From the NCBI GenBank assembly GCA_009379815.1, contig WHSY01000012.1:1-64000 (forward strand): DNA of 64,000 nt, given 5' to 3'. Every line of letters begins with the position of its first letter. Within the stretch, counting starts at the first letter, position 1. This document shows positions 1 through 64,000 of this stretch, piece by piece. Both the position numbers and the translations under genes were made by a program. The notes under the pieces are model-generated. The model searched no databases. It was not told where the DNA came from and saw only the letters and a program-made list of their open reading frames with translations. The stretch is from Pseudonocardiaceae bacterium (lineage in GTDB: Bacteria > Actinomycetota > Actinomycetes > Mycobacteriales > Pseudonocardiaceae).

Positions 1-389
1 CGATCGCCGTGCTGGCCGAGCTCGGCCAGGCGGAGTCCGTCGCCCGCGAGTGGCAGTGCGAGCCGAAGAACCCCGACGGCCCCTGCCCCGGTGACGGCGA
101 GGAGCCGCCGGCGGACGACAAGCCGGAGTGCTCGGACGGCATCGACAACGATGGCGACGGCAAGATCGACATGAAGGACCCGGACTGCGACAGCCCCGAG
201 GACGACTCGGAGGCCAACGGCAAGAAGGGTGACGACGGTGCTGCCGGTGCTGGTGGCGACAACGGTGACGGCCTGGCCAAGACCGGCGCCGACATCGCGC
301 CGCTCGCGGCCACCGCGTTCGCGCTGATCGGAATGGGTGCCCTGGCGATGGCGGCGACCCGCCGCAAGGTCGGTAGGCACCTGGCCTGA
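1..389 (+). CDS. C-terminal part of a sortase-anchored, calcium-site surface protein (5' end outside window)
   Basis: The reading frame is open to the left edge, so the start is missing; the GTG at 9 is probably internal. The visible part is acidic and Gly/Pro/Asp-rich. It has a Cys-flanked DGIDNDGDG stretch resembling thrombospondin type-3 or EF-hand-like calcium loops. The C-terminus is a classic cell-wall sorting signal: an LAKTGA pentapeptide, a hydrophobic stretch of about 20 residues, then an RRK tail. LAxTG is the variant used by class E sortases in high-GC Actinobacteria (family knowledge). The protein is therefore most likely exported, cleaved and covalently attached to the wall. Its ligand or partner cannot be inferred. 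Confidence 0.75.
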   Translation, partial: IAVLAELGQAESVAREWQCEPKNPDGPCPGDGEEPPADDKPECSDGIDNDGDGKIDMKDPDCDSPEDDSEANGKKGDDGAAGAGGDNGDGLAKTGADIAPLAATAFALIGMGALAMAATRRKVGRHLA

Positions 390-396
390 GAACACC

Positions 397-432
397 CGAC
401 GGGGGCCGGCGGATAGTCGCTGGCCCCCGTCG
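397..432 (+). terminator. Rho-independent-like terminator
   Basis: A 15-bp inverted repeat (397-411 with 418-432, one mismatch) with a 6-nt loop begins 8 bp after the stop of the surface-protein gene. It lacks a clear T-run, which is common in actinobacteria. Confidence 0.7.
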
Positions 433-472
433 GTCTGTCCGGACCCGTGACGACGCTAGGATCGGCGCCCTC

Positions 473-1030
473 ATGAACACCTTTCTCTCCCGGCTGCGCG
501 AGCGGCCGGTCCTCACGTCGATCGCCGCGGTCGCCCTCGTGCTGGCCGCCGGCCTGGCGATCACCGCCTGGACGCTCGGCGGCAGCGGTGACGACGACTT
601 CGGCTCCGAGAAGGTCGTCAACACCGCCGGTGGCTACCAGATCATGGTTCCCGGCGACTGGAAGGCCAGCCAGCAGGGGCCGACCACCACGGTGACCAGC
701 CCCGGCAAGCACGCGGCGCTCACCGCGAGCACGGGCAACCCCGGCCCGCTGCACGAGGCCGGTGCCCTGTTCTTCCAGCAGGTGGGCCGCCACTACAAGG
801 ACGTCAAGCTCACGGGAGTGCAGGGCGAGAAGGTGGGACCCCGGCCCGCGCTGGTCTACGGCGGCACCGGCCTCAACGACAAGAACGTGCGGGTCAACTT
901 CCTCGCCATCACGATCGAGGCACAGCCGGTGAACTACGCGGTCAGCGTGTTCACCGCAGCCGACTCCGATGCGCAGCAGGTGCTTCCCCGCGTGAACAAC
1001 ATCGTCGACACCTTCCGCACGCTCCAGTAG
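473..1030 (+). CDS. Membrane-anchored extracytoplasmic protein, PsbP/LpqN-like in appearance
   Basis: 185 residues. A short basic N-terminus precedes one hydrophobic segment (about residues 15-36). The remaining domain of about 145 residues should lie outside the membrane. That part has a GGYQI..PGDW opening and a late VNNIVDTFRTLQ helix, reminiscent of PsbP-like or LpqN-type domains; this is an impression of fold, not a firm assignment. No catalytic motif is visible. A TAGGAT hexamer at 457-462 sits 10 bp before the ATG, so the mRNA may be nearly leaderless. The gene stands alone between a terminator and the next operon. Confidence 0.6.
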   Translation: MNTFLSRLRERPVLTSIAAVALVLAAGLAITAWTLGGSGDDDFGSEKVVNTAGGYQIMVPGDWKASQQGPTTTVTSPGKHAALTASTGNPGPLHEAGALFFQQVGRHYKDVKLTGVQGEKVGPRPALVYGGTGLNDKNVRVNFLAITIEAQPVNYAVSVFTAADSDAQQVLPRVNNIVDTFRTLQ

Positions 1031-1234
1031 CGCTGACCGGCCGCTGCCCCACGCGCACTTCGTCCGAGGAAGCGCCGGACGGCAGACGCCGCGCCGCCCC
1101 GGGTCACGGTCAGGTCTCTCTTGCTACAAGTCTCTGACGTACCGCAATGATCTCGTTGACAACGCTACGTGAGTACCAACACAATCTTCGTCACTCGTTC
1201 GGACCGACCGCTTCGAGCTACCCGGGAGACCGCG

Positions 1235-2467
1235 ATGACGGAGAGCCGAAGCACTCGCATCCTGTTCAGCCGCCGCTCCGTGCTGGGGATGCTCGGCACC
1301 GCCGGTGTGGTCGCCGCGGTGCCCGGCTGTGGCTCGAGCCTGGGAGGGGGCGGCGACGCCGGCGGCGGCGGCCAGGGCGGCGCCGTCAAGGTCGGTCTGG
1401 TCATCCCGCAGGCCGGGGTGTACGCCCCGCTCGGCGTGGACATGCAGCGCGGCTGGGAGCTCTACCTGAACCAGCACGACGGGCGGCTCGGCGACCGGGA
1501 GGTCACCACGGTCGTCGCCGACGAGGGTGAGGGCCCGGAGAGCGGCGTCCCGGCGGTGCAGCGAGTGCTGCAGCGCGACCGGGTCGACGTCGTCGTCGGC
1601 ATCGTCAACTCCGCGGTGGCGCTCGGCGCGGTCGACGCCGTCACCAGCGCAGGCAAGCTGCTCGTCGTGTCCAACGCCGGCGCCGGGGCGTTGACCGGCG
1701 AGAACCGCAACCCGCTGACCTGGCGCACCTCGTTCGCCAACGCCCAGGTGTCCTCGGCACTCGGAGACCACCTCGCCGGGCAGAATCTGCCCGGTGGGGT
1801 CTACCTGATCGCCCCGGACTACGCCGCGGGCGAGGAGGCGCTCGGCGGCTTCCGGGAGGCATTCGAGGCCGGTGGCGGGCGCATCGCCGGCGAGGCGCGG
1901 ACACCCTTCGGCACCACGCAGGACTTCCAGCCCTTCCTGGCGGGCATCCGGTCGTCGGGCGCCGCGGCGACGTTCTGCTTCTACGCGGGTGGCGAGGCGG
2001 TCTCGTTCGTGCAGCAGTACGACAGCTTCGGCCTGAAGCAGACGATCCCGCTGTTCGGCTCCGGCTTCCTGACCGAGGGCGGGGTGCTCGATGCGCAGGG
2101 TGCGGCCGCTACCGGGGTACAGACCTCGCTGCACTACACCACCGAGCTGGACAACCCGGCGAACACCGCGTTCATCGACTCCTACACCGCCGCCAACGGC
2201 GCGGCGCCCACCGTCTACTCGGTACAGACCTACGACGCGGCCGCGGTGCTCGACCGCGCGATCGGGCAGGCGGGTGACGTCGCGGGGACGGCGCTGTCCG
2301 AGGCGATGGGCTCGCTCGGCACGATCGAGGACAGCCCGCGCGGGCCGTGGACCTTCGACGGGCAGAACCCGCGCCAGACCTACTACCTGCGAGAGGTGCG
2401 CCGGCAGGGGCAGGGATACGTCAACGCCGTGGTCGCCGACCTCGGCGAGTTCGCCCAGCCGGCCTGA
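1235..2467 (+). CDS. HAAT-family ABC transporter substrate-binding lipoprotein
   Basis: 410 residues, a type I periplasmic binding protein (LivK/AmiC class). The ATG at 1235 is chosen over the earlier in-frame ATG at 1169: it follows a GGGAG site and directly begins a Tat signal (RRSVLG, residues 13-18). A lipobox VPGC (Cys32) and a Gly-rich spacer follow. The receptor domain starts with VKVGLVIPQAGVYAPLG, typical of receptors for branched-chain amino acids, amides and aromatic acids. It heads a tight five-gene operon with both permeases and both ATPases, so the importer is complete. The ligand is unknown; the neighbouring catabolic genes favour an organic acid or amide over leucine. A TTGACA hexamer lies at 1156-1161, but no convincing -10 accompanies it. 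Confidence 0.88.
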   Translation: MTESRSTRILFSRRSVLGMLGTAGVVAAVPGCGSSLGGGGDAGGGGQGGAVKVGLVIPQAGVYAPLGVDMQRGWELYLNQHDGRLGDREVTTVVADEGEGPESGVPAVQRVLQRDRVDVVVGIVNSAVALGAVDAVTSAGKLLVVSNAGAGALTGENRNPLTWRTSFANAQVSSALGDHLAGQNLPGGVYLIAPDYAAGEEALGGFREAFEAGGGRIAGEARTPFGTTQDFQPFLAGIRSSGAAATFCFYAGGEAVSFVQQYDSFGLKQTIPLFGSGFLTEGGVLDAQGAAATGVQTSLHYTTELDNPANTAFIDSYTAANGAAPTVYSVQTYDAAAVLDRAIGQAGDVAGTALSEAMGSLGTIEDSPRGPWTFDGQNPRQTYYLREVRRQGQGYVNAVVADLGEFAQPA

Positions 2468-2487
2468 TGGCCTGATCACCCGCCCCG

Positions 2488-3378
2488 ATGCTCACCTGGC
2501 TGGACGCGAACCTCGTCAGCATCCTCAACGGGCTGGCCATCGGGTCGTTGCTGTTCATCCTCGCCGTGGGGCTGTCGCTGGTGTTCGGGATGATGGATGT
2601 GCTCAACCTCGCGCACGGTGCACTGTTCCTCGCCGGTGCCTACCTCGGACACCTCTTCGTCGGGCAGCAGGCCGGCTGGGCGAGTTTCGCCGGGGCACTG
2701 GGCGTCGCGGCCGTGATCGGTGCACTGGCGGGCGGCGGGCTGTCGGTGATGACCGAGCCACTCGCCCACCGCTCGCACCTCGACCAGGCGCTGCTGACCC
2801 TCGGGGTGGCGCTGGTGGTGGCGGAGTTGCTGTCGATCGCGTTCGGAAACGATGTGCAGTCGGTCGCGGCCCCGCCCGGACTCGACGGCAGCACGGTCGT
2901 GCTCGGCTCGACCTACCCGGTCTACCGGCTGGTGCTCATCGGGATCGGCGCGCTGCTCGCCGTCGCCGTCCATGTCGTCATCGAGCGGACCCGGCTCGGA
3001 CTGCTGGTCCGTGCCGCGGTGGCCGATCGCGAGATGGTCTCCGCACTGGGGGTCGACGAGCGGCGGGTCAAGGCCGCGGTGTTCGGCATCGGCTCGGCGC
3101 TGGCGATGGTCGCCGGGGTGCTCGGCGGGCCGATCTACGGGGCGCGTCCCGGTCTGGACTCCACCGTGCTGATCCTGGCGCTGGTGGTGGTGGTCATCGG
3201 CGGGCTCGGCTCGGTGCGAGGCGCGCTGATCGGAGCGCTGGTGATCGGGCAGGTCGAGTCGCTCGGTCGGGTGCTGCTGGCCGACTTGGCGTCGTTCGTG
3301 CTCTTCGGCGCGCTGGCGCTGGTGCTGGTGCTGCGGCCGCAGGGCCTGTTCGGCGCGCGGGCTCAGGCGCGAACATGA
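2488..3378 (+). CDS. livH: Branched-chain-type ABC transporter permease, LivH family
   Basis: 296 residues with about eight membrane segments. It shows the LivH hallmarks: N-terminal ILNGLAIGSLL, then LVFGMMDVLNLAHGALFLAGAY, and a C-terminal ILALVVVVIGGLGSVRGALIGALVIG followed by LRPQGLFG. In this family the protein pairs with LivM to form the translocation channel. It begins 20 bp after the receptor gene, and its stop overlaps the livM start (ATGA at 3375). No defect is seen. Confidence 0.92.
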   Translation: MLTWLDANLVSILNGLAIGSLLFILAVGLSLVFGMMDVLNLAHGALFLAGAYLGHLFVGQQAGWASFAGALGVAAVIGALAGGGLSVMTEPLAHRSHLDQALLTLGVALVVAELLSIAFGNDVQSVAAPPGLDGSTVVLGSTYPVYRLVLIGIGALLAVAVHVVIERTRLGLLVRAAVADREMVSALGVDERRVKAAVFGIGSALAMVAGVLGGPIYGARPGLDSTVLILALVVVVIGGLGSVRGALIGALVIGQVESLGRVLLADLASFVLFGALALVLVLRPQGLFGARAQART

Positions 3379-4394
3379 CACCCCGCACCACCGCCGACGC
3401 CGCGCCGCCGTCCGCGACCGCGGCCCCCGAGCCGCCGCGCCGGCTGCTGCGGGCCGCCCCGATGGCTGCCACGGTCGTGCTGCTCGCCGCGGCGCCGCTG
3501 TTCCTGGCGCCGTACGCCACCACGACGCTGAGCCGGATCCTGGTCTTCGCGCTGCTCGCCGCCAGCCTCGACCTGCTCGTCGGCATCACCGGGCTGCCGT
3601 CGCTCGGACATGCCGCCTACTTCGGGGTCGGCGCCTACGCGGCCGGCTGGATCACGATCCACCTGACGCCCGCGGTGCCGGTGCCGCTGCTCGCCGGTGC
3701 GGCGTTCGGCGGGGTGGCCGCCGCCGCGACCGGGTGGTTCGCGGTGCGCTCGGCCGGGGTGTTCTTCCTGATGCTCACGCTGGCGATCGGCGAGATCGTC
3801 CGGCAGGTCGCCCAGAGCTGGGACAGTGTCACCGGCGGGTCCAACGGGCTCTACGGGATCGACCTCCCCTCGGTCGCGGGCGCGCCGCTGGGCAACGTGG
3901 GGCTGCTGCACTGGTACGTGCTGGCCGGCGCGGTGCTGGGCTACGCGGTGCTGCGGGCGGTGGCGGCGTCCCCGTTCGGGGCGGTGCTGCGCGGCATCCG
4001 GGACAACGAGCCGCGAATGCGGGCGCTGGGCTACCGGCCGTACGGCTACAAGCTCGCCGCCTTCGTGATCGCCGGCAGCGTGGCGGGGGTGGCCGGCGCG
4101 CTGCTCGCCGCGCAGCAGCGCCTGGTGACTCCGTCCGACCTGGGGTTCACCACCGCCGCGCTGGCGCTGCTCGCGGTGGTGATCGGTGGCGCGGGCACGC
4201 TGTGGGGGCCTTGTCTGGGCGCTGCGGTCGTGGTGCTCGTCCGCGACGCGCTCGGTCCGACGCTCGACGGGCACGGCCCGCTGCTGCTGGGCGTGGTGTT
4301 CATCGCGGTCGTCTACCTGCTGCCGCGCGGCGCCGCGGGAGTGCGGCTGCGTCGCGGGCCGGGGCGGGAGCAGTCGGAGCAGGAGCCGACGTGA
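3375..4394 (+). CDS. livM: Branched-chain-type ABC transporter permease, LivM family
   Basis: 339 residues. The ATG at 3375 overlaps the livH stop. An Ala/Pro-rich cytoplasmic N-terminus precedes the membrane core with LDLLVGITGLPSLGHAAYFGVGAYA and IRDNEPRMRALGY, the coupling-helix region that contacts the ATPases. VVIGGAGTLWGP lies near the end. This is the full LivM length for actinobacteria. It is translationally coupled to livG through a GTGA overlap at 4391. Confidence 0.92.
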   Translation: MTPRTTADAAPPSATAAPEPPRRLLRAAPMAATVVLLAAAPLFLAPYATTTLSRILVFALLAASLDLLVGITGLPSLGHAAYFGVGAYAAGWITIHLTPAVPVPLLAGAAFGGVAAAATGWFAVRSAGVFFLMLTLAIGEIVRQVAQSWDSVTGGSNGLYGIDLPSVAGAPLGNVGLLHWYVLAGAVLGYAVLRAVAASPFGAVLRGIRDNEPRMRALGYRPYGYKLAAFVIAGSVAGVAGALLAAQQRLVTPSDLGFTTAALALLAVVIGGAGTLWGPCLGAAVVVLVRDALGPTLDGHGPLLLGVVFIAVVYLLPRGAAGVRLRRGPGREQSEQEPT

Positions 4395-5182
4395 CGCCGA
4401 TGCTGGACGGGACGGGGCTGCGCCGCGAGTTCGGCGCGCTGGCCGCGGTCGACGGGGTCGACCTCGCGGTCGAACCCGGCGCGCGGCACGCGGTGATCGG
4501 GCCGAACGGCGCGGGCAAGAGCACGCTGCTGCGCCTGCTGTCGGGCACGATGCGCCCGACCGCAGGCCGGGTGAGGCTCGACGGTCGCGACATCACCCGG
4601 CTCGCGGAGGCCAGCCGCGCCCGGCTCGGCATGGCGCAGACGTTCCAGCACTCCAGCCTGTTCGGGTCGATGACCGCACGCGAGAACGTCACGCTGGCCG
4701 CGCAGCGCCACGGCGGGCACCCGGCCTGGCCGCTGCCCCGCAGCCAACGCGGTGTCGCGGTGGCGGTCGGCGAGCTGCTCGAGCAGGTGGGCCTGGCGAC
4801 CCGGGCGGGCATCGCGGCCGGTGAGCTGTCGCACGGGCAGCGCAGGCAGCTCGAACTGGCCGTCGCGCTGGCATGCCGGCCACGGATCCTGCTGCTCGAC
4901 GAACCGGCCGCCGGGATGTCCGCGGCCGAGAGCGCCCGGTTCGCCGGTCTGATCGAGGCGCTGCCCGCACGGCTCACCGTGATCTTCGTCGAGCACGACC
5001 TGGACCTGGTGTTCCGGCTCGCGGGCCACGTGACCGTGCTGCACCTGGGGCGGGTGCTGCTGTCCGGCCCGCCGGATCGCATCCGCGGCGACCCCGCGGT
5101 GCAGGAGGCCTATCTGGGCACCCGGGATCGCGAGCAGCTCTTCATCGAACCGGGAGGTGCCGATGTCGCTGCGGGTACGTGA
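4391..5182 (+). CDS. livG: Branched-chain-type ABC transporter ATPase, LivG family
   Basis: 263 residues. Walker A is GPNGAGKST (37-45), the Q-loop region is MAQTFQHSSLF, and the Walker B is RILLLDEPAAGM with a following switch His (FVEHDLDLV). The signature motif reads LSHGQ, the usual LivG variant of LSGGQ. The C-terminal EAYLGTR matches LivG rather than LivF. The GTG start overlaps the livM stop. The end overlaps the beginning of livF, so livF translation is probably coupled. Confidence 0.92.
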   Translation: MTPMLDGTGLRREFGALAAVDGVDLAVEPGARHAVIGPNGAGKSTLLRLLSGTMRPTAGRVRLDGRDITRLAEASRARLGMAQTFQHSSLFGSMTARENVTLAAQRHGGHPAWPLPRSQRGVAVAVGELLEQVGLATRAGIAAGELSHGQRRQLELAVALACRPRILLLDEPAAGMSAAESARFAGLIEALPARLTVIFVEHDLDLVFRLAGHVTVLHLGRVLLSGPPDRIRGDPAVQEAYLGTRDREQLFIEPGGADVAAGT

Positions 5183-5870
5183 GCTGGTCGCCGGCTACCG
5201 CCGCGGCACGGTGCTGCACGGCGTCGACCTCGACGTCGGCCCGGGGCAGGCGGTCGCACTGCTCGGCCGCAACGGCGCCGGGAAGTCGACGCTGGTGATG
5301 ACCGTGATGGGGCTGCTGCGTGCGCGCTCCGGCAGTGTCCGGGTGGACGGTCACGAGCTGGCGGGTGCCCGGCCCCATCGGATGGCGCGCGCCGGCTGCG
5401 CGGTCGTGCCGCAGGGCAGGCGGTTGTGGGCGCCGCTGACCGTCGGCGAGCACCTGGAGCTGGCGGCCAGGCAGGGCCGCCGCCGGGGCGGGTCGTGGAC
5501 CGTCGAGCGGATCGTCGAGGCGCTGCCCCGGCTCGGCGAGCGGCGGCGGCAGGCCGCGGGGCGGCTGTCCGGGGGCGAGCAGCAGATGCTCGCCATCGCC
5601 CGCGCGCTGCTGACCAACCCGCGACTGGTGCTGCTCGACGAGCCCTCCGAGGGCCTGGCACCCGCGGTGGCCGAGCAGGTCGCCGAGGTGGTCACGAGCA
5701 TGCTCGCCGACGGCGTCGCGGTGCTGCTGGTAGAGCAGGATCTGTACCTGGCGTTCTCCGTCGCCGATCAGGTCGCCGTGATGCAGCGAGGCCGCATCGT
5801 GCACCGGGCGTCCACACCGGAGTTCCGCCGGGACCCCGGCACGGCACACCGGCTGCTCGGGGTGAGCTGA
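5163..5870 (+). CDS. livF: Branched-chain-type ABC transporter ATPase, LivF family
   Basis: 235 residues from the ATG at 5163. A GTG at 5157 is possible but lies inside the GGGAGG ribosome site (5152-5157), which is ideally placed for the ATG. Walker A is GRNGAGKST, the signature is LSGGEQQMLAIARAL, and the Walker B is LVLLDEPSEGL, which distinguishes LivF from LivG. The switch region is LLVEQDLYLAF. This is the last gene of the importer operon, overlapping livG by 20 bp. Confidence 0.92.
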   Translation: MSLRVRELVAGYRRGTVLHGVDLDVGPGQAVALLGRNGAGKSTLVMTVMGLLRARSGSVRVDGHELAGARPHRMARAGCAVVPQGRRLWAPLTVGEHLELAARQGRRRGGSWTVERIVEALPRLGERRRQAAGRLSGGEQQMLAIARALLTNPRLVLLDEPSEGLAPAVAEQVAEVVTSMLADGVAVLLVEQDLYLAFSVADQVAVMQRGRIVHRASTPEFRRDPGTAHRLLGVS

Positions 5871-5913
5871 TACCCGCAGCCCGACGCCATGGTGGCGGCC
5901 GGGGTGCAGAGCC

Positions 5914-5958
5914 TTGACACCGCGCCCACCCGCGTTGTTGTGTAGTGGTGACAGTCAC
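5914..5958 (+). promoter_or_regulatory. Probable promoter/operator upstream of the FMN reductase gene
   Basis: A TTGACA hexamer (5914-5919) is followed, 18 bp later, by a weak TTGTGT -10. Just downstream (5948-5958) lies an 11-bp palindrome, GTGAC-A-GTCAC. Together they suggest a regulated promoter for the genes starting at 5991. The regulator is not identified. Confidence 0.35.
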
Positions 5959-5990
5959 ACCGACGACGTCGGGGGGACCGAGGAGGCCGG

Positions 5991-6605
5991 ATGGCTGGCG
6001 CGGTCGGCAACCCACCGTTCGTGGTCGGGCTCGGCGGCACGACGCGGCCGGACTCGTCCACCGAGCGCGCGCTCCGGTTCAGCCTGTCGGCGGCGGCCGA
6101 CGGGGGCGCCGAGACGCTGCTGCTCCGCGCCACGGACCTCGAGCTCCCGATGTACGCGCCGGAGCGGCCCGACCGCACTCCCGCGGCGCAGCGCCTGGTC
6201 GACGCGCTCGCGGCGGCCGATGGCGTGATCGTGGCCTCCCCCGGCTACCACGGCTCCTTCTCTGGACTGATCAAGAACGCGCTCGACTACGCGGAGGACC
6301 TCCGCGACAACGAGCGCCCCTACCTCGACGGCAGGGCGGTCGGGTGCATCGCGTGCGCCTACGGCTGGCAGGCCACCACCACCACCCTGGTCGCACTCCG
6401 CTCGGTGGTGCATGCGCTCCGGGCGTGGCCGACGCCGCTGGGTGTGGGCATCAACACGGCCCAGCCCGCCTTCGGCCCCGACGGCAGCGTCGTCGACGAC
6501 ACCGCCGCAGCCAACCTCGCGCTGCTCGGCCACCAGGTCGTGGAATTCGCCCACCAGCGTGCCGCTTCCGACTACGACATCGCAGTGCGATCCCGTCACC
6601 CTTAG
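5991..6605 (+). CDS. NADPH-dependent FMN reductase family protein
   Basis: 204 residues, flavodoxin-like fold. Near residue 81 it has the SPGYHGSFSGLIKNALDY block that identifies NAD(P)H:FMN reductases (SsuE/ArsH relatives). Such enzymes reduce free FMN with NAD(P)H. The reduced flavin then diffuses to a monooxygenase, and the next gene, 12 bp on, encodes a luciferase-like monooxygenase; the two are a natural two-component pair. The ATG is preceded by an AGGAGG site at 5981-5986. Partnership with the later LLM genes is also possible. Confidence 0.85.
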   Translation: MAGAVGNPPFVVGLGGTTRPDSSTERALRFSLSAAADGGAETLLLRATDLELPMYAPERPDRTPAAQRLVDALAAADGVIVASPGYHGSFSGLIKNALDYAEDLRDNERPYLDGRAVGCIACAYGWQATTTTLVALRSVVHALRAWPTPLGVGINTAQPAFGPDGSVVDDTAAANLALLGHQVVEFAHQRAASDYDIAVRSRHP

Positions 6606-6617
6606 GAAGGAAATGCG

Positions 6618-7871
6618 ATGAAGGTCTCCATGTTCCATCTCATGCCGCATCGGGAACTGCCGGCTGATTTCGAGCAGAAGTACAAGTCGGTATGGGTCGA
6701 TCCCCCCTTCCCGGAGCTCGCCGACGCCGAGCGGGTCGGGCAGTACTACAACTGGACACTCGACGAACTGGCCTACGCCGCCAAGAAGGGGCTCGACGGA
6801 ATCTGCGTCAACGAGCACCACCAGAACGCCTACGGATTCATGCCGGGTCCGAACTTGATGGGCGCCGCGCTGGCGCGGGAGACCAACGGTACGGACGTGG
6901 CACTGGTGCAGATGGGCTCGACGCTGCCCACCACGCAGCCGCCCATCCGGGTGGCCGAGGAATACGGGATGCTCGACTGCATCAGCGGCGGGCGGCTCGT
7001 CGCCGGGATGCCGCTGGGCAGCCCGATGGACGCCAACATGATCTACGGCATCGCGCCGATCGAGCAGCGGGAGCGCTACTACGAGGCGCACGACCTGATC
7101 CTCAAGGCGTGGCAGTCGCGGGAGATGTTCGCCTGGAACGGCAAGTACAACCAGCTCGGCAAGGTGAACCTGTGGCCGCGGCCGATCCAGAAGCCGCACC
7201 CACCGGTCTGGGTACCGGGGCTCGGTAGCTACAGCACCTGGGACTTCTCGGCCAAGCACGACCACTGCTACTGCTACCTGAGCTACTTCGGCGCGGCGGC
7301 GGCCGAGACGACGATGAAGGGCTTCTGGGACCACGCCGCCGAGTACGGTCTCAAGGAGAACCCCTACCGCGCCGGCTTCCTGCAGCTCGTCGCCGTGTCC
7401 GAGACCGACGCACGTGCCGAGCAGGACTACGCCGAACACATCGAGTACTTCTACAACAAGTGCCTGCACATCCCGCCGCACTACTTCGGACCCCCGGGCC
7501 ACCAGGACTACAACAGCCTGGAGAAGGGAATCCGCTCCGGCCGCACCGGCAAGCTGCTGGAGGAGCTCGGCAAGCTCAAGCAGTACAGATACAAGGATTT
7601 CGTCGACAAGCAGTTCGTCATGGCAGGCAGCCCGTCGACGGTCCGGGAGCAGCTGCGGGAGGCGGCCCGCAAGCTCCGGGTCGGCAACATGATGGTGCTG
7701 CTGCACATCGGCTCGATGCCGCACGATCTGACGCTCAAGAACATCGACCTCTTCGCCGACGAGGTCATGCCGCACATCACGGATGTGTGGGACGACGAGC
7801 CGTGGGAGAACGAGTGGTGGCCCGAGCGGCTGCGTGGGCCGCGGCAGCAGTTCACCCCCACCCGGGGATGA
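6618..7871 (+). CDS. LLM class flavin-dependent monooxygenase (luciferase-like), copy 1
   Basis: 417 residues, a bacterial luciferase-type TIM barrel. The N-terminus reads MKVSMFHLMPHREL. A VNEHHQNAYG motif sits where LLM enzymes place their active-site His. The ISGGRLVAGMPLGSPMD block belongs to the F420/FMN cofactor region. The long acidic/aromatic C-terminal tail (EPWENEWWPERL) is an extension over the usual 330-360 residues. The family uses reduced flavin and O2 to oxygenate diverse organics; the substrate here is unknown. It is cotranscribed with the FMN reductase upstream (12 bp) and the hydrolases downstream. A good AGGAAGG site precedes the ATG. Confidence 0.87.
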   Translation: MKVSMFHLMPHRELPADFEQKYKSVWVDPPFPELADAERVGQYYNWTLDELAYAAKKGLDGICVNEHHQNAYGFMPGPNLMGAALARETNGTDVALVQMGSTLPTTQPPIRVAEEYGMLDCISGGRLVAGMPLGSPMDANMIYGIAPIEQRERYYEAHDLILKAWQSREMFAWNGKYNQLGKVNLWPRPIQKPHPPVWVPGLGSYSTWDFSAKHDHCYCYLSYFGAAAAETTMKGFWDHAAEYGLKENPYRAGFLQLVAVSETDARAEQDYAEHIEYFYNKCLHIPPHYFGPPGHQDYNSLEKGIRSGRTGKLLEELGKLKQYRYKDFVDKQFVMAGSPSTVREQLREAARKLRVGNMMVLLHIGSMPHDLTLKNIDLFADEVMPHITDVWDDEPWENEWWPERLRGPRQQFTPTRG

Positions 7872-7909
7872 ACGGATCCTCTGACCACTTCGACAGGTAG
7901 GAGTCTGCC

Positions 7910-8716
7910 GTGACAACCGCGACCGACACAGGCGTGACCATCGTGACCACGCTGCGGGATGAGGTCACCTGCCGAGTGCACGTGGCCGGACAGGGCCCGC
8001 CGCTGGTGTTCCTGCACGGCGCGATGGGCCTGGCCTGGGACCCGTTCCTCGACTCGCTGACGCAGCACTACACGGTCTACGCCCCGGAGCATCCGGGCAC
8101 CTCGCCCGGCGACCCGCACGCCATCGACGCCGTCGACGACCTGTGGGAACTCGTCCTGCACTACTACGACCTGCTCGACGGGCTGGGCCTCGACTCACCC
8201 GTGGTCGTCGGCCACTCCTTCGGCGGGATGATGGCCGCCGAGATCGCCGCGACCGATCCGAAGCGGGTCGGCAAGCTCGTCCTGATCAGCCCGGTGGGGC
8301 TGTGGCGCGACGACATCCCCGTCGCGCAGTTCATGCAGATGGCCCCGGAGGAGGTCGCCGAGATCGCCTTCGCCGATCCGGGTGGTGAGATCGCGCAGCA
8401 GTTCTTCGCGCTGCCCGAGGACGAGACCGCCCAGCAGGACGTGATGATCCAGAACATCTGGGCGCAGGCCTGCACCGGCAAGTTCATCTGGCCGCTGCCG
8501 GACAAGGGGCTGCGCAAGCGGCTGTACCGGATCACCGCACCCACGCTGATCGTCTGGGGCAACGAGGACAAGCTGGCACCGCCGCAGTACGCGGAGGAGT
8601 TCGCGAAGCGGATCACCGGCGCTAGGGTGGAGAGACTCGACGGCGCCGCTCACCTACCCCAGGTCGAGCAGCAGGCGTCGACCTCGCGGCTGGTCCTCGA
8701 GTTCCTCAACGGCTGA
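7910..8716 (+). CDS. Alpha/beta hydrolase
   Basis: 268 residues. The nucleophile elbow GHSFGGMMAAE, an oxyanion region FLHGAMGLAWDPF, and a late acid/His pair (WGNEDKLAPP, then GAAHLPQVEQ) give an intact Ser-Asp-His triad of the meta-cleavage-hydrolase/haloperoxidase-like class. It starts with GTG 38 bp after the LLM gene, behind a TAGGAG site. In the pathway it could hydrolyse an ester or lactone made by the monooxygenase, or a C-C ring-cleavage product; the sequence cannot tell these apart. Confidence 0.85.
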   Translation: MTTATDTGVTIVTTLRDEVTCRVHVAGQGPPLVFLHGAMGLAWDPFLDSLTQHYTVYAPEHPGTSPGDPHAIDAVDDLWELVLHYYDLLDGLGLDSPVVVGHSFGGMMAAEIAATDPKRVGKLVLISPVGLWRDDIPVAQFMQMAPEEVAEIAFADPGGEIAQQFFALPEDETAQQDVMIQNIWAQACTGKFIWPLPDKGLRKRLYRITAPTLIVWGNEDKLAPPQYAEEFAKRITGARVERLDGAAHLPQVEQQASTSRLVLEFLNG

Positions 8717-8726
8717 AAGGACGACA

Positions 8727-9662
8727 ATGCCACTCAAACCCGACGTGCAAGGCCTGCTCGAGCAGTTCGAGGCACAGGGCCTACCACCCTTCGACCAGAT
8801 GAGCGTGTCGCAGGCGCGCGACGTCGCGGGCGCGTTCCGTGACCTGCAGGGCGAGCCCGAACCGGTTGCCGAGATCCGCGACATCCTCGTCCCCGGCCCG
8901 GCCGGCAACCTGCCGGTCCGGGTCTACGACCCGTCGCCGGGCACCCCGTTGCCGTTGCTCGTCTACTACCACGGCGGCGGCTGGGTGATCGGGAACATCG
9001 AGGTCGTCGACAAGCCGGCCCGGGCGCTGGCCAACGCCTCGCAGTGCGTCGTGGCCGCGACGCAGTACCGCCTGAGCCCGGAGACGAAGTTCCCCGGGCC
9101 GGTCGAGGACTGCTACGCGGCCACCAAATGGCTCGCCGAGCACGCCGGTGAGGTCGGCGGCGACGCCAGCAGGCTCGTGGTGGCAGGCGACAGCGCCGGC
9201 GGCAACCTCGCCGCGGCCGTCACGCTGATGGCACGGGACCGCGGCGGGCCCCAGATCGCCTACCAGCTGCTGATCTACCCGGTGACCTCCCCGGCCCGCG
9301 GCAACGAGTTCGCCTCCTACCGCGACAACGCCGACGGCTACCTGCTGACCCGGGGCGGCATGGAATGGTTCTGGGACCACTACGTGAGCTCCCCCCAGGA
9401 CGACGACAATCCCTACGCCGCGCCGCTGAAGGCGTCCGATCTCAGCGGGCTGCCGCCCGCGATGGTGATCACCGCCGAGTTCGACCCGCTCCGCGACGAG
9501 GGGGCCGCCTACGCCGACCGGCTGCAGCAGGCCGGTGTGAAGGTCAAGTCCACCCGCTACGACGGCGTGATCCACGGCTTCTTCTGGATGGGCGGCGTGC
9601 TCGAGGACGGCCGGGCGGTGCTCGCCGAGATGGGCGAGGAGCTGCGCAAACAGTTCGGGTGA
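8727..9662 (+). CDS. Alpha/beta hydrolase, hormone-sensitive-lipase (HSL) family esterase
   Basis: 311 residues. The HSL-type oxyanion motif HGGGW lies near residue 77. The nucleophile elbow is GDSAGGN near 155, with the acid in EFDPLRDEG and the catalytic His in VIHGFFWM. An N-terminal cap (LKPDVQGLLEQFEAQG) matches the family. Members hydrolyse short- to medium-chain esters. The gene begins 10 bp after the other hydrolase, with an AAAGGA site. Two different esterase folds side by side suggest sequential ester or lactone steps. Confidence 0.88.
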   Translation: MPLKPDVQGLLEQFEAQGLPPFDQMSVSQARDVAGAFRDLQGEPEPVAEIRDILVPGPAGNLPVRVYDPSPGTPLPLLVYYHGGGWVIGNIEVVDKPARALANASQCVVAATQYRLSPETKFPGPVEDCYAATKWLAEHAGEVGGDASRLVVAGDSAGGNLAAAVTLMARDRGGPQIAYQLLIYPVTSPARGNEFASYRDNADGYLLTRGGMEWFWDHYVSSPQDDDNPYAAPLKASDLSGLPPAMVITAEFDPLRDEGAAYADRLQQAGVKVKSTRYDGVIHGFFWMGGVLEDGRAVLAEMGEELRKQFG

Positions 9663-9803
9663 CGACATCCGCGAGTGGTTCGGAGTGTCCGGACACCCCG
9701 GACCGCTCACGGGCTCAGTCCCGGTTGCCGGTGGCCGATGGCCACCGGCAACATTCACGTGAAAGGGTGGCGCCAAGCAGTTGAAAACGGCAGGAGGCGT
9801 CCA

Positions 9804-12059
9804 GTGAGCATGATGGGGACCCGGGTGGTCCGCACCGAGGACCACAAGCTCATCACCGTCGGCGGCAGCTATGTCGACGATCTGCGCGAGCCGGATCTCG
9901 ACGGCGCGGTGCACGCGATGTTCGTCCGCAGCCCGGTGGCGCATGCGCGCGTCACCGCCATCGACAGCAGAGAGGCCGCGCGGGCACCCGGCGTGGTGGC
10001 CGTGCTCACCGCGGCCGACCTCGACCTCGACCCGCCGGGCGGTGACCATGCCGAGCCGTGGCTGGCGGGCGACGCCGTGCGCTACGTCGGCCAGCCGGTG
10101 GCGCTGGTGCTCACCGAGCGGCGCTACCAGCTGGCCGACGCCGCCGAGCTCGTCGACGTCGACTACGACCCGCTGCCCGCCGTCATCGACCTCGACGACG
10201 CGCTGGCGGGCACCACGCTGCTGTTCCCGGGTACCGACAGCAATGTCGCGAAGACCCACGGCAAGCCGTTCGACGAGTCGGCCTTCGACGGCTGCGAGGT
10301 GGTGGTCACCCGCCGCATCGTCAACCAGCGGGTGGCGCCGGCGCCGCTGGAGGTCCGAGGCGCCGCCTGCGCCTGGGGGGCCGACGGGCGGCTGACGATG
10401 TGGCTGTCGACGCAGAACCCGCAGCTGGCGCGCGACGCCATCGCAGGCGGCCTCGGTCTCGACCCCACCGCCATGCGGCTGATCGCACCCGACGTCGGGG
10501 GCGGGTTCGGCGCCAAGATCGGCGCGGACCCGGATCCGGTGGTGCTCGGCTGGGCGGCCCGTCACGTCGGCCGCCCGGTGCGCTGGAGCGAGACCCGCAG
10601 CGAGAACCTCACCGCGATGACCCACGGGCGCGGCCAGCAGCAGACGATCACCATCGGCGGCAGCCGCGACGGCACGGTGAGGGCCTTCGGGCTCGACGTC
10701 GTGCAGGACGGTGGGGCCTACCCACGGCTGGGCACCACGCTGCTGCCCGGCATGACGACGCTGATGGCCACCGGTACCTACCGCATCCCGCGGGTCGAGG
10801 CGTACAGCCGCAGCGTGCTGACCACCACGACGCCCACCGCCGCCTACCGGGGCGCCGGACGCCCGGAGGCCACCGCCGCCATCGAGCGTGCCATGGACCT
10901 GTTCGCCACCGAGATCGGCATGGATCCGGCCGAGGTCCGCAGGCGCAACCTCATCGGCCCCGACGAGTTCCCCTACCAGACCCCCACCGGCGCGACCTAC
11001 GACACCGGCGAGTACGCCGCCGCGCTCGACCGGGTGCTGGCTGCCGCGGACTACGACGGGCTGCGCGCCGAGCAGACCCGCCGCCGCGCCGCCGGCGATC
11101 CGGTCGTGCTCGGGCTCGGGCTCGCCTCCTACGTGGAGATCACGGCCGGGGACGCGGGCGGTGAGAGCGGCCGCATGACCGTCGAGCCCGACGGCTCGGT
11201 GACGGCCTGGACCGGCAGCTCGCCGCACGGGCAGGGTCATGCCACCTCGTTCGCGATGGTGCTCGCCGACCAGCTCGGCATTCCGATGGAGCGGATCACC
11301 GTGCGGCACGGCGACACCGACGAGGTCGCCAAGGCAGTCGGCACCTTCGGCTCCCGGTCGCTGCAGCTCGGTGGCTCGGCGATGCGCCAGGCGGGCGACG
11401 AGGTCATCGAGAAGGCGCGCCAGCTCGCCGCCGAGGCGGTGGAGGCCAGCGTCGACGACATCGAGCTGAACACCGACGACGGTGCCTGGCAGGTTCGGGG
11501 CGCACCGTCCGGCGCGATCAGCTGGGCACAGCTGGCGGCGCGGGCAGGCGACGGGGCACTGTCGGCCGACGTCTGGTACTCCGATGCCAAGCCCACCTTC
11601 CCGTTCGGAGCTCACCTCGCGGTCGTCGAGGTCGACACCGGCACCGGCAAGGTCGTGCTGCGGCGGCTGATCGCCGTCGACGACGCCGGCCCGGTCGTCA
11701 ATCCGCTGGCCTTCGAAGGCCAGCGCCACGGCGGCCTGGCGCAGGGCGCCGCGCAGGCGTTGCTGGAGGAGATGACCTACGACGCCGACGGCAACCCGAC
11801 CACGGGGACGCTGGCCGACTACGAGTTCATCAGCGCCACCGAGCTGCCGGACTTCGAGCTGCTCGACATGGCGACACCGACGACGCTCAACCCGCTGGGA
11901 GTCAAGGGCATCGGCGAGGCGGCCACGATCGGGTCGACACCGGCGGTGCAGAACGCGGTGGTGGACGCGCTGTCGCACCTCGGGGTGCGCCACGTCGACA
12001 TGCCGGCCGGGCCACAGCGGGTGTGGCAGGCGATCAGCGATGCGAACAGGAGGGTCTGA
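9804..12059 (+). CDS. Molybdenum hydroxylase, large (molybdopterin-binding) subunit, xanthine dehydrogenase family
   Basis: 751 residues from the GTG at 9804, which sits 6 bp after an AGGAGG. Longer in-frame starts upstream lack family similarity. The MPT-contact motif GGGFGAK, GQGHAT and a late KGIGEAATIG with the catalytic Glu are all present. The loop AYRGAGRPE marks a form-II (non-CO-oxidising) enzyme; true CO dehydrogenase has AYRCSFR instead. The family hydroxylates N-heterocycles, aldehydes or similar carbons using water. It is the first of three overlapping subunit genes (large, FeS, FAD). Confidence 0.92.
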   Translation: MSMMGTRVVRTEDHKLITVGGSYVDDLREPDLDGAVHAMFVRSPVAHARVTAIDSREAARAPGVVAVLTAADLDLDPPGGDHAEPWLAGDAVRYVGQPVALVLTERRYQLADAAELVDVDYDPLPAVIDLDDALAGTTLLFPGTDSNVAKTHGKPFDESAFDGCEVVVTRRIVNQRVAPAPLEVRGAACAWGADGRLTMWLSTQNPQLARDAIAGGLGLDPTAMRLIAPDVGGGFGAKIGADPDPVVLGWAARHVGRPVRWSETRSENLTAMTHGRGQQQTITIGGSRDGTVRAFGLDVVQDGGAYPRLGTTLLPGMTTLMATGTYRIPRVEAYSRSVLTTTTPTAAYRGAGRPEATAAIERAMDLFATEIGMDPAEVRRRNLIGPDEFPYQTPTGATYDTGEYAAALDRVLAAADYDGLRAEQTRRRAAGDPVVLGLGLASYVEITAGDAGGESGRMTVEPDGSVTAWTGSSPHGQGHATSFAMVLADQLGIPMERITVRHGDTDEVAKAVGTFGSRSLQLGGSAMRQAGDEVIEKARQLAAEAVEASVDDIELNTDDGAWQVRGAPSGAISWAQLAARAGDGALSADVWYSDAKPTFPFGAHLAVVEVDTGTGKVVLRRLIAVDDAGPVVNPLAFEGQRHGGLAQGAAQALLEEMTYDADGNPTTGTLADYEFISATELPDFELLDMATPTTLNPLGVKGIGEAATIGSTPAVQNAVVDALSHLGVRHVDMPAGPQRVWQAISDANRRV

Positions 12060-12527
12060 GTGCGGGTCACGATCGAGGTCAACGGCCGGCGCACCGAGGA
12101 GGAGGTCGAGGACCGGACGCTGCTGGTGCACCACCTGCGGGACACCCTCGGCCTGACCGCCACCAACATCGGCTGCGACACCACCTCGTGCGGGGCGTGC
12201 ACGGTGCTGGTCGACGGCGAGTCGGTGAAGTCGTGCACCGTGCTCGCGGCCCAGGCCGACGGCGCCGCGGTGACCACGGTGGAGGGCCTCGCCGAGGGCG
12301 AGACGCTGCACCCCGTGCAGCAGGCCTTCCAAGACCACCACGGGCTGCAGTGCGGCTTCTGCACCCCGGGGATGATCATGGCGGCGGTGTCGCTGCTGGA
12401 GGCGAACCCGAGACCCACCCGCGAGGACGTCCGCACCGGGCTGGAGGGCAACCTCTGCCGTTGCACCGGCTACCACAACATCGTCGACGCGGTCGTCGCG
12501 GCGTCCGGTCAGGAGGTGCCACGGTGA
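12060..12527 (+). CDS. Molybdenum hydroxylase, small 2Fe-2S subunit
   Basis: 155 residues. It carries both expected iron-sulfur sites: the plant-ferredoxin-type CDTTSCGAC...SC near residues 40-60, and the helical CGFCTPGM...CRCTGY near 98-140. It passes electrons from the Mo site to FAD. The GTG immediately follows the large-subunit stop, preceded by CAGGAGGG. Length and all eight cysteines are normal. Confidence 0.93.
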
Positions 12528-13369
12528 TCCCGGCAACGCTGTCCTACCGTCGCGCGTCCTCCGTGGACGAGGCGCTGGGAATGCTGGCCGAGCACGGCGA
12601 GGACGCCAAGCTGCTCGCGGGCGGTCACTCGCTGCTGCCGCTGATGAAGCTGCGGCTCGCAGCGCCCGAGGTGGTCGTCGACATCGGGCGCATCGAGGAA
12701 CTGCGCTACGTCCGGACCGAGGGTGACGTCGTCGCGATCGGCGCGATGACGCGGCACCACGACCTGCACACCGACGGGGTGGCGGGCCGGGAGGTCCCGC
12801 TGGTCGCCCACGTCGCGGGCGAGGTCGGTGACCCGCAGGTGCGCCACCGCGGCACGATCGGCGGGTCGCTGGCCCACGGCGACCCCGCCGCCGACCTGCC
12901 CGCCGCGGTGCTGGCCTGCGACGCCACCCTGGTGGCGCGGGGTCCGGACGGCGCCCGGGAGATCCCGGCGGCGGAGTTCTTCGCGGGGCTGTTCACCACC
13001 GCGCTGGGGCCGGACGAGATCCTCACCGAGATCAGGGTGCCGCGTGCCGCCGACCGCGGCTGGGGCTTCGAGAAGTTCACCCGCCGCCGCTTCGACTGGT
13101 CGATCGTCGGGGTCGCGGTGCTCGGCGGCTCACCGACGCAGCCGGCCGTGGGGCTGGTGAACATGGGCGAGGCGCCGATCCGGGCCACCGCGGTGGAGCG
13201 GGCGCTGGCCGCCGGTGCCACACCGGCCGAGGCGGCCGAGCATGCCGCCGAGGGCACCAGCCCGCCCGACGAGCCGCACGCGAGTGCCGGCTATCGCCGC
13301 CACCTCGCGACGGTGCTCACCGCCCGCGCGTTGGAGCGGGCCGCGGGCGGCTCGCCCGCCGGCCTCTGA
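12524..13369 (+). CDS. Molybdenum hydroxylase, FAD-binding medium subunit
   Basis: 281 residues. The GTG at 12524 overlaps the previous stop (GTGA) behind an AGGAGG. FAD-binding motifs are [16 protein letters not shown] near residue 31 and [17 protein letters not shown] near 108. It completes the FAD/FeS/Mo trimer. No CoxD/E/F-, XdhC- or MobA-type maturation gene lies beside it, so sulfuration and cofactor insertion must be served from elsewhere in the genome. Confidence 0.92.
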
Positions 13370-13385
13370 GCGCGACACCCGCGCG

Positions 13386-13592
13386 CTAGAGCCGGGACTC
13401 GGGACTCTGCGGGACGGCCTGCTCGACCTCGTCGACGCTGCCGTAGCTGCCGGCGGGCAGCGCGCGGAGCGCCTCGACGGTCCGCTGCCCGGCGCTGCGG
13501 TCGGTCGCGTAGTCGAGTAACTGGTCGCGGTCGGCGGGAAAGTCCATGCCCTGCAGCGCCTTGCGTACCCGCAGCTCGTCGCGGTCGGTCAT
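13386..13592 (-). CDS. DUF2795 domain protein
   Basis: 68 residues on the minus strand, convergent with the Mo-hydroxylase operon. The sequence ALQGMDFPADRDQLLDYA...LPAGSYGSVDEVEQAV matches the small actinobacterial DUF2795 fold, an acidic helical protein of unknown role. It has a plausible GGGAGG site just before the ATG. It has no obvious link to the catabolic genes. Confidence 0.75.
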   Translation of the reverse strand: MTDRDELRVRKALQGMDFPADRDQLLDYATDRSAGQRTVEALRALPAGSYGSVDEVEQAVPQSPESRL

Positions 13593-13720
13593 CGTGCCTC
13601 CCTCGGGTTGCTCGCGCCGCGGTGTAACCGTTGCGCCGCGGTCTCAAACCTCACCGCGGGAAGCAGTGGCGCATGTGACGTGTTGGCAGCGTTGAGGGTG
13701 ACCGACGGAGGTGGGTGTCC

Positions 13721-14437
13721 ATGGCTGACCGGGTCAATCGGGTGCTGGTGGTGACGGCACATCCGGACGACGTGGATTTCGGGTGCGGCGCCACGGTCGC
13801 GACGTGGACCGACGCCGAGGTGGATGTCTCCTACTGCGTGGTGACCGACGGCGACTCGGGCGGCTTCGACCGGGTCGTCCCTCGATCGGAGATCGCAGGC
13901 ATCCGGCAGGATGAGCAGCGCAAGGCGGCGGCGGCCCTCGGCGTCACCGACGTCGAGTTCCTGGGCTACCCGGACGGCCGGCTGATGCTCAGCCACGAGC
14001 TGCGGCGCGACATCACGCGCAGCATCCGCCGGGTCCGGCCGGACCTGCTCGTGATCCACTCGCCACAGCGCGACCTGCGCAGCCTCTACGGCAGCCACCC
14101 CGACCACCTCGCGGCGGGCGAGGCCGCGATGTGCGCCGTGTACCCGGACGCCCGCAACCCGTTCGCGCATCCGGAGCTGCTGGCGGAGGAGGGGCTCGAC
14201 GCGCACACCGTCGACCAGGTCTGGATCGTGAGCCCGAACGACCGCGCGGATCACTACGTCGACGTCACCGACACCTTCGGCCGCAAGCTGACCGCGCTGT
14301 GGGCACACGCCAGCCAGACCGCGCACATGGCCGACCTCGAGGACCGGATGCGCGGCTGGCTGGAGACGCAGGCCAAGGCTGCAGGCCTGCCGGAGGGCCG
14401 GCTGGCCGAGGGGTTCCTCGTCCTCGACACCCGGTGA
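13721..14437 (+). CDS. PIG-L family zinc-dependent deacetylase
   Basis: 238 residues from the ATG at 13721; a GTG at 13715 abuts the GGAGGTGG site and is less likely. The AHPDD zinc motif is at residues 13-17, and a second zinc-ligand segment SHPDHLAAG lies near 126. The family removes N-acetyl groups from GlcNAc-type sugars (MshB, Mca, LmbE relatives) or amidated small molecules. It stands alone here. A role in detoxification (mycothiol-conjugate amidase-like) or in the adjacent pathway is possible but unproven. Confidence 0.87.
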   Translation: MADRVNRVLVVTAHPDDVDFGCGATVATWTDAEVDVSYCVVTDGDSGGFDRVVPRSEIAGIRQDEQRKAAAALGVTDVEFLGYPDGRLMLSHELRRDITRSIRRVRPDLLVIHSPQRDLRSLYGSHPDHLAAGEAAMCAVYPDARNPFAHPELLAEEGLDAHTVDQVWIVSPNDRADHYVDVTDTFGRKLTALWAHASQTAHMADLEDRMRGWLETQAKAAGLPEGRLAEGFLVLDTR

Positions 14438-14460
14438 GCATGCATCCAGCCGGCTGCGCT

Positions 14461-14505
14461 GGCTGACTTCGGGCTGGCTGACTTCGGGCTGGCTGACTTC
14501 GGGCT
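14461..14505. repeat. Three perfect tandem copies of a 15-bp unit
   Basis: The unit GGCTGACTTCGGGCT occurs at 14461-14475, 14476-14490 and 14491-14505. The last copy reaches into the stop codon of the DUF418 gene read from the other strand. It lies in the short convergent gap between the PIG-L and DUF418 genes. Copy number may vary between strains. Confidence 0.95.
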
Positions 14506-15706
14506 AGCCGGGGCGGCGGCCGTAGGTCAGCCGGCGCAACAGCAGCTCCGCAGGACCGCGGTGGCGGCACCGGCGCATGATGTCGGCCGCGAGCACGGTC
14601 AGCGCCCAGGTCCCGACCGCCAGCGCTGCGGTCGGCGCGATGCCGAAGCGGTCACCGAGGCCGCCGCCGTACGCCGCGAGGACCGCCACGAACACCACGG
14701 ACTGCGAGAGGTAGCAGGTCATCGATCGCTGGCCGCACACCGCCAGTGCCGCGACGACCGCACCCCTGCGATCGCGGACGCGGATCGCGACGAGCCCGGC
14801 CACCGCGGCGTAGCCGATCCCGCCCGCGTACCCGGTCACCGCGTGCAGCGAGCCCGCGAGCATGATCGTCGTCACGGCCGGGTCCTGCCACACCGAGCCG
14901 GCCATCAGCGCCATCGGCAGCCCGCCCGCCACGGCCAGCCCGATTCCGACCACCGCGGCCCACAACAGGAACCGCCGGTGGCGCTCGGGGTCGTCGAGCA
15001 GCCGCCTGCGCGCTGCCCACACTCCGAGCAGCAGGGCGGGTACCAGGCTGAACAGCACCATCGACAGGGTCAGCCCCACCCACTCGGCTGCCCGGAAGGC
15101 TGCCGCGAGAAGCGGGTCCCGCGTCGACATCGACGGCAGCAGCGCCTGGGCCCCGTCGGGCAGCGGGACACCCTGCAACGCGCCGAACACCGCGGTCACG
15201 ATCAACCACAGCCCCGCCACCGACAGCAGCCGTCGGTCGGTGGTCCGGAGGAGCACCCCCGCGAGCACGACGGCGAGCAGGCCGTACGCGCCGATGATGT
15301 CACCGGAGAACAGCAGCAGCGCGTGGGCGAAACCCAACAGGACCAGCCATGCGCCCCGTCGGCGGACCAGCCTGCCAACGGCCACCTGGTCGAGGCCGGC
15401 CGCCGTCTGGCGACGCAGGATCTGCACGATGCCGTAGCCGAACAGCGCCGCGAACATCGGATAGGCGCGGCCGTCGACCAGGGTCATCTGAACGACCGTG
15501 ACCGCCCGGTCGGCGATGGTCTCGGAAACCGGGTAGCCACGCACTCCGAGCTGGTGTCCGTAGAGGAAGACGTGGGCGTTCGCGAGCGCGATGAGCAGCA
15601 GCATCGCGCCGCGGGCGAGGTCGGGAGCCAGCGACCGGGCATCGACGCCGATCGCGCCGACCGGGCGGCGGTCACCCCTCGTGGGCACGCTGGTGGATCC
15701 GGTCAT
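14504..15706 (-). CDS. DUF418 family integral membrane protein
   Basis: 400 residues from the ATG at 15706; longer in-frame extensions lack similarity and run over the divergent gene. About ten hydrophobic segments are visible. The N-terminal block PDLARGAMLLLIALANAH and the C-terminal GQRSMTCYLSQSVV motif are characteristic of DUF418 (YeiB-like) proteins, presumed transporters or acyltransferase-like membrane proteins of unknown substrate. Expression is divergent from the DUF2267 gene. No operon partner. Confidence 0.85.
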   Translation of the reverse strand: MTGSTSVPTRGDRRPVGAIGVDARSLAPDLARGAMLLLIALANAHVFLYGHQLGVRGYPVSETIADRAVTVVQMTLVDGRAYPMFAALFGYGIVQILRRQTAAGLDQVAVGRLVRRRGAWLVLLGFAHALLLFSGDIIGAYGLLAVVLAGVLLRTTDRRLLSVAGLWLIVTAVFGALQGVPLPDGAQALLPSMSTRDPLLAAAFRAAEWVGLTLSMVLFSLVPALLLGVWAARRRLLDDPERHRRFLLWAAVVGIGLAVAGGLPMALMAGSVWQDPAVTTIMLAGSLHAVTGYAGGIGYAAVAGLVAIRVRDRRGAVVAALAVCGQRSMTCYLSQSVVFVAVLAAYGGGLGDRFGIAPTAALAVGTWALTVLAADIMRRCRHRGPAELLLRRLTYGRRPG

Positions 15707-15883
15707 CGCCGCCCCCTGGGATCGTCTCCGCTCCTCATCGTATTGCCAGGCCGGACGGGCCGTGCCGGCGTGTGACACCGGCGTTTGGCGGCATCGCCGA
15801 CCGGGTACGCGCCGGCTGGCACGACGGCGCGTTCCCCAGGCAGGGGCGAGGCGGCTTGCCCGAGCCGGACCGAGGAGCAGACC

Positions 15884-16273
15884 ATGCAGTATGACGAGAT
15901 GATCGACACCCTGGTGCGCCGGCTCCCCGTCGGCGCCGAGCAGGCTCGAACCGTGCTCGGGGGTGTCGTGCGGGCGCTGGGTGAGACCGCCCGGCGCGGC
16001 GAGATGCGCGACCTGCGCTCGCAGCTGCCCGGTGAGTTGAAGGACATCGAAGCCGAGATCCGGGAGCCGGACCGCTCGGTCGACGAGTTCAGCACGCGTG
16101 TCGGGGACCTCACCGGGATCGACGACGTGGACGAGGCCCGGCGCTTCGCCGGCACCGCACTCGGCGTGATCTCCGAGGCCGTCTCGGCAGGCCAGCTCAG
16201 CCAGCTGCTGGCCACGCTTCCGCATGGCTACGCCGAGCTGCTGTCCGCTCCCGCGGGACGCGACGGGAGTTGA
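15884..16273 (+). CDS. DUF2267 domain protein
   Basis: 129 residues starting at the ATG behind GAGGAG (15872-15877). The pattern MQYDEMIDTLVRR..., VLGGVVRALGETARRGEMRDLRSQLPGELKD matches DUF2267, a small helical protein family often found near stress proteins. Function unknown. It is monocistronic and not clearly part of the catabolic cluster. Confidence 0.82.
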   Translation: MQYDEMIDTLVRRLPVGAEQARTVLGGVVRALGETARRGEMRDLRSQLPGELKDIEAEIREPDRSVDEFSTRVGDLTGIDDVDEARRFAGTALGVISEAVSAGQLSQLLATLPHGYAELLSAPAGRDGS

Positions 16274-16445
16274 CGCGTAGCCGGGGTCCTCCGGCGTCGG
16301 GGCGCGCCGGTTCCGCCACGCCGCTCGACCGTTTTGGAGTTGTGCACAACGGCGACCGGGGGCGGGGGGTGACGTGCGTCATGGCGAGGGCAAAGATCGG
16401 CGGACATCCGGGCCGAGCAGTCCGCACCCCGACGCGCGAGGAGAG

Positions 16446-17477
16446 ATGGCCGTGTCCACGACCGAGCCGACCTTCGGCCTCTGGTACGACTTCCGCAACC
16501 CCAGCCAGTGGCGACGCCCGTTCAGCTCCCTGTACCGGGAGGTACTCGACCAGATCACCTGGGCCGAGGGCCTGGGGCTGGGCTCGGTCTGGCTGACCGA
16601 GCACCACTTCTGCGACGACGGCTACACGCCCTCGCCGTTCGTGATCGCCAGCGCGATCGGCCAGCGCACCAAGACGATGCACCTGGGCACCAACCTCATC
16701 GTCTCCCCGCTGCACAATCCGATCCGGCTGGCCGAGGACGCGGCGACGCTGTCGCTGCTCACCGGCGGACGGTTCGACCTCGGCATCGGCATGGGATACT
16801 GGGTGCCCGAGTTCGAGGCGTTCGGCCGCAACATCAAGAACCGCCCGAGCCTGCTCACCGAGGGCGCCGAGCTGATCCGCCGCGCCTGGTCCGGCTCGAC
16901 CGAGCCTTACCAGGGCAAGCGGTTCCAGTTCCCGGGGGTCCCGGTCACCCCGGTTCCCGAGCAGGTCCCGCAGCTACTGGTCGGCGCGCTGGCCGAGCCG
17001 GCGATCGAGCGGGTGGCACAGATCGCGGACGGCTTCCTCAGCACGCAGAACGCGCACCAGCCTGCGTACCTGGCCGCACTGGAGAAGCTCGGCAAGCCGG
17101 TGTCGGAGGGGCGGATCTACGCCGGGCAGTGGACCGTCATCGCCGAGGACCCCGAGCGGGTCTGGGCCCGCATCGGTCAGCACGCGCTCTACCAGCTCAA
17201 CAACTACATCTCCTGGGGCGCGTTCGGCCCGCCCGACCAGGTACCGCAGTTCTCCGATCCCGACCAGATCGTGGAGGCCGGCGCGTTCGCGCTGTGGGAC
17301 GCCGAGACCGCCGTCAACGAGCTCACCGCGCTGCTCCGGGAACGCCCGCAGATCAAGGACGTGCACTTCTGGGCGCAGCTGCCCGGCGAGCCCGTCGACA
17401 GCGGCTCGGAGCGGGTCGAGTACCTCGCCACCAAGGTGATGCCCGAGGTGCGTGCTCGGCTGCGCGCGCCGGCGTGA
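16446..17477 (+). CDS. LLM class flavin-dependent oxidoreductase, copy 2
   Basis: 343 residues from the ATG at 16446. The ribosome site GAGGAGAG ends immediately before it, so the GTG at 16452, with better spacing, may be the true start. The TIM-barrel LLM signature shows in VWLTEHHFCDDGYTPSPF (active-site His pair) and LTGGRFDLGIGMGYW. Close to the group of F420/FMN enzymes of about 340 residues. It is followed 22 bp later by an acyl-CoA ligase, so its product may be an acid that is activated next. Cofactor (FMN or F420) cannot be fixed from the sequence. Confidence 0.86.
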   Translation: MAVSTTEPTFGLWYDFRNPSQWRRPFSSLYREVLDQITWAEGLGLGSVWLTEHHFCDDGYTPSPFVIASAIGQRTKTMHLGTNLIVSPLHNPIRLAEDAATLSLLTGGRFDLGIGMGYWVPEFEAFGRNIKNRPSLLTEGAELIRRAWSGSTEPYQGKRFQFPGVPVTPVPEQVPQLLVGALAEPAIERVAQIADGFLSTQNAHQPAYLAALEKLGKPVSEGRIYAGQWTVIAEDPERVWARIGQHALYQLNNYISWGAFGPPDQVPQFSDPDQIVEAGAFALWDAETAVNELTALLRERPQIKDVHFWAQLPGEPVDSGSERVEYLATKVMPEVRARLRAPA

Positions 17478-17499
17478 GGGGGTCGTAGTCTCGACACCG

Positions 17500-19086
<1,587 letters not shown>

Positions 19087-19102
19087 CCCCCGCGCGACCC
19101 CC

Positions 19103-20383
19103 TCAGCAGGCGCGGCCGGTCGTGTCCGGCCCCGGCGTGTCGGGGAGGGGGTCGGTGGCGAGCTCGAGCACATGGCCCATGCGGTCGCGTTTGGTGCGCA
19201 GGTAGCGCAGGTTCTCGGCGGTGGGACGCACCGGCAGCGGGACGCGGTCGAGAACGGTCAGGCCGTAGCCCTCGAGGCCCGCGCGTTTGGCGGGATTGTT
19301 GGTCAGCAACCGCATCGAGCGGATCCCGAGATCGACGAGGATCTGCGCGCCGGTGCCGTAGTCGCGGGCGTCCGCGGGCATCCCCAATGCCAGGTTCGCG
19401 TCCACGGTATCCGCGCCGGTGTCCTGGAGCTGGTAGGCCTGGAGTTTGTGCACCAACCCGATCCCCCGGCCCTCGTGCCCGCGCACGTACAGCACGACCC
19501 CGCGGCCCTCCGCCACGACCGCGGCGAGGGAGGCGTCGAGTTGGGTGCCGCAGTCGCAGCGCGACGACCCCAGCACGTCGCCGGTGAGACACTCCGAATG
19601 CACCCGGACCAACAGGTCCTCACCGTCGCCGATCTCGCCGTGGACCAGCGCGATGTGCTCGATCCCGTCGAACACCGAGTCGTACCCGAACGCGGTGAAC
19701 ACGCCGTGCGCGGTGGGGATCCGCGCCGTGGCCACTCGCGCGACCTGCTTCTCCGACCGCCGCCGGTAAGCGATCAAGTCCGCGATCGAGATCAGCGACA
19801 GGTCGTGCTCGGCGGCGAAGGTCACCAACTCGTCGTACCGTGCCATCTCCCCGTCGGCCTTCGCCGACACGATCTCGCAGACCACCCCCGCCGGCTGCAG
19901 CCCCGCCAGCCGCGCCAGGTCGACCGCGGCCTCGGTGTGGCCCGGCCGGCGCAGCACTCCCCCGTCACGTGCCCGCAACGGCACCACATGGCCCGGTCGT
20001 GCCAGATCCACCGGTGACGATCCCGGATCGGCCAGGACCCGTATCGTGCACGCCCGGTCCGTCCCCGAAATTCCTGTGGTCACCCCCTCGCGGGCATCCA
20101 CGGACACCGCGTACGCCGTGCCCCGAGGGTCCTGATTGACGACGTGCGCCGGCGGCAGGTTCAGCCGATCACACGATTCCGGGGTCAGCGGAACGCAGAT
20201 GTATCCCGACGTGTGCCGCACCATGAACGACACCAGTTCCGGCGTCGCCCGCTGCGCCGCGAAGACCAGGTCCCCCTCGTTCTCCCGGTCCTCGTCATCG
20301 ACCACCACGACCGCCCGACCCGCAGCGATGTCGGCGATCGCTTGTTGGACGCGGGTTTGGACGGTCGCCCAGCTCCGGGTCAT
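19103..20383 (-). CDS. ribBA: RibBA: 3,4-dihydroxy-2-butanone-4-phosphate synthase / GTP cyclohydrolase II
   Basis: 426 residues with both riboflavin-entry enzymes. The RibB half has [12 protein letters not shown] and RHTSG, with [13 protein letters not shown] near residue 150. The RibA half has the zinc site [17 protein letters not shown], followed by [10 protein letters not shown]. Together they make the two starting precursors of riboflavin. The start overlaps the stop of the upstream SDR gene (TGATG on the minus strand), so it is translationally coupled to a catabolic gene. It is not in a rib operon (no ribE, ribH or ribD here), and no FMN riboswitch fits in the coupled junction. It probably raises flavin supply for the LLM enzymes. 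Confidence 0.93.
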
Positions 20384-21135
20384 CAGAAGTTGCCCTTGCT
20401 CGACCAGCCGCCGTCGACCGGATACGTCAAGCCGGTGAGGAAGGCTCCCTCCCGGAAGAAGTACGCGACCATGGAGGCGATCTCCTCGGGCCGCCCGAGG
20501 CGGCGGATCAGGTGCGCGTCCGCGTTGGCCTGCTTCATCTCCGGGGTGATGTCAGCCAGGATGGGGGTGTCGATCGTGCCCGGCGCGATGGCGTTGATGA
20601 GCACGTTGTGCTCGGCGTATTCGAATGCGGCCTGCCGGGTCAGCGCCGCCACCCCGCCCTTGGCAGCGGTGTAGGACGCGAGGTTGGGCAAGCCGCGCAG
20701 GGCTGCGAGCGAGGAGATGTTGACGATGCGCCCGCCGCCACGCTCGATCATGCCGGGGATCACTGCGCGCATGCCGAGCCACGGACCCTTGAGGTCGGTG
20801 TTGATGACCTCGTCCCAGGCGTCTTCGGTCAGCCCGACCACGGAGTCCTCGCTGATGAGGTTGACGACGCCTGCGATGTTGGCCAGGTAGTCGATGCGGC
20901 CTCGGCGGTCGAGGACACCCTCGACCACCTGCGCCCAGGCGGTCGATGACCGCACGTCGAGCCAGACCGACTCCGCGGACCCGCCGGCGTCGTCGATCTC
21001 CTTGACGGTGGCGGACGCGTCCTGGATGTCCGCGCACACGACGTGCCCGCCCTCGCCGGCGAGCCGGACGGCGGTAGCTCGGCCGATTCCTTGCGCAGCT
21101 CCCGTGACGAGGGCGACGGTGTCGGTCAGGGTCAT
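20383..21135 (-). CDS. Short-chain dehydrogenase/reductase (SDR), copy 1
   Basis: 250 residues from the ATG at 21135, preceded by CGAGGAG. The [10 protein letters not shown] nucleotide-binding motif, NIAG near residue 90, and the catalytic Ser-Tyr-Lys in ISS...YTAAKGG are classical. A C-terminal PVDGGWSSK fits the FabG/dihydrodiol-dehydrogenase type. It would oxidise or reduce a hydroxyl or carbonyl intermediate with NAD(P). It lies downstream of the PucR-type regulator and is coupled to ribBA. Confidence 0.9.
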
Positions 21136-21274
21136 CGGGGTACTCCTCGCGATGCCGGTACTGGTGTCACCGACCCCACCAGCGGCGCACGACGCAGCAC
21201 AGGCCCGGCCGTAGGTGTCCTTGTCGGTCGGCACAAACGCAGCAGGGCTCGACCGCCCCTCGGCAGCGCTCGAC

Positions 21275-23125
21275 CTACCAGCCGGCGAGGTCGAGAACCT
21301 GGAAGGCCATCCGGGCCGCGAGGAGCTGGTCGAGACCAGCGGGGTCCTGGCCGGTGATCTCCTTGATCCGCGCCAGCCGGTAGCGGACCGTGTTCTCGTG
21401 GACGCCGAGCGCGTGGCTTGCGCGCTGGACGCGGCCCTCGGCGGCCACGAACGCACGCCACGTCTCGAGAAGCTGGCCGCCGTGCTCGCGCAGCGGACGC
21501 ACGAGCTCGTGGGCGAACCGCAGCGCCTCCTTGACCCGCCCGCTGTTCATCACGACGCGGAACAGTCCGAGCTCATCGACGGTCAGCACGCCGCGCGACC
21601 AGCCGAACGATCGGGCGAGGGCGTCGAGCTCGCGCAGCTCCCGGTGGGCACTGGGGAAGTCCTCCGGCCGCCGGCACACTCCGGAGATCACGCCACCACG
21701 GACGCGGAGGTGAGGCGTGAGCGACGAGACCACCGACTCGACGTGGGTGCGCAGGCCCTCGGGCTCGGCCACCGTCCCCGTCAGCCGGATCAGGACGATC
21801 ACCGCGTCGGGAAGGCTGACCGCGGGCGGTTCGCCGATGCCCAACGTCCGTGCGAACCGGTTGACCACCAGGCTCCGGCTCGCCGATGCGCTGAGTTGCT
21901 GCTCGCCACCGGCGAGGGAGATACGGACCAGGACATGCGGTTCGGACAGGTCGACGCCGAACTGGGGGCCCCGGCGGATCAGCTGGGTCTCGTCGCGAGA
22001 GCTGCGCAACAGGTCGGACAGGAAGTCGTCGCGCGCCTGACCCTCGGCCTCGGCCTGCCGCCGCTCGGAGAGCATCTGCAGCGAGAGCACGGTCGCTCCG
22101 TGCTCGGCGAGCTTGGTGTCGAGGTCGCCGAGGCTCCGCCCGACCTCCACGATGTCGACGAAGCCGCTCGGCGCGCCCTCGATGATCAGCCGGCACATCA
22201 GGTGCCGCCGACCCAGCCCCACAGTCAGGTTCGGGGGGATGACGGCCGAGGGGCGGGTGACGCTCAGCGCGTCGAGGGTGCCGCGCACCGACGCGATCTC
22301 CCGGATCTGTGCGGCGATGACGGGCGGCTGCGACATCCTCAGGGCGGCAGGCGCCGACCAGGACAGGACCTCGAAGTCCTCGTCGTAGAGCACCACGGGC
22401 TTGGCCGACAGCTCGCTGAGCAGGGACACGACGGCACCGATGTCGGCCCCCTGCAGCACCGCGTGGGTGAGCTTCTGGTGGACGTCGGCCAGGTATTCGA
22501 GCGTGTTCTTCTGCCGCGCTACCTCGGCGGCCTTGTCCTTGAGCTCCGCACCCTGCATGGCCTGCCGGATGAACAGCGCGGCAAGCCGCCCGAACAGCTC
22601 GGCGAGCGCCACGTCGTCGTCGGTGTAGGTGTGGTCCTGCTCGACGTTGTCGACGAAGATGATCCCGATGACGTCCTCGTCGAAGACCAGCGGTACACCG
22701 AGCATCGCGCGCACGTGCCAGCGCTCCATCGTGCGGCGATGCGGCCGGGGGTCGTTGAGCACATCGTTGATCAGGACGGGTGCCTGGCTCGAGATCACTT
22801 CCCGGCTGAAGTAGTCGCCGTCGATGCCGGCCTCCTGCGCCTGCACCGCCGGGCTGATGTTGCCACTCTCGTAGTAGCCCGCGGCGCCGTGGAAGCGGTC
22901 GTCGTCGCGGCGCATGTACACCGAGCACCGTGTCACGCCCAGCAGATGGCACAGCTGCTTGCCGATGAGCCGCAGCAGTCCCTCGAGCTTGGTCGCGGTG
23001 ATCGCCTCGGTGGTGATCTCACTGAACGCCGCGATGACATCGCGTTCACGCCGGATACCGGCGCTGGGTCGGCCGGACCGCGGGCGGCCGACGTCGGTCG
23101 ACGACGCCGCCGTCGTGGAACTCAC
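21275..23125 (-). CDS. GAF-domain PucR/CdaR-family transcriptional regulator
   Basis: 616 residues. An N-terminal GAF domain (about residues 25-190) includes a CSVYMRRDDDRFHGAAGYYES segment that could bind a small-molecule effector. A central GGDEF-like or variable domain follows. The C-terminal PucR-type HTH reads RVQRASHALGVHENTVRYRLARI. Such regulators activate catabolic genes in response to a pathway metabolite. Position and orientation, directly upstream of the SDR-ribBA pair, suggest it controls these and perhaps the surrounding LLM genes. Confidence 0.87.
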   Translation of the reverse strand: MSSTTAASSTDVGRPRSGRPSAGIRRERDVIAAFSEITTEAITATKLEGLLRLIGKQLCHLLGVTRCSVYMRRDDDRFHGAAGYYESGNISPAVQAQEAGIDGDYFSREVISSQAPVLINDVLNDPRPHRRTMERWHVRAMLGVPLVFDEDVIGIIFVDNVEQDHTYTDDDVALAELFGRLAALFIRQAMQGAELKDKAAEVARQKNTLEYLADVHQKLTHAVLQGADIGAVVSLLSELSAKPVVLYDEDFEVLSWSAPAALRMSQPPVIAAQIREIASVRGTLDALSVTRPSAVIPPNLTVGLGRRHLMCRLIIEGAPSGFVDIVEVGRSLGDLDTKLAEHGATVLSLQMLSERRQAEAEGQARDDFLSDLLRSSRDETQLIRRGPQFGVDLSEPHVLVRISLAGGEQQLSASASRSLVVNRFARTLGIGEPPAVSLPDAVIVLIRLTGTVAEPEGLRTHVESVVSSLTPHLRVRGGVISGVCRRPEDFPSAHRELRELDALARSFGWSRGVLTVDELGLFRVVMNSGRVKEALRFAHELVRPLREHGGQLLETWRAFVAAEGRVQRASHALGVHENTVRYRLARIKEITGQDPAGLDQLLAARMAFQVLDLAGW

Positions 23126-23246
23126 GGCTCACCGCCTCACCTGTCGGGCGTCGATGTCAGCTCGAGTCTGCCTGCTGCGGTCGGTGAGGCCAACACCCCG
23201 AGGGTGCGTTGGGTCGCTGCTATGGGCCCGAACGGGTGGGTGGAAC

Positions 23247-23284
23247 CCGGTTCCGGGCGGGGACCGCGCCCCGCCCGGAACCGG
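23247..23284 (-). terminator. Strong terminator hairpin after the LLM copy 3 gene
   Basis: A perfect 16-bp inverted repeat (23247-23262 with 23269-23284) with a 6-nt loop lies 6 bp beyond the stop of the minus-strand LLM gene. It ends the SDR-NTF2-LLM transcript before the regulator gene. Confidence 0.85.
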
Positions 23285-23290
23285 CGACGG

Positions 23291-24382
23291 TCAGACGCCC
23301 GCCTTGGCGTTGCTCTTCATCTTGTGCAGCTCGGGGACGACCTTCTCGCCGAAGAGCTTGAGGCTGGCCTCCACCTTGTCGTAGGGCATGCCCGCGTAGG
23401 AGAACGCGGCGTTGGCCTGGAAGTCGCCGACGACCTCCTGGCGGTGCCGGTACTTCTCGACGATCTGCTCGGGCGTGCCGTAGACGTTGGCCTCCACGTA
23501 GGCCTCGGCGGCCGCCTCCTTGCCCGCCTCGCGGATCATGTCGGCGCCCACCTGGTAGGCCTCGTAACCCGGCGTCTCCCGCCAGTGCGAGCCGGCGAAG
23601 TCGTAGTGCTTGATGACCGACATGAAGTAGCGCTCGATGTACTCGTGCGCGATGGCCTTGGCCTCGTCGGGGTCCTCGTGGCAGAACGTGAAGTCCTGCA
23701 GCAGCGGCGGCGGCGGCTCGGCGCCGTGCGTGGCGCGGTAGATCTCACGCCACTTGTTGATGCCCTCGGCGTGCTGCTCGATGTCGTACTGCATGAAGGT
23801 CATCATCTGCGCGCCGAGCTCCGCGATGGGCGCGATGGAGTCGGGTGACATGGCCACGCCGGAGATCCGGCCTTCCCACGACCGGTCGGGGTTCGGGCCG
23901 GGGCGCACGGTGGTGCGTGGCTGCTTGTAGTACGGGCCGTCGTTCTCGACGTAGCCGTTGCGCAGGCCACGGACGATGACCTCGGCTGCCTCGTCGAAGC
24001 GCTGCCGGGCCTCGCCCATGTCGACGCGCATCCCCTCGTACTCCATCTTCGCCAGGCCGCGCCCCAGTCCGAGCTGCACCCGGCCGCCGGAGAGGTGGTC
24101 GAGCATGATGGCCTTCTCGACGACCCGCAGCGGGTCGTTCCACGGCACGATCACCGCGCCGGTGCCGAGCGTGACCCGCGACGTGCGCCCCGCCAGGTAC
24201 GACAGCAGCTGCAGCGGGTCCGGGCACATCGAGTAGTCGTCGAAATGGTGCTCGGTCGTCCACACGGAGTCGAAGCCGTGTTTCTCGGCGAGCACCCCGA
24301 GCTCGGCGTCACGCAGGAACACCTGCTCGTCGCTCAGGTCCTCGAACCAGTTCTGATACACGAGCAGCACACCGACGTCCAT
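23291..24382 (-). CDS. LLM class flavin-dependent oxidoreductase, copy 3
   Basis: 363 residues. WTTEHHFDDYSMCPDPLQLL holds the LLM active-site His pair; LSGGRVQLGLGRG is the cofactor region. It differs strongly from copies 1 and 2, so it is a separate enzyme and not a recent duplicate. The ATG follows AGGAGGT. It lies 55 bp after the NTF2-like gene on the same transcript and ends at a strong terminator. Substrate unknown. Confidence 0.87.
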   Translation of the reverse strand: MDVGVLLVYQNWFEDLSDEQVFLRDAELGVLAEKHGFDSVWTTEHHFDDYSMCPDPLQLLSYLAGRTSRVTLGTGAVIVPWNDPLRVVEKAIMLDHLSGGRVQLGLGRGLAKMEYEGMRVDMGEARQRFDEAAEVIVRGLRNGYVENDGPYYKQPRTTVRPGPNPDRSWEGRISGVAMSPDSIAPIAELGAQMMTFMQYDIEQHAEGINKWREIYRATHGAEPPPPLLQDFTFCHEDPDEAKAIAHEYIERYFMSVIKHYDFAGSHWRETPGYEAYQVGADMIREAGKEAAAEAYVEANVYGTPEQIVEKYRHRQEVVGDFQANAAFSYAGMPYDKVEASLKLFGEKVVPELHKMKSNAKAGV

Positions 24383-24437
24383 GGGGTACCTCCTGTCGTC
24401 GTTATCGGGTGGGTGGTCGGATGGGGCGAGCGCGGGG

Positions 24438-24866
24438 TCAGGGCGCGAGGAAGATCGCCCGGGTGTGCTCGGTGTCGAGGAACTCCTTGACCTTCTGGAT
24501 CTTGCCGTCCCGCACCTCGAACACGAAATGGTAGAGGTTGTTGTAGACCCGCCCGTTGTTCAGCTCCGAGTACGACTCGGTCTCGACGGCGACACGGTCG
24601 CCCTCGGCGGTCCAGGCCAGCGGGGTCAGGCTGATCGCGCCGGTCTTGGTCAGCTGCGAGAGGCCGGCGAGCATCTCCCCGAAGCCCTGCTTGTCCTTCG
24701 TGCCGGAGATCCCGTCGATGTTCCCGGCAACCCACCAGGTCGCCGACTCGTCCATGAAGGACAGGATCCGATCCACGTCACCGGAGCCGAAGACCTCCAT
24801 GAACTCCGCGACGAGCGCCTTGTTCGCCTGCTCCGTGGTGCCGGTCGCCGCTGGCGTGGTGCTCAC
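24438..24866 (-). CDS. NTF2-like (SnoaL/limonene-epoxide-hydrolase-like) protein
   Basis: 142 residues, cone-fold NTF2 superfamily. NKALVAEFMEVFGSGDVDRILSFMDESATWWVAG is the typical opening. YNNLYHFVFEVRDGKIQKVKEFLDTEHTRAIF is the typical close. In catabolic clusters such proteins act as isomerases, epoxide hydrolases or dehydratases. The Asp/Arg/Asp triad of limonene-epoxide hydrolase cannot be confirmed by eye. It sits between an SDR and an LLM gene, consistent with processing an oxygenated intermediate. Confidence 0.8.
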   Translation of the reverse strand: MSTTPAATGTTEQANKALVAEFMEVFGSGDVDRILSFMDESATWWVAGNIDGISGTKDKQGFGEMLAGLSQLTKTGAISLTPLAWTAEGDRVAVETESYSELNNGRVYNNLYHFVFEVRDGKIQKVKEFLDTEHTRAIFLAP

Positions 24867-25006
24867 TGCCGCCTCCTCGGTGATCCAACTGCCGTCCGTG
24901 CCGTGCGCTGGGCGTCACCTCGACCGTAACGAGGCCCACACTACGCTGGGACCACCGCGCGCGGGGATCGTTGTAGATGCCCACAACCGCTTCGGTCCGG
25001 TGCAGG

Positions 25007-25744
25007 TCACCGGGCGAATCCGCCGAACGACGCCATCAGTCCGCCGTCGACCGGCACGGTCGCCCCGGTCATGTAGGTGGCGCCGGCAACCGCGACGACG
25101 ACATCGGCGATCTCCGTGGCGGTCCCCACCCGGCCGGCGGGTATCGCGTCGACGACGCGGTCGCGAGCCCGATCGCTCAAGCTCGCCGTCATCTCGGTGT
25201 CGACGAAGCCGGGAACCACGAGGTTGACCCGGACCCCCCGCGCGGCGAGCTCCACAGCCAGGACTTGCGTCAGCCCGGAAAGCCCCGCCTTGGCCGAGCC
25301 GTACGCGACATCGCCGGGGAAGCCACGCAAGCCGACCACCGCCCCGACGTTGACCACCGCGGAACCCGATGCCAGCAACGGCACCGCGGCCCGGCACACC
25401 TCGAAGGCGCCGGTGAGGTTGGTGGAGACGACCTCGTCCCACCGTTCCCGCGACAGCTGCTCGACCCGGCCGCCCCGGTGGACGCCCGCGCAGTTCACGA
25501 CGACGTCCACCGACCCGAACTCCTCGCGCACGGTCTCGACGGCATCGCCGACCGACTCGGGATCGGTGACGTCGGTCTTGACGGCGAGCACCCGCCCGGC
25601 GCCCGGCTGCCCGGGCGGTGCCGGACCGTTCGCGACGGGGGACCGGGCAAGAACCGCCACGCAGTCACCTGCTGCCGCCACGAGGTCGACGACCGCCCGA
25701 CCGATGCCCCGGGAACCGCCGGTGACCAGCCACGACCTCGTCAC
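25007..25744 (-). CDS. Short-chain dehydrogenase/reductase (SDR), copy 2
   Basis: 245 residues. VTGGSRGIGRAV, NCAGVH, a catalytic YGSAKAGL and a C-terminal PVDGGLMASF place it in the FabG-like classical SDRs. It is only distantly similar to copy 1. It leads the SDR-NTF2-LLM transcript, about 140 bp before the NTF2 gene, and follows a 50-codon open frame by 13 bp. A role in oxidising an alcohol in the pathway is inferred from context. Confidence 0.9.
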   Translation of the reverse strand: MTRSWLVTGGSRGIGRAVVDLVAAAGDCVAVLARSPVANGPAPPGQPGAGRVLAVKTDVTDPESVGDAVETVREEFGSVDVVVNCAGVHRGGRVEQLSRERWDEVVSTNLTGAFEVCRAAVPLLASGSAVVNVGAVVGLRGFPGDVAYGSAKAGLSGLTQVLAVELAARGVRVNLVVPGFVDTEMTASLSDRARDRVVDAIPAGRVGTATEIADVVVAVAGATYMTGATVPVDGGLMASFGGFAR

Positions 25745-25757
25745 GCTCGCTCCCCGG

Positions 25758-25910
25758 TCACCGGTTCCGGAAGCCGATCAGCTCGGAGCTGTCACGGTCC
25801 CGCTCCTCGATGAACACGCCCCGGCCGTCGACGAGCACGATCGGCCTGCGGTGCCCGTCGTGATGCTCGACGTCGATGCGCCGAGAACCCTCGACCTCCG
25901 GGTGCGCCAC
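25758..25910 (-). CDS. Small hypothetical protein (50 residues)
   Basis: A GTG at 25910 sits a few bases after a GAGGAG site on the minus strand, and its stop is 13 bp before SDR copy 2. The product is charged and His/Arg/Glu-rich, with RRPIVLVDGRGVFIEERDRD, and has no signal or membrane segment. No family recognised. The ribosome site and operon position support translation; composition alone does not. Confidence 0.45.
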   Translation of the reverse strand: MAHPEVEGSRRIDVEHHDGHRRPIVLVDGRGVFIEERDRDSSELIGFRNR

Positions 25911-26114
25911 GGTGTCTCCTCGTGATCGTCGTGTGCTGCCGACGCTAGGCGCGCCCACGAGGCCGACCGATGGCTTGTCCGGGCTCGGCTTGTGCGGTTC
26001 CACAACCGCCGTCAGACCGCTCGTGACCGCGCTCGCACGGCACCGCTTCGCCACCGGGCCGGTCGATGCGGCGAACCGCCGCTTGCACCGCGTCCATGCC
26101 GGGAGTTGGGTGGG

Positions 26115-26154
26115 CGTGTCGGTACACGACGTGTCGGTATGCGCCGTGTCGGTA
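26115..26154. promoter_or_regulatory. Three direct repeats with 15-bp period upstream of the hydrolase/nitrile hydratase operon
   Basis: The 10-mer CGTGTCGGTA occurs at 26115-26124, 26130-26139 and 26145-26154, a 15-bp period, ending 23 bp before the ATG of the hydrolase gene. Regular direct repeats at this position suggest an operator, or a tandem-repeat accident in the leader. Confidence 0.45.
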
Positions 26155-26176
26155 TCAGACCAGGAGGGCGACAGCC

Positions 26177-27076
26177 ATGGACCGGCAGGACATCGCGTTC
26201 GACGCCGAAGGCGTCACGCTGCGCGGGTGGTTCTACCAGGCCGCGGGAGTCAGCGGCCCGGCGCCGACCGTCGTGATGGCGCACGGGTTCTCCGCGGTCA
26301 AGGAGATGTACCTGGACAGCTACGCCGAGACCTTCGCGGCCGGCGGCCTCAATGCGCTCGTTTTCGACAACCGTAACTTCGGCGCCAGCGACGGCGAGCC
26401 GCGCCAGGAGATCGACCCGTGGGCACAGGTCCGCGACTACCGGCATGCGATCACCTACGCGACCACGCTGCCCGGGGTCGACGCCACGCGGATCGGCGTC
26501 TGGGGCAGCAGCTACTCCGGCGGGCATGTTCTGGTGGTGGGGGCCATCGACCGCCGGGTGGGTGCGGTGGTCTCCCAGGTCCCGATGGTCAGCGGGTACG
26601 ACAACATCCGTGCGCTGGTACGGGCCGACTTTCTGGCCGGGTTCCGGCAACAGTTCGACACCGACCGGCAGGCCCGGTTCGCCGGGCAGGCCCCCGCCAT
26701 GGTGCCCGTGGTCGCCGAGGACCCGCTGGCACCGTCGGCCCTGCCCACCCCCGACTCCTGGCGGTGGTTCACCGAGACCGGCAAGACCCGGGCACCGTCC
26801 TGGCGCAACGAGGTCACGCTGCGCACCGTGGAGATGCTCGGCGAGTACGAACCCCGGACCTACCTGCCGCGGATCAGCCCCACCCCACTGCTGATGCTGG
26901 TGGCCCGGGAGGACCACCTCACCCCCGCCGAGATCTCGATCGCCGCCTACGACCAGGCACACGAGCCGAAGAAGCTCGTCATCCTGCCCGACGGGCACTT
27001 CGACGCCTATGTCAAGGGCTTCGCCGCCTCCAGCGGCCCTGCCCGCAACTGGTTCGTCGAGCACCTCGGCGGCTGA
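26177..27076 (+). CDS. Alpha/beta hydrolase of the DLH/acetyl-xylan-esterase-like type
   Basis: 299 residues from the ATG at 26177, behind an AGGAGG (26162-26167). Motifs are MAHGFSAVKEMYLDSYA (oxyanion region), a nucleophile elbow GSSYSGGH, REDHLTP and a His in LPDGHFDAY, giving a plausible triad. Relatives occur in fungal and actinobacterial xenobiotic clusters. It heads an operon with nitrile hydratase 27 bp downstream. It might hydrolyse an ester or activate a nitrile-bearing substrate, but no amidase signature is present, so it is probably not the amidase that usually accompanies nitrile hydratase. Confidence 0.83.
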   Translation: MDRQDIAFDAEGVTLRGWFYQAAGVSGPAPTVVMAHGFSAVKEMYLDSYAETFAAGGLNALVFDNRNFGASDGEPRQEIDPWAQVRDYRHAITYATTLPGVDATRIGVWGSSYSGGHVLVVGAIDRRVGAVVSQVPMVSGYDNIRALVRADFLAGFRQQFDTDRQARFAGQAPAMVPVVAEDPLAPSALPTPDSWRWFTETGKTRAPSWRNEVTLRTVEMLGEYEPRTYLPRISPTPLLMLVAREDHLTPAEISIAAYDQAHEPKKLVILPDGHFDAYVKGFAASSGPARNWFVEHLGG

Positions 27077-27103
27077 CCTCGCCGCGGAACGGAGGCCGCT
27101 GCC

Positions 27104-27781
27104 ATGCGGGTGCAGCACAACGTGGGCGGCATTCAGGGGCTCGGCCCGGTCTGGACCGAGCGACGGATCTTCGTCGAACCGTGGGAAGAGCGGATCTTCG
27201 GCGTTCACGTCGCGATGATGGGGCTGGGCATCTGGAGGTGGACGGACCTTCGCAAGAAGGCGGAGTCCATGAACCCGATCGACTACTTCACCAACCGCTA
27301 CTACGAGAAGTGGCTCGGCGGGATCGAGGCGTTCCTGGTCGAGAACGGCTACCTGGACGGCGCCGAGATCGAGGCCCGTACGAGCGCGATCCTCAATGCT
27401 GCGGACGCCGTCCCGCAGGTCCCCGGGTCGGATGCGGCGACGGGGCGGATCGTGGACTATCTGTGGCGGGGCGACTCGCCCGAGCGGGAGCTCGGCTGCG
27501 CCCCCTCGTTCCAGGTCGGAGACGCCGTACGAGCCACCGTGTACGAGCCGTGGAACCACACCCGCCTGCCCGGGATGCTCCGGGGCAAGGCCGGCGTCGT
27601 CGACCTCGTCTATGAGGGCGCCTACCACCTGCCGGAGGCGGGACCCGACGGGAACGAGGCGGGGCCGGGGCCGGTGTACAGCGTTCGTTTCGATCCCGCC
27701 GCATTGTGGGGCGCTCTCGCCGAACCCGGCCACGCCGCCTTCTACGCAGATGTCTGGGAGCACTACCTTGAGCCGGCATAG
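27104..27781 (+). CDS. nthB: Nitrile hydratase subunit beta
   Basis: 225 residues. MRVQHNVGGIQGLGPV and FVEPWEERIFGVHVAMMGLG are the conserved beta-subunit N-terminus, and the C-terminal half contains the SH3-like barrel (FQVGDAVRATVYEPWNHTRLPGMLRGKAGVV). It pairs with the alpha subunit to hydrate nitriles to amides in the cytoplasm. The beta-before-alpha order is the one usual for cobalt enzymes. The ATG is used, 27 bp after the hydrolase. Confidence 0.93.
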   Translation: MRVQHNVGGIQGLGPVWTERRIFVEPWEERIFGVHVAMMGLGIWRWTDLRKKAESMNPIDYFTNRYYEKWLGGIEAFLVENGYLDGAEIEARTSAILNAADAVPQVPGSDAATGRIVDYLWRGDSPERELGCAPSFQVGDAVRATVYEPWNHTRLPGMLRGKAGVVDLVYEGAYHLPEAGPDGNEAGPGPVYSVRFDPAALWGALAEPGHAAFYADVWEHYLEPA

Positions 27782-27822
27782 CTGTCGGTCACCGGTGCCG
27801 CGCCTTCGAGAAGGGGCATGTC

Positions 27823-28443
27823 GTGACGGCGAACCATGAGCACTACCACCACCCGGAGACGGAACGTCACAGCGCGGCCCGGACCAAGGCGATCGAGTCG
27901 CTCCTGCTCGAGAAGGGCATCATCGGTAGCGACACCGTCGACAAGGTCATCACGTTCTTCGAGACCGATATGGGCCCGCTGAACGGGGCGAAGGTGGTGG
28001 CCCGCGCTTGGACCGAGCCGCAATTCCGGGAATGGCTGCTGCGGGACTCCACCGCGGCGGTCGCGTCCATGGGCTTCTTCGGCGCCGAAGGTGAGCACAT
28101 CCGCGTCGTGGCCAACGAACCCGGTGTCCACCACCTCATCGTCTGCACGCTGTGCTCCTGCTATCCCTGGCCGTTGCTGGGGCTGCCGCCGTACTGGTTC
28201 AAGGACCCCGTCTACCGGGCGAGGGCGGCCATCGAGCCGCGCGCCGTCCTGCGCGAGTTCGGGCTCGACATTCCTGCCGGCACCGAGATACGTGTGTGGG
28301 ACAGCAGCGCCCAGATCCGCTACATGGTGCTGCCCGAGCGACCGGCGGGTACGGCGGGAATGTCCATGGCGGAACTCGTACCGCTCGTCACGCCCGGGTC
28401 CATGCAGGGCATCGAGCTCGCTCGACCGGTGGCGAGTACCTGA
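27823..28443 (+). CDS. nthA: Nitrile hydratase subunit alpha, cobalt type
   Basis: 206 residues from the GTG at 27823, behind GAGAAGGGG. The metal-binding motif reads VCTLCSC, where Thr after the first Cys is the cobalt signature (iron enzymes have Ser). Two of the cysteines are expected to be oxidised post-translationally. The following YPWPLLGLPPYWFKDPVYRARA is invariant in the family. The stop overlaps the accessory gene start (TGATG). Confidence 0.94.
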   Translation: MTANHEHYHHPETERHSAARTKAIESLLLEKGIIGSDTVDKVITFFETDMGPLNGAKVVARAWTEPQFREWLLRDSTAAVASMGFFGAEGEHIRVVANEPGVHHLIVCTLCSCYPWPLLGLPPYWFKDPVYRARAAIEPRAVLREFGLDIPAGTEIRVWDSSAQIRYMVLPERPAGTAGMSMAELVPLVTPGSMQGIELARPVAST

Positions 28444-28790
28444 TGGAACCGTCCCGTAGCCTCATCGACGACCTACCGGCTGACCAGGCGCCACCTCGCG
28501 CCAACGGCGAGATGGTGTTCGCCGAGCCGTGGGAGGCGCGCGCCTTCGGCATCGCCCTGGCACTGTCGGCCGACGGGCACTACGAGTGGGAGTCGTTCCG
28601 GCAGTCGCTGATTCGATCGATCGGGCGCTGGGAGTCAGCTCATGCCGTCGAGGATGCCGGCTGGAGCTATTACGAGCGCTGGCTCGAGGCGCTGGAGAAC
28701 ATGCTCGCGGAGTGCGAGCTGGTAGTACCCGGGGAGCTGGACCAGCGCACCGAGGAGTTCACCCGCCGCGCGCGCGACGAGGCCTTCTGA
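28443..28790 (+). CDS. Nitrile hydratase accessory/activator protein (P14K-like, beta-subunit N-terminal homologue)
   Basis: 115 residues, homologous to the N-terminal half of the beta subunit (MVFAEPWEARAFGIALALS; SYYERWLEALENML). In cobalt nitrile hydratases this protein swaps with an alpha-subunit precursor to load cobalt and oxidise the cysteines. It overlaps the alpha-subunit gene by one base. No cobalt transporter gene or amidase follows. Confidence 0.9.
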   Translation: MEPSRSLIDDLPADQAPPRANGEMVFAEPWEARAFGIALALSADGHYEWESFRQSLIRSIGRWESAHAVEDAGWSYYERWLEALENMLAECELVVPGELDQRTEEFTRRARDEAF

Positions 28791-28867
28791 TCCGGTCGCC
28801 CGCGCGCCGTGCGGTGCCGGAGGTGAGGTCGGCCGCGAAATCGGGTGCGAGGTCGCGGACCGGCTGC

Positions 28868-28973
28868 TAGCGTCGTCCACATGATCAGCTGATCTCTTGC
28901 CGCGCCTTCGAGCGTGCGCGCGCCTGGCCGCGGTGCGGCGGCGCCGAAGTCCTTCGTTGTGACGCCCCGGACC
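28868..28973 (+). promoter_or_regulatory. Leaderless-type promoter, mini-frame and hairpin upstream of the small basic protein
   Basis: TAGCGT at 28868-28873 is followed 7 bp later by ATG ATC AGC TGA, a four-codon frame that overlaps the perfect palindrome GATCAGCTGATC (28883-28894). About 70 bp further on, around 28965, is a 7-bp GC hairpin, still about 80 bp before the GTG at 29050. Attenuation is possible but speculative. Confidence 0.3.
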
Positions 28974-29049
28974 ACGGGTCCGGGTCGGCTGCTGCGCTCG
29001 GATGCGAGCGCCACCGTCGATCGAGCACGTCGAGCTGGAGGAGATCCCT

Positions 29050-29241
29050 GTGGCGAAACACCCCGAACCCCGACCCGAGCCCCGGCCGGACGGTGTTGAC
29101 ACGCCGGTCCCCAACCGGCGCGAACGCCGCGGCGGGAAGTCCGAAGCGCCGTTGCCCCGCGGCGAGAAGTCGGCCGTCGGGCGCAACCGCGGCATGGCCC
29201 CCAACCGACGGCAGTACTCCACGCGGCGGCGTGGCGGCTGA
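29050..29241 (+). CDS. Small basic hypothetical protein (63 residues)
   Basis: A GTG at 29050 follows a GGAGGAG site by 6 bp. The product is Pro/Arg-rich with a strongly basic end (APNRRQYSTRRRGG) and no membrane segment. Small proteins of this composition are common in actinobacteria and may bind nucleic acid, but no family is recognised. It is preceded by a leader of about 170 nt. There is no close operon partner. Confidence 0.5.
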   Translation: MAKHPEPRPEPRPDGVDTPVPNRRERRGGKSEAPLPRGEKSAVGRNRGMAPNRRQYSTRRRGG

Positions 29242-29335
29242 CCGGCCCGTTCCGGCGATGCCCTGGTTCCGAGCCGGATGTAGCGTTGCACCGCCGGGTC
29301 CGGGGCGGATGCTGCCGAGAACAGGGAGTCGATGC

Positions 29336-29926
29336 GTGACCGAGTCGTCGCCTGCCGAGGAGCGCGGTCCATGGCACCACCGGATGAGCCCGACCGCCTA
29401 CGACCAGCGCTGGCAGCGCATCGAGGCCGCGGGTGGGAATCCGCACGGCGAAGCCGACTTCGTATGCCGCTACGCTCCCCGCTCGGTGCTCGATGCGGGG
29501 TGTGGCACCGGCCGGGTCGCCATCGAGCTGGCCCGCCGCGGTCTCGACGTGGTCGGCACTGACCTCGACCAGGACATGATCGCCATGGCGCGTGCCAAGG
29601 CGCCCGAGCTGACCTGGGTTCATGGCGACCTCGGTGATCTGGAACTGGCCACGCGGTTCGATGCCGTCGTGCTCGCCGGCAATGTCATCCCCTTCGTGAC
29701 AGCCGAGCACCGCCGGGCGGCGGTCCACACGTGTGCCCGGCACGTCGCGGGCGATGGCCGGCTCATCGCCGGCTTTCAGCTCCAGCCCGGCTGGCCCACA
29801 GTGGCTGACTACGACACCTGGTGCGAGAGCGCCGGCTTTGCATGCGAGGCTCGCTACGCCACCTGGGACCGCGATCCGTCCACCGATGCAGCCTCCTACG
29901 CCGTGTCGGTGCACCTCCGTCCGTGA
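29336..29926 (+). CDS. Class I SAM-dependent methyltransferase
   Basis: 196 residues from the GTG at 29336, behind GGGAG. The SAM-binding motif I is VLDAGCGTGRVA near residue 50. Motif II is an acidic VVGTDLDQDM. DAVVLAGNVIPF and GDGRLIAGFQL complete the Rossmann fold. The short core lacks a substrate-recognition insert, so the acceptor is unknown. It is followed about 100 bp later by the enoyl-CoA hydratase and need not share its pathway. Confidence 0.85.
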   Translation: MTESSPAEERGPWHHRMSPTAYDQRWQRIEAAGGNPHGEADFVCRYAPRSVLDAGCGTGRVAIELARRGLDVVGTDLDQDMIAMARAKAPELTWVHGDLGDLELATRFDAVVLAGNVIPFVTAEHRRAAVHTCARHVAGDGRLIAGFQLQPGWPTVADYDTWCESAGFACEARYATWDRDPSTDAASYAVSVHLRP

Positions 29927-30028
29927 CGGTTGAGCAGGCTTGACGGGGCACGCGCCGGGTCGGCAAGGTCGATCATCATCGCGACGGCACGTCCGTCAGA
30001 TCCTGCCAGGAAGATCGGAGTTCTCCGG

Positions 30029-30841
30029 ATGCCCAAGGCGCTCTACGAGAAGCGCGGCTCGATCGCCTACGTGACCCTGAACCGGCCGGAAGCCCGCAAC
30101 GCGGTCGACCTCGAGATGCACGAGTTGCTGTGGGAAATCTGGCGAGACTTCGACGAGGACGACGACCTCGCGCTGGCGATCCTGACCGGCGCCGGTGACG
30201 ACGCGTTCTGCGCAGGCGCGGACCTCAAGACGCACTTCCCCCAGTGGCTCGAGCAGGCCGATGCGCTGCTGCCCCGCCGCAAGATCCGTGACGGGCTCGG
30301 CGGCATCACCCGTGGCCTGCACCGGATCACGAAGCCGATCATCGGTGCGGTCAACGGCTGGGCACTGGCCGGTGGATTCGAGATCGCGTTGGCTTGCGAC
30401 CTGCGTATCGCCTCCGATCGCGCCATGTTCGGGTCGTTCGAAGTCCGCCGTGGCTTCCACCACGGCGACGGCGGCATCGTGCGGCTGGTCAACACCTGCG
30501 GTTCCGGCTTCGCCCTCGAGATGCTGCTCACCGGCGAGCCGGTCGACGCCGAACGGGCGCAACGGCGCGGGCTCGTCTCGACGGTGGTGCCGCACGACGA
30601 GCTTCTCGATGCCGCCGAGGACCTGGCCGCCCGGGTGCTGCGCAACGACCAGTGGGCGATCCGCTCGGCCAAGGAGACCATCCTCGACGTCATCGGCCGA
30701 CCCCTCGACGACCAACTCGCCCTCGAAGCCGTATACGGCTACTCCGGCGCGGCCAACCCCGCCATCCCCGACCGGCTGCGGCACTTCTACGACAAGACCG
30801 ACCCCGGGCGTGCCGGGCAGCACACCACGCCAGTGGACTGA
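30029..30841 (+). CDS. Enoyl-CoA hydratase/isomerase family protein
   Basis: 270 residues from the ATG at 30029; the upstream in-frame extension is atypical. The crotonase motifs NRPEARNAVDLEMH, CAGADLKTHF (oxyanion), NGWALAGGFEIALACDLRIAS and FHHGDGGIVRL are present. Crotonases hydrate enoyl-CoA or isomerise double bonds in beta-oxidation-like and aromatic pathways. The catalytic-Glu region reads SFEVRRGFHHGDGG, slightly off the common PEV.LGL.PG pattern, so the exact reaction may differ. Confidence 0.85.
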   Translation: MPKALYEKRGSIAYVTLNRPEARNAVDLEMHELLWEIWRDFDEDDDLALAILTGAGDDAFCAGADLKTHFPQWLEQADALLPRRKIRDGLGGITRGLHRITKPIIGAVNGWALAGGFEIALACDLRIASDRAMFGSFEVRRGFHHGDGGIVRLVNTCGSGFALEMLLTGEPVDAERAQRRGLVSTVVPHDELLDAAEDLAARVLRNDQWAIRSAKETILDVIGRPLDDQLALEAVYGYSGAANPAIPDRLRHFYDKTDPGRAGQHTTPVD

Positions 30842-30945
30842 CACCAGCCTGGAGTCCTACGCACTGCGATGCGCTCAAGAACTCGGCGCCAGGCATCATC
30901 TGAATGGTGGTCGGTGCCAGCGTGGCCTCCTCCTTGGGCAGGGCG

Positions 30946-31929
30946 CTACCGCCCGTCGGACGGCACCGCCCCCACCCGCAGCGCCGTCACGGCGCCCGCG
31001 ATGACAGCGCCGACGATGACGGTGAACGCGGCTGTGGTCAGCGCGTCGGGGTGCACGATCGACTGGCCGCGCAGCGCCTGCCACGTCAGGAGGGCGAGCA
31101 CCGCGACGTAGCCGGCCGTCGCGACGCCGACCAGCCGGTGCCTGACGGCAGCAGCACGCAGTGTCCGGATGCGGCGGCCGAGCAGCTCACACCCGATCGC
31201 CAGCAGCGGGATCAGCTGCAGCGCGTGCATCCCGACGAAGTGCGGGATGCGCAGGTCCCCGCCGACGGTGCTCCAGCCGAGGATGGGAAGGCCGGGCCCG
31301 CCGTCGGCGAGGCCGACCGTGTGCGCCCCGATGATGTCACCGCCCTGCGCGATCTGGCCGGCGGCGGGGATCGTCATCAGGAAGCCCAGGGCCATCCCGA
31401 CGAGCGCGATGATCGCGCCGGCGCGGACCGCGAGGTTGCGGCCACGGTCCGGGCCGGGGTTGCGGAACAGGATCACGCTCACGAGCAGGGTCGCCGCCCA
31501 CACCACCGCGATCGAGCCGCCCATGATCTCCCACAGTGCGGTGTTGAAGGCGGTGCCGGTGTTGAAGTGGCTGGTCGTTCCCCGCACGACCTGGCCGACG
31601 ATGATCACTATCTCGACCCCGAGGAACACCGCCGACACGGTGCCCGCCCACCACGCGGCGCGGTGTGCCCGGCCGAGCTGGGCGATCAGCCACGCCCAGG
31701 TGATGGAGTAGATCAGGATCGACAACGCGAACTTCGTCGGCTTGGCCCAGATCGGCAGGCCGGTCAGGACTCGGCTGTCGGCGACCATGCCGACGGTCCC
31801 GACGACCACCAGCACCGCCATGGCGGCGGCGAGCGTCAGCAGCGGCCGGTGCCATCGCAGTGCCTGGGCCGGATAGCCGGCGCCACCGGGGGCAGGAAGT
31901 GCGCCGGTCGTGGTGGTGGTCGTGGTCAT
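30946..31929 (-). CDS. Conserved multi-pass membrane protein
   Basis: 327 residues with about eight membrane segments, an N-terminal Thr run and TGLPIWAKPTKFALSILIYSITWAWL. The gene starts 13 bp after the MerR gene ends and is probably cotranscribed with it. Actinobacterial homologues exist as uncharacterised membrane proteins. Role unknown. Confidence 0.75.
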   Translation of the reverse strand: MTTTTTTTGALPAPGGAGYPAQALRWHRPLLTLAAAMAVLVVVGTVGMVADSRVLTGLPIWAKPTKFALSILIYSITWAWLIAQLGRAHRAAWWAGTVSAVFLGVEIVIIVGQVVRGTTSHFNTGTAFNTALWEIMGGSIAVVWAATLLVSVILFRNPGPDRGRNLAVRAGAIIALVGMALGFLMTIPAAGQIAQGGDIIGAHTVGLADGGPGLPILGWSTVGGDLRIPHFVGMHALQLIPLLAIGCELLGRRIRTLRAAAVRHRLVGVATAGYVAVLALLTWQALRGQSIVHPDALTTAAFTVIVGAVIAGAVTALRVGAVPSDGR

Positions 31930-31942
31930 GGCTTCCCCCGGG

Positions 31943-32581
31943 TCATTCGGTGGGTGGCGGGAACTGTTTCGCGGAGATGTGTTCCTGTGCGAGCCTGCGC
32001 AGCGCCGCGATCAGTACGTCGCCGAGCAGGGTGCCCAGCACGGCGGTCTCGGCCCGCGCGTCGCGGCCCTCGACGGCGGCCACCACCGCGAGATCGGCCT
32101 CGGCGATCAGGTCCGCCGCAGCCGCATAGGCGTCCAGCGCCTCGATGACCCGCTGCTGCCCCAGCCGGTCCAGCCGGGCAAGCACGTCCTCGGCGATGGC
32201 GCGGGACGGGTTGGTCCGGTGCACCTGCCAGCCGCGGCGCGCGATGAGGTCGTCGACCATCCGGGCCGCATCCCGCTGCTCGCCGCCCGTGCCCGCACCC
32301 GGCCTGGCGGCCGTGATGGCCTGCACGGTGGCGCCGAGGACGTCGTGGATGGGGATCCCCGGCGTGTCGATCACCTGGAGCACGGTTCGCACGTCGGCGA
32401 TGGACATGCCGCCGACGTCGGTCAACGAGCGGATCAGGGCGACGCGGTGGGCGTGCGCGTCGCCGTAGCGGGCCCGGTTCGGCGGGGACAGCTCGCCGCT
32501 GGGCAGCAGCCCCTCCCGCAGGTAGTACTTGATCGTCGCAACCGGAACCCCGGTCACTCGGCTCAGCTCGGACACCCGCAT
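31943..32581 (-). CDS. MerR-family transcriptional regulator
   Basis: 212 residues from the ATG at 32581; an earlier in-frame ATG at 32611 would run through an inverted repeat. The N-terminal winged HTH (MRVSELSRVTGVPVATIKYYLREGLLP) is typical MerR, and the long C-terminal helical part lacks Cys ligands of metal sensors, so a hydrophobic or drug-like effector is more likely. It leads a two-gene unit with the membrane protein, and lies 44 bp after hpaD on the same strand. Confidence 0.87.
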   Translation of the reverse strand: MRVSELSRVTGVPVATIKYYLREGLLPSGELSPPNRARYGDAHAHRVALIRSLTDVGGMSIADVRTVLQVIDTPGIPIHDVLGATVQAITAARPGAGTGGEQRDAARMVDDLIARRGWQVHRTNPSRAIAEDVLARLDRLGQQRVIEALDAYAAAADLIAEADLAVVAAVEGRDARAETAVLGTLLGDVLIAALRRLAQEHISAKQFPPPTE

Positions 32582-32583
32582 AT

Positions 32584-32600
32584 GGATAGAGTAACTATCC
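32584..32600. promoter_or_regulatory. Inverted repeat at the merR promoter
   Basis: GGATAG-N5-CTATCC lies directly upstream of the merR ATG, where a MerR regulator would bind between -35 and -10. Autoregulation is inferred. Confidence 0.4.
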
Positions 32601-32625
32601 GATAATGTCACTGTCTACCACGTTC

Positions 32626-33702
32626 TCAGGTCTGGTGACCGAGCTCGAACCCCTCGCTGCACCCGCCACCGGTCGCCACCGAGAAGCCGTCGGCCCCGAC
32701 CGCCACCACCTCGACGCCCGTACCGCCGGCCCGCTCGGCCTCCCGCACCGGCGGTGGGGTGGTCGGCACCGGCGTGCCGTCCGTGCCGAGGACGGTGGAG
32801 GCCTCGGTGTACCAGGAGGGCGCCACCTCGTGGCCCCAGAACGAGCGTCGCCGATTGTCGGTGACATTCCAGCGGACCGTCGGGTTGTCCGGGTCGCCGG
32901 TGTAGTAGTCGCTGGTGTAGATCTCGATCCGGTGCCCGTCGGGGTCGCGCAGGTAGAGGTAGAACGCGTTGGAGACGCCGTGGCGGCCCGGACCGCGCTC
33001 GATGCGGGCCTCCTCGTGGAGCGCGCCCAGGACGTCGCAGGTGTGCAACACCTGTGCCCGCTCGCCGGTGGCGAACGCGATGTGGTGCAACCTTGGCCCG
33101 TCACCGCCGGTGAGCGCGATGTCGTGCACGGTCGGCTTGCGGAACATCCAGGCGGCGTAGAGGTTCTGCTCGTCGTCCTCGATCGTCTCCGACACGCCGA
33201 AGCCCAGCCCCGCGTAGTACGCGTGCGCAGCCTCGACGTCGGGCACCATCACGTTGAAGTGGTCGAGCCGGGTCGGCGCGTTGCCCCGGTGCAGGTGGTA
33301 GTGCTGGGTGCACCGCTCGACGTGCTCCGCGTCGTAGAAGAACTCCACCGGGAAGCCGAGCGGGTCCTGGACTCGTACCGCCGCGCCGATCCCCCGGGTG
33401 GCGCCGGGTGGCACCCGGTGCACCGGGGCCCCGAGCCGGCTGTAGTAGCGCTGCGCCGCGTCGACCTCGCCCGGACCGCGCACCCGGTAGCCCATCCGGG
33501 CGAGCGCGGGCGTGTCACCCCGGCGCAGCACGAGACTGTGATGCAGGTACTCCTCGAACGCGCGCAGGTACAGCGCATCGGGCTGCTCGGCGGTCACGAG
33601 GAGCCCGAGCACGTCGACGTAGAACCAGCGAGCGGCATCCAGGTCGGTGACGACCAGTTCGACGAAGGCGGAGCGGATGATGTCGGGAGGGCGAGCGGTC
33701 AT
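32626..33702 (-). CDS. hpaD: 3,4-dihydroxyphenylacetate (homoprotocatechuate) 2,3-dioxygenase, extradiol type I
   Basis: 358 residues, the length of the Arthrobacter/Brevibacterium homoprotocatechuate dioxygenases, built of repeated vicinal-oxygen-chelate modules. The metal ligands are visible: LDHFNV (His), RLHHIAF (His) and HRIEIYTSDYY (Glu). It opens the ring of homoprotocatechuate next to the hydroxyls, giving 5-carboxymethyl-2-hydroxymuconate semialdehyde, the substrate of the enzyme encoded just upstream. The ATG overlaps the hpaE stop (ATGA). It is the last gene of the hpa operon. Related catechols cannot be excluded. Confidence 0.88.
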   Translation of the reverse strand: MTARPPDIIRSAFVELVVTDLDAARWFYVDVLGLLVTAEQPDALYLRAFEEYLHHSLVLRRGDTPALARMGYRVRGPGEVDAAQRYYSRLGAPVHRVPPGATRGIGAAVRVQDPLGFPVEFFYDAEHVERCTQHYHLHRGNAPTRLDHFNVMVPDVEAAHAYYAGLGFGVSETIEDDEQNLYAAWMFRKPTVHDIALTGGDGPRLHHIAFATGERAQVLHTCDVLGALHEEARIERGPGRHGVSNAFYLYLRDPDGHRIEIYTSDYYTGDPDNPTVRWNVTDNRRRSFWGHEVAPSWYTEASTVLGTDGTPVPTTPPPVREAERAGGTGVEVVAVGADGFSVATGGGCSEGFELGHQT

Positions 33703-35186
33703 CGGGATGCTCCGAACCGTGGGGTGTGCACCTGGCCGAGCGCGACATGGACGACGTGCTCGTTGGTGTAGAACTCGATGCTGCGCCTGCCCCCCTCGTT
33801 GCCCACCCCGCTGTGCTTCACCCCGCCGAACGGGGTGCGCAGGTCTCGGATGTTGTGCGAGTTGAGCCACACCATGCCGGCCTCGATCGAGCCGGCCACC
33901 CGGTGCCCGCGCTGCAGGTCGCCGGTCCACACGTAGCCCGCGAGCCCGTAGTCGACGTCGTTGGCCAGCGCGATCGCCTCGGCCTCGGTGTCGAACGGGG
34001 TGATCGCCACCACCGGCCCGAAGATCTCCTCCTGGAAGATCTTCGCGTCCGGTGCTACGTCGGCGAAGACGGTGGGCGCCAGGTAGTTGCCGGTCGGCAG
34101 GTGCGCCGGGCGGGTGCCGCCCGCCAGCAGCCGCGACTCCGCGCGGCCGGCCTCGACGTAGCCGAGGACCCGCTCGTAGTGCTCCGGATGCACGAGCGCG
34201 CCGACCTCCGTCGCCGGGTCGTGCGGCGGGCCGACGACGACCCGCTCCGCGCGTTCGGCGTAGCGGGCGCAGAACTCGTCGTAGATCGCCCGCTCGACGA
34301 GGATCCGCGACCCGGCGGTGCAGCGCTCCCCGTTGAGCGAGAACACTCCGAACAGGGTGGAGTCCAGCGCGGCATCGAGGTCGCAGTCGGCGAACACGAC
34401 GGCCGGGGACTTCCCGCCCAGCTCCATGGACAGGCCCTTGAGGTGTTCCGCCGCGGTCCGCATGATCGTCTTGCCGGTGGCGGTCTCGCCGGTGAACGAG
34501 ATCAACGGTACGTCGGCGTGCCCGGCCAGGGCGGCACCGGCGTTCTCACCGATGCCGTGTACCAGGTTGAACACCCCGCGGGGCAGCCCCGCTTCGGCGA
34601 AGATCCCGCCCCACAAGCTCGCGGACAGCGGAGTCAGCTCGGCCGGCTTGAGCACCACGGTGCAACCCGACGCCAGCGCAGGCGCCAGCTTCCAGCTCTC
34701 CAGCATGAAGGGGGTGTTCCAGGGGGTGATCAGCCCGGCCACACCGATCGGTTTGCGCAGCACGTAGTTGATCTGCGATCCCGGCACCGAGTAGGCGTCC
34801 TCGTGCAGCGCGACGATCACGTCGGCGAAGAACCGGAAGTTCTCCGCGGCGCGCCGGGCCTGCCCGCGGGCCTGGGTGATCGGCAATCCGGTGTCGAACG
34901 ACTCCAGCTCGGCCAGCCGGGACTCCCGGGCCTCGACGGCGTCGGCGATCCGGTTGAGCACGCTGGCCCGCTCGCGGGCGCGCATCGACGGCCACGGCCC
35001 GTCGGTGAACGCCGTACTGGCGGCCCGGACCGCGCGGTCGATGTCCTCGGCCCCACCATCGGCGACGGTCGCGTAAGTCCGGTTGCCGGTGGGCTCGAGC
35101 ACGCCGAACGTCGCGCCGGACAGGCTCTCGACCGGCTCGCCGCCGATGAGGTGCGGCAGGTGGGCGGGCAGGTCGGCGGGTGTCAT
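33699..35186 (-). CDS. hpaE: 5-carboxymethyl-2-hydroxymuconate semialdehyde dehydrogenase
   Basis: 495 residues, aldehyde dehydrogenase superfamily. The catalytic Cys is in NGERCTAGS, the general-base Glu in MELGGKSP, and the NAD-binding GETATGKTIM segment is intact. Placement beside the extradiol dioxygenase points to HpaE, which oxidises the ring-opened semialdehyde. The ATG at 35186 overlaps the stop of the DapA-like gene. General ALDH activity on other semialdehydes is possible. Confidence 0.9.
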   Translation of the reverse strand: MTPADLPAHLPHLIGGEPVESLSGATFGVLEPTGNRTYATVADGGAEDIDRAVRAASTAFTDGPWPSMRARERASVLNRIADAVEARESRLAELESFDTGLPITQARGQARRAAENFRFFADVIVALHEDAYSVPGSQINYVLRKPIGVAGLITPWNTPFMLESWKLAPALASGCTVVLKPAELTPLSASLWGGIFAEAGLPRGVFNLVHGIGENAGAALAGHADVPLISFTGETATGKTIMRTAAEHLKGLSMELGGKSPAVVFADCDLDAALDSTLFGVFSLNGERCTAGSRILVERAIYDEFCARYAERAERVVVGPPHDPATEVGALVHPEHYERVLGYVEAGRAESRLLAGGTRPAHLPTGNYLAPTVFADVAPDAKIFQEEIFGPVVAITPFDTEAEAIALANDVDYGLAGYVWTGDLQRGHRVAGSIEAGMVWLNSHNIRDLRTPFGGVKHSGVGNEGGRRSIEFYTNEHVVHVALGQVHTPRFGASR

Positions 35187-36118
35187 GCGTCGGCTCCATC
35201 GAGCGGAGACAGCAGGTCCTGACCGGCGGCGAGCAGCGGCGTTGCCCTCGTCCGGCCGGCCTCGGTCAGCGGGATCAGCGGTGGGCGCACGTGTGCCGAA
35301 CCGAGCAGGCCACGCTGGGCGAGCACCCACTTGGCTGGCGCCGGGTTCGTCTCCACGAAGAGCAGATCGACCAGCGGGTGCAGCCGGTAGTGCAGGTCAC
35401 GGGCCCGTTGCTGATCGCCTGCCTGCCACGCCTCGTACAGCTGCGCGACGGCGACCGGTGCGAGGTTGGCGACCGCGCTCACGAACCCGTGGCCGCCGAG
35501 TGCGAGCAGCGGCAGGCAGAGCAGCTCGATCCCGGACCACACCAGCAACCCGGGCCCGCACTCGGCGAGCACGCGGGAGAAGTGCTCGAAATCCTTGGTC
35601 GTCTCCTTGATCCCGACGACGTTGTCGAAGTCGCGGTAGAGCCGGCCGACGGTCGACGGGTCGATGTCCACCGCGGTCCGCGCCGGCACGTTGTAGATCA
35701 CCAGCGGCAGATCGGGGAACTCCCGGGCCACCGTGGCATACCACTGGTAGAGCGCGTCCTGGGTGGGTCGGGCGTAGTAGGGCGTGATGACCAGCGCGGC
35801 GTCGGCGTCGGCGTCCCGTGCGATCGAGGTCAGCTCCAGCGTCTCGTCCAGCTTGGCCGAACCGGTTCCGGGCAGGAAGGGCACCCGGTCGTCGATCTCG
35901 ACGGCGGCCAGCCGGATCGCCTCGGCCCGCTCGGCGATCGTCTGCGCGCTCGGCTCACCGGTGGAGCCGCCGAGTGAGATGCCGTGCGACCCGCTGGCCA
36001 GCTGCCAACCGATCAGCCCCCGCAGGCCCTCGGGGTCGGTTGCACCGGTGTCGGTGAACGGGGTGACGACCGGGGCGATCGACCCCCGGAGCTGTGCCGG
36101 ATCGCTGCGGAACTTCAC
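35183..36118 (-). CDS. DapA-like class I aldolase (dihydrodipicolinate synthase family) of the hpa operon
   Basis: 311 residues. The Schiff-base Lys is in VVGIKETTKDF, the proton-relay Tyr in VIYNVPART, and the substrate-carboxylate loop is GGSTGEPS. The family joins or splits pyruvate and aldehydes. Genes of this type are recurrent in actinobacterial hpa operons; a true lysine-pathway enzyme is unlikely in this context. It may act on the final oxo-acid or take part in the retro-aldol step. GTG start, overlapping both neighbours by 4 bp. Confidence 0.85.
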   Translation of the reverse strand: MKFRSDPAQLRGSIAPVVTPFTDTGATDPEGLRGLIGWQLASGSHGISLGGSTGEPSAQTIAERAEAIRLAAVEIDDRVPFLPGTGSAKLDETLELTSIARDADADAALVITPYYARPTQDALYQWYATVAREFPDLPLVIYNVPARTAVDIDPSTVGRLYRDFDNVVGIKETTKDFEHFSRVLAECGPGLLVWSGIELLCLPLLALGGHGFVSAVANLAPVAVAQLYEAWQAGDQQRARDLHYRLHPLVDLLFVETNPAPAKWVLAQRGLLGSAHVRPPLIPLTEAGRTRATPLLAAGQDLLSPLDGADA

Positions 36119-36801
36119 GGTCGGTCCTCCCGATGATCGCCGTCAAATGAGTCGCGGGCGAGCAGGGCGTTCATCGTGGCGAGGCGGTGCGCGCGGGCAG
36201 ACTGCTCGATCCCCTCGACATCGGCGTCCCCGTCGGGCAGCCCGGCGATCAGGTCGAGCAGCCGGTCGTGCTCGCAGACCGATGCCTGCGCACGGCCGGG
36301 CACGAAGACGAAGCTGGACTCGCGGATCGTGGCCAGCCGGGTCCACTCGCGGCGCACCAGGTCCACCAGATGCGGGTTCGGGCACCGGCTGAAGAGCACC
36401 CCGTGGAACTCGTGGTTGAGTGCGGTGAAGGCGCGCGGGTCGAAGTCGCGCAACGACTGCCGCATCCGGTCGTTGATCGCGCCGGCCCGGTCCAGGTCGG
36501 CGCCGTCGAGCCGCGGGGCGGCCAGCGCGGTCGCGGCGCCCTCGACGATCGCGAGGCTCTGCATGGTGTACCGGTACTCGGTCGGGTCGATCGCGATCAC
36601 CCGTGCACCGACGTTGCGCTCGAAGCGCACGAACTCCTCGGCCTCCAGCCGGCGGATCGCCTCCCGTACCGGGACCGGGCTGACCGCGAGCTCCTTGGCC
36701 AGCTGGTCGAGCACCAACCGGTATCCGGGCCCGTAGCTGCCGTCCACGATCCGCGTCTTGATCGCGTCGTAGACCAGCTGGGACTTCGACGGCGAGCTCA
36801 C
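36115..36801 (-). CDS. GntR/FadR-family transcriptional regulator of the hpa operon
   Basis: 228 residues from the GTG at 36801, which overlaps the stop of the fused hpaG gene (GTGA). The N-terminal winged HTH is VYDAIKTRIVDGSYGPGYRLVLDQLAKELAVSPVPVREAIRRLEAEEF. The C-terminal FCD-type helical domain has NHEFHGVLF and a His-rich metal/effector pocket. It is embedded inside the operon, suggesting autoregulation. A paired 21-bp repeat in the divergent promoter region (38282-38365) is its likely target. Confidence 0.9.
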   Translation of the reverse strand: MSSPSKSQLVYDAIKTRIVDGSYGPGYRLVLDQLAKELAVSPVPVREAIRRLEAEEFVRFERNVGARVIAIDPTEYRYTMQSLAIVEGAATALAAPRLDGADLDRAGAINDRMRQSLRDFDPRAFTALNHEFHGVLFSRCPNPHLVDLVRREWTRLATIRESSFVFVPGRAQASVCEHDRLLDLIAGLPDGDADVEGIEQSARAHRLATMNALLARDSFDGDHREDRP

Positions 36802-38258
36802 GACGGGTCCGTCCATTCCTGGTAGCGGGCCTTCCACTGCGCGCCGAACGGGTAGAGGGTGGTGATCGCGTGCCCGGTGCGGACCTGCTCGGCGACGAAC
36901 CGTTCCTGGCGCTCCTGCTCGACCGCGGCCGCGGCGACGTCGGCCGCGAGCGCGGCCGGGATCACCACGACGCCGTCGTCGTCACCGGCCAGGACGTCGC
37001 CCGGCTGCACCAGCGCACCGCCACAGCCGATCGCGACGTCGATCTCCCAGGGAACGTGCCTGCGGCCGAGCACGGCGGGATGCGCACCGCCGTGGAAGAC
37101 CGGGATGTCCAGCTCGCCCACCGCGGCGACGTCGCGCAGGCCGCCGTCGGTCACGATGGCCGCCGCACCGCGCACCTGGGCGCGCAACGCGAGGATGTCG
37201 CCGATGGTGCCCGCGGTGGTATCGCCGCGCGCCTCCATCACGAGCACCTCGCCGGGGCCGACCGTCTCGACGGCCTGCTTCTGCGGGTTGAAGCCGCCGC
37301 CGCGCTCGGTGAACAGGTCCTCGCGCAGCGGCAGGTAGCGCAGCGTGCGGGCCACCCCGACGAACCGGCTGCCGCCCCTGGCCGGGTGCACGCCGTCGAT
37401 CGAGACCGCGTCCAGCCCGTGCCGCCGCAGCTGCGCGGCCAGGGTGGCCACCCCGACGCGGGACAGCTGCGCGAGAAGCTCCTCGCCGGGAGCCGTCGCC
37501 GCGGGTCGCGCCGCACCGTGCGCCGTGGCCCGCAGCGCGTCGTCGACGCTGGGCTGCGCCCCGTACGACGCGAGCGCGGGGCCCTCGACCACGGCGCTGC
37601 GCAGCCGGCCGGTACCGGCGGGGTGGGCCGGGTCGAGGCTGTCGACCTCGACCTCGACCACGTCGCCCGGTCCGATCACCGACGCCCCGGCAGGCGTGCC
37701 GGTGAGGATCACGTCTCCGCGCTCCAGTGTGGACAGCCGGGAGAGGTCGGCGACGAGCTCGGCGAAACCGAACAGCAGGTCCCCGGAGGAGTCCGACTGT
37801 GCCAACCTTCCGTTGACCCAGGTCCGCACCCGCAGCCTCGCGGGATCCACCTCGGCTGCCGGCAGCAGGCGCGGGCCGACCGGGGTGAAGCCGTCACCGC
37901 TCTTCGAGCGCAGGTTGGATCCTGCGTCGGCGTGGCGGAGATCGTAGAGACCCAGGTCGTTCGCGGCCGTCACCCACCCGACGTGGCTCCAGGCCCGGGC
38001 GGCGTCGACCCGCAACGCCGGCTCGGCGATCACCAGCGCGATCTCGCCCTCGAATCCCAGCAGCTCGGTGCCCGCCGGACGAACCACCTCGCCGCTGCCG
38101 GCCAGCGAGGACGGCGCCTTCAGGAAGTAGGAGCCGAAGGCCGGGACGTGTCCACGCTGGGCGGCCCGGCTGCGGTAGTTCAGGTGCACCGCGACGATCT
38201 TGCCGGGGCGCGATCCGAGCTCGGCCGTGACCGGGTCACCGGGCATCGGTTCGGTCAC
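36798..38258 (-). CDS. Fusion protein: fumarylacetoacetate-hydrolase (HpaG-like) domain + RraA-like aldolase/decarboxylase domain
   Basis: 486 residues from a GTG preceded by GAGGAGGAG. Residues of about 18-235 form a FAH-fold domain (GFEGEIALVI, DLGLYDLRHAD, LTGTPAGASVIGPGDVVEVEV), as in HpaG/HpcE decarboxylase-isomerases. Residues of about 255-470 form an RraA/class II pyruvate-aldolase domain (GDTTAGTIGDILALRAQ, then IVTDGGLRDVAAV with the Arg-Asp pair). No separate HpaI or HpaF gene is seen, so the second domain may supply the terminal aldolase. It is the first gene of the operon. The length of the joined protein is the sum of two normal families. Confidence 0.87.
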   Translation of the reverse strand: MTEPMPGDPVTAELGSRPGKIVAVHLNYRSRAAQRGHVPAFGSYFLKAPSSLAGSGEVVRPAGTELLGFEGEIALVIAEPALRVDAARAWSHVGWVTAANDLGLYDLRHADAGSNLRSKSGDGFTPVGPRLLPAAEVDPARLRVRTWVNGRLAQSDSSGDLLFGFAELVADLSRLSTLERGDVILTGTPAGASVIGPGDVVEVEVDSLDPAHPAGTGRLRSAVVEGPALASYGAQPSVDDALRATAHGAARPAATAPGEELLAQLSRVGVATLAAQLRRHGLDAVSIDGVHPARGGSRFVGVARTLRYLPLREDLFTERGGGFNPQKQAVETVGPGEVLVMEARGDTTAGTIGDILALRAQVRGAAAIVTDGGLRDVAAVGELDIPVFHGGAHPAVLGRRHVPWEIDVAIGCGGALVQPGDVLAGDDDGVVVIPAALAADVAAAAVEQERQERFVAEQVRTGHAITTLYPFGAQWKARYQEWTDPS

Positions 38259-38281
38259 GAACTCCTCCTCCCCTCGTCGCT

Positions 38282-38365
38282 GTGTACGAAATCATATATG
38301 GTGACCGGCCGTGAAGCCTTCAGGCTTCCGTGCTAAGCCGGATCGTGTAAGCAATCACATACGGT
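38282..38365. promoter_or_regulatory. Divergent hpa/metE-like control region with two 21-bp direct repeats
   Basis: Two copies of a 21-bp element (38282-38302 and 38345-38365) share 17 of 21 bases. Each starts with GTGTA and ends AATCAYATAYGGT. Their starts are 63 bp apart, six helical turns. Between them is a 7-bp inverted repeat with a 2-bp spacer (38313-38328). The layout fits an operator pair for the GntR regulator controlling both transcripts. Confidence 0.55.
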
Positions 38366-38376
38366 CAGGAGGCCGG

Positions 38377-39093
38377 ATGGCTGACCGCGCCACCCCACCG
38401 TTCCGCGCCGACCACGTCGGCAGCCTGCTGCGGCCCGAGCCCTTGCACCGGGCCCGCGAGCAGCACGCGTCCGGAGAACTCGCTGCCGCCTACGCGGCCG
38501 AGATCCGCGACCTGCACGAGCTGGGATGCACCTACCTGCAGCTCGACGACACCAGCCTCGCCTACCTCAACGACCCGAGGCAGCGGGAGATGATCGGCCG
38601 ACTGGGCGGGGACTCCGAGAACCAGCACCTGCGCAACATCGAGGCCATCAACGCCGCACTGACCGACCGCCCCGCCGGCATGACGATCACCATCCACATG
38701 TGCCGGGGCAACTTCCGCTCCTCCTGGGTGGCCGAGGGCGGCTACGACTACGTCGCCGAGGCGCTGTTCACCCAGCTCGCCGTCGACGGCTTCTTCCTCG
38801 AGTACGACGACGAGCGCTCCGGCGGGTTCGCTCCGCTGCGCTTCGTCCCGCCCGACAAGACCGTGGTGCTCGGCCTGGTCACCACCAAGCGCGGCGACCT
38901 GGAGTCCGCGGATGACCTGGTCCGGCGGATCGAGCAGGCAAGCCGCTACGTCGACATCGACCAGCTCTGCCTCTCGCCCCAGTGCGGGTTCTCCTCCACG
39001 GTCGACGGCAACGACCTCAGCTACGACCAGCAGGTCGCCAAGCTCGCCCTGGTGGTCGAGGTCGCCGAGGTCGCCGACCGGGTCTGGGGGTGA
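38377..39093 (+). CDS. MetE-like (cobalamin-independent methionine synthase C-terminal family) protein, internally deleted
   Basis: 238 residues from an ATG behind AGGAGG. The usual family length is about 366 residues (see the copy at 42916). The N-terminal FRADHVGSLLRP and the C-terminal half are normal, and the zinc ligands HMC, the Glu in LEYDDERSGGF and the Cys in LSPQCGF are retained. About 125 residues, including the SDGEY/RRS loop, are missing at residues 34-38, joined in frame at a short Ala-rich sequence. Zinc can still bind, but the barrel is incomplete, so activity is doubtful. It is divergent from the hpa operon. Confidence 0.75.
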   Translation: MADRATPPFRADHVGSLLRPEPLHRAREQHASGELAAAYAAEIRDLHELGCTYLQLDDTSLAYLNDPRQREMIGRLGGDSENQHLRNIEAINAALTDRPAGMTITIHMCRGNFRSSWVAEGGYDYVAEALFTQLAVDGFFLEYDDERSGGFAPLRFVPPDKTVVLGLVTTKRGDLESADDLVRRIEQASRYVDIDQLCLSPQCGFSSTVDGNDLSYDQQVAKLALVVEVAEVADRVWG

Positions 39094-39100
39094 GCAGGCC

Positions 39101-40918
39101 GTGGCCCGCATCCTGACCACCCACGTGGGCAGCCTCGTCCGGCCCCCGGAGCTCGTCGGGCACCTGCGGGCGATCGAAGCCGGGGAACCGCACGACCGCT
39201 CGGCCTACTCGGCGTGCCTCCGGCGCTCGGTGCACGACGTCGTCGCGCGGCAGGCCGAGGCCGGGCTCGATCTGGTCAGTGACGGCGAGTTCGGCAAGAC
39301 GGTCAGCTGGTCGCGCTACGTCCGCGAGCGGTTGGCCGGGTTCAGCGAGCGTCCCGCAGGAGAGGCCGGCGGCACCGTCCTGCCGGGCACCGACAAGCGC
39401 CGGTTCGGAGAGTTCTACGCCGAGTACGAGACGACCCAGGGGTTCACCGGCTCGCTGGGCGGCTGGGTGTGCACCGGTCCGGTGCGCTACGTCGGGCACG
39501 ACGCGGTGCGCCGCGACATCGACACCCTGCAGGCAGCCCTGGCCGAGGTGGACGTCTGCGGCGGCTTCCTCCCGGTCGTGGCCCCGGCGAGCGTGGTCCC
39601 GCTGCGGGCCGACGAGTACTACCCCGACGAGGCCTCCTATGTCTTCGCCGTCGCCGACGCCCTGGCCGTCGAGTACCGCACGATCGTGGACGCGGGGCTG
39701 GGACTGCAGGTCGACGACGCCTGGCTCGCGTCGATGTACGACACGATGGTCCCCGCCCGTTCGATCACCGAGTACCGGGAGTGGGCGGAACTGCGCGTCG
39801 AGGCGCTCAACCGGGCACTCGACGGAATCCCGCCCGACAGGGTGCGCTACCACGTCTGTTTCGGCAGCTGGAACGCACCGCACGTGGGGGACGCCCCGCT
39901 GCGCGAGATCCTCGACCTGATCCTTCGGGTCCGGGCCGGCGGCTACTCGCTCGAGCAGGCGAACCCACGACACGAGCACGAGTGGCGCATTTGGGAGGAC
40001 GTGGCACTGCCGGCGGACAAGGTCCTGCTGCCCGGTCTGGTCAGCCACGCGACCAACGTCGTCGAGCATCCCGAGCTCGTCGCGCAACGCATCGTCCGCC
40101 TCGCCCGGCTGGTCGGTCCCGAGCGGGTCGTCGCCAGCACCGACTGCGGCTTCGCACAGGGACCGTTCGCCCTCTCGGAGTGCAGCTTCACCGCCGAGCC
40201 GGGACAGGTCCACGCCGTGATCGGCCCCAACGGTGCCGGCAAGTCGACCCTGTTCAACGCACTGTGCGGGATCTACCGGCCGGCCGCGGGCAGCATCCGG
40301 TTGGACGGCACCGAGCTGGTGGGCCGCCGCCCGGACAGCGTGGCGGCGCTCGGAGTAGGCCGCGCGTTCCAGAACAGCTCGATGGTCGCGGGGCTGAGCG
40401 TGGCGGACAACCTGCTGCTCGGCCGGCACCGGCTCACCCGTTCCGGGTTGCTGTCCACCGGGCTACGCCTGCCCCGGGCGCGCCACGAGGAACGCGACGC
40501 GCGGCTGCGGGTTCGGGAGGTCGCCGCGTTCCTGGGTACCGAGGAGCTGCTGGCACTCCCGGCGGCCGAGTTGGCCTACGGCGCTCAGAAGCGGGTCGAC
40601 ATCGCGCGGGCGCTGTGTACCGAACCCCGCCTGCTGCTGCTCGACGAGCCCGCGGCGGGCATGCCCGCACACGAGAAGGTGGCCATGCGCGACACCGTCC
40701 GCCGGATCGCCGTCGACCTGGGGATGACGGTGCTGCTGGTGGAGCACGACATGGGCCTGGTGATGTCCATCTCCGACCGGGTCACCGTGCTGGACTTCGG
40801 CACCGTCATCGCCGGCGGCACCCCGACGCAGATCCGTACCGATCCCGAGGTCATCCGGGCCTACCTCGGCCGTGCCCACGGTGATGCCGCCAGCCTGCTC
40901 GACGAACCCACCGGATGA
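39101..40918 (+). CDS. Chimeric MetE-like protein fused in frame to a LivG-type ABC ATPase
   Basis: 605 residues. Residues 1-354 form a MetE-like barrel (VSDGEFGK, YHVCFGSW, STDCGFAQG with zinc Cys). Around residue 354 (nt 40160) the frame passes directly into an ABC ATPase: ALSECSF, Walker A GPNGAGKST, Walker B LLLLDEPAAGM, LVEHDMGLV, AYLGRA. The MetE part lacks its usual final segment of about 30 residues. The ATPase lacks its first 15-20 residues. LivF and substrate-binding genes normally found between are absent. A deletion joining two genes is the simplest explanation. The GTG start has only a weak ribosome site. Confidence 0.78.
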   Translation: MARILTTHVGSLVRPPELVGHLRAIEAGEPHDRSAYSACLRRSVHDVVARQAEAGLDLVSDGEFGKTVSWSRYVRERLAGFSERPAGEAGGTVLPGTDKRRFGEFYAEYETTQGFTGSLGGWVCTGPVRYVGHDAVRRDIDTLQAALAEVDVCGGFLPVVAPASVVPLRADEYYPDEASYVFAVADALAVEYRTIVDAGLGLQVDDAWLASMYDTMVPARSITEYREWAELRVEALNRALDGIPPDRVRYHVCFGSWNAPHVGDAPLREILDLILRVRAGGYSLEQANPRHEHEWRIWEDVALPADKVLLPGLVSHATNVVEHPELVAQRIVRLARLVGPERVVASTDCGFAQGPFALSECSFTAEPGQVHAVIGPNGAGKSTLFNALCGIYRPAAGSIRLDGTELVGRRPDSVAALGVGRAFQNSSMVAGLSVADNLLLGRHRLTRSGLLSTGLRLPRARHEERDARLRVREVAAFLGTEELLALPAAELAYGAQKRVDIARALCTEPRLLLLDEPAAGMPAHEKVAMRDTVRRIAVDLGMTVLLVEHDMGLVMSISDRVTVLDFGTVIAGGTPTQIRTDPEVIRAYLGRAHGDAASLLDEPTG

Positions 40919-41793
40919 GGACGGGCTGTCGATCGGCGCCGTCTACGCCCTGATCGCGCTCGGGCTGGTCGTCATCTTCAAGGCGTCCCGGGTGGTGAAC
41001 TTCGCGCATCCGGCCCTGCTGGTGCTGGGGACCTATGTGATCGCCAGCGCGCACACCGTGCACGGGCTGCCGTTCGCGGGGGCCGTGCTGCTGGGCCTCG
41101 CGGTGACGGTAGCCGTCGCGGTGCTCGTCGACCGGGTACTGATCCGGCATTTCCAGCGGACCAACGCGGTGGTGGCCGCCAGCATCATGACGATCGGCTT
41201 GAGCGTGGTGCTGTCGACCGAGGCCGATCGGCGGATCGGGGCCCGGATCCTGCCCACCGGGGACCCCTGGGGCAATGACGTGGTCGACGTGCTCGGGGTG
41301 TCCGTGCCCGCCACCCGGCTCGCCGCGCTGGCGGTCAGCGCGGTACTCATCCTCGTGTTCTGGCAGTGGTTGCACCGAAGCGACTTCGGGATCGCGATGC
41401 GCGCCGCCGCGGAGGACCCCGAGATCGCGTCGCTGATGGGGGTGCGGCTGGGGCCGGGTGTCGGCCACCGCGTGGGCGGTGGCAGGCGGGCTCGCGGTGG
41501 TGGCCGGGGTGTTCCTGGTCGGCTACCCCAACCCGGGGCTGAGTATCTCGGCGGAGGCGGTCGCGCTCCGGGCGCTGCCCGCGGCGATCATCGGTGGGCT
41601 GGATTCCACCAGCGGCGCCGTCGTCGGCGGACTGCTGGTCGGACTCGCCGAGACGCTGGCCGGCGGCTACCAGAACGAACTGCTCTTCCTCGGCCGAGGG
41701 TTCGACCAGGTGGCGCCCTACCTGCTCATGCTGATCGTGCTGATCATCCGCCCCGCCGGGCTGTTCGGCACCCGCGAGGCGGCCCGTGTCTAG
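40884..41793 (+). pseudogene. livH: LivH-type permease gene disrupted by a +1 frameshift
   Basis: GLSIGAVYALIALG, RVVNFAHPALLVLGTYV and IGGLDSTSGAVVGGLLVG, RPAGLFG identify LivH. The first part reads in the frame of 40884 up to LMGVRLG. The second part continues in the next frame (RVSATAWAVAGG...) and ends at 41793. One extra C at 41454-41455 explains the shift. The N-terminus is also odd: the usual hydrophobic start is replaced by a Pro/Cys-rich stretch overlapping the ATPase gene. Either a pseudogene or a sequencing error in a GGGGCCGGG run. If broken, the transporter is dead. Confidence 0.8.
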
Positions 41794-42919
41794 CCTACCC
41801 CGGCCCCCGGCCCGACGGGTGGTGCGCGACGCGGCGCTGGTCGCCGTCGCGGTGGTGGCGCTCGCGCTACCGCTCTATGTCGGCGGGTTCTGGTTGCAAC
41901 TGGGCTCGTTCGCCTTCGCCGCCGCTGTCGGCGCGATCGGCCTGGCGATCCTGTTCGGCCGGGTCGGGCAGCTGTCCCTCGCGCACGCGTTCTTCCTGGC
42001 CGTGGGCGCCTACGGCTACATCTGGCTCGCCTCCCCGAGCGGGGACGACTCCTGGGGCCTCGGGCTGCCCAGCCTGCTGGCACTGGCCCTCGCCGCCGTG
42101 CTCGCCTCGCTGGCCGGCTGGGCGTTCAGCCCGATCGCCGCACGGCTGCGGGGCCTGTATCTCGGGGTCGCCTCACTCGCGCTGGTGTTCCTGGGCCAGC
42201 ACATCCTGTTCACCGCGGAGCCGCTCACCGGCGGCTACAACGGCCGACCGGTGCCGACCCTGGCCGTCGGCGGGGTGCAACTGTCCGGCTCGCAGCCCGA
42301 GCTCGTGGCGTTCAACGTCCTGATCGGGCGCGACGAGCGGCTGTGGTATCTGACGCTGGCCGTGCTCGTCGTGGCGGCGGTGTTCGCGGTCGCCGTGCTG
42401 CGTGGCCGGGTCGGCCGGGCTTTCGTCGCGATCCGCGACGCGGAGGTCCCCGCAGCGACCCTCGGCGTGAACCTGGGCCGGTACCGCGCCATGGCGTTCG
42501 CGCTCTCCAGCGGGTACGCCGGCCTCGCCGGAGCGCTGCTGGCGCTGCTGTTCCAGCGCGTCGTGCCGGACTACTGGGGGCTGCTGCTCTCGCTGCAGTA
42601 CCTGGCCATGGTCGTCATCGGCGGGTCGGCCTCGATCGGCGGCGCCATCCTGGGCGCGACCTTCGTCTCGTCGCTGCCGATCCTGCTGCAGCGCTACGGC
42701 GACGCCATCCCCGGTGTCAGCACCGCGCTGGGCTCGGGACTGGGGCCCGCGGTCGTCGCCCAGTTCTGCTACGGCGCGTTGATCATCGCGGTCCTCGTGG
42801 CCGAACCGCGCGGGCTCGTCGCGCTTCTCGGCCGCATCCGCCGCAGGCGTCCGGGCACCCCGGGCGCCGACCGTCGCGCCGAACCCGAACCCGCGCTATC
42901 GATGAGGAGCCAGCAATGA
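41786..42919 (+). CDS. livM: LivM-type ABC transporter permease
   Basis: 377 residues with a GTG that overlaps the livH stop region. ILFGRVGQLSLAHAFFLAVGAYGYIW, LTGGYNGRP, IRDAEVPAATLGVNLGRYR and VVIGGSASIGG are LivM hallmarks; the C-terminal tail is a long basic extension. It appears intact, but its partners (LivH, LivG, LivF, binding protein) are broken or absent here. The stop overlaps the next MetE-like gene. Confidence 0.9.
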   Translation: MSSLPRPPARRVVRDAALVAVAVVALALPLYVGGFWLQLGSFAFAAAVGAIGLAILFGRVGQLSLAHAFFLAVGAYGYIWLASPSGDDSWGLGLPSLLALALAAVLASLAGWAFSPIAARLRGLYLGVASLALVFLGQHILFTAEPLTGGYNGRPVPTLAVGGVQLSGSQPELVAFNVLIGRDERLWYLTLAVLVVAAVFAVAVLRGRVGRAFVAIRDAEVPAATLGVNLGRYRAMAFALSSGYAGLAGALLALLFQRVVPDYWGLLLSLQYLAMVVIGGSASIGGAILGATFVSSLPILLQRYGDAIPGVSTALGSGLGPAVVAQFCYGALIIAVLVAEPRGLVALLGRIRRRRPGTPGADRRAEPEPALSMRSQQ

Positions 42920-44016
42920 CCACCGCCCCCCGAGCCGATCATGTCGGCAGCCTGCTGCGGCCACCGTCGCTGCTCCTGGCCCGCGACGACGCCGCGGCCG
43001 GACGTCTCGGCCCCGACGCTGTGCGCACCGCCGAGGACGAGGCGATCGGCGAGGCGCTGCGGCTGCAGCGCCAGGTCGGGCTGGAGATCTTCTCCGACGG
43101 CGAGTACCGCCGCCGCTCCTTCCTGTCCGAACTCGCTGCTGCCGTGGACGGCTTCACCGACGGCCACAGCGAGATGCGCTGGAAGGGCGACGACAACCAG
43201 CCGGACATGCGCAGCACCTCGAAGATCGTCGGCGCGACGCTGCGCAAGCGCCGCCGAATGACCGAGGCCGAGGTCGCGTTCCTGCACGAGCACGCACCCG
43301 GCCCGTTCAAGACCACGGTGCCGGAGTTCTCCTACTTCCCGCTGTCGAGCTGGCAGCCCGACGTCAGCGGCGGCGCCTATCCGCGGCGAGAGGACCTGTT
43401 CGACGACCTGTCCGCGATCGTTCGCAGCGAGGTGGAAGCGCTGCAGGCCGACGGGGTGAGCTACATCCAGCTCGACTCGGTCGGGTTCGCCACGCTCGTC
43501 GACGACGATCACCGCGAGTGGCTGGCCGGTACCGGCACCGACCCCGACAGCTACGTCGCGGCGGCTGCGGAGGCGCTGCAGCGGTGCCTGCAGGGCCTGC
43601 GGTGCGACGGGGTCACGCTCGCGATGCACATGTGCCGGGGGAACAGCCGTAACCGGTGGCTGGCCAGCGGCGGCTACGACCGCATCGCGGCGGAGGTGTT
43701 CGGCCGAGTGCCGGTGGATCGGTGGCTGCTGGAGTACGACACCGAGCGGGCCGGCGGCTTCGAGCCACTGCGGCACGTACCCGACGGCGCCACCGTCGTC
43801 CTGGGTCTGGTCAGCACCAAGACGTCGCGGCTGGAAGACCCCGACGACCTGGTGCGGCGGGTCGAGGAGGCCTCGGCGTACGTACCGGTGGAGCGCCTGG
43901 CGCTGTCCCCGCAGTGCGGCTTCGCCTCCGTCGCCGAGGGCAACGCGCTGAGCTGGGACGACCAGCGGCGCAAGCTCGAACTGGTCGTCAGCACCTCGCA
44001 GCGGATCTGGGGGTAG
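42916..44016 (+). CDS. MetE-like zinc methyltransferase-family protein, full length
   Basis: 366 residues. The ATG overlaps livM, behind GAGGAG. It is a barrel homologous to the C-terminal half of cobalamin-independent methionine synthase. FSDGEYRRRSFL is the substrate loop. Zinc ligands HMC, the Glu in LLEYDTERAGGF and the Cys in LSPQCGF are present. The family also contains epoxyalkane:coenzyme M transferases and other thiol alkyltransferases, so methionine synthesis is not implied. It is one of three paralogues in this locus, followed immediately by a P450. Confidence 0.87.
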   Translation: MTTAPRADHVGSLLRPPSLLLARDDAAAGRLGPDAVRTAEDEAIGEALRLQRQVGLEIFSDGEYRRRSFLSELAAAVDGFTDGHSEMRWKGDDNQPDMRSTSKIVGATLRKRRRMTEAEVAFLHEHAPGPFKTTVPEFSYFPLSSWQPDVSGGAYPRREDLFDDLSAIVRSEVEALQADGVSYIQLDSVGFATLVDDDHREWLAGTGTDPDSYVAAAAEALQRCLQGLRCDGVTLAMHMCRGNSRNRWLASGGYDRIAAEVFGRVPVDRWLLEYDTERAGGFEPLRHVPDGATVVLGLVSTKTSRLEDPDDLVRRVEEASAYVPVERLALSPQCGFASVAEGNALSWDDQRRKLELVVSTSQRIWG

Positions 44017-44018
44017 TG

Positions 44019-45260
44019 ATGCCCGGCTGTCCCGTCGCCTCGTCCTTCGACCCCTTCGCCGCCGGCTACCTGGCCGACCCGTACCCGCACCTCGCGGCCG
44101 TGCGGGACCGGACACCGGCGTTCTACGTGCCGGAGCTGGACATGTGGGTGGTCACGCGGTACGCGGACATCGAGGCGATCTTCTCCGACGTCGAGACCTT
44201 CTCCGCGCGCATCGCCCAGGACCCGGTGTTTCCACTGGCGGAGCAGGCCCGTGCCGCGCTCGTCGAGGGCGGTTTCCGTGCCGGCGCGACGATGTCGAAC
44301 TGCGACCCCCCGAAGCACACCCGGATCCGCCGGCACAACATGCGGGCCTTCTCCGCCCGTCGCATCTCGGTGCTGGAGCCGAAGGTGGCTGCCAAGGCCG
44401 AGGAACTCGTCGGCCGGATGCTGGCCGCTGAGCGGTTCGACGCCGTCGCCGGCCTGACCTACCCGCTACCGGCGTACATGATCTTCACGCTGATCGGGTT
44501 CCCGCCCCGGGACACCGAGATGCTCAAGAGCTGGTGCGGCAACCGGATGGCGTTCTCCTGGGGCCGCCCGTCGCCGGCGGAGCAGGCCGAGATCGCCGTC
44601 GGCATGGCGCGGTACTGGCGATACTGCGAGCAGTTCGTCAGCGACCGTCTCGCGGACCCACAGGACGACTTCACCAGCGATCACCTCGCGGTCCACCGTG
44701 CCGACCCCGAGGCACTGACCCTCGACGAGATCACCGGTGTGATCTACGGGCTCAGCTTCGCCGGGCACGAGACCACCACAAACCTGACCAGCAACGCGAT
44801 CCGGCGGCTCCTCGAGCATCGCGACCAGTGGGAGGCGCTGTGCGCCGACCCGTCGTTGATCAGCGGTGCCGTCGAGGAGGTACTGCGCTACGACACGAGC
44901 GTCGTCGCGTGGCGCCGCGTGACCACTCGCCCGACGCGCATCGGCGAGGTCGAGGTCGGCGCCGAGGCCAAGCTCATGCTGCTGCTGGCCGGCTCCGGAC
45001 GCGACCCGGCTCGTTTCGCCGCACCCGACACCTTCGACGTGCGCCGCGTCGACGCGGCCCGGCATCTGGCTTTCGGCCGGGGCATCCACTTCTGCCTGGG
45101 TGCCCCGCTCGCCCGGATGGAGGTCCGCATCGTGCTCGAGCTGCTCACCCGGCTCGCCCCGGACCTGGAGCTCGTGCCCGACCAGGTGTTCACGTTCCCG
45201 CCCAACATCTCCTTCCGCGGTCCACAGCAGCTGTGGCTGCAGCACGGCCCGCGCCGCTGA
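44019..45260 (+). CDS. Cytochrome P450
   Basis: 413 residues from the ATG at 44019 (2 bp after the MetE-like stop). The I-helix AGHETTT lies near residue 247, the K-helix ExxR reads EVLR, and the heme loop FGRGIHFCLG places the Cys ligand near residue 359. All P450 essentials are intact. Redox partners (ferredoxin, reductase) are not encoded nearby. It may hydroxylate or O-demethylate a substrate whose alkyl group is taken up by the MetE-like proteins; this is inference from neighbourhood. Confidence 0.92.
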   Translation: MPGCPVASSFDPFAAGYLADPYPHLAAVRDRTPAFYVPELDMWVVTRYADIEAIFSDVETFSARIAQDPVFPLAEQARAALVEGGFRAGATMSNCDPPKHTRIRRHNMRAFSARRISVLEPKVAAKAEELVGRMLAAERFDAVAGLTYPLPAYMIFTLIGFPPRDTEMLKSWCGNRMAFSWGRPSPAEQAEIAVGMARYWRYCEQFVSDRLADPQDDFTSDHLAVHRADPEALTLDEITGVIYGLSFAGHETTTNLTSNAIRRLLEHRDQWEALCADPSLISGAVEEVLRYDTSVVAWRRVTTRPTRIGEVEVGAEAKLMLLLAGSGRDPARFAAPDTFDVRRVDAARHLAFGRGIHFCLGAPLARMEVRIVLELLTRLAPDLELVPDQVFTFPPNISFRGPQQLWLQHGPRR

Positions 45261-45262
45261 GG

Positions 45263-45298
45263 AGCTGCCTCCCGAGGCGTCCGATCCGCGAGGCGGCT
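45263..45298. terminator. Possible bidirectional terminator between convergent P450 and livF genes
   Basis: AGCTGCCTC (45263-45271) pairs with GAGGCGGCT (45290-45298) across an 18-nt loop, with one G-U pair, spanning the short convergent gap. Confidence 0.35.
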
Positions 45299-46151
45299 AC
45301 AGCCAGTGCTTCCGTCGCTTGTAGTGCTTGACGTCGCGGTAGCTTTTGCGCCGACCGTGCTCGCCCAACCCCAGGTAGAACTCCTTGACGTCGGGGTTGT
45401 TCCGTAGCTGTGCTGCGCTGCCCTCGAGCACGATCCGGCCCTGCTCCATGACGTAGCCACGGTGGGCGACCTCGAGCGCCTGGCGCGCGTTCTGCTCGAT
45501 CACGAGCACGGTCGTGCCGAGCTCGCGGTTGAGGCGTGCGATGTAGCCGAAGATGTCCTCCACCAGCGTGGGGGCGAGCCCCAGCGACGGCTCGTCGAGC
45601 ATGAGCAGACTGGGCCGGGCCATCATGGCCCGGCCGATCACCAACTGCTGCTGCTCCCCGCCGGACAGGTAGCCCGCCGCACGGCGCCGCAGACCGACCA
45701 GCCGTGGGAAGTACTCGTACACCAGGTCGAGGTCCTCCCGGCTCGCTGTGCCCCGCGTGTACGCGCCCGCGGCGAGGTTGTCCGCGACGGTGAGGTGCTT
45801 GAAGACGTGCCGGCCTTCCATGCACAACGATATGCCCAGCCGGACTCGCGCGGCGGCATCGAGGTGGGTGACGTCGCGATCGCAGAACCGGATGTGCCCG
45901 TCGCTGATCTCACCGCGTTCGGTGGGCAGCAGACCCGAGACCGCCTTGAGGGTGGTCGACTTTCCGGCCCCGTTGGGTCCGAGCAGCGCAGCGATCGTGC
46001 CTTCGGCCACCTCGATGGACACGCCACGCAGCGCGAGAACGACCCGGTCGTAGATGACCTCGATGTTGTGCAGGCGCAGCACCGGGTCGCCCCCGGAGGA
46101 GGCCTGGTGGGCCCCCTCCGGGGTTGCCGGCGATCGGTCGCGCAGCGTCAT
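45297..46151 (-). CDS. livF: LivF-type ABC transporter ATPase
   Basis: 284 residues. A 20-residue N-terminal extension precedes the ATPase: Walker A GPNGAGKST, signature LSGGEQQQLVIGRAM, Walker B LLMLDEPSLGL, switch His region LVIEQNARQAL. The basic C-terminal tail (YRDVKHYKRRKHW) is typical of LivF proteins encoded in clusters with an AMP-binding gene. It is the last gene of a six-gene minus-strand operon and follows the binding-protein gene by 5 bp. Confidence 0.9.
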   Translation of the reverse strand: MTLRDRSPATPEGAHQASSGGDPVLRLHNIEVIYDRVVLALRGVSIEVAEGTIAALLGPNGAGKSTTLKAVSGLLPTERGEISDGHIRFCDRDVTHLDAAARVRLGISLCMEGRHVFKHLTVADNLAAGAYTRGTASREDLDLVYEYFPRLVGLRRRAAGYLSGGEQQQLVIGRAMMARPSLLMLDEPSLGLAPTLVEDIFGYIARLNRELGTTVLVIEQNARQALEVAHRGYVMEQGRIVLEGSAAQLRNNPDVKEFYLGLGEHGRRKSYRDVKHYKRRKHWL

Positions 46152-46156
46152 GACCC

Positions 46157-47383
46157 TCAGGCCGCGGGCCTGGCGCCGGCTGCGATCTCGACCATCGCCC
46201 CGTCGCGCACCTGGTAGATGTTCGTGCCCGCCGCGCCCTGGTGCGACTCGGTCGTGAAGTCCACCGTGCCACCGCCGACCACGCCACCGGTGTCGACCGA
46301 CAGGCCCTCCAGCGAGCTCTTGATGTTGGAGCCCGTGACCTCCTGCCCGTCCTGGATGACCCGCTCGATGGCCTGAGCCATCACGTGCATGGTGTACCAG
46401 CCCTGCGCGTAGTGCAGGCCCTTGTCTTCGATCGCGCCGCCGTTGGCCTCGACGAACCGGGCCACCTGTTCGTAGCCGGGCTTTCCGCTCGCGGGGGTGG
46501 CGAACGGCTGGACCATGACGTGGCCTTCGGCCGCCTCCGCGCCGGCCGCCTCGATGAAACCCTCGTCGGAACACCAGTTCAGACAGACGATCTGCATGTC
46601 CAGATTCTGGGCCTGGATGTCCTGGGCAACCTGAGCGGCGGGGGTCGACGTGTTCTGGATCACGATGTACTTCGCACCCTGCCGCTGCGCCTGGTTGAGC
46701 AGGCCGACGTAGTTCGCCGCATCCTCGGGCATCGGGTAGGCGTCGAAGCCCACGTCGTAGCCCTGCTGCTCGATCCAGGACCTGCCCGCGGACAGCGGCG
46801 CCTCACCGAACGGCGAGTCGTTGTGAAGCACGGCGACCTCTGCGGTGCCCGCACCGCCCTGCTGCTCGATCCAGTCCAACGCGACGCGCATCTGGTCGCC
46901 GTAGGTCGGCGCTACGACGAAGTTGTACGGCGACTCCTCGGGGTTGGCCAGTGGCGCGGCGTACGAGGCGGACATGAACGGCAGCTCGTCCTGGGCCACG
47001 TCGTTGCGCAGCGCCTCGGAGTCGCCGGTGCCCCAGCCCTGGATCGCGACGACGCCTTGTGACTTGTACTTCTTGTACAACGACTGTGCCCGGGGGATCT
47101 CGTAGGCGTAGTCGTCGGAGAGCGCCTGTATCTCGCGGCCCCCGATACCGCCCTGCTCGTTGACCCAGTCCACATAGCCGAGCATGCCTTCGTTGTAGGG
47201 CCTGCCGACATCGGAGGTGGGGCCGGTGAGTGTGGCGAGCACGCCGATCTTGATGGGGCCCCCGCCGTCGTCACCACCACCCCCGCTGACGGCCGCGCCA
47301 CCGCAGCCGGCCGTACCCAGCAGGATGGCCGCCCCGAGCGCGAGCCAGCGGGCACCGTTGATCATTCTTCGGCTACGTTGCAT
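46157..47383 (-). CDS. HAAT-family ABC transporter substrate-binding lipoprotein
   Basis: 408 residues from the ATG at 47383 behind GGAAAGGA. It has a Sec-type signal ending in a LGTAGC lipobox, then a Gly/Asp linker and the receptor (IKIGVLATLTGPTSDVG). An internal Cys pair (IVCLNWCSDEGF) may form a disulfide. It belongs to the AmiC/LivK class associated with AMP-binding partners, which in other organisms take up aromatic or fatty acids. It is distinct from the binding protein at 1235 (no Tat signal). Confidence 0.9.
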   Translation of the reverse strand: MQRSRRMINGARWLALGAAILLGTAGCGGAAVSGGGGDDGGGPIKIGVLATLTGPTSDVGRPYNEGMLGYVDWVNEQGGIGGREIQALSDDYAYEIPRAQSLYKKYKSQGVVAIQGWGTGDSEALRNDVAQDELPFMSASYAAPLANPEESPYNFVVAPTYGDQMRVALDWIEQQGGAGTAEVAVLHNDSPFGEAPLSAGRSWIEQQGYDVGFDAYPMPEDAANYVGLLNQAQRQGAKYIVIQNTSTPAAQVAQDIQAQNLDMQIVCLNWCSDEGFIEAAGAEAAEGHVMVQPFATPASGKPGYEQVARFVEANGGAIEDKGLHYAQGWYTMHVMAQAIERVIQDGQEVTGSNIKSSLEGLSVDTGGVVGGGTVDFTTESHQGAAGTNIYQVRDGAMVEIAAGARPAA

Positions 47384-47421
47384 CGGCTTTCCTTTCCGTT
47401 GTGCTCGGCAGGGTCCGGTGA

Positions 47422-48480
47422 TCAGGTCCGGAACGGCCAGGTTCGCCCGTAGTCCTTCACGCGTTGCCATATGTGGTTCAGACCACGAGGCTCGAAGATC
47501 AGAAACAGCACGATCACCAGCCCGAAGACGGTGACCTGCAGGGCGGGCAGCTGCTCGGCCAGCGTGGGCACGCTGCCTTGCACAGCGTTGCTCGCGGCGG
47601 TCAGTACCGGGGGCAACAACGACATGAACGCCGCCCCGTAGACCGAACCCGCAATGGTCCCGAGGCCGCCCACAATGATCATCGCGAGGTAGAGGATCGA
47701 CACGTCGAGCGTGAACCTCTCCCAGGACACGGTCTGGGTGTAGTGCGCGGTCAGGGCCCCGGCCAGTCCGATGAATCCGGACGACACGGCGAACGCCATC
47801 ACCTTGGTCCTGGTGACGTTCACGCCCATCGCGGCGGCAGCGACGTCCTGATCGCGCACGGCCATGAAGGACCGTCCCAGGTCGGTGCGGAACAGGTTGC
47901 GCGCCGCGAAGACCGCCAGGCCTGCGACGACGAGCAGGACCGCATACCACTCCACCTCGAACAGCCCCGCGCCGACCTCCCAGCCGAACAGCTCGAAGGC
48001 GCGCACGTCGATGAAGCCGGTGCCGCCGGTCAGCCAGTCCCACCGGCGCGCCACGAACACGATGATCACCTGTGCCGCCAGTGTGGCGATGGCGAGGTAG
48101 AAGCCCGCCAGGCGCAGCGCGGGCAGGCCGAAGAACGCCCCGATCGCCGCGGTCAGCAGCACGGCCGCGGCGATGGCCACCACGGCGGGTAGCTGCGCAC
48201 GCTCGTACACGATGGCCGAGGTGAAGGCGCCCACGGCGAGGAAGCCGCCCGTGCCGATCGAGATCTGGCCGGTGTATCCGACGAGGATGTTCAGTCCGAC
48301 CGCACCGACCACAGCGATGAGGATCGTGTTGACGATCGACAGCCAGTAGACGTTGACAACGAACGGCATGGCGAGCGCGCCCAGCACGACCAGAGCCAAT
48401 CGAAGGCGCTCTGCCTTGGTCTGTCGCAGCGCGAGTTCGGACCGATAGCTGCGGTGGTGGATGCCGGTCGCGGTTGCCAT
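47422..48480 (-). CDS. livM: LivM-type ABC transporter permease
   Basis: 352 residues with about nine membrane segments. LNILVGYTGQISIGTGGFLAVGAF, LTGGTGFI, VRDQDVAAAAMGVNVTRTK and IIVGGLGTIAGSVYGA are LivM motifs. It is intact and lies between livH and the binding-protein gene in the operon. Confidence 0.92.
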   Translation of the reverse strand: MATATGIHHRSYRSELALRQTKAERLRLALVVLGALAMPFVVNVYWLSIVNTILIAVVGAVGLNILVGYTGQISIGTGGFLAVGAFTSAIVYERAQLPAVVAIAAAVLLTAAIGAFFGLPALRLAGFYLAIATLAAQVIIVFVARRWDWLTGGTGFIDVRAFELFGWEVGAGLFEVEWYAVLLVVAGLAVFAARNLFRTDLGRSFMAVRDQDVAAAAMGVNVTRTKVMAFAVSSGFIGLAGALTAHYTQTVSWERFTLDVSILYLAMIIVGGLGTIAGSVYGAAFMSLLPPVLTAASNAVQGSVPTLAEQLPALQVTVFGLVIVLFLIFEPRGLNHIWQRVKDYGRTWPFRT

Positions 48481-48487
48481 GGCTGCG

Positions 48488-49366
48488 TCAGACCCGCTCG
48501 ATCCGTACCTGTCCGAACAGCCCGTAAGGCCGAACCATGAGAATCACCACCAGGAGGATGAAGGGCACGATCTGGGCGAACCCCGGGTCGTAGAATCCGG
48601 AGACGAACTGCTCGCTGAGCCCGATGATGATGCCGCCGACAATGGTTCCGGCCACCGAATCGAGGCCGCCGAGGATGACGACGGGGAAGACGAGCAAGCC
48701 GAAGCTCACCAGGTCCGGCGTGACCGCGGTGATGTCGGCCAGTAGCACGCCGGCAACCAGAGCGCTGACCGCGGCCAGCGCCCACGACATCGCGAACACG
48801 CGCCGCGCCGAGATTCCCATCGTCAGCGCCGCCTGCTGATCGTCGGCGACCGCCCGCATCGCCACGCCGTGCCGGGAGCGCCGGAAGAACAGCGCGAACG
48901 CGATCAGCACGACCGCGGCCACGACCAGCACCAGCAGGCGGTTGAGCGGCAGCCGCGCGCCGAGCACCTCCACGGTGCCTGCGGGCAGCACCGCGGGCAT
49001 CTGCCGCGCCTGGACCCCAAAGATCAGCTGCATGACTCCGCGAAGCACCGCAGCCAGCCCGACCGTCACCATGATCACGCTGATCGCGGACTCGCCGACC
49101 AGCGGCCGCAACACGAACCGCTCGACCACGACCCCGAGTGCAACGGCCACCACCACGCCGAACAGGACTGCCACCGTCGTGGGCAGGCCGAACAGCACGA
49201 ACGCCGCATAGAATGTGTAGCCGCCGATGAGCAGGAACTCGCCCTGGGCGAAGTTGATGACCTGGGTCGCCTTGTAGATGAGCACGAACCCCAGCGCTGC
49301 CAGCGCGAGAACCGCACCGTCGGCCAGCCCGTAGACGGTCAGCGTGGTCAGGGTTTCGACGTTCAT
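48488..49366 (-). CDS. livH: LivH-type ABC transporter permease
   Basis: 292 residues from the ATG at 49366. GLADGAVLALAALGFVLIYKATQVINFAQGEFLLIGGYTF, ILGGLDSVAGTIVGGIIIG and VRPYGLFGQVRIERV are classic LivH. It follows the AMP-binding gene by 7 bp. In contrast with the disrupted copy at 40.9 kb, it is complete. Confidence 0.92.
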   Translation of the reverse strand: MNVETLTTLTVYGLADGAVLALAALGFVLIYKATQVINFAQGEFLLIGGYTFYAAFVLFGLPTTVAVLFGVVVAVALGVVVERFVLRPLVGESAISVIMVTVGLAAVLRGVMQLIFGVQARQMPAVLPAGTVEVLGARLPLNRLLVLVVAAVVLIAFALFFRRSRHGVAMRAVADDQQAALTMGISARRVFAMSWALAAVSALVAGVLLADITAVTPDLVSFGLLVFPVVILGGLDSVAGTIVGGIIIGLSEQFVSGFYDPGFAQIVPFILLVVILMVRPYGLFGQVRIERV

Positions 49367-49373
49367 CCCGAGT

Positions 49374-51332
49374 TCACCGCCGTAAGCTCCAGATCGGGCG
49401 GCGCCCGTGGTCGGGGGGTACGAGGTTTTCGGGCACCTCGTGGATCCGCACACTGGTCGCCGCCGCCTCGTCGCCCCGCTCCACGGCGTCGATCAGCTCC
49501 GCGTGCCGGGACGCGATGACGTCGCGGCGCACCTCGCGGGTCCAGGTGATCTCGTCGTCGGGGTCGAACCGCCGGTGCAGCAGCACGAACCGGTGCACCC
49601 GGACGACCTCCGGCAGATCCCGGTTGGCATGGCCGATCTCCTCGGCGACCAACTCGTAGACCTCGCGGTGGCCCGCGAGGTCGGCGTAATCGGTATGTGC
49701 CAGGTGCTGCCGCTGCGCCCAGGCACCGACCGATCGCGGCTCGATGGCCACGACCGCGCTGACCCCTGCAGGCTGCGGCTCTCCGACGACGACGGCCTCG
49801 GCGACGTAGGGCGAGGATCGCAGCTTGCTCTCGATGGATGCTCTGGCGAACCGTCTGCCGTCACCGGCCACCACGACGTCGGCCTGTGGCCCGAGGACGA
49901 CGAGGTGACCGGAGTCGTCGAGCCGGCCGGCCTCGCCGGTGTGTAGCCACCCCCGCTCATCGACGGCTCGCGCCGCGGCCTCCGGGCTGCGCCGGTAGCC
50001 GCGGAAGGGGGAGGCGCAGCGCAGCAGGATCTCGCCGCGGTCCGAGAGCTCGACCCCGATTCCCGGCAGCGGGATGCCGACGGTGTCGAACTCGACGTCG
50101 CCGTCGCGGTGGACGGTGGCGATGCCGCCGACCTCGGCCTTGCAGTACGCCTGCTTGAGGTTGACCCCGAGCGCGTGGAAGAAGCCGAAGACACCGGGGC
50201 CGAGCGGGGGGCCGCTCGTATAGCACCGGCGAATCCGTAGCAGGCCCAGGTGGTCGCGCACCGGCCGCAGCGCCATCCGGTCGGCGAGCGGGTGTGCCAG
50301 CCGCGTGAGCAGGCCCGGGGTCCGCCCCCGCACCCGCAGCGCCGCGACCCGGCCCCCCACCCCGTAGCTCCAGCCGAAAGCCGTGCGCTTGAGCCACCCG
50401 GCCTCGGCCAGACGCACCTGGACCTCGGCGAGCATCGATTCCCAGACCCGCGGCGGGGCGAACATGACGGCGGGCCCGATCTCACGGAGGTCGCCCCGCT
50501 GCGTGGACGCCTGCTCGGGGAAGGACAGGCCCGCGCCCGTCGTCAGGGCGCGGGCGACACCGAGCAGTTGCTCGCCGATCGAGGCCAGCGGCAGGAAGCA
50601 GATGTAACGATCCTCGGCCGTGACGGGGTCGACCTCGGTGAGGCGATCGACCGCGGCGAGCATGCAGCGGTGGGTCAGCTCCGCCAACTCGGGGCGCGCG
50701 CTCGCGCCCGACGTCGTACAGATGACCGCGACCTCATCGGGGCCGCCCTCGGCCACGCGCGCATCGAGCCACCCGGGGCGGTCCTGGCCCCAGGCCCGGC
50801 CCCGATGTTGCACCTCGGCGAACTCGTGCAGGTACGGCTCGGCGTACTGCTCCAGGCCGCGCGGGTCGTAGTAGACGACCGCCGCGAGCAAGGGTAGCCG
50901 CGGTCCGCGGTCGATGAGCTGGTCGACCTGCTCCTGGCCCTCCACCACCACGACGCGCGCCTCGGCGAGATCGAGAACATGCGCGATCTCCTCGCCGCTG
51001 CTCGTGGGCTCGACCCCGACGACCGCCGCCCCCAGCGACTGCGCGGCGAACTCGGCGATCAACCATTCCGGACGGTTGTCGCCGATCACCGCGACCGCCT
51101 GACCGCGGTCGACCCCGAGCGACGCGAGGCCGTGGGCGAAGTCGCGGACGCGATCGTGACAGTCCCGCCAGGTCAACGGCTGCCAGATGCCGTACCGCTT
51201 CTCCTGCAGCGCCACCCGGTCGGGGTGCAGACGGGCCCGGTCGGCCAACAACCACGGAAAGGTGCGAGCCTCGGTCGCCCAGGTCTCGCCGTCGGCGTCG
51301 GGCTCGGCGAAGTGGCTGGCCGTCCCGGTCAT
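49374..51332 (-). CDS. AMP-binding (long-chain acyl-CoA synthetase-like) protein with degenerate active-site motifs
   Basis: 652 residues, ANL superfamily, in the usual position between livG and livH. The fold is recognisable (NRPEWLIAEFAAQSLGAAVVGV; TLEAGR-like TGEAGRLDDSGHLVV). The P-loop, normally TSGTTG.PKG, reads TTSGASARPELAE. The A5 motif has AYCKAEVGG for YG.TE. The TGD Asp is Glu, the GRxKD segment is GPQADV, and no clear C-terminal catalytic Lys is seen (RFDPDDEITWTREVRR). It is probably inactive as a ligase and may be a structural or regulatory partner of the transporter. Confidence 0.83.
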   Translation of the reverse strand: MTGTASHFAEPDADGETWATEARTFPWLLADRARLHPDRVALQEKRYGIWQPLTWRDCHDRVRDFAHGLASLGVDRGQAVAVIGDNRPEWLIAEFAAQSLGAAVVGVEPTSSGEEIAHVLDLAEARVVVVEGQEQVDQLIDRGPRLPLLAAVVYYDPRGLEQYAEPYLHEFAEVQHRGRAWGQDRPGWLDARVAEGGPDEVAVICTTSGASARPELAELTHRCMLAAVDRLTEVDPVTAEDRYICFLPLASIGEQLLGVARALTTGAGLSFPEQASTQRGDLREIGPAVMFAPPRVWESMLAEVQVRLAEAGWLKRTAFGWSYGVGGRVAALRVRGRTPGLLTRLAHPLADRMALRPVRDHLGLLRIRRCYTSGPPLGPGVFGFFHALGVNLKQAYCKAEVGGIATVHRDGDVEFDTVGIPLPGIGVELSDRGEILLRCASPFRGYRRSPEAAARAVDERGWLHTGEAGRLDDSGHLVVLGPQADVVVAGDGRRFARASIESKLRSSPYVAEAVVVGEPQPAGVSAVVAIEPRSVGAWAQRQHLAHTDYADLAGHREVYELVAEEIGHANRDLPEVVRVHRFVLLHRRFDPDDEITWTREVRRDVIASRHAELIDAVERGDEAAATSVRIHEVPENLVPPDHGRRPIWSLRR

Positions 51333-52168
51333 CCGGCCCCCGCCTCCGCCCCGAGGTAGGCCTCGATCACCGCCGGGTCGTTCCTGACCTCCTCGGGAGA
51401 TCCATCCGCGATGAGCCGACCGAAGTCGAGCACGCTGACCCGATCCGAGAGGTCCATGACGACGTTCATGTCGTGCTCGATCAGCATCACGGTCACCCCG
51501 CGCAGCTCGTGGACGTCGAGGATGAACCGGGCCATATCCTCCTTCTCCTCGACGTTCATTCCGGCCATCGGCTCATCCAGCAGGAGCAGTGCCGGCTGCA
51601 TGCACAGCGCCCGCCCCAGCTCGACACGCTTCTGCACGCCGTACGGAAGCGAGCTCACCACCCGATGCCGCACGGCCTGGATCTGGAGCAGGTCGACGAC
51701 CTCCTCGACGAGCTCGCGGTGGGCGATCTCCTGCCTGCGGGCGGGCCCGAACCACAGCATCGACGGCACCAGCCGCCGCGACATGTGCACGTGCCGGCCG
51801 AGCATGAGGTTCTCCAGCACGGTCAGGTGCGAGAACAGTTCGATATTCTGGAACGACCGGGCGACGCCGAGCCGCGCGATCCGGTGCGGTCGCATCGTCG
51901 CGAGATCGTGCCTGCCCTGGCCGGTGTGCAGCTCGATGCGCCCCCGCTGCGGGCGGTACAGCCCGCTGATGCAGTTCAGCAAGCTGCTCTTGCCCGCGCC
52001 GTTCGGACCGATGACAGCGTGGATCCGGCCCTGGGTGGCGGACAAGCCCACGTTCTCGAGCGCGTTGATGCCGCCGAAGGCCAGCACGACACCCTCGATC
52101 TCGAGCAGAGTGTGCCCCGGTTCGAGCAGGCTGCCGTTGAGGCTGTGGCGGTACGCGCGGGAAGCCAC
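51329..52168 (-). CDS. livG: LivG-type ABC transporter ATPase
   Basis: 279 residues from the GTG at 52168, 10 bp after AGGAGG; a longer in-frame ATG at 52219 lacks similarity. Walker A is GPNGAGKSS and the signature region is LPYGVQKRVELGRAL. The Walker B is LLLLDEPMAGM, and the switch is LIEHDMNVV. First gene of the third importer operon; its stop overlaps the AMP-binding gene start (ATGA). Confidence 0.92.
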   Translation of the reverse strand: MASRAYRHSLNGSLLEPGHTLLEIEGVVLAFGGINALENVGLSATQGRIHAVIGPNGAGKSSLLNCISGLYRPQRGRIELHTGQGRHDLATMRPHRIARLGVARSFQNIELFSHLTVLENLMLGRHVHMSRRLVPSMLWFGPARRQEIAHRELVEEVVDLLQIQAVRHRVVSSLPYGVQKRVELGRALCMQPALLLLDEPMAGMNVEEKEDMARFILDVHELRGVTVMLIEHDMNVVMDLSDRVSVLDFGRLIADGSPEEVRNDPAVIEAYLGAEAGAG

Positions 52169-52432
52169 TCCGGGGCTACCTCCTGGTGCCTGGCGTCGGA
52201 CGGACGAGTGGCTCGCCAAGCTAGCGAGGGAGGCTGCGGGCCACCACCCCCGAAAGTTGGTGTGAGCGGGTTTCTCGTCGATCCGTCAGCCAACCCGCGT
52301 CCTGCTCCCACTCGGGTAGCGGCATGATGATCGGGTCCGACAACGCCGGCGCCGCAACGCCCTGATCACCCCGGCACAACGGCTGATCTACCGTCGGCGA
52401 CGGCCATGGAGTCACCTGGAAGGAGCGTTCCC

Positions 52433-52717
52433 GTGACCTCCCCGCAGAAGGGCGCCTGGATGCTCGGGCTCGGCATCCTCACGGTCGGGGTCATCGCCTC
52501 GGTGCTGGCTGGCAGCTGGAAGATCGCACTGGTTACGGCCCTCGTGGCCGTCTTCCTCGTGACCATGATCGAAACCATCGAGAGAACCTCCGCCGGGCAC
52601 CGGCCGTCGGCCGGATCGCCGACCGATCCGGCGCGGCGACGAGCCGGGCGACCCCCGTCGGCTGCATCCAGGGAACGCACCCGACCACAACGCCCTTCAT
52701 CGCCCGGGCCGGGCTGA
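52433..52717 (+). CDS. Small membrane protein
   Basis: 94 residues from the GTG at 52433 behind AAGGAG. Two hydrophobic segments (AWMLGLGILTVGVIASVLAG and WKIALVTALVAVFLVTMI) precede a Pro/Arg/Ser-rich cytoplasmic tail. Function unknown; no operon partner. Confidence 0.65.
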   Translation: MTSPQKGAWMLGLGILTVGVIASVLAGSWKIALVTALVAVFLVTMIETIERTSAGHRPSAGSPTDPARRRAGRPPSAASRERTRPQRPSSPGPG

Positions 52718-52929
52718 TTCCGCTTGGGCCGAGCTGGTTGCGTCGGCTGCCGCTCAGGGTGCTGCTTCGGGTTGCTGCCTGGGGTGCTGCTTCGGGGGCA
52801 CTGCGTGCACGACATCAGGGGCGAAACAGCGCCACACTGGTAGAGCTCGCAGGCGGGCGAGATGCGTGCGCATCGCGACGACGGATCATCCGTCGGCGGC
52901 CCGCCCGGCCCTACCGACAGGGGGAAGTC

Positions 52930-53370
52930 ATGTTGATCACTCACGATCGCCGCACTCTGCGCCGCAGCCGCATTGCTGCGCTCGCCGCCAGCGGCGCGCT
53001 GGTCCTCGGTGGGTGTGGCGGCACCGCCGGAGATGATCCCACCGCCGCGTTGGTCGAGAACCTCGTCGGTCAGCAAGTCGAGATCGGCGCGGAGGTCAGC
53101 GAGATCATCGGCCCGAACGCGTTCACGATGGCAGGCGACATCGGCGAGGCGGTGCTGGTGATCTACACCGGGACTCCCCAGGATCTGATGGTGAACGCGC
53201 CGATTCAGGTGACCGGGAGTGTGAGGATGTCCTTCGCGCTCGCCGAAGCGGAGGAGTTCGCCGGAGCGGGGCTCGATGACACAGCGTTCGAGCCTTTCAA
53301 CGGTGAGCCCTACATCGAGGCCAGCGGCGTCACCACCTCGGCTACACACCGCTCTTCTTCAACAACATGA
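52930..53370 (+). CDS. Lipoprotein, probably C-terminally truncated
   Basis: 146 residues from the ATG at 52930 (GGGGAAG site). A basic signal ends in a lipobox LVLGGC (about residues 24-29). A domain with an OB-like pattern follows (VEIGAEVSEIIGPNAFTM, VLVIYTG, VQVTG-like IQVTGSV). The final 15 residues (SGVTTSATHRSSSTT) are of low complexity and differ in character. In a second frame the same DNA encodes an unrelated GYTPLFFNN segment, so the natural end has probably been lost. Confidence 0.65.
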   Translation: MLITHDRRTLRRSRIAALAASGALVLGGCGGTAGDDPTAALVENLVGQQVEIGAEVSEIIGPNAFTMAGDIGEAVLVIYTGTPQDLMVNAPIQVTGSVRMSFALAEAEEFAGAGLDDTAFEPFNGEPYIEASGVTTSATHRSSSTT

Positions 53371-53552
53371 CCCTCGTCCTCGACCGCCACTTCATCCATA
53401 GACTCCGCATGGAGACTGGCAAGGACGGCAACCCACTCAACGAGGTCGAGCTGATATCGGACTCCTTGCTGAACAACGACGGTGTCCTGCGCGGCAACAA
53501 CGTGGTCAAGCTGATTCCTGATCAGTCGGTCCTCAAGCTCAACATCGGCGAC
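53334..53552 (+). pseudogene. N-terminal fragment of a conserved actinobacterial protein
   Basis: In the frame of 53367, HHLGYTPLFFNN, MTLVLDRHFIHRLRMETGKD, NPLNEVELI and QSVLKLNIGD form a compact, conserved-looking N-terminus, with similarity upstream of its first ATG. Shortly after the NIGD segment it runs into unrelated sequence that belongs to a methyltransferase in another frame. It is therefore a remnant truncated at both ends. Confidence 0.5.
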
Positions 53553-53770
53553 CGGTCGAGACGGCGGAACAGTGGTGGGAGGCGCTGGCCGCGGAGCCCG
53601 CGCTCACGCCCCTGCTCGCCGAGCGGGCCCGGCAATTCGCCGCCAAGCACCGCCAGGACTCACCGTCCGACTTCGACGCGCACGTGGCAGCCCTGCGCGA
53701 CGCCGGCTTCCGCGACGTGGGAACGATCTGGCAGATGTTGTCGAACCGCGTGCTGCTGGCCATCCGTTAG
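53553..53770 (+). pseudogene. C-terminal fragment of a SAM-dependent methyltransferase
   Basis: The frame ending with TAG at 53768-53770 encodes WWEALAAEPALTPLLAERAR, FAAKHRQDSPSDFDAHVAAL and FRDVGTIWQMLSNRVLLAIR, which matches the last helix-strand part of actinobacterial class I methyltransferases. There is no start codon and no SAM motif; the front is missing. Confidence 0.65.
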
Positions 53771-53822
53771 GGCCCGGCGGCGCTCGCGATCGTCGATCCG
53801 GACAGGGAACAGGAGAAATCAC

Positions 53823-54176
53823 ATGCGCGCCAACCGCATCATGGCCAACCTCCGGGTGGCCGACGTCGACGCGGCGAAGAGCTTCTACACTGACTACCTC
53901 GGGCTGAGCACCGAGGAGTTCAACATGGGATGGGTGGCCCGCTACACCTCCCCCGAAACCGGGGCGAACATCCAGCTCGTCACGCGCGACGCCACCGCAT
54001 CCGAGGACTCGGTCGTCTCCGTGCACACCGACGACGTCGACTCCGCCTACGCGCAGGCGCAGGAACTGGGCTTCGAGATCGTACGCCCGCTGACGACGGA
54101 AGCCTGGGGCGTGCGCCGGTTCCTCGTCCGGGCACCGGACGGCAACGTCGTCAACATCGTGAACCACCGGGACTGA
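53823..54176 (+). CDS. VOC (glyoxalase/bleomycin-resistance) family protein
   Basis: 117 residues from the ATG at 53823, behind CAGGAG. It has the beta-alpha-beta-beta-beta VOC module (NLRVADVDAAKSFYTDYLGLS; AYAQAQELGFEIV; RRFLVRAPDGNVVNIVNHRD). Single-module VOC proteins act as dimers in metal-dependent isomerase, dioxygenase or drug-binding roles. The specific role is unknown. Confidence 0.85.
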   Translation: MRANRIMANLRVADVDAAKSFYTDYLGLSTEEFNMGWVARYTSPETGANIQLVTRDATASEDSVVSVHTDDVDSAYAQAQELGFEIVRPLTTEAWGVRRFLVRAPDGNVVNIVNHRD

Positions 54177-54289
54177 GCCCTTGCCAGAGACGCGGGCCGG
54201 CCACCCGCTACGACGGGCTCGCCTTGACCTTCCGCGGCGGAGTTGTCCTCAAGGCGATTGTCACTTGGCTGAGTATTGGGAGACAGGCC

Positions 54290-54347
54290 CCAGCGGGGCT
54301 GACGCCCCCGCCCGACGAGGCGTGTTCGGGGGCTTCAGCCCCGCTGG
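54290..54347. repeat. Long GC-rich inverted repeat upstream of the AlkD-like gene
   Basis: A 21-nt arm (54290-54310) pairs with 54327-54347 with one mismatch, leaving a 16-nt loop. It is stronger than needed for a terminator and lacks a T-run. It lies 40 bp before the GTG start of the repair gene. Could be a terminator for the upstream transcript, a REP-like element or an mRNA leader structure. Confidence 0.8.
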
Positions 54348-54387
54348 TTATAGGCTGAATCTCACACGTAATGGACAGGAGGCTGAG

Positions 54388-55074
54388 GTGGCCGAGACGA
54401 CGCTGGCCGAGGCGACGGTGGCCGAGGTGATGGCCGAGCTGGCCGCGCTCGAGGACCCGAAGACCCGTGAGGTGAACGAGAAGCACGGTGACGATCACGG
54501 CGTGAACCTCAGCAAGCTGCGCGCGCTCGCGAAGCGGCTGAAGACGCAGCAGGAACTCGCGCGCCAGCTCTGGGAGACGGATGACACGGCGGCGAGATTG
54601 CTGGCGATCCTGATCTGCCGCCCGAAGGCGTTCGAGCGTGACGAGTTGGACGTCATGCTGCGCGAGACGCGCACCCCCAAGGTGCACGACTGGCTCGTGA
54701 GCTACGTGGTGAAGAAGAACCCGCACTCCGAAGAACTGCGCCTGGCCTGGTTCACGGATCCGGATCCAGCGGTCGCGAGTGCCGGCTGGGCGCTGACCAC
54801 CGAGCGGGTGGCGAAGAAACCCGAGGGCCTCGACCTCGCGGGACTGCTCGACGTCATCGAGGCGGAGATGAAGGACACCCCGGATCGCCTGCAGTGGGCG
54901 ATGAACCACTGCCTGGCCCAGATCGGGATTGAGCACGCCGAGCACCGCGCCCGCGCCATCGACATTGGCGAGCACCTGGAGGTGCTCAAGGACTACCCGA
55001 CGCCCCCGAACTGCACGTCTCCGTTCGCGCCCACCTGGATCACCGAGATGGTGCGCCGCCAGCACGATAAGTAA
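54388..55074 (+). CDS. DNA alkylation repair protein (AlkD/HEAT-like)
   Basis: 228 residues from the GTG at 54388, 5 bp after AGGAGG. Helical repeat pattern with WETDDTAARLLAILICRP, FTDPDPAVASAGWALTTERVAK, DRLQWAMNHCLAQIGI and CTSPFAPTWITEMV. The HEAT-repeat glycosylases of this family remove N3/N7-alkyl purines without base flipping. Catalytic residues cannot be mapped with certainty by eye. Monocistronic and next to tRNA-Ala. Confidence 0.8.
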   Translation: MAETTLAEATVAEVMAELAALEDPKTREVNEKHGDDHGVNLSKLRALAKRLKTQQELARQLWETDDTAARLLAILICRPKAFERDELDVMLRETRTPKVHDWLVSYVVKKNPHSEELRLAWFTDPDPAVASAGWALTTERVAKKPEGLDLAGLLDVIEAEMKDTPDRLQWAMNHCLAQIGIEHAEHRARAIDIGEHLEVLKDYPTPPNCTSPFAPTWITEMVRRQHDK

Positions 55075-55221
55075 GAGGTTCCGCCCACATGATCAACAGG
55101 GTCCCGCCAGCGCTCTCACCAGCCAAGATCACCTAGGTGCGGCTGCCGTACTAGGCAGTAACTTGGTGGTATACCCGGCCCGGGCTGCTGTGGGCGACAG
55201 CGTTACTGCTGGTCACAGTGG

Positions 55222-55294
55222 TGGAGACGAGGGGAATCGAACCCCTAACCCCCGCCTTGCAAAGGCGGTGCTCTGCCAATTGAGCTACGTCCCC
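55222..55294 (-). tRNA. tRNA-Ala (anticodon TGC)
   Basis: 73 nt on the minus strand. The acceptor GGGGACG pairs with CGTCTCC (one G-U pair), the D-arm region is TAGCTCAATTGGCAGAGCA, the anticodon arm CCGCC-TTTGCAA-GGCGG carries TGC, and the T-arm has GGTTCGATTCC. The 3' CCA is encoded (55219-55221). In many actinobacteria this gene follows tRNA-Ile(GAT) near gyrA. Confidence 0.97.
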
Positions 55295-55324
55295 GAGCCG
55301 GGCAGCGGTGCTGCGCCGGTCGTG

Positions 55325-55444
55325 TCACGCCGTCGGCGCGGTCGCCTCACGCCAGAGGTCGGCCTCGGCCTTCACGGAGCGCTGCCGGCGCAGTACGGCC
55401 ACTGCGGCGAGACCGACCAGCACGAGTGGGATGATCTTCTTCAT
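55325..55444 (-). CDS. DLW-39 family protein
   Basis: 39 residues, matching the name and length of the DLW-39 family. MKKIIPLVLVGLAAVAVLRR forms one membrane segment, followed by a short basic part and the diagnostic ADLWREAT motif. The ATG follows CTGGAGG. The gene is normally found beside tRNA-Ile/tRNA-Ala near gyrA in actinobacteria; function unknown. Confidence 0.9.
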   Translation of the reverse strand: MKKIIPLVLVGLAAVAVLRRQRSVKAEADLWREATAPTA

Positions 55445-55474
55445 GGGGTTCGCCTCCAGGCGGGGTGTGGGGTG

Positions 55475-55523
55475 TGGGCCTGGCTCGACTCGAACCGGCG
55501 ACCGTTTCGTCAGCAGCGTCGTT
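55475..55523 (-). repeat. Degenerate tRNA-Ile 3'-half copy (att-like repeat, copy 1)
   Basis: 49 bp with 41 of 49 bases identical to the copy at 55759-55807. It can be read as a decayed tRNA 3' half: T-loop GGTTCGAGT, end CCAGGCCCA, but the T-stem no longer pairs. It marks a likely older integration scar. Confidence 0.6.
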
Positions 55524-55565
55524 CCTGGTGTAGAACTGCCACGCCATAGGCGTTGAACATAGCAT

Positions 55566-55735
55566 GTGACGTGCGGCGACCCAGCGATGGTGTCGGTGGA
55601 GCCGGCTCGACGCGCACGACTGGTTGTGGTGGGCTTCGCGGCCGGGGTGGCTTCACCGGGCTGCTGCTGGGCTCGGTCAGCCGCGCCCTGGTCCATCATT
55701 CGCCGTGCCCGGTCGCCGTCGTGCATGGATCGTGA
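55566..55735 (+). pseudogene. C-terminal remnant of a universal stress protein (UspA family)
   Basis: ARLVVVG is followed, after a frameshift of one base, by [19 protein letters not shown] and [13 protein letters not shown] up to the TGA at 55733-55735, the ATP-binding C-terminus of UspA proteins. The N-terminal two thirds are missing. It lies exactly between the two tRNA-like repeats. Confidence 0.7.
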
Positions 55736-55758
55736 GCGATCCGGCCTGCCACCGCTGG

Positions 55759-55807
55759 TGGGCCTAGCTGGACTTGAACCAGCGACCTCTTCGTTATCAG
55801 CGTCGTT
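55759..55807 (-). repeat. tRNA-Ile(GAT) 3' half: attachment-site duplicate (copy 2)
   Basis: Read from the minus strand, the segment holds the anticodon loop CTGATAA, CGAAG, a paired T-arm (GCTGG-TTCAAGT-CCAGC) and the acceptor end TAGGCCCA of tRNA-Ile. The 5' side (CGACG) cannot pair with CGAAG, and the D-arm is absent, so this is a 3'-half copy, the typical attL left by integration of an AICE or phage into a tRNA gene. Confidence 0.75.
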
Positions 55808-56481
55808 ATGTCCGGATGAGCAGGGCCTACAGGTTGTGGCTACCCAGTCTACCCACGCGGTATGGGGCGAGCTTCACCGGTGTCTGGCGTCTGCTATTGG
55901 CCGGAACGTTCCCGCAATGTTCCCTCGCCGGTTGCCGCTGCAACGCTGGTAAGGCCGGAGGGCATCCCGTCGCGTCGGCGGGCTCGTCCCGGAGCAGACC
56001 AGGGGCCGGTGGCCAGGTGGAGCACCCGACTGTCTGACCGACCTGGACGCCGGCCCCTGGTCTGCTACGCCTTCGGCGCCGATGCGTCGGGGTGCCCGCC
56101 CCTGGTGACATGCTCTGCCCTGCTGCTCCTTCGGGCCATCCCGGAGCGGAGGCCGGGTCCAGGGCAGCGCCCTGGCCGCCGGAGGCCTCGTCCGCATGTC
56201 CCGCGGCCCCCAGCGATCACTTTCGTCCCTGCCTGGCCTTGCCCCTCTCGCGTAGCCGCCCGGTCGCCCGGAGGCCGAAGGCCGGAAGGGCGGCCGGTTG
56301 CGGCCGCGTCCGGGCCGTCAGGCCCGGCTTGAAGACGTACTGAAAGTCCTCACCGGAAGATGAAAGGGTATATGTCCGGTCCCGGTAGATGCTTGACGTT
56401 GCTGTCCCAGCTGATGCTTGACTTCGGGCCTGATCGGCTCTTCCTTCGCTGTCCTGGGTGGACGGTGAGCGGAGGCCGGGA
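55808..56481. other. Gene-poor left arm of the element with one large hairpin
   Basis: No convincing coding frame. A perfect 16-bp inverted repeat (55994-56009 with 56050-56065), extended after a 3-nt interior loop by a further 6-bp stem (56013-56018 with 56041-56046), is the main structure. The rest is very GC-rich without recognised motifs, and the overlapping frames on both strands look like noise. Confidence 0.6.
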
Positions 56482-56559
56482 ATGGCTCTGGTGGACATGT
56501 CGGTTGTCGAGCAGCGGTACCGCGCCGTCCTGGCTGTGATCGTGGTGGCCGCGCAGTGA
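56482..56559 (+). pseudogene. IS481-family transposase, N-terminal remnant
   Basis: An ATG at 56482 begins MALVDMSVVEQRYRAVLAV, the N-terminal helix of IS481-type transposases, which normally goes on into an HTH (VTEVA..FGVSRQ). Here the frame ends at a TGA after 25 codons, exactly where the oppositely oriented IS1380 remnant begins. The insertion or deletion that joined them is at about 56553. Confidence 0.6.
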
Positions 56560-57000
56560 ACCTGCGCGCCAGCCCGGCCGCGGTCGTCGAGCCCAACCCG
56601 GCCACCGGCGCGAGCACCTGCCCAGCCGCATCGGCGCGCTGGCGGTCCAGCCCCACCAAGAAGTCCTCTCCGGCCAGCTGCACCGCCGCCATCCGGACCA
56701 GCAACTGCCCGCCACTCAACCCACGGTCACGGGACTTGATCGGCCCGACCGCAGCATCCAACACCTTGATCATGTTCAACCGGTCGACCAGCTCGGTCAC
56801 CGCCGCCATTCCCGACACCGGGGTCAACGTCGCATCCGGCGCGCCGATGCACACCCACCGCCGCAACCGACGAATCTCGCGTACCCTGCCCACCAGATGG
56901 GTGTCCTTCCAACCTCGAGATCGTGGCCTCGTAACCGCCATCATCGCAGGTCAACAGGACACCCATCGTCATCTCAAAGCTACTCGCGGATCCGGGTTCA
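56555..57000 (-). pseudogene. IS1380-family transposase, 5' fragment with left terminus (copy A)
   Basis: On the minus strand, TPVSGMAAVTELVDRLNMIK, AVGPIKSRDRGLSGGQLLV, QLAGEDFLVGLDRQRADAAG and TTAAGLARRFT match the first 90 or so residues of IS1380 transposases. The frame then breaks. The leader (56877-57000), ending at CTACTCGCGGATCC, is shared with copy B at 57987-58123. The DDE catalytic part is lost. Confidence 0.75.
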
Positions 57001-57062
57001 GCGACCGCGGAAGCTACTCGCCGGCTATTTTGCACTTCGGGTCAGCTTCGGGAGTTCCGGGC

Positions 57063-57746
57063 CTACTTCGGTTGCTGGCTCGGCAGCTTCGGGGTCTTAC
57101 CGAATTTACCGAAGATCTCGAAACCGGGCATCGACAAGCCCTGCTGTCCGTAAAGCAGCGACGCGAGCGCCACGCTGCACCACGGTGCGAACGCACCCAC
57201 CAGACGTAAGGGCGCGGTGTCGTTGAAGTACAGCTCGAACTGCCACGCCTCCGGCGCCGGCCGCAGCTCGACCACACCGCCGAGCCAGAAGATCACCCAG
57301 CCGTGGTGGTCGCACAGCAGACGTCGGTCCGTCATGATTGTGCGCACGATGCCGAGGTGCTGCCAGCGCGGCGTGGCCTGCTCGTTCGCCCACTGCGCCC
57401 ACATCTTGTTGTTCGCACGGATCCGCCGGTTCTGCAGCGCCCGGATGATCGTGGTGGGTCCCAGCCCGAGCATGCCGATCCCGTACTTGCGCCGTGCCTG
57501 CACCGGCGCGGTCGCGTTCCTGCCGATGCGGCGCTCGAACCCTAGCTCGGTTTCGATCAGCACCTGCTCGCCCTCCTCGAGGCGAACTGTGGTGGGTCCC
57601 GCCGACGGGATCGCGCCGCCCTCGGCGAGCACGGAGTAGAGAGCGTGGGCACGTTCCCAGCCTGTGTCGAAGATAACCCTTCGGTCAGCCACCAGCTCAC
57701 TCTGGCGAGGGCGGAACACGGTGTCAACAAACAAGCCCGTGCACAT
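57063..57746 (-). CDS. Hypothetical protein between the two IS1380 remnants
   Basis: 227 residues from the ATG at 57746; a GTG at 57716 is an alternative start. No signal peptide or clear membrane segment. Notable features are VRLEEGEQVLIETELGFERRI, TTIIRALQNRRIRANNKMWAQWANEQA, and a Trp/Phe-rich middle (WVIFWLGGVVELRPAPEAWQFELYF). The frame continues openly upstream but runs into IS sequence. No family recognised; it may be element cargo. Confidence 0.5.
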   Translation of the reverse strand: MCTGLFVDTVFRPRQSELVADRRVIFDTGWERAHALYSVLAEGGAIPSAGPTTVRLEEGEQVLIETELGFERRIGRNATAPVQARRKYGIGMLGLGPTTIIRALQNRRIRANNKMWAQWANEQATPRWQHLGIVRTIMTDRRLLCDHHGWVIFWLGGVVELRPAPEAWQFELYFNDTAPLRLVGAFAPWCSVALASLLYGQQGLSMPGFEIFGKFGKTPKLPSQQPK

Positions 57747-57799
57747 CCTGGCTACCTTCGTCGAGTTCGAAGTCGACCTCGTGCACATGCGCACCCGCG

Positions 57800-58123
57800 G
57801 AGGCGCCACAGCGGTGCTATGCGTTTGGCGCCGATGGCGAACTCCACATCGGCGAAGTGCGCGGCTCGGGCAAGTTGCCCGGCGAAGTAGCCAGCGTCGG
57901 CGCGTAGCCGGATCCGCCCGGCACGTGCCGCCGACGGGAGGGCGGACAGCGCCCGCCACCCGCCGCACCTCGCCGGCCAGCCCGATCTCACGTACTCTGC
58001 CCACCCGATAGGTGTCCTTCCAACCTCGCTGATCGTGCCTTCGCAAACACCATCATCGCAGGTCAAAGGGCACCGATGGTCATTTCCACGCCCGCGCAGG
58101 ACCACCTACTCGCGGATTCGAGT
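57800..58123 (-). pseudogene. IS1380-family transposase remnant (copy B), leader joined to an internal fragment
   Basis: The leader 57987-58123 matches copy A (GWKDT..VGRVREI) and ends in CTACTCGCGGATTCG. The transposase then resumes, in another frame, at RIRLRADAGYFAGQLARAAH and FAIGAKRIAPLWRL (57800-57940), the middle of the family. The part between is deleted, and the end is missing. Confidence 0.7.
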
Positions 58124-59160
58124 CAGTCCTGTTCGTTGATGTAGGCCATCATGATCGTCATGACGTCGTCAGCCGCGTGGTCCATCCGGTAGACGCTGTC
58201 GAGCTGGAGTAACTCGCCCTTGCGCACGGTGCCGAGGTTCTGACCCGTGCAGAGCCTCATCGATTCGATGTGGCCCATGTAGGCCGGGTCGGTGCCGTAG
58301 CCGGCCTCCGAGGTGCACATGTGCTGCCCGATGCTGGCGTTCGACAGCGCGAGCGACTGGCCACCGTCGTGCAGGTGCCCACCGGCCGCCTTCACCGTGC
58401 CCGAGAGCGTGGACTGCCAGCGCCAGGTCGTCGTCGAGGTGCCAGCGGGCACGCTGTGCTGGGAGTCCCCAGTGCAGTTCGCCGCGTCCAGCCAGACCGG
58501 GGTAACCTCCTCCATCCCGGGGGTGCTTGCCGGGACGTGTCTGATAGTGGCCTCAAGGAACACGGTCTGCGGCTCAGGCTTCATGTTCATCAGCTCGACG
58601 ACGGCCCAGGTCATTGGCGCCTGGCCCAGCTTAACGCCGTATCCGTCTGGCAGTTTCCCACCGGTCCGCTCGTTGCCGGATGCGAAGAGCCGCCTGCCGG
58701 TGAGCTCGTAGAAGGTACGACTGTCGCCGCAGGTGACGTCCTCTTTGGAACGATCGAACAGCACCGAGTGGTGCAGCATGACGCCGGTGTCGTAGTTCGC
58801 CGAGGAACCGTGCGAATAGGTCAAATCCGGCTTGATGCTGGTGACGTAGCAGTTTGCGCACGGCGGCATCACCGGCCCGGCGACTGTGGTGTGGGTCCCG
58901 TTGCTGTGCTCTCCGCTCCCATGATCGGAATGCGGCTGCGCGATGATCGGTCCCATCTGAACGGTGCTCTCGGTCGCCCCGTTCGGCAGCTGCCGCTGCT
59001 CGACGATCCTGGCCGCCGGTGCGGGCTCGGGCAGTGCCGACTCGGTGTCGGGTACCACCCCGGTGGACTCCGCGTTCGCGGTCGCACCCGGTGTGACCAG
59101 CACCGCCGCGCCTACGATCAGCGCGCCCGCTGCCACCATCAGTCGCGAGACTCGCCTCAT
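58123..59160 (-). CDS. Secreted SURNod19-like / PHM-like putative copper protein
   Basis: 345 residues with a signal peptide (about residues 1-30, MRRVSRLMVAAGALIV...ATANAES). A His-rich linker lies at 77-90. Candidate copper ligands are a His pair, MLHHSVLF (130-131), an HxH in AGGHLHDGG (262-264) and late methionines (DDVMTIMMAY). LFASGNERT, LPDGYG and VTPVWLDAANC recall the plant/fungal stress-upregulated Nod19 (SURNod19) family, which shares the fold of peptidylglycine monooxygenase. Enzyme activity is inference. It is cargo of the integrative element, on the minus strand. Confidence 0.65.
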   Translation of the reverse strand: MRRVSRLMVAAGALIVGAAVLVTPGATANAESTGVVPDTESALPEPAPAARIVEQRQLPNGATESTVQMGPIIAQPHSDHGSGEHSNGTHTTVAGPVMPPCANCYVTSIKPDLTYSHGSSANYDTGVMLHHSVLFDRSKEDVTCGDSRTFYELTGRRLFASGNERTGGKLPDGYGVKLGQAPMTWAVVELMNMKPEPQTVFLEATIRHVPASTPGMEEVTPVWLDAANCTGDSQHSVPAGTSTTTWRWQSTLSGTVKAAGGHLHDGGQSLALSNASIGQHMCTSEAGYGTDPAYMGHIESMRLCTGQNLGTVRKGELLQLDSVYRMDHAADDVMTIMMAYINEQD

Positions 59161-59376
59161 TGGACGACTCCCTTCGTCCCAGTCAATCTACCCAGAACAA
59201 CGCAACCACCGCCACAGAGTGACGGCGCCCGTGCGCGGGAGAGCGCTGCACGCGACATCCCGAGACGTCACGTCGCCAACGCTACAGCGATGCGCTCAGC
59301 CACGCCTCGTGTATGACCGACTCATGGACCAGCAGGGGGAGGTCAGCGAAGCAGACTGAGTTGTAATTGCTGGCGC

Positions 59377-60636
59377 TCATGCTGACTGTCGTGTGGCCGT
59401 GATCAGTGCATGATGAAAGTCCATTGCGCTTGATGTGTTTGGGAACCGATCCTGTAATGCTCGATCTAGTTCGGAGCCGACCATTAACAGTGAAGGCTGC
59501 GAGCGGCGTCCAATTGTCAAAGCTTGTTTCCCGTAGGACATTGCCTTATCAAGTTCACCTTGGCGAGCAGCTATTACTCCAAGGGTGATCTCGGCTTCGG
59601 CTTTGCGCATCGGAGAGAGGTCGGTGCCATCGTGTGCGGTCGTCTTGCGGATGATTTCACGGGCATGCATCTCGGCCAGGTCGTCGTCACCGATGAGCCG
59701 GTAGCAGTCCATGGCGTAGAAGTCGAACTTGTCCGGGTCAACGACGAAGTGGTTGTCGGGTCGCTCCGGATAGGGCAGTGAGTCGAGGAGTGTCCGCCCT
59801 TTCTCCAGGGCCTTGACGACGTTGCGCTGGTTACCGGTGCGCGCCCAGGCTTTCGCTTCCTGCGCGAGAAGTTGGACGGATACGGACCGGCCGGGCGCTG
59901 CGTCTTGCCCAGCTTGTGCGGCGTGAATGACTTCAGGGTAGCGGCCACCGGTGATGGCGAACCAGGAGCGCAGTTCGTGTGCCCAGCCGACCAAGGACGG
60001 GTTGCGGGCGTCCTCGCCGAGCCGAAGGGCGCCTGTACGGGTCGCCTCGGCCTGCCGGCCCTGGCCGGTGTCGTGCTCGAGACAGCCGACAAGGAGGGTG
60101 AGCCAGCCGGCAGCGTCGAGTACGTCGTGGTGCTGGCTCAGTGTGAGACGCTCGTCGAGGAGTTGCGTGATTTGCGACAGCCACCGGCGGCTCTCTCCGA
60201 TTAGCTCTGCTGCGTCACGCGAGGCGTACTCGCAGCACAACTGCTCAACAGTCAAGGCCAGGGCGTCGAGCGTGGTGTTGTCGACGGAGGGCCGGCGGAT
60301 GCGTTGAACGAGCTCGTGGGTGTCCATGCCGCTCCGGCTCAGCAGCAGCTCGTCATGGGTACCGGCACGTCGTGGTGGCCGTGGGCCAGGGAAGAGCGAT
60401 TCGACCACAGTGCCCAAGGTCGCCGCGATCAGCGGCCGATAAAACTCGTCTGGCTTGGTCCGGCCGCGTTCCCACCGTTTCCACTGATCGAGAAGACCGT
60501 CCGGTAGCGGAACATCAGAGAACGTCCTGAGAGCCGCGACAGCATCGCCCTGAGACCATCCGCGTACTGCGCGCTCACGCCGTAACCGTTTCGCCCATTC
60601 GGGACGGTCCGTGTCGTCCTCATCCACAGCCCCCAT
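59377..60636 (-). CDS. XRE-family regulator with TPR-like C-terminal domain
   Basis: 419 residues. The N-terminal HTH (EWAKRLRRERAVRGWSQGDAVAALRT, then LLDQWKRWERGRTKP) is typical of large actinobacterial XRE regulators. The rest is helical with TPR-like repeats (e.g. LGVIAARQGELDKAMSYGKQAL) and probably senses a peptide or protein. It is divergent from the element's plus-strand module across 139 bp that hold repeated half-sites, so it likely controls transfer genes. Confidence 0.8.
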   Translation of the reverse strand: MGAVDEDDTDRPEWAKRLRRERAVRGWSQGDAVAALRTFSDVPLPDGLLDQWKRWERGRTKPDEFYRPLIAATLGTVVESLFPGPRPPRRAGTHDELLLSRSGMDTHELVQRIRRPSVDNTTLDALALTVEQLCCEYASRDAAELIGESRRWLSQITQLLDERLTLSQHHDVLDAAGWLTLLVGCLEHDTGQGRQAEATRTGALRLGEDARNPSLVGWAHELRSWFAITGGRYPEVIHAAQAGQDAAPGRSVSVQLLAQEAKAWARTGNQRNVVKALEKGRTLLDSLPYPERPDNHFVVDPDKFDFYAMDCYRLIGDDDLAEMHAREIIRKTTAHDGTDLSPMRKAEAEITLGVIAARQGELDKAMSYGKQALTIGRRSQPSLLMVGSELDRALQDRFPNTSSAMDFHHALITATRQSA

Positions 60637-60651
60637 CGTACCGGAAGGGCT

Positions 60652-60755
60652 GGGGGCAAGCCTGCCCCCAATAGTTGCCCCCTTCTGTGCCTCCTGTGCT
60701 CCGGATCACAGCCGCTCATAGTGGTGGTGCACCCGCCGGGGTGCGGATCACCACT
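60652..60755. promoter_or_regulatory. Divergent control region of the element: repeated half-sites and leader hairpin
   Basis: The octamer TTGCCCCC or its near copy occurs three times: inverted at 60652-60659, CTGCCCCC at 60662-60669 and TTGCCCCC at 60675-60682. A nested hairpin follows, an outer AGTGGTG/CACCACT stem (60720-60726 with 60749-60755) and an inner GCACC/GGTGC stem. It ends 20 bp before the ATG at 60776. Probable operator for the XRE regulator. Confidence 0.5.
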
Positions 60756-60775
60756 CCGAGAACAGGAGACATGTC

Positions 60776-61138
60776 ATGAAGAAGTTGCTGCTGGACACGT
60801 CGATCGTGACGCTGACCGTCGGTCGTGGGTGGATGCCCAAGACGATGCCGGATGGCGAGCAGAAGACGGAGAGGGGCACGGGGCGGCCGTTGCACACCGT
60901 CCAACTCATCGCTGACAGCGGGGATGAGACCGAAGACGCTGCGATGTTCCTTGTCACCGTGCCGATCGAGAATCCGCCAAAGTTGACCAAGGGCACCGTG
61001 GTTGAGGTCGAGGGCCTCGAAGCGATTCCGTGGGTGAACCGGGCTGGTTCTGCGCAGGTCGCATTCCGCGCTACCTCTGTCAAGACCGTCTCGTCTGCGA
61101 AGCCGTCGAGTGCGTCGTCTACATCGTCTGGAGCGTGA
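60776..61138 (+). CDS. Conserved small protein of the AICE module
   Basis: 120 residues behind CAGGAGAC. A beta-rich pattern, FLVTVPIENPPKLTKGTVVEVEGL, then AQVAFRATSV and a Ser-rich tail, suggests an OB-like or single-strand-binding fold. Similar short genes occur upstream of the translocase in pSAM2-like elements. First gene of the plus-strand module. Confidence 0.6.
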   Translation: MKKLLLDTSIVTLTVGRGWMPKTMPDGEQKTERGTGRPLHTVQLIADSGDETEDAAMFLVTVPIENPPKLTKGTVVEVEGLEAIPWVNRAGSAQVAFRATSVKTVSSAKPSSASSTSSGA

Positions 61139-61185
61139 TCGACGGATACGCCAGACAAGCACGAGCAGGAAGGAACCAACACGTC

Positions 61186-61530
61186 ATGACTGCTACAGCT
61201 GGTCGCAGCGGGTCGCTGATATCGACTCCGACTGTGCCGACCGCGCAGGAACCGAGCACGGGCCGTGGGGACCTCGGCAAGGTCCACGAAGCCATCGCGC
61301 ACTCGCTGGCCCGAGTGGTGACCGAGTCCGGTCACTACGGCGTGATGCACGTCCACGACTGGATCGAGGCGGTCAATTTCGCCAAGGAACTGCCGGGACC
61401 ACGCAGCGAACTGCGATATGCCCAGGAGTGCCTGGAAATCTCGCTGCAGTACCTGCATATGCTGCGCAACGAGGTCGACCACCAGGCCGACGTGGTGGCA
61501 CCGAAGACCGATCCGGAACCTCCGTGGTGA
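61186..61530 (+). CDS. Conserved hypothetical protein of the AICE module
   Basis: 114 residues from the ATG at 61186 behind GCAGGAAGGA. A disordered Ser/Thr/Pro N-terminus precedes a helical part (DLGKVHEAIAHSLARVVTESG and LRYAQECLEISLQYLHMLRNEVDHQ). Its function is unknown; the position, 47 bp after the previous gene, supports a shared transcript. Confidence 0.6.
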   Translation: MTATAGRSGSLISTPTVPTAQEPSTGRGDLGKVHEAIAHSLARVVTESGHYGVMHVHDWIEAVNFAKELPGPRSELRYAQECLEISLQYLHMLRNEVDHQADVVAPKTDPEPPW

Positions 61531-61662
61531 GCCATCACCACCTGACGTGAACGGCGGTCACGGGACCGGGCAGGAATCTTGCCGGATCTCACTCCCGGCC
61601 CGTGGCCACCTTCACCAACCAACCCCGCCATCACCTGATTGAAAGGAACTTGGGGGTTCGTC

Positions 61663-62472
61663 GTGTCCAAGAAGTCTACCAAGACCACCGCACGCCGGTC
61701 GGCACAGACCGGCACCTTCGAGATCATCCACCGCGCCGAACAGTCCTTGCCGCTGCGCATCCTCGCCGGCCTGGTCCGGCTGCGCGCCGAACTGGCCCTG
61801 TTCACCACCGTTGTCGTGGCCTGGGCGCTGCTCGATGCCTACGTGACTCCGGGCCTGGGCGCTTGGGTGGTCCTCGGCGGCCTGGTGCTCGCCGTCGCCG
61901 CGATCCCGCACACCCGCCGGTATGCCATGCGCCGGTTCTGGTCGATCTACACCCGCCACCGCGTGCGGGCCTGCCTGGTCAATTCCCGGGTGACGACCCA
62001 CGAGGGTCAGGTACCCCGCCTGCTATGGGCCCGACCGATCCCGGTCGGCGTCCGGGTGTGGGTGCTGCTGCGAGCCGGGCTGGCCGGCCGCCACATCGAA
62101 CACGTCACCGACGAAATCGCCGCAGCCTGTCTGGCCCGCGAAGCCAGAGTGCACATCCACGACCGCTGGACCGCATTCGTCCGCATCGACGTGGTCCGCC
62201 ACGACCCACTGTCCGGCAAGGCCGACGTCGCCTCGGACCTGCTGACCGGCCGCGACACCGCCACCGATTCCGGAGCGGACGTGATCCCACTGCCGGACCG
62301 CACCACTGTCACCCCCGAACCCAACACCACGGGAACGGGCGGTGCACCCACCACTGATGCTCCCGCCACCCGGCGGGCCAAGACCAGGACCACCACCCCC
62401 ACCACTACCGCCGAATCTGACGGGTCAGTGGCCATGGGCCGGTCCGGAGAGGACGTATCCGACTATGTCTGA
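61663..62472 (+). CDS. Membrane protein adjacent to the FtsK-type translocase
   Basis: 269 residues from the GTG at 61663; a TTG at 61639 is the longer alternative. Two hydrophobic segments (ALFTTVVVAWALLDAYV and AWVVLGGLVLAVAAI) lie in the first third. The rest is a cytoplasmic basic region and a Thr/Pro-rich linker. Membrane partners of this kind (Spd-like) accompany TraB translocases. Its stop lies 8 bp inside the next gene. Confidence 0.65.
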   Translation: MSKKSTKTTARRSAQTGTFEIIHRAEQSLPLRILAGLVRLRAELALFTTVVVAWALLDAYVTPGLGAWVVLGGLVLAVAAIPHTRRYAMRRFWSIYTRHRVRACLVNSRVTTHEGQVPRLLWARPIPVGVRVWVLLRAGLAGRHIEHVTDEIAAACLAREARVHIHDRWTAFVRIDVVRHDPLSGKADVASDLLTGRDTATDSGADVIPLPDRTTVTPEPNTTGTGGAPTTDAPATRRAKTRTTTPTTTAESDGSVAMGRSGEDVSDYV

Positions 62473-63403
62473 CCCCGCACGCGGGGACCGGGGCCGCCGC
62501 CGGCGGCCCCACCTTCCCCGATTCAACCCGCTCCACAAACTGCGAGCCACCCCGGAAAGCGCCGACGTGTCGGTGCCGGTCGGTGCACTGTCGATCTACG
62601 ACCCGATCCACCTGGGCGTCGACGAAGACGGTCTGCCAGTAGCCGTGACCCTGATATATCGCAACCTGCTCGCCGGGGGAGAACCCGGCTCGGGCAAGTC
62701 CTCGGCGCTGAACATCATCGTCGGCCACGGCGCCCTGTCACCGGACTGCCGGCTGTGGCTCTTCGACGGCAAACGCGTCGAACTCGGCCCGTGGCGCGAA
62801 GTCGCTGACGTGTTCGTCGGCTCCAACCCCGACCACGCCATTGCCAAGCTGCGTGAGCTGCAAACCGAGATGGACATCCGCTACGCCATGATCGAGGCGG
62901 CCAAGCGTCGCAAGATCGCCCGCCACGACGGGCTCGACGTCATCCTGTGCGTCATCGACGAACTGGCCTACTTCACCGTCACCACCGGAACCAAAGACCA
63001 GCAAGAAGAAGTCAGAAACCTCGTCCGCGACCTCGTCGCGAGGGGCCGAGCCGCCGGAATCATCGTCGTCGCCGCAACACAGCGACCCAGTGCCGACATC
63101 ATCCCCACCAGCCTGCGGGACCTGTTCGGCTATCGCATGGCATTCCGATGCACCACCGACTCATCCAGCGACATCATCCTGTCGCAGGGCTGGGCCGGAC
63201 AGGGCTACTCCGCCAAAACCATTCGCCCGGAAGCGATCGGGCAAGCCTGGGTGCTCGCCGAAGGCGGATTTCCCCGCCGCATGCGATGCGCCTACCTCTC
63301 CGATGTCCACATTCAGACCCTGATCAGCCACGCCATCCGGCTGCGCGCACCGGGGCGTTTCGGTGACGACGGCGGCGCCGCCAGCGCGCTCGCCAAACTC
63401 TGA
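62465..63403 (+). CDS. FtsK/SpoIIIE-type DNA translocase (TraB-like), AICE transfer protein
   Basis: 312 residues from the ATG at 62465. Walker A GEPGSGKSS lies at residues 72-80 and Walker B DVILCVIDELAYF at about 158-170. Then AATQRPSADIIPTSLRDLFGYRMAF and SQGWAGQGYSAKT show the RecA-like FtsK core. It lacks the membrane segments found in true FtsK; the preceding gene may supply them. In AICEs this hexameric motor moves double-stranded DNA between hyphae or cells. Confidence 0.88.
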   Translation: MSDPARGDRGRRRRPHLPRFNPLHKLRATPESADVSVPVGALSIYDPIHLGVDEDGLPVAVTLIYRNLLAGGEPGSGKSSALNIIVGHGALSPDCRLWLFDGKRVELGPWREVADVFVGSNPDHAIAKLRELQTEMDIRYAMIEAAKRRKIARHDGLDVILCVIDELAYFTVTTGTKDQQEEVRNLVRDLVARGRAAGIIVVAATQRPSADIIPTSLRDLFGYRMAFRCTTDSSSDIILSQGWAGQGYSAKTIRPEAIGQAWVLAEGGFPRRMRCAYLSDVHIQTLISHAIRLRAPGRFGDDGGAASALAKL

Positions 63404-63456
63404 CCCCCAGCCCTTTTCGCTCGATCCGCACATTCCGACCGCAGGAGGAGTCTGCC

Positions 63457-63696
63457 ATGAACACCACCGACTTACCACGCCGCATCCCGGAATTCGGCGC
63501 CGGCCACGGTGCCCGTACGGAACGGCGAACCGCCACCACCGTCATTGTGGTGATCTCTTCCGTGGCACTGGCCTACGGCGCATCACCCGCCGTGGCACAC
63601 ATCGTCAACACGGCCGCCATTGCCGCCGCGATCCTCGCGGCACTGGCACTGACGGTCGCCGGAATCGTCCTCACGACCACCGGCGGCACTCGATGA
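63457..63696 (+). CDS. Small membrane protein of the AICE module
   Basis: 79 residues from an ATG behind CAGGAGGAG. A basic N-terminus and two hydrophobic segments (TVIVVISSVALAYGASP and IAAAILAALALTVAGIVL). It overlaps the next gene (ATGA at 63693). Such short proteins (SpdA/SpdB-like) are linked to plasmid spread in actinobacteria; this assignment is by position. Confidence 0.6.
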   Translation: MNTTDLPRRIPEFGAGHGARTERRTATTVIVVISSVALAYGASPAVAHIVNTAAIAAAILAALALTVAGIVLTTTGGTR

Positions 63697-64000
63697 GGGG
63701 ACCGCGCCGCGACTGCGGCATCTACACCGACCGGTGGGGCTGGCAACCCCACGCCTGGCGCCAGAACGGACTGACCACCTACCCGTGGCGCACCGCCCCC
63801 ACCGGGCTGATCACCCGGCGGCAGATGCGCACCGCCGGCCTGGCGCCTAACCGGGCCGAACCCGTCGCCCAGATCATCACCCGCCGCAACGGGCGACGCG
63901 GCTACCTCTACGACCCCACCGAACTCGCACCCAAACGCACCGCCAGCCCGGCGCAACTCGCCGCCCTGGACAAAGCACTCGCAGCGCGCCGCTGGTGCCC
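63693..64000 (+). CDS. RRQRL-motif zinc-binding protein (3' end outside window)
   Basis: The ATG at 63693 overlaps the previous stop. 102 codons are visible and open to the right edge. GLITRRQMRTAGL is the RRQRL-type motif and Cys/Trp-rich ends (RRDCGIYTDRWGW; LAARRWCP) could contribute zinc ligands. Proteins of this kind are standard AICE passengers next to the TraB gene. Function unknown. Confidence 0.7.
   Translation, partial: MRGPRRDCGIYTDRWGWQPHAWRQNGLTTYPWRTAPTGLITRRQMRTAGLAPNRAEPVAQIITRRNGRRGYLYDPTELAPKRTASPAQLAALDKALAARRWC

Follow-up and report, generated by a model that had tools for sequence, protein, structure and literature searches.

Why should one side of a tRNA gene hold two displaced copies of its own 3' half with little more than a gene fragment between them? 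The window, that is, the whole 64,000-nucleotide stretch that was analysed, comprises bases 1-64000 of C33, a 78,106-bp contig of a draft genome (733 contigs) that carries the entire locus on this one contig. A sequence-only reading had explained the two copies by serial integration at tRNA-Ile, which is supported by the intact tRNA gene at the far border, the element genes in between, and the empty site of a relative. Our conclusion is that one and the same tRNA-Ile(GAT) gene was very probably invaded at its 3' end by two successive integrative elements, the first being reduced to 231 bp by now and the second being a 12.6-kb actinomycete integrative and conjugative element (AICE).

The 49-bp sequence that had been reported to occur twice was confirmed, as 55475-55523 and 55759-55807 are identical at 41 of 49 positions, a register shift of 1 to 4 bases leaves 6 to 17 matches, and a repeat search recovered this pair with a length of 50 nt and 84% identity. 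With tRNA-Ile as the query, the 78-kb contig gave three copies, namely the intact gene, an inner copy (100%, 48 bp, E 1.9e-20), and an outer copy (82%, 45 bp, E 5.8e-8), and the next match had an E value of 2.3. The two displaced copies are as follows.

55474..55523, minus strand: outer (older) copy of the tRNA-Ile 3' half, 37/45 bases kept (55474-55518), no encoded CCA
55755..55802, minus strand: inner copy, attL of the present AICE, an exact 48-bp tRNA-Ile 3' half with CCA

The inner copy spans the anticodon stem and loop, the T-arm, and the acceptor end plus CCA. The outer copy corresponds to it as far as the acceptor end, and 8 of its 45 bases are changed. Thus, the earlier assignment of the second copy to the anticodon loop, T-arm, and acceptor end of tRNA-Ile(GAT) holds, while the exact attachment repeat had to be moved from 55759-55807 to 55755-55802. 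Both displaced copies also share five bases upstream of the tRNA match (55519-55523 in the outer copy, AACGA), which are absent from the tRNA itself, and this would fit a local tandem duplication of a single displaced 3' half in the left end of one element. However, the flanks diverge past AACGA, the downstream DNA is host DNA for the outer copy and unrelated DNA for the inner one, and AACGA could just as well belong to a core site common to related integrases, so that we regard such a duplication as very improbable. The presence of AACGA in both copies may weakly hint at related integrases.

It had been expected that an intact tRNA-Ile(GAT) gene with the same 3' sequence would lie past the right end of the element, and such a gene was found at C33:68360-68436 on the minus strand, 4.4 kb past the window end. 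Exactly 48 bp are common to both borders; the partner of attL (attR, C33:68359-68406, outside the window) is identical to 55755-55802 over this length. Outward of the intact tRNA-Ile come a DUF3566 gene, gyrA, and an ORF that can be read as a putative gyrB. Two displaced 3' halves therefore stand on one side of one intact tRNA, which is the arrangement by which accretion is recognised. The tRNA-Ile(GAT) gene at this locus appears to be the only one of the draft genome, and it would remain intact after excision between the 48-bp repeats, as ARAGORN finds tRNA-Ile and tRNA-Ala in the modelled excision product. The neighbouring gyrA (C33:69380-73147, or L006:9381-13148, outside the window) contains an intein with a LAGLIDADG domain, whose intein splicing match is just under the Pfam cut-off.

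The two repeats stand 12,604 bp apart, and what lies between them is, as far as its gene content tells, an AICE of the RepSA kind. Its features inside the window are as follows.

55803..64000, no strand: part of the AICE inside the window, defined by the 48-bp repeats as bounds and by gene content, continuing to the repeat at C33:68359
57063..58046, minus strand: cargo ORF, 327 aa, 0 families each in Pfam, NCBIfam, and PADLOC
58123..59160, minus strand: cargo ORF with weak SURNod19 similarity (PF07712, E 7.2e-6, 25.5 bits, cut-off 25), no NCBIfam match
59377..60636, minus strand: NsdA-family TPR-like regulator, cargo (NCBIfam NF053720, 112.4 bits, cut-off 75)
62342..63403, plus strand: FtsK/SpoIIIE (TraB-type) DNA translocase, predicted transfer protein (PF01580, E 3.1e-14, 53.4 bits, cut-off 24)

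The genes follow the order tra-rep-xis-int and run up to the tRNA. By the Pfam cut-off, the translocase is the single FtsK/SpoIIIE-type transfer protein expected of an AICE, and its match to the NCBIfam plasmid_TraB model (E 8.7e-9, 34.4 bits) is far under the cut-off of 800. The replication initiator, which in AICEs is RepSA, RepAM, or Prim-Pol, is a RepSA here (Pfam E 1.5e-157; 364.9 bits against the NCBIfam equivalog, under its cut-off of 700), and an HTH_17/excisionase-type protein is also encoded. The tyrosine integrase (C33:67026-68297, PF00589, E 1.8e-18) lies beside the attachment site, with 61 bp from its stop codon to the 48-bp repeat. It has R194, H343xxR346, H369, and Y379, which we take to be its catalytic residues; in an alignment of 22 integrases including the present one, R194, H343, R346, and H369 are invariant and Y379 is found in at least 90%. 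Direct repeats of the tRNA 3' end on both flanks, with the intact tRNA at one side, complete the picture, and we infer that the present AICE would be able to excise and transfer. PADLOC found no defence genes in the cargo (6 proteins). Within the cargo, 56874-56954 and 57985-58066 form two adjoining direct repeats (44 nt at 91% and 36 nt at 86%) that are 1111-1112 bp apart and possibly arose by insertion or duplication. At the left end of the AICE there is a 29-nt inverted repeat (55990-56018 and 56041-56069, 90% complementary, 22 nt between the arms) in a part to which no gene is assigned.

What the outer copy represents can be judged from the DNA that it is joined to, which contains the following genes.

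55219..55294, minus strand: tRNA-Ala(TGC), the native downstream neighbour of tRNA-Ile (ARAGORN)
55325..55444, minus strand: DLW-39 family small protein, the native gene between tRNA-Ile and tRNA-Ala (NCBIfam NF038356, 37.8 bits, cut-off 24), collinear in G001

G001 is the only other genome of the same genus that was met in our searches, and its site is uninterrupted: tRNA-Ile, 185 bp with the DLW-39 gene, and tRNA-Ala. A single alignment to G001 takes in the outer copy, DLW-39, and tRNA-Ala, with 252/304 positions identical. Because the outer copy is collinear in one piece with this empty site, it is the native tRNA-Ile end and no mere look-alike, and the outermost copy is thereby joined to native host DNA, as is required for accretion. 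The same tRNA order was found in 37/40 relative stretches, the other 3 being short stretches in which no tRNA-Ala was found. On the far side, an ORF with a DNA alkylation repair (PF08713) domain (54181-55074) adjoins tRNA-Ala. A relic of another tRNA gene, or a chance match, has some points in its favour, since the anticodon position of the outer copy reads GCT in register rather than GAT, and tRNA genes resemble each other here, tRNA-Val(CAC) of this genome being 80% identical to tRNA-Ile over query bases 8-77. Against this, the position and downstream DNA of the outer copy correspond to those of tRNA-Ile in G001, and the 37/45 matching bases include the acceptor strand save one base. The outer copy scored 46.4 bits. 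When the contig, with its tRNA-Ile copies taken out, was shuffled 200 times in triplet blocks, the best score was 28.3 bits, and 0/200 shuffles reached the observed score. On the collinearity and the shuffles we rejected both of these readings, which are barely credible. The older scar of the sequence-only reading has thus gained an identity: judged by its sequence, it is the host's original tRNA-Ile 3' end, which was displaced by an earlier insertion and has since drifted.

Between the two displaced halves, only a C-terminal fragment of a universal stress protein gene had been noted, and our analysis agrees with this.

55524..55754, no strand: remnant of the earlier insertion, 231 bp, between the two displaced 3' halves and missing from the G001 empty site
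55631..55735, plus strand: truncated C-terminal tail of a universal stress protein (Usp; PF00582, E 7.7e-10, profile 110-141 of 141)

The Usp tail is the sole recognised feature within the 231 bp, and the similarity to Usp further upstream seems, from a reading of the translations, to sit in another frame. The remnant gave no match in G001 at E 1e-8. Among 100 relatives (the genome of the window included), 41 matched it at E 1e-8 or better, the best match apart from the window itself being 81% over 95 bases, and the DNA matches to the Usp tail in relatives are 71-90%. No match to the Usp tail was found at E 0.01 in the tRNA-Ile to tRNA-Ala stretches of 40 relatives, nor in the named integrase loci (best 80 of 466) except for the window. 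No surviving gene in the 231 bp marks the first element as an AICE. The remnant has both flanking copies, the outer one with the 8 changes mentioned above, and it would be a cis-mobilisable element (CIME) if the partner integrase could use these sites; the first element presumably shrank to this size by deletion.

We infer the following order of the two insertions. The first element would have pushed the host 3' half outward to what is now 55474-55518, still joined to DLW-39 and tRNA-Ala, and would have supplied a replacement 3' half that served as the tRNA end until the second arrival. The second element, the RepSA-type AICE with its own tyrosine integrase, may then have recombined at the replacement half, which would have been pushed outward in turn to become attL, while the intact gene of today would owe its 3' half, on the attR side, to the AICE. 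The first element would have been reduced to its 231 bp since. The intermediate state, with the first element alone, was not seen in a genus sample of one other genome.

The two elements might instead have arrived as one composite, in which the AICE and the remnant came together from a donor that held both and only a single integration took place here. Tandem AICEs of Frankia are described as leaving the chromosome both individually and as one joint circle (PMC3218068), and the remnant is flanked on both sides by attachment-like copies. Nevertheless, the outer copy has changed at 8/45 positions while the tRNA-Ile is identical to that of G001 over 75 bases, so that the outer displacement probably took place long ago; after a recent single arrival, few changes would be expected in the outer copy, unless a later exchange of the AICE took place. 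We therefore consider a composite arrival improbable and favour two successive insertions. The Jukes-Cantor distance of the outer copy (one lineage) is 0.20, and the adjoining, partly coding gap gives 0.23 for the two species compared. As these values are close to each other, the first displacement is old and may date back to the split from G001, although 8 changes leave a large error.

The CCA ends are in line with two successive insertions. No CCA is encoded by the outer copy or by the tRNA-Ile of 35/40 relatives, whereas the inner copy and the intact tRNA-Ile of the window's genome encode it, a contrast that would be expected if the inner and intact ends came with elements. The pattern is not general, as none of the three ends in Amycolatopsis sp. 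2-2 has a CCA. An essential tRNA gene would now depend on element DNA, since its native end is without CCA and the element-supplied ends are with CCA, and this may give a maturation advantage that favours retention of the element, a proposal that we hold to be unlikely as a whole.

The comparison with relatives speaks against a strong claim that tRNA-Ile is a hotspot. We fetched 40 out of 59 relatives with a tRNA-Ile match. In 37 of these 40, the stretch obtained includes both tRNAs, which are separated by less than 1 kb in 28 and by about 3 to 16 kb in 9. Only two of the nine wide-gap relatives (G027 and G009) contain a displaced 3' half, indicating that a wide gap at this site alone is no sign of an element; no displaced half was found in the other seven, whose larger gaps may have another cause. 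In G029, the contig breaks off after tRNA-Ile, a RepSA-like match (57%), and weak integrase-like matches. When the 3' end of tRNA-Ile was searched as a 30-base pattern (3 mismatches allowed), 63/297 family genomes matched, occupied sites going unseen in the 234/297 genomes without a match. Two matches per genome occurred in just two cases, the window's genome and G033; the second match of G033 is probably another tRNA, being part of a full-length tRNA-like match. For a further displaced tRNA-Ala half in the contig, the best match beyond the gene itself had an E value of 0.59.

The integrase itself was matched at E 1e-60 or better in 29/297 family genomes, the window's included. A contig scan with the single integrase query gave no confirmed relative, and a scan with the integrase alignment gave 466 loci encoding a relative, the best 80 of which were kept; some of these belong to genomes that are also in the 297-genome set and two come from one contig, so that the counts are not independent. 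A tRNA was found within 700 bp of the integrase at 48 of these best 80 of 466 loci and at none of the other 32. These 48 tRNAs (best 80 of 466) are Val(CAC) 15, Pro(CGG) 12, Val(GAC) 7, Ala(TGC) 6, Asp 4, Ala(CGC) 2, Ile 1, and Glu 1. Loci L143-L222 thus show related integrases beside eight kinds of tRNA gene (best 80 of 466), so that target tRNAs seem to be switched easily within this family of integrases. Unlike most of these named relatives, which are mostly at tRNA-Val (22) or tRNA-Pro (12) among the best 80 of 466, the present element targets tRNA-Ile(GAT). A displaced partial tRNA copy (E 1e-4 or better) lies within the locus in 17/48 (best 80 of 466), a count that excludes matches within other predicted tRNAs and also L146, whose match covers almost a full tRNA and lies at the end of a contig.

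Some of these loci resemble the present one. In Actinomycetospora straminea (G223; Pseudonocardiaceae), a single tRNA-Val(CAC) is followed by two such integrases in tandem, and displaced 3' halves lie 12.9 and 25.7 kb away; RepSA and TraB relatives were found only in the outer element, and the inner one is recognised by nothing more than its integrase and excisionase. In G233, the displaced half is directly adjoined on its outer side by an integrase fragment. Amycolatopsis sp. 2-2, the sole tRNA-Ile case among the best 80 of 466, has two displaced copies 2.5 kb apart; its integrase is 57% and its RepSA 37% identical to those of the present element, and no TraB relative was found within the locus stretch examined.

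Integration at tRNA-Ile is reported for pMEA300 of Amycolatopsis methanolica, an AICE of a related genus. Its replication protein is given as RepAM, whereas the present AICE has RepSA. In its tyrosine integrase, excisionase, RepSA initiator, FtsK-like transfer protein, and insertion into a tRNA 3' end, the present element is like the pSAM2/RepSA-type AICEs. A limited literature search found no paper on a Pseudonocardia AICE at a tRNA gene. A survey of actinobacteria describes tandem AICEs, different tRNA targets for related integrases, and a typical layout att-tra-rep-int-att, with which the present tra-rep-xis-int order agrees (PMC3218068). As with Fean5518 and Fean5534, which are reported there to sit in tandem in one tRNA-Lys gene of Frankia, two elements share one tRNA gene here; that pair excises singly and together, whereas our older element is a remnant (PMC3218068). 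A study of a Streptomyces population describes AICE accretion at tRNA-Arg, a trace of an older element, and AICE decay between repeats (PMC9513070). The present locus is like that site in its serial elements at one tRNA, the direct repeats between them, and the trace of an older element. The trace described there is an element devoid of traB, whereas ours is 231 bp with one gene tail, and, unlike in the case as that account presents it, the outermost repeat here is demonstrably the host's original tRNA end (PMC9513070).

Since AICE accretion and decay have already been published, the present locus is a new example and not a new kind, and no general idea is changed by it. Its value is that of a compact record of serial insertion on one contig, in which the host tRNA end is followed in order by the last vestige of an older insertion and by a newer element that seems complete, and for which the empty site of a sister species is available for comparison. 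The displaced host end also gives a rough age for the first insertion, and together with Amycolatopsis sp. 2-2 there are now two cases of repeated insertion at tRNA-Ile(GAT).
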